Assembly (NCBI GenBank): GCA_025201845.1
Contig: MU604133.1
Span: 6,366-18,053 of the forward strand
Direction: 5' to 3'
Length of the DNA: 11,688 nt
Source of the DNA: Martensiomyces pterosporus
Lineage: Eukaryota; Kickxellomycota; Kickxellomycetes; Kickxellales; Kickxellaceae
Made by a program: the position numbers and the translations under genes. The notes beneath the pieces were generated by a model, which was given only the letters and a program-made list of their open reading frames with translations, did no database searches and was not told where the DNA came from. Numbering within the stretch: position 1 is the stretch's first letter; each line of letters begins with the position of its first letter. Of the stretch, positions 1-11,688 are shown piece by piece.

Positions 1-134
1 GAGAGCATCAGGGCAGTGGACTGCTCCGTGATCTGTGCATCTGGGTGTGCTGTGGCGAGGATCGTGATGAAGCGGTGCCTGATCCAGGCGTAGTCCTGGG
101 CTTTCGTCAGTGGCAGTGCCTGCTTGGGGGCCAG
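1..134 (-). CDS. Possible internal exon of an unidentified gene running off the left edge
   Basis: Read on the minus strand from 134 to the edge, one frame gives a protein-like stretch beginning LAPKQALPLTKAQDYAWIRH and continuing without a stop. There is no ATG. A TGA lies at 140-138 in the same frame, immediately followed by CAG, and a long pyrimidine-rich tract (about 145-180 read on the minus strand) precedes it. This resembles a 3' splice site with the exon starting at 134. The upstream exon would have to lie between here and the F-box/LRR-like gene's end at 196, or be that gene's own 3' part. A candidate donor (GTACAA) lies near 216, so the fragment could be a spliced C-terminal extension of that gene. 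I do not recognise the protein. A second frame is also open but looks less protein-like. Low confidence. Confidence 0.3.
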   Translation of the reverse strand, partial: MAPKQALPLTKAQDYAWIRHRFITILATAHPDAQITEQSTALML

Positions 135-195
135 CTGTCATTTGACAAATGGGGATAAAGAAAAGCGAAAAAGAACGAAAATTGAAGGTTGAGTA

Positions 196-1884
196 CTAGT
201 CATGCTCTTCACTTGTACCTAACACTTTTATATCATGCAGATGAGGAAACGAATTTGCATAACGAGCAGCGAATTCCTTGATGTCAGAGATATATAAATC
301 TGGCACAATCACATTGTCCAGAGACTGAATAAGAACGGTCAAGTAGCGCATAATATCCAGGTTGAATACCAGTGGCAACCTGGAATCACAAAAAGTTTGA
401 CCAAAAAAACGTTTAGCATGGTTCGAATAAATCGAAAGGCTCTTGACATTAGTAGCAATAGACACTGTTTTTGTCGAACTTCTTCCTAGAATCGCTTCCA
501 GGTTTGCACCAGCTTCGTTGACCTCGTCGACAACATTCCAAACTTTTACCGTGTGTAGCTTTGGTAGCTGAGTAATGATTTGAATAACTGATTGAAGTTG
601 TATGTTTGCTGTAAGATCTAGACGTTCTAGGTTCGTCCATTGCATGGCACTGGGTATAGGCAAAGGCACACTGCTCTGATACATGCTCAACCTAGCAGTT
701 CTAGCATTAGAGGGTCTACTAAGCAGCCTGCAATAAAACTCGGTATAGTCGTTGTAGTCGTCTGGTGAGACACCCTGAACAGTGAAATGAACATCTGCTG
801 CATTAAACAAAATGCGGGGATCCATGTGCTGGGCTGATTTGAACGAACTGCTGACTAGGACAGTTTGGAGAGGCGAGCGGACAAACATTGAGTAAAGTGC
901 ACCATCATTGTATGGGCTGTCATATATGCGTAGGTCACTCAGCTTGGGAAAGAGTAGCTTGCGACAACCAATGTTGAGTGAACCTGCACTCGTGCTCACT
1001 TGTCTGTTGGAATTTTTGGACTCATCTGTATTCTCTGATTGCCGTCGAAATGAAAGCACTAGTTCAAGCAGATTGGTAAACTCGACATGGTCAGTTGCGC
1101 CACCAATAAACGTCCACCATGAGAAATTGTGTGGGATGTCAAATAGACGTAATGTCTGTAGTGGTGAAGCCAGCAGCTGTGGAAGCCTGTTTGCTACTCC
1201 AGAGGCAATTCCAATCTCTAAATGCCAGAGTCTAGATGAAAATGAATGGCAATTGAAAGTGATAGGTGCAGGAAAACAGTTGAGTGTGTGCAGCTGGCTG
1301 ATATACAAGTTGACAAGCTTATTTGACAAGCGCTGAGTGGCAGTTGACTAAGGTCTGAGGTCAATCCACAGACTACTAATATTTGGAAGGTGTCGTCCAA
1401 AGTACTCTGTCAACTGAGATGCCAATGCTTTGCTGTCAGTAGAACTAGGAGCGTTATCATTAACAACACCACGATCCATATTGATGTATAGCACATTAAC
1501 TGCTCTCCAGTGACTTGAACTAAGCCCAAACGTATCCAGTGCGTGAATCATATCTGCAAAGTTGAGTGGGCACTCAAATAACTTTATGCGTAGTTGTTTA
1601 ATTACACTGCTGAGCCGCTGTGAGACTATAAGGTCGATGTTTGATTTCCACTCATATTTTGGTTGTGCTGTCTCGTTATCCTCGTCTGTTTCTTTGATAT
1701 AGTACTCGAGGTGTGCTCTGTAGTACACATATGGAAGCATGCACTCCCTCCAAACACGACATACTGCAGCAGGAGGTAATAGCTGCTTGAACTCTTGGAG
1801 ATTACAACCGTTCATTACTCCATGGTAAAAGCACACGAATATGTTTTGCAGTATGTTCAAGTGTAGGTCCTTCATGTGCGCCAT
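196..1884 (-). pseudogene. F-box/LRR-like protein gene interrupted by one in-frame TAG
   Basis: One minus-strand frame runs from ATG 1884 to the TAG at 198-196, about 562 codons, broken only by a TAG at 1350-1348 (codon 179). The N-terminus (MAHMKDLHLNILQNIF, then QLLPPAAVCRVWRECMLPYVYYR) resembles the F-box-like start of the intact gene at 8918, which has EFCQLLPVASV, then LLPLLYRD. The rest has irregular leucine-rich segments such as LPNISSLWIDL, SPLQTLRLFDI, TNLLELVL, FPKLSDLRIYD, TNLERLDLTANI and LPKLHTVKVWNV. Total length matches the intact paralogue (546 aa). Downstream of the TAG the frame has no ATG for about 150 codons, so the second half is not an independent gene. Members of this class usually act as substrate-recognition subunits of SCF ubiquitin ligases, but that role is inferred from layout only. 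Alternatives are a sequencing error, readthrough, or an unseen intron. The gene is more AT-rich than the central gene. Confidence 0.72.
1348..1350 (-). other. In-frame TAG nonsense codon within the F-box/LRR-like gene
   Basis: The codon series reads ...WIDLRP-TAG-STATQRLSNKLVNLY... with LRR-like protein on both sides in the same frame. One base change from a Gln, Glu or Lys codon would explain it. The following bases (TCA) do not form the known CUA readthrough context. The best intron I could draw, from a GTACTT donor to the TTAG that includes this codon, is 58 nt long and would shift the frame. Confidence 0.75.
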
Positions 1885-2034
1885 CCACAGAAAATAGAGC
1901 AATGAAATAATTTAAAGGAGAGCGGAGAAATGCAGGTAGTGGGTATTGTCGCTTGAGCAATTGTGAAAATGGCAAACACCAACAAAGTCAGCCAGTCGAA
2001 TAACACAAACCCATGCATGCATACACGAGAGGCT

Positions 2035-2223
2035 GTCAACTCGCTGACTCGGCTCTGTGAGCAGGTTGCTATGCTCTGCGAGCCACTCCATGGCTGAAAA
2101 ACGAGCAAGAGCGTCAGAGTATTCTACCCAAACGGCGGCAGTGGGCACCTTGTGCTTGTTTAGAACCTCGACCTGCTCCAGCATACAGTGGCCAAAGGAA
2201 GCGCGCATTTGTATTCTCTGCAT
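2035..2223 (-). CDS. Orphan protein-like fragment, unidentified
   Basis: On the minus strand from ATG 2223 the translation reads like a real protein: FGHCMLEQVEVLNKHKVP, then WVEYSDALARFSAMEWLAEH, then NLLTEPSQRVDSL. After about codon 63 it becomes Cys/His/Phe-rich and looks random, although the frame stays open to 1912. A GT-ATGC sequence near 2030 could be a splice donor, and CAG just inside 2223 could be an acceptor, so this may be a single exon. It lies between the start of the F-box/LRR-like gene (1884) and the LTR at 2253, 30 bp from the LTR edge, so it may be a gene remnant cut by the retroelement. I do not recognise it. In the remainder of 1885-2252 I see only a TTTAAATTA stretch (about 1907-1915) that could serve the F-box/LRR-like gene. 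Confidence 0.28.
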
Positions 2224-2252
2224 CCTTTACCGAGCAGCTTGAGACTTGCTCC

Positions 2253-2430
2253 TGTTGTCGGGATTGCCTGCAAGGCTTGGGCAGAGGCGTACACAAATAC
2301 TTTGCTATTTCTGCTTTCCCTCTCAGTGGCTCTTTAGCTTCGTAAATAACCCCTTCACTCTTATTATATATACTTTACCCTTCGCTTCGCTCAGCCAGAC
2401 AGCAGCTTTACGAAGCTCACTACATCGCTA
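2253..2430 (+). repeat. LTR-like repeat copy 1 (subfamily A), 5' end of the Gag-Pro element
   Basis: The copy starts TGTTGTCGGGATT, the typical LTR opening. It shares about 90 bp, ungapped and roughly 80 percent identical by eye, with 10746-10835: GCCTGCAAGGC, GCAGAGGCGTACA, AAATACTT, CTGCTTTCCCTCTC and TCTTTAGCTT. The TATA position has CACAAATA (2292-2299), one step decayed from CATAAATA in the other copies. Further downstream, ACCCTTCGCTTCGCT and GACAGCAG (about 2377-2405) match the minus-strand copy at 8087-8245. The 3' boundary is uncertain. The region 2431-2475 is the Gag leader. Confidence 0.75.
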
Positions 2431-2475
2431 AAACTTTGATCCTCTTCACTTTCGCTCCTCACCACTCTCGAGAAC

Positions 2476-3366
2476 ATGGCTCCGCCTTCAGCTCGCAAAA
2501 CCTCCAGCCGCCCTCAACATGCCAAAGCCACAGAGCAGCCCGCGTATGAGAGCGACCAAAGATCGCTGTCAAACACAGATGATGCTACTTCTAACCGTGA
2601 GGGTGACCAGAAGTCAACTTCCTTCTTCCTACGAGCCCTCCCAATGGTATCTCTGTCTGAAGCTGCAGCACGCATCGACCTGTTCGATGGCGAAAACCCA
2701 CTAGTGACAGCGCGCTGGCTCAAGCACATTGAGAGGCTTTACCCTGAGGGGTCGGTCTGGCATGGTGATCGCCTGGTCCTCGCCAAGATGCGCCTGGAGG
2801 GAGGCGCCAAGGCAGCCATCCAGAGGGCAGACCCCGACGACTGGGAGGAATTCAAGAAGTTCCTCCTGAAATACGTCAACCCAGAGGCAGCAATCTCTGT
2901 GCTTGATGAGCAGCTGTACAACAGGACCAGATACAAGGGCATGCCGCCAATGCACGCTATACAGATGGCCATCACTGATCGACTCGACCTTAGGTGCTAC
3001 TGCGGCGCCGGCACGCACGACCGTAGGATACTGAAGGCACTAATGGCCATCTTCCCCGACACGATGCTGATGGCAATGTGCTTCTCGCCAGCTGGGGACT
3101 TTGACTCCCAGATCAAGCAGCTGGAGAAGCATGTAAAGGCGGCCATTGCCCGTAACGACTCCGGCTTCAGGTGAGCCAGCATGGGCCATACACAGGCGTT
3201 CAGCGCTACCCCCAAGGGCAAGGGCAGGAAGAGCAGGAGGAACACCAAGAAGGCAAAATCTGCAGCCGCCCCTCCAGCCAGCAACGCCGAGCTGAATGCC
3301 AAAATCCAAGCCCTGCAAGAGCAGGTAGCCAAGCTCACAGAACTTCTTAGTCAACGATATTTCTGA
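2476..3366 (+). pseudogene. gag: Retrotransposon Gag (capsid) with an in-frame TGA
   Basis: From ATG 2476 (A at -3) 232 codons run to TGA 3172-3174. Residues about 60-200 look like a retrotransposon Gag/capsid domain: ARIDLFDGENPLVTARWLKH, a charged amphipathic region, then a WEEFKKFLLKYV helix. Past the TGA the same frame continues for another 64 codons to 3366. It gives a lysine/arginine-rich stretch (KGKGRKSRRNTKKAKS) and a heptad-like coiled coil (AKIQALQEQVAKLTELL), which is what a Gag C-terminal nucleic-acid-binding tail should look like. The TGA is thus most likely a mutation splitting one ORF. No CCHC zinc knuckle is present. The protein would package element RNA into virus-like particles. 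The copy is probably inactive, since the polymerase region is missing. Confidence 0.8.
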
Positions 3367-3719
3367 AGCAGCTGGGAGGCGTGAGTGTAGCCAATAAATT
3401 GATTGACGACCCAAACAACTGCCCGGCCATTGCCAAGGACAAAACAATGGCACAGGCTCTCGGTGGAAACAACCACGGCGGAGGCGTTGTGACAATAAGG
3501 ACGGAGATTTCGGGACAATTTGTTGAAGCAGTGGTTGACACAGGTGCCGGTGCCTCATTCTTTGCAGAAACACTTTGCCATGAGGGTTTGACGCCCAGTA
3601 TTCCACCGACGAGCATTGAGGCTGTGTCCACTGTCCCATTGGCACAAGCCCTTTTTGTGGCTCTAGTCGGTATTAGCAGCTGTAGAGGTTCGGGTTTTGC
3701 AAGACGCGCCCTGTCTTGA
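3351..3719 (+). pseudogene. pro: Retroviral-type aspartic protease fragment of the element
   Basis: A frame offset by -1 from Gag opens at 3351, overlaps the Gag tail by 16 nt, and runs to TGA 3717-3719. Its core is VTIRTEISGQFVEAVVDTGA followed by GASFF, the catalytic Asp-Thr-Gly motif and flap-preceding strands of a retropepsin. It has no ATG until about 3447, so it would be made as a Gag-Pro fusion. The overlap is compatible with -1 frameshifting, but I see no canonical slippery heptamer, so a decayed indel is equally possible. The second half (after about 3640) no longer looks like protease, and the usual C-terminal motif before reverse transcriptase is missing. Confidence 0.78.
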
Positions 3720-3997
3720 TCCTTGACTTAAACTGTTGGCTCGTCGTTTCTGCCTTAGCATGTCGCCTTCAAAGTCTGATAGGAGATTGGTGATTTAATT
3801 CCCAAGTGTAAACACTACCAATTGCAGTTATCGCTGCAAGAGTTCCAGACCGATGGGTTCGCCAACCACTGCATGAGACTCAGCTGCTGATACAAGGGCG
3901 TGGGGTACCCACGTAGAGCTGTTGTTGCAGCTCCCCACGGCTCAGCTCATGCCCAATGTTTATGTGGGTCATCAATCCAGATCGCTGTTTGCTGATG
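3720..3997. other. Intergenic stretch upstream of the CPS control region, with an inverted-repeat cluster
   Basis: No coding region is evident and I find no reverse transcriptase remnant in any frame. The notable structure is at 3899-3939. CGTGGG (3899-3904) can pair with CCCACG either at 3908-3913 (3-nt loop) or at 3934-3939. In the latter case it encloses a second perfect hairpin, GAGCTG (3916-3921) with CAGCTC (3928-3933). Weak one-mismatch matches to the Gcn4-type element occur at 3876-3882 (AGACTCA) and 3965-3971 (TGGGTCA). Confidence 0.5.
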
Positions 3998-4014
3998 TGA
4001 GTCATTTTTGACTC
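3998..4014 (+). promoter_or_regulatory. Gcn4/CPC1-type amino-acid-control sites
   Basis: TGAGTCA at 3998-4004 is a perfect match to the bZIP general amino-acid control element (TGASTCA). TGACTC at 4009-4014, followed by T instead of A, is a six-of-seven match five bases later. The pair lies 345 bp upstream of the CPS start. Arginine-pathway genes are classical targets of Gcn4/CPC1, so induction under amino-acid starvation is a reasonable inference. The factor itself is not in the window. Confidence 0.65.
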
Positions 4015-4030
4015 TTGCGCGTTTAGCGTG

Positions 4031-4035
4031 ATTGG
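4031..4035 (-). promoter_or_regulatory. CCAAT box (inverted)
   Basis: GTGATTGGCC at 4028-4037 contains ATTGG, the reverse complement of CCAAT, with favourable flanks for the HAP/CBF complex. It lies 17 bp after the Gcn4-type pair. A TTTAAA at 4076-4081 could be the TATA-like element. Transcription would then begin downstream of 4100, in a leader rich in CT and GCT repeats (4146-4175) that has no AUG before 4240. Confidence 0.4.
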
Positions 4036-4239
4036 CCACCCCCAAGCCACCGAGTTTTTATCATGCGCTCTGCCCTTTAAATGCCCACACCGCCTCTGCT
4101 GAAGAACCCAAGCCTCCAACAATTTAAACCTGCTGAACAAGCGACCTCTCTCTCTGCTGCTGCTGCTACCTCTCCTTTTTGCTTCTGGCTGAACTCGCTT
4201 CGCTTTATCCAAAACAAACCGCCTCGAGTGTTCTCTTTT

Positions 4240-4311
4240 ATGTACCACCATCATAGCGAGAAGAACGCCTGTGACTACATCGCTGACCAAGTTTGGAAGA
4301 CTCTGATCTGA
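4240..4311 (+). CDS. uORF encoding an arginine attenuator peptide (AAP), upstream of the CPS large subunit
   Basis: A 23-codon ORF, ATG 4240-4242 to TGA 4309-4311, ends CDYIADQVWKTLI. Asp12, Tyr13, Asp16, Trp19 and basic residue 20 occupy the same positions as in the 24-residue Neurospora arg-2 AAP. The yeast CPA1 leader peptide has the same core shifted by one. From what is known of that family, the nascent peptide stalls the ribosome at the uORF stop codon when arginine is high, blocking scanning to the main start, and the residue at Asp12 is essential. Here the uORF start has U at -3 (weak context, permitting leaky scanning), whereas the main ATG, 37 nt after the stop, has A at -3. No other AUG lies between about 4100 and 4349. 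The frame also extends upstream to an ATG at 4081, which is probably outside the mRNA. The classical AAP precedes the small subunit; here the large one follows. Confidence 0.88.
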   Translation: MYHHHSEKNACDYIADQVWKTLI

Positions 4312-4348
4312 ACGCACTCCCCAATATCCTCTTTTTGTTTTATCGAAA

Positions 4349-7300
4349 ATGCTCAGTGCTCGTGCTACCCTCTCCAGGGGCTCTCTAATCCCCCGTGTGG
4401 CCTCTGCCACCACCCACCGCCATTTGGCTCACGCCAAGAGCTCTCTCGCCGCTCTCCAGCGCCACCAGCTCCACGCACCCAAGGCTGCAGCCGGAGGAGG
4501 CGCTCGCAGCTACTCTCGCCTCTCTACAATCAACACTGCTCGCTCAATTCGTTTACCCAAGCCAGCTGCCTCGCTTTCTGCCCAGTACGTCGGCCGCCGC
4601 AACTTCAGCGGAGCCCGGGTGCATCTGTCGCCCAACTCCGCCGTCACCACGGCCTCCTCGCTCGCGCGCACTGGCGCCAAGATCGACGTCAAGAAGGTCC
4701 TCGTCGTCGGATCCGGCGGCCTGAGTATCGGGCAGGCGGGCGAGTTCGACTACTCCGGGTCGCAGGCGATCAAAGCGCTCAAGGAATCCAACATCGAGAC
4801 GGTCCTGGTCAACCCCAACATCGCCACGGTGCAGACATCCCACGAGCTGGCCGACCACGTCTACTTCTCGCCCGTCACACCCGAGTACCTGGCGCAGATC
4901 ATCGAGAAGGAGCGCCCCGACGGCATCATGCTGGCATTCGGCGGACAGACCGCCCTTAACTGCGGTGTGCAGCTCAACAAGATGGGCGTTCTGGACAAGT
5001 ACAACGTCCAGGTGCTGGGCACATCGGTGCGCACGCTGGAGCTGTCGGAGGACCGCGATCTCTTTGCCAAGGCGCTAAAGGACATCAACATTCCGGTCGC
5101 CCACTCCACTGCCGTCAACACCGTCCAGGATGCCCTCGATGCGGCGAAGGAGATCGGGTACCCCGTGATTGTGCGGTCTGCCTACGCCCTCGGAGGTCTT
5201 GGGTCCGGGTTTGCCGCGTCGGAGGCTGAGCTGCAGTCGCTGGCCAGCCAGAGTCTCTCCCTGTGCCCGCAGATCCTGGTCGAGAAGTCGATGCGCGGGT
5301 GGAAGGAGGTCGAGTACGAGGTCGTCCGCGACGCGCAGGACAACTGCGTCACCGTCTGCAACATGGAGAACTTTGATCCGCTGGGGATCCACACCGGCGA
5401 CTCGATTGTTGTTGCGCCCAGCCAGACGCTGTCCGATGAGGAGTACCACATGCTGCGCACGGCGGCGATCAAGATCGTCCGGCACATGGGCGTCGTGGGC
5501 GAGTGCAACGTCCAGTACGCGCTCAACCCCCACAGCCTGGAGTTCTGTGTGATCGAGATGAACGCGCGCCTGAGCCGCAGCTCTGCCCTCGCATCCAAGG
5601 CGACCGGGTATCCGCTGGCGTTCGTTGCTGCCAAGATCGGGCTCGGATGGACCCTTCCCGAGCTGCAGAACAGCGTCACCACCACCACAACGGCGTGCTT
5701 CGAGCCTAGCTTGGACTACATTGTGACGAAGATCCCGCGCTGGGACCTGAGCAAGTTCAACCACGTCAGCCGCGACATCGGCTCGTGCATGAAGTCTGTT
5801 GGCGAGGTGATGGCGATTGGCCGCACGTTCGAGGAGAGTCTGCAGAAGGCCATCCGCTCGGTCGACCCCTCGTTCTCGGGCTTTGCGCCCCTTGCTGGCT
5901 GCATGCCTGAGGACGCTGCCGAGCTGGAGGAGATGCTGCGCAACCCGACGGACCGCCGCCTGTTTTATCTGGCCTATGCGATGATTGAGCGCGACTACAC
6001 GGTGGACCAGCTGCACGAGATCACCAAGATCGACCGGTGGTTCCTGTACAAGCTGGAGAACATCTGCAAGATCCACAAGGCGCTGAAGGACCCGCATCAG
6101 ACGCTGCACAACCTCAACCGCACGGAGCTTGAAACCGCCAAGCGCGCCGGGTTCTCGGACCTGCAGATCGCCAAGCTGCTCTCGTCGGGCGGCAAGCAGG
6201 CGTCTTCCGAGGACGCGGTGCGCTCGGTGCGCAAGCAGTTCGGCCTGCGCCCCTTCGCCAAGCGCATTGACACGCTGGCGGGTGAGTTCCCTGCGCCCAC
6301 GAACTACCTGTACACCACGTACAACGCATCCACGGACGACGTCAAGTTCGACGAGCGCGGCACCATGGTCCTCGGGTCGGGCGTCTACCGCATTGGGTCG
6401 TCGGTCGAGTTCGACTGGTGCGGCGTGTCGGCCATCCGCGCGCTGCGGCAGCTGGGCCACAAGACGATCATGGTCAACTACAACCCCGAGACGGTGTCGA
6501 CGGACTTTGACGAGTGCGACCGCCTCTACTTTGACGAGCTCTCGTACGAGCGCGTGCGGGACATTTACGAGATGGAGCACTCGAGCGGCGTCGTTGTCAG
6601 CGTCGGCGGGCAGCTGCCGCAGAACATTGCCCTGCGCCTGCACCAGAACGAGGTGAAGGTGCTGGGCACTCGGCCCGAGAAGATTGATGCGGCGGAGGAC
6701 CGCCACCGCTTCAGCCAGATTCTGGACGACATTGGCGTGGACCAGCCCGCGTGGAAGGAGCTGGTGAGTGTCGAGGACGCCGAGGAGTTTGCGCAGAACG
6801 TTGGATACCCCGTGCTCATCCGCCCGTCGTACGTGCTTTCGGGCGCTGCGATGAACGTCGCCTACGACGCCGAGTCCCTGCGCAGCCACCTGCAGCTGGC
6901 AGCGTCGGTGAGCCCCGAGCACCCCGTCGTCGTCACAAAGTTCATCCGCGGTGCACGCGAGCTCGACATTGATGCGGTCGCGCACGACGGCCAGCTGATC
7001 GTCCACGCGGTCAGCGAGCACGTTGAGGACGCCGGCGTGCACTCGGGCGACGCTTCGCTGATCCTCCCTCCGGCGAACCTCTCCGACGAGGTCATGCAGC
7101 GCGTCAAGCACATTGGCGAGAAGGTGGCCGCGGCGTTTGAGATCTCGGGTCCGTTCAACATGCAGATCATCATGCAGCCCGGCTCTGCGGGCGAGTCCCC
7201 CGCGCTGAAGGTGATCGAGTGCAACCTGCGTGCGTCGCGGTCGTTCCCGTTCGTGTCCAAGGTCACGGACGTCAACTTTGTCGACATCGCCACGCGCGCC

Positions 7301-7996
7301 ATCATTGGCGAGGGCGTTCCTGCGCCGCGCGACCTGATGGCCGGCAGCAAGCAGTGGCCGTACACCGCCATCAAGGTCCCCCAGTTCAGCTGGACGCGTC
7401 TGGCGGGCGCCGACCCCTTCCTTGGCGTTGAGATGTCCTCGACGGGCGAGGTTGCGTGCTTCGGCAAGACGCCCGAGGAGGCGTACCTGGTCTCCCTTCT
7501 GTCGACCAACGGGTTCCGCCTGCCCAAGCCCGGCAAGTCAGTCTACATCGGCGTCGACGACCTGACCGACCCCCGCATTGTGCAAAAGGTTGCCGCGCAC
7601 TTCTCGCGCTCCGGGTACCCGATTCTCACCGACCAGCCCAGCACCGCGCAGCTGCTCTCAGACGGCGGCGTCAAGGACGTGAAGGTGGCCAAGCTGGACT
7701 ACAGCAACCGGCGCACGCTGCGCGACGAGGTGTTCGGCAACGGCATCGACCTGGTGGTCAATCTGGCCAAGCACCGGCCCACGGACAAGACGGACGCCAA
7801 CTACGGAATGCGCCGCATGGCTGTTGACTTTGGAATCCCGCTGGTCAACGACCAGAGGTGTGCCGAGATGCTCATCGATGCGATTGCCGCGCTGCCGGAG
7901 GGCGCTGCCACGGCGCTGTACGGCACTGGCAAGCTCAACATCGAGACGCCCGTGGAGGTCAAGTCGTGGAGCGAGTACCTCGGCATGCGCAACTAG
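4349..7996 (+). CDS. CPA2: Carbamoyl-phosphate synthase, arginine-specific, large subunit, mitochondrial precursor
   Basis: A complete intron-free ORF of 1215 aa. With the glutaminase subunit (not in the window) it makes carbamoyl phosphate from glutamine-derived ammonia, bicarbonate and two ATP, feeding ornithine carbamoyltransferase. Residues 1-112 contain no Asp or Glu and are rich in Arg, Ser and Ala, so they form a mitochondrial presequence. RSYS (53-56) and RRNFS (83-87) resemble processing sites. The mature body starts near 113 with KKVLVVGSGGLSIGQAGEFD. ATP-grasp half 1 carries YPVIVRSAYALGGLGSG (271-287) and VIEMNARLSR (401-410). The oligomerisation region spans about 515-665. Half 2 repeats these motifs as YPVLIRPSYVLSG (820-832) and VIECNLRAS (955-963). 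A C-terminal MGS-like regulatory domain spans about 1060-1215. No glutaminase or ATCase domain is fused, so this is not the pyrimidine CAD-type enzyme. The ORF is markedly GC-rich compared with its neighbours. An arginine uORF and Gcn4-type sites precede it. Confidence 0.96.
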   Translation: MLSARATLSRGSLIPRVASATTHRHLAHAKSSLAALQRHQLHAPKAAAGGGARSYSRLSTINTARSIRLPKPAASLSAQYVGRRNFSGARVHLSPNSAVTTASSLARTGAKIDVKKVLVVGSGGLSIGQAGEFDYSGSQAIKALKESNIETVLVNPNIATVQTSHELADHVYFSPVTPEYLAQIIEKERPDGIMLAFGGQTALNCGVQLNKMGVLDKYNVQVLGTSVRTLELSEDRDLFAKALKDINIPVAHSTAVNTVQDALDAAKEIGYPVIVRSAYALGGLGSGFAASEAELQSLASQSLSLCPQILVEKSMRGWKEVEYEVVRDAQDNCVTVCNMENFDPLGIHTGDSIVVAPSQTLSDEEYHMLRTAAIKIVRHMGVVGECNVQYALNPHSLEFCVIEMNARLSRSSALASKATGYPLAFVAAKIGLGWTLPELQNSVTTTTTACFEPSLDYIVTKIPRWDLSKFNHVSRDIGSCMKSVGEVMAIGRTFEESLQKAIRSVDPSFSGFAPLAGCMPEDAAELEEMLRNPTDRRLFYLAYAMIERDYTVDQLHEITKIDRWFLYKLENICKIHKALKDPHQTLHNLNRTELETAKRAGFSDLQIAKLLSSGGKQASSEDAVRSVRKQFGLRPFAKRIDTLAGEFPAPTNYLYTTYNASTDDVKFDERGTMVLGSGVYRIGSSVEFDWCGVSAIRALRQLGHKTIMVNYNPETVSTDFDECDRLYFDELSYERVRDIYEMEHSSGVVVSVGGQLPQNIALRLHQNEVKVLGTRPEKIDAAEDRHRFSQILDDIGVDQPAWKELVSVEDAEEFAQNVGYPVLIRPSYVLSGAAMNVAYDAESLRSHLQLAASVSPEHPVVVTKFIRGARELDIDAVAHDGQLIVHAVSEHVEDAGVHSGDASLILPPANLSDEVMQRVKHIGEKVAAAFEISGPFNMQIIMQPGSAGESPALKVIECNLRASRSFPFVSKVTDVNFVDIATRAIIGEGVPAPRDLMAGSKQWPYTAIKVPQFSWTRLAGADPFLGVEMSSTGEVACFGKTPEEAYLVSLLSTNGFRLPKPGKSVYIGVDDLTDPRIVQKVAAHFSRSGYPILTDQPSTAQLLSDGGVKDVKVAKLDYSNRRTLRDEVFGNGIDLVVNLAKHRPTDKTDANYGMRRMAVDFGIPLVNDQRCAEMLIDAIAALPEGAATALYGTGKLNIETPVEVKSWSEYLGMRN

Positions 7997-8086
7997 CTCT
8001 TGCTGATAAATCCTTTTAATAGTTTATTTTGAAATGCCACTTTTCTTCTCTTTGACTGCTTTGATCTGTGGGAATGGTGCTCGCCA

Positions 8087-8245
8087 CTGCTGTCCGAGCT
8101 AGCGAAGCGAAGGGTATAGCGAATATATTGATAGTAATAAGCAATGTGGATGTTTGCGAAGCTAAGGAACATCCAAGGGAAAAGCTAGCTCAGGGAAGTA
8201 TTTATGTACGCCTCTGCTCAGGCCTTGCAGCCAAACCTGCCAACA
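8087..8245 (-). repeat. Solo LTR-like repeat copy 4 (subfamily B), antisense, behind CPA2
   Basis: Read on the minus strand from 8245 it begins TGTTGGCAGG and continues with GCTGCAAGGCCTGAGCAGAG, then GCGTACATAAATACTTCC (TATA-like CATAAATA, 8206-8199). These match copies 1 and 2. Next comes GCTTTTCCCTTGGATG and CTTAGCTTCGCAAAC, nearly identical to copy 3 (11431-11470). ACCCTTCGCTTCGCT and GACAGCAG follow, as in copy 1. No Gag or other coding sequence is attached, so this is a solo LTR or remnant. It ends about 90 bp beyond the CPA2 stop codon. Its promoter points toward the CPA2 3' end. No convincing target-site duplication is visible. Confidence 0.75.
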
Positions 8246-8917
8246 GGCAGGAGGAAAGCACCGTTGCTTGCTGCTGCCTGTGTTTGGTGCACTGCCCTCT
8301 CTCGCCTCTGCTGCTCTTCCTTTGTGGCCGCCCCTCTCACGCATTTGCTGTTCCCCACCACACAAACACACCTTTCTCTCTCGCTTGTTGCTCTCTTCTC
8401 CTCGCTTCTCTCTCCCCGCTTTGGTCTTGCTCTCCTCTTGTTTTCTCGCCTGTGCTGCTTCTGGCTCATTCGGAGCACTGTTGGCAATTCAGAGCAGTCG
8501 ACTAAGTGGCTGTGCACACAGAGCTGGTGGGTTTGTAGGGAGCGGCAGAGGCACTTGTAAATGGCAGCAGCACTCTTGGGCACGGGCAGCAGCGCTTTCG
8601 GTGGCAGCAGGCACAGTGCTGGTGGTTGCAGCACACACCCACAGCCTCGGCGCATCGGCTGGAGCAGCAGCGAGCAACAGCGCACCACCCAGCACTGCCT
8701 CTGGTTGCATTGCATGTTGTGGTTTGGGCGGAAGCAGCAAAACAAGCAAGGTGGTGAACCGATCTGAGGTACGCCGATCAACAGGGAATTATACTGATCC
8801 TGGCTGTAGCTGCGGCCGCAGTGTTATCAACACAGCATTAAAGCGATGCAACATAGCAACCTGTGTTTTGTCTCTACTTTCTACCCCTGCGTTCCTGTAT
8901 TTCCCAATACTCTCAGC
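8246..8917. other. Low-complexity intergenic flank and upstream region of the F-box/LRR-like gene
   Basis: A pyrimidine-rich tract (about 8370-8460) is followed by a GCAGCA-rich stretch (about 8558-8690). A long plus-strand frame passes through it (8268-8981), but it starts without ATG. Its translation is Ser/Ala/Leu-rich low complexity and it runs into the F-box/LRR-like gene out of frame, so I do not call it a gene. A perfect 12-bp palindrome CTGCGGCCGCAG lies at 8810-8821. I see no clear TATA box. An ATG at 8846 is in frame with the gene at 8918. Confidence 0.5.
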
Positions 8918-10558
8918 ATGGCTTTATTGGACGAGTTGCCTTTGGAGATCTTGCTCGCAGTTGTTAAGTGGCTTAGCATAAAGTATTGGGATGAGCTTGA
9001 ATTCTGCCAGCTGCTGCCTGTGGCGAGCGTCAATACCAGTCTGCGCCGGTCCCTGCTACCCCTGCTCTACAGGGACCTGGTGTTCAAGTTTATAGGTTAT
9101 GGTGATGTCACTTTCCACAACGCTGCCCTTGCAAATTCGGCAGGGTGCTCAGAGTATGTGCGGCGCGTGTCGCTGTTTGTAATTACAAGCACAACTCTGG
9201 ATAATATAGTCAGGGTGGTGAGAGATGTCGTAGATGCGGGAAACGAGACCAAATGGCCAAATCTGCGCTCATACGCCTGCATCTACGACCATGAGTATTT
9301 GGAGAGTGATGACTGGTTTTCTTGCTCAGACTTCATCAGGCAGCTTGATAACCAACTTCCTAAGCTACGCCAAGCATCTCTCGTTACTTGCGGCGTGTCA
9401 TCAGACGTTGTAACACTTGCCTACACTCCACCTTCGCTGTCCTTCTCGACCCAGCTCACATCGCTTTGTCTGGACTGTAAAAGCCAGTGCATCGACGCCA
9501 ACCACTTGCCACTGATTTTCGCACCTACCTTGGTCGACCTCGCGCTCTACGGTATTAATCCCAATAACGTATGGAACATATTCTACGACGGTCACGAAAA
9601 CCAGACCGTGGTGTTTGCCAGACTCAAGCGTCTGAATGTTATCTTTACAAGTCCATTGATATGGGCGTGGAACCATCACCCACCCCCTCACTTGGAAGAT
9701 GCTACGAGAGGCATTCTGACAAAGATGTCTGTGTGGACAGCTGGAGCTACTAGTGGTAAGCCAGTCTGCCGAGTGCCTTTGTTCCCGGTTCTTCGTACTC
9801 TCAAGTGCGAAGATATGACGTACGACTTTTGCGATTTCATCTCTCGCACCCAGTGCCACAATAGCCTGGTGTCACTGCGCGTGAGAAATTACTATGTGCA
9901 CTTTGATTTCGACGCCGAACTGTTCAAAAGCCTAGAAACTGTCGAGTTTGACGCTAATGTGAGAGGCAGCGAGGAAGAAATCGCTGGCCCTGTGGGTCTC
10001 TATAAATCTGCGTTTGCCAGCCTACTGCGCGCAAAGACAAACATGCAGAGGATGGAATTCAAGTCGACTGTGCGTGATACACTCTTCCAGGTGCCGCCAG
10101 ATATTGGGTGCACTAACCTGCGCTCGCTGTTTCTCGAGGTGGAGGTCGACTTCAAGTCAATGCTTCGACTCCTCAGCAATCTGAAGCACCTCATCCAGTT
10201 GGAGCTCTATATCAATGGTGCGTCTACCTATGGGTCTGGCGGTGGGCGGCGGGATACCACCGAATACACCGTCGAGCTTCAGCCACTTCAAGCCGAGTAC
10301 CCGCCCGTGAGCCGCACTCTGCGTCGTCTCGCTTGCCGCCTGCACAGTCCAAGAGGGCGCCATCGCTACACAGCAAATTATGCGCTTGAGCTTGCACTGC
10401 ACCTCCCTGCACTCGAAAGCATGAGCCTGAGTGTGCGCCTACAAAGCAACGCCGTGTTCTTAGAAGCGCTGCTAGGCAAGTTTTGTGAAGCGCTGTCGGG
10501 ATCTCCATATATGAACAATGGACTCTTGAATGCCAAAATTGAGCAACGCTATTGGTGA
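8918..10558 (+). CDS. F-box/LRR-like protein, intact
   Basis: The ORF from ATG 8918 codes for 546 aa. An in-frame ATG at 8846 would add 24 residues, but 8918 puts the F-box-like start MALLDELPLEILLAVVKWL at the N-terminus, as in related proteins. This is followed by EFCQLLPVASVNTSLRRSLL and PLLYRDLVF (residues about 30-60). The remainder carries scattered leucine-rich segments: LPKLRQASLV, STQLTSLCLDC, APTLVDLALYGI, FARLKRLNVIF, FPVLRTLKCEDM, NSLVSLRVRN, TNLRSLFLEVEV, LKHLIQLELYI and LPALESMSLSV. I see no transmembrane segment or signal peptide. The layout fits an SCF ubiquitin-ligase substrate receptor, but the F-box match is weak and the target unknown. It is a divergent paralogue of the broken minus-strand gene at 196-1884 and has no interrupting stop. 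Confidence 0.82.
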   Translation: MALLDELPLEILLAVVKWLSIKYWDELEFCQLLPVASVNTSLRRSLLPLLYRDLVFKFIGYGDVTFHNAALANSAGCSEYVRRVSLFVITSTTLDNIVRVVRDVVDAGNETKWPNLRSYACIYDHEYLESDDWFSCSDFIRQLDNQLPKLRQASLVTCGVSSDVVTLAYTPPSLSFSTQLTSLCLDCKSQCIDANHLPLIFAPTLVDLALYGINPNNVWNIFYDGHENQTVVFARLKRLNVIFTSPLIWAWNHHPPPHLEDATRGILTKMSVWTAGATSGKPVCRVPLFPVLRTLKCEDMTYDFCDFISRTQCHNSLVSLRVRNYYVHFDFDAELFKSLETVEFDANVRGSEEEIAGPVGLYKSAFASLLRAKTNMQRMEFKSTVRDTLFQVPPDIGCTNLRSLFLEVEVDFKSMLRLLSNLKHLIQLELYINGASTYGSGGGRRDTTEYTVELQPLQAEYPPVSRTLRRLACRLHSPRGRHRYTANYALELALHLPALESMSLSVRLQSNAVFLEALLGKFCEALSGSPYMNNGLLNAKIEQRYW

Positions 10559-10745
10559 CTTTACACCTTTCTTCCAACTACCACGCCTGTCGCATAGGAC
10601 ACCCCGGCAGTGTTCCTCCTGTGTTGGCCATTGGCTGCCAAAGCCCATTGCTTGATCCCTAGCAGTATTTTATTCAACATACCGCCCACATGAGGCTCAG
10701 GGACTTTTCCTGGCTTGATTCTACTCTGGCCTGTTTAGTATTCGT

Positions 10746-11056
10746 TGTTGTCGGGATTACCTGCAATGCCTGAGCAGATGCGTACATAAATACTTCAATG
10801 ATCCTGCTTTCCCTCTCTGGGGTTCTTTAGCTTTGTTGTGGCTTCTTCTCCCCGTTGTGGCTTCTTCTCCAACGTTTTCATTGTTGTGGATTCATTTCCG
10901 AAACGTTCTCCCTACCGCATCCGTCTTACTGCCCATTTCTTCATTCATTGCTTTTCATTTGGCTATTTAAGGCCAGACATCGCTAAATTTTCCCCAGTTT
11001 TCTTCAGGACAGTTTTCAGTATTATCTAACACAGCTTAAAGTCACCAGCTGCTTAA
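10746..11056 (+). repeat. LTR-like repeat copy 2 (subfamily A) with leader
   Basis: The copy starts TGTTGTCGGGATTACCTGC and follows copy 1 base for base through CATAAATA (10785-10792), CTGCTTTCCCTCTC and TCTTTAGCTT (to about 10835). After that it diverges. A 19-bp tandem repeat, GTTGTGGCTTCTTCTCC plus two C, lies at 10835-10853 with a second copy from 10854, and a decayed third copy from 10883. ACATCGCTAAA (10978-10988) again matches copy 1 (2422-2432). The remaining leader up to 11056 has no obvious gene. In 10559-10745, between the F-box/LRR-like gene and this copy, I see nothing beyond ordinary 3' flank. Confidence 0.72.
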
Positions 11057-11290
11057 AGAACCATTACAAGCTTCGCAAAAACACCTTCATTGTCTGAGCA
11101 GGCAAGACAGATTGCTGAAGCCGCCCAATTGATGGCACGCATTCCTCTCTTTAGCGAAGCGAAGAGATCCGGTGGCATATACAGTTGGCTTGAAAAGGTC
11201 GAACTTATCCAGGAGATATACAACCTTGACGACGTGACCACAGCAACAGCTGCTGCCACTCGCCTGAATTGCAATATGGCTGCAGACTGA
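11057..11290 (+). pseudogene. gag: Gag N-terminal fragment of a second retroelement
   Basis: A frame open from 11057 to TGA 11288-11290 contains QIAEAAQLMARIPLFSEAKR followed by SGGIYSWLEKVELIQEIYNLD and an Ala-rich tail ending in RLNCNMAAD. This parallels the first Gag at 2476: LSEAAARIDLF, an aromatic or Trp-Leu followed by a Glu-containing helix, then an Ala/Arg/Leu helix. The first ATG is at 11132. The ORF stops after about 52 codons from that ATG, where the first Gag continues for 130 more residues, so this is a truncated copy. It is preceded by an LTR-like promoter (from 10746), repeating the layout of the first element. Confidence 0.6.
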
Positions 11291-11355
11291 GCTCAGTACA
11301 AAAGGAACCAGGACGAGCAGAAGCCATAAAACATGTAGAGCTTACGCGGGTTTAT

Positions 11356-11490
11356 TGTTGGTGGGATCAGATGCCGCTTTGCTGGGAGCACCAACAGTGT
11401 CTGGGTTGAGAAGCATATAAATACTTCCACGGGCCTGCTTTTCCCTTGGATGCTACTTAGCTTCGCAGACACTTAAATCGCTGATTATTC
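11356..11490 (+). repeat. LTR-like repeat copy 3 (subfamily B)
   Basis: The copy starts TGTTGGTGGGAT, contains a canonical TATAAATA (11416-11423), then ACTTCC, TGCTTTTCCCTTGGATG and CTTAGCTTCGCAGAC. These are nearly identical to the minus-strand copy at 8087-8245, with the same spacing from TATA to the GCTTT block as in all four copies. The first 41 bp form a perfect 8-bp inverted repeat, TGTTGGTG (11356-11363) with CACCAACA (11389-11396), absent from the other copies. AAATCGCTGATTATT follows. No Gag is recognisable downstream within the window. Confidence 0.68.
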
Positions 11491-11552
11491 TGATGATGAT
11501 GGAGCCGATGTATTTCCTAATGAACTTAACTAAGAGTCAAGAAACTAGAAGT

Positions 11553-11688
11553 CCCCATAGCGGGGTCGGCTAAGGAGCACGAGAAGCCATGTCGTTAGAG
11601 CGACAGGAAACTAAGCTAACACGTGCCTTCCCGCACAGGTGTCCAGAGGACCCTGTGCGAGATAGCCACTGTAAGTGTAAACTTGTGC
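11553..11688 (+). other. Unexplained hairpin-rich segment at the right edge
   Basis: Successive inverted repeats occur: CCCC-ATAGC-GGGG (11553-11565), GGCT (11568-11571) with AGCC (11585-11588), and GTCG-TTAGAG-CGAC (11591-11604). A 12-bp stem at 11632-11659 pairs CGCACAGG with CCTGTGCG and GTCC with GGAC, with one bulged T and an AGA loop. An ATG at 11589 opens a frame that stays open to the edge (MSLERQETKLTRAFPHRC...). It therefore could be the start of a protein, or a structured leader or RNA made from the TATA box at 11416. I cannot identify either. The segment is cut by the window end. Confidence 0.35.

Follow-up and report, generated by a model that had tools for sequence, protein, structure and literature searches.

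The window (the whole stretch of 11,688 nucleotides of Martensiomyces pterosporus DNA that was analysed) carries, ahead of the gene for the large subunit of the arginine-specific carbamoyl-phosphate synthetase (CPS), the enzyme with which arginine synthesis begins, a short uORF at positions 4240..4311 of the forward strand that, judged from its sequence, is very probably an arginine attenuator belonging to a paralogous pair by which both CPA1 and CPA2 would be governed. In the genome, the uORF was found before the genes of both subunits of this enzyme and before no other gene. Among eukaryotic sensors that act as nascent peptides, the arginine attenuator peptide is a textbook case. Briefly, in Neurospora arg-2 and yeast CPA1, arginine acts on the ribosome together with the nascent peptide and the ribosome stalls at the uORF stop, which blocks scanning to the main start, while a weak context of the upstream start codon (uATG) lets some ribosomes through. 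In the case of yeast CPA1, mRNA decay accompanies attenuation. In the known attenuators, changing the aspartate at residue 12 to asparagine (D12N) abolishes the arginine-dependent stalling at the uORF stop. To our knowledge, the peptide is known only ahead of the small CPS subunit, and we know of no such uORF before yeast CPA2. The Neurospora counterpart of CPA2 is named arg-3.

Translation of the 72 nt at 4240-4311 gives the arginine-attenuator-type leader peptide MYHHHSEKNACDYIADQVWKTLI followed by a TGA stop, which confirms the 23-codon frame described in the earlier note, and the identification draws in addition on Pfam and on a genomic paralogue. The features that we take to be canonical for an attenuator are D12, Y13, D16, W19, a basic residue 20 and a weak uATG context. 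All of these residues are present, as had been noted, at the expected positions in a uORF of about 24 codons. The spacer between the uORF stop and the main start (4312..4348, forward strand) comprises 37 nt and is ATG-free, with the main ATG at 4349. As also described earlier, the uATG stands in a weak context. Its -3 position is occupied by T, that of the main ATG by A. The accompanying claim that the leader holds no other AUG is correct for the spacer and for the 130 nt 5' of the uORF, but an in-frame ATG is found at 4081, from which the uORF would be extended to 76 aa (4081..4311, forward strand), and further ATGs exist farther upstream. Since the ATG at 4081 sits within a TATA-like element (4076-4090), this extension is probably untranscribed. 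A leader intron was considered as well and rejected, as no GTRNGT donor-like site was found in either the CPA2 or the CPA1 leader.

The gene that follows (4349..7996, forward strand) encodes a full-length CPS large subunit of 1215 aa, in agreement with the earlier description, and was identified as the CPA2 orthologue by its match to TIGR01369 (CPSase large subunit; 1470.8 bits versus a cut-off of 1027) and by the presence of the expected CPSase_L and MGS domains (Pfam). Its product aligns with CPS chains in the PDB of both the mitochondrial ammonia type and the bacterial type. Acidic residues are absent from the first 108 positions, where 16 Arg/Lys occur, and this part would resemble a mitochondrial targeting sequence. 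Within the genome, CPSase_L_D3 has two matches, namely the gene in the window and a 2256-aa open frame on contig C17 that bears a small-chain domain as well. As befits an arginine-type CPA2, the window gene is a stand-alone large subunit separate from the pyrimidine fusion gene, and its contig, C191, is the one with the only stand-alone large subunit found in the genome. A foreign origin of the contig was considered and rejected in view of the third-position GC (0.87 in CPA2, 0.80 in CPA1 and 0.77 in a third gene), values that do not by themselves prove that C191 is native.

Other open reading frames in the window were inspected by eye. The one at 2476-3174 looks retrotransposon gag-like and has no Pfam match at E up to 1, and around 3480-3600 a DTGA motif is encoded that is like that of a retroviral-type aspartic protease, so that the region 2476-3660, upstream of CPA2, is probably a decayed retroelement. 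Frames resembling fungal F-box/leucine-rich proteins lie at 8846-10558 on the forward strand and at 1348-1884 and 196-888 on the reverse strand; the 570-aa frame of this kind has no Pfam match at E up to 1.

The earlier note had left it open whether attenuation would act on the large subunit by itself or on both subunits, and the genome points to the latter, as the CPA1 orthologue of the same genome has a paralogous uORF, recognized from its sequence. This second uORF, on contig C87, encodes MYAHSSEKNSSDYIADQVWRSLNF (L018:1773-1847) and its stop lies 103 nt 5' of the CPA1 start. The CPA1 open reading frame comprises 441 aa with CPSase_sm_chain and GATase domains, and is the genome's only stand-alone small-subunit gene. 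Of the three small-chain family matches in the genome, two are on C17, as is one of the two large-chain matches, all of them in or beside the 2256-aa open frame and, as expected, fitting a pyrimidine fusion gene. The start contexts in the CPA1 leader match those of CPA2 (T at -3 of the uATG, A at -3 of the main ATG), and the two peptides are of nearly equal length (23 residues for CPA2, 24 for CPA1). Thus, the leader of a small subunit, the place of the known attenuators, is occupied by the C87 copy, whereas the copy in the window stands ahead of the large one.

Family membership was assessed by hmmscan against 24,736 Pfam models. The sole match of the window peptide was PF08252 (Leader_CPA1, the arg-2/CPA1 leader; E 0.039, 13.8 bits, 19 of the 23 profile positions covered), and the same family was the sole match of the CPA1-leader peptide (E 0.023, 14.5 bits, 14 of 23 positions). 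Both scores are below the curated gathering cut-off of 18.5 bits, and our claim is therefore limited to relatedness and attenuator-like working and does not extend to Pfam membership. In a six-frame search of the genome with PF08252 neither copy was reported, the first look passing no candidates, and among 14 control bacteria and archaea the profile gave a sub-cut-off match in one. When compared by BLOSUM62 with the Neurospora and yeast peptides, the window uORF scores 40 and 50, respectively. Ranked among 970 ATG open reading frames of 12-60 aa, drawn from 70 kb and 17 sources with partly overlapping loci such that some frames were counted twice, the two uORFs take the first and second place (40-55 versus at most 31 for the next).

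The comparison of the two copies indicates that it is the peptide that has been kept, and their split does not look recent. Over 22 residues the peptides are 73% identical, and in the core from D12 to W19 (D12-Y-I-A-D-Q-V-W19, encoded at 4273..4296 on the forward strand) all eight residues are the same while 5 of the 8 codons differ. At the DNA level, 5 of the 24 core nucleotides differ, all at third codon positions and all synonymously (p ~0.0013, considering position alone), which argues for conservation of the peptide rather than of the DNA. Where both copies have the same residue, 6 of 14 codons are identical, while the codon usage of the two genes would predict 10.0, and the DNA thus does not look recently copied. 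Outside the known stalling core, A15, Q17 and V18 are common to both copies, where the Neurospora peptide has S, H and L and the yeast peptide S, H and I. Residues 2-11 are identical at 6 of 10 positions, a value reached by 64 of 200,000 permutations, and the Neurospora and yeast peptides share 1-2 of these 10 with the copies.

Based on these shared residues, duplication is favoured over convergence, and of the three origins offered earlier (moved, duplicated or convergent) the evidence leans towards the second. An independent origin of the two uORFs, with the stalling peptide having arisen convergently on CPA2, seems unlikely to us, even if it is the best of the alternatives: the spacers of CPA2 and CPA1 are not similar (their score is reached in 153 of 300 shuffles) and the number of identical synonymous codons falls below that predicted by codon usage, as independent origin would allow, but it would leave the common A15, Q17 and V18 and the N-terminal identity without a shared source, as well as a TATA-like element that is found at -164 and -160 from the two uORF starts. 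A segmental duplication of the whole leader was rejected, given the dissimilar spacers and coding starts that are not clearly similar (43 of 300 shuffles). The second copy most likely stems from a duplication of the uORF between the subunit genes, perhaps together with the core promoter.

The promoter side of this reading relies on the TATA-like core element TTTAAATGCCCACAC (4076..4090, forward strand), which has a counterpart, TATAAATACCCACAC, before CPA1 (C87:68112-68126). The pattern TWTAAATRCCCACAC, which was built from these two sites, has only two matches in the genome, before CPA2 and CPA1. Position-matched core-promoter blocks of the two genes are alike; their score is attained by 4 of the 8755 remaining block pairs, which overlap one another. 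Similarity of the upstream regions is weak (5 of 300 shuffles when 500 nt are compared, 12 of 300 with the last 170 nt) and a pyrimidine-rich stretch drives the score. Homology of the two promoters is weakly indicated. A shorter form of the element, TAAATRCCCAC, has 13 matches in the genome versus 2 for the reversed control, 11 of them besides the pair; since it is commoner than the control, a wider promoter type is possible, and the element may belong to a general core-promoter class of this fungus. Upstream of it, TGAGTCA at 3998..4004 (forward strand) is a Gcn4-type site by the consensus TGA[CG]TCA, and a site of this form is found upstream of the CPA1 uORF too.

It may also be asked whether the CPA2 copy is a mere relic of the duplication, with no arginine-responsive stalling, so that only the CPA1 copy regulates. 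Such a relic could account for the replacement of the canonical S15 and H17 by A and Q, and for the slightly lower Pfam score of the CPA2 copy (13.8 versus 14.5 bits). However, the same replacements occur in the CPA1 copy, the residues that are key in known attenuators are retained, as is the place of the stop, and core differences that are without exception synonymous are not expected of a relic; we regard this explanation as improbable. Still less credit can be given to the shared stretch being a DNA or RNA regulatory element that is not translated: the two genes that contain it do function together and have core-promoter elements that resemble each other, but the confinement of all five core differences to synonymous third positions is against it, and we hold it to be very improbable.

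The attenuator reading was further examined in the host genome (17.4 Mb, 216 contigs), which was searched for DNA encoding DYxxDxxW, with the reversed pattern as control. The motif alone is no commoner than chance, as there are 13 sites versus 12 for the control. A short ATG uORF ending 4-5 residues after the W is formed at only 2 of the 13, before CPA2 and before CPA1. With frames followed only within 3-kb loci, the other 11 comprise 6 sites without an ATG before the motif and 5 in ATG open reading frames of at least 254 residues; all 11 have at least 18 residues after the W, and ten of them (all but C71:65170) lie in stop-to-stop frames of at least 46 residues. The exception, DYLADSLW at C71:65170, was rejected as a third attenuator, because it is out of frame inside a 969-aa open reading frame and its own frame lacks an ATG. 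When each peptide served as query in a protein search of the whole genome, no further copy was returned at E up to 10. A more diverged third copy could escape, since D, Y, D and W are fixed in the pattern and only the best candidates are scored in the protein searches. Outside the host, the codon pattern DYI-x-D-[QH]-[ILMV]-W-[KR] had no match in the collection of prokaryote genome contigs, and a PDB search with the peptide gave none. Three loci were hit in viral contigs, all with the same motif in a 546-aa open reading frame that looks phage-helicase-like by eye, and were set aside as irrelevant. At the genome rate of DYxxDxxW, the motif would be expected by chance in a given 500-nt leader with a probability of ~2e-4, and in both leaders with 3.5e-8 if placement is uniform and independent. 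Thus, that a random short open reading frame merely looks like an attenuator, for which the sub-cut-off Pfam scores and the commonness of the bare motif could be cited, is hardly credible in the face of these figures and above all of the CPA1 copy, which puts a similar pair before both subunits of one enzyme.

Taken as a paralogous attenuator pair, the two uORFs would probably cause both enzyme subunits to be turned down together when arginine is plentiful. At low arginine, many ribosomes would scan past the weak uATG or complete the uORF normally and then produce the subunit. When arginine is high, the nascent chain in the exit tunnel, with D12, Y13, D16, W19 and K/R20, would stall the ribosome at the uORF stop, and the stalled ribosome would block the scanning ribosomes that follow, such that the output of both subunits would fall together; mRNA decay would possibly join in, as in yeast CPA1. 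With the sensor on both mRNAs the subunits would be kept matched. Arginine attenuation of the large subunit, as proposed earlier, accordingly stands as to the placement of an attenuator-type uORF before that gene, the stalling itself being what we infer. We find it somewhat more probable than otherwise that the stalling peptide was duplicated between the CPS subunit genes, possibly with a core promoter, and now links two mRNAs from separate contigs in a post-transcriptional regulon, where they would use the same nascent-peptide sensor and both subunits of a mitochondrial enzyme would be repressed in step. If true, a stalling-peptide uORF would here have spread from one gene to another, and paralogous copies before both subunits would demonstrate that sensors of this kind are able to do so. 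The arrangement also suggests that translation may serve in this lineage to adjust the large subunit, which could otherwise be produced in excess, to the small one. In addition, A15, Q17 and V18 constitute a natural variant for defining the requirements of stalling.

By its sequence, then, the pair formed by the window and C87 copies appears as a variant on the known attenuator that is found before the large subunit also. As in Neurospora crassa arg-2, an arginine-specific CPS gene has in its leader a uORF of about 24 codons with D12, Y13, D16, W19 and a basic residue 20 in the same places and a stop 4-5 residues after the W. The core differs, being DYLSDHLW in N. crassa and DYIADQVW here, and while arg-2 has the peptide before the small subunit, the second copy here precedes the large one. 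The Saccharomyces cerevisiae CPA1 uORF peptide is similar in that its DYI-x-D-x-x-WKT fits the window peptide; unlike the latter, it has 25 aa, with S and H where A and Q are found here.
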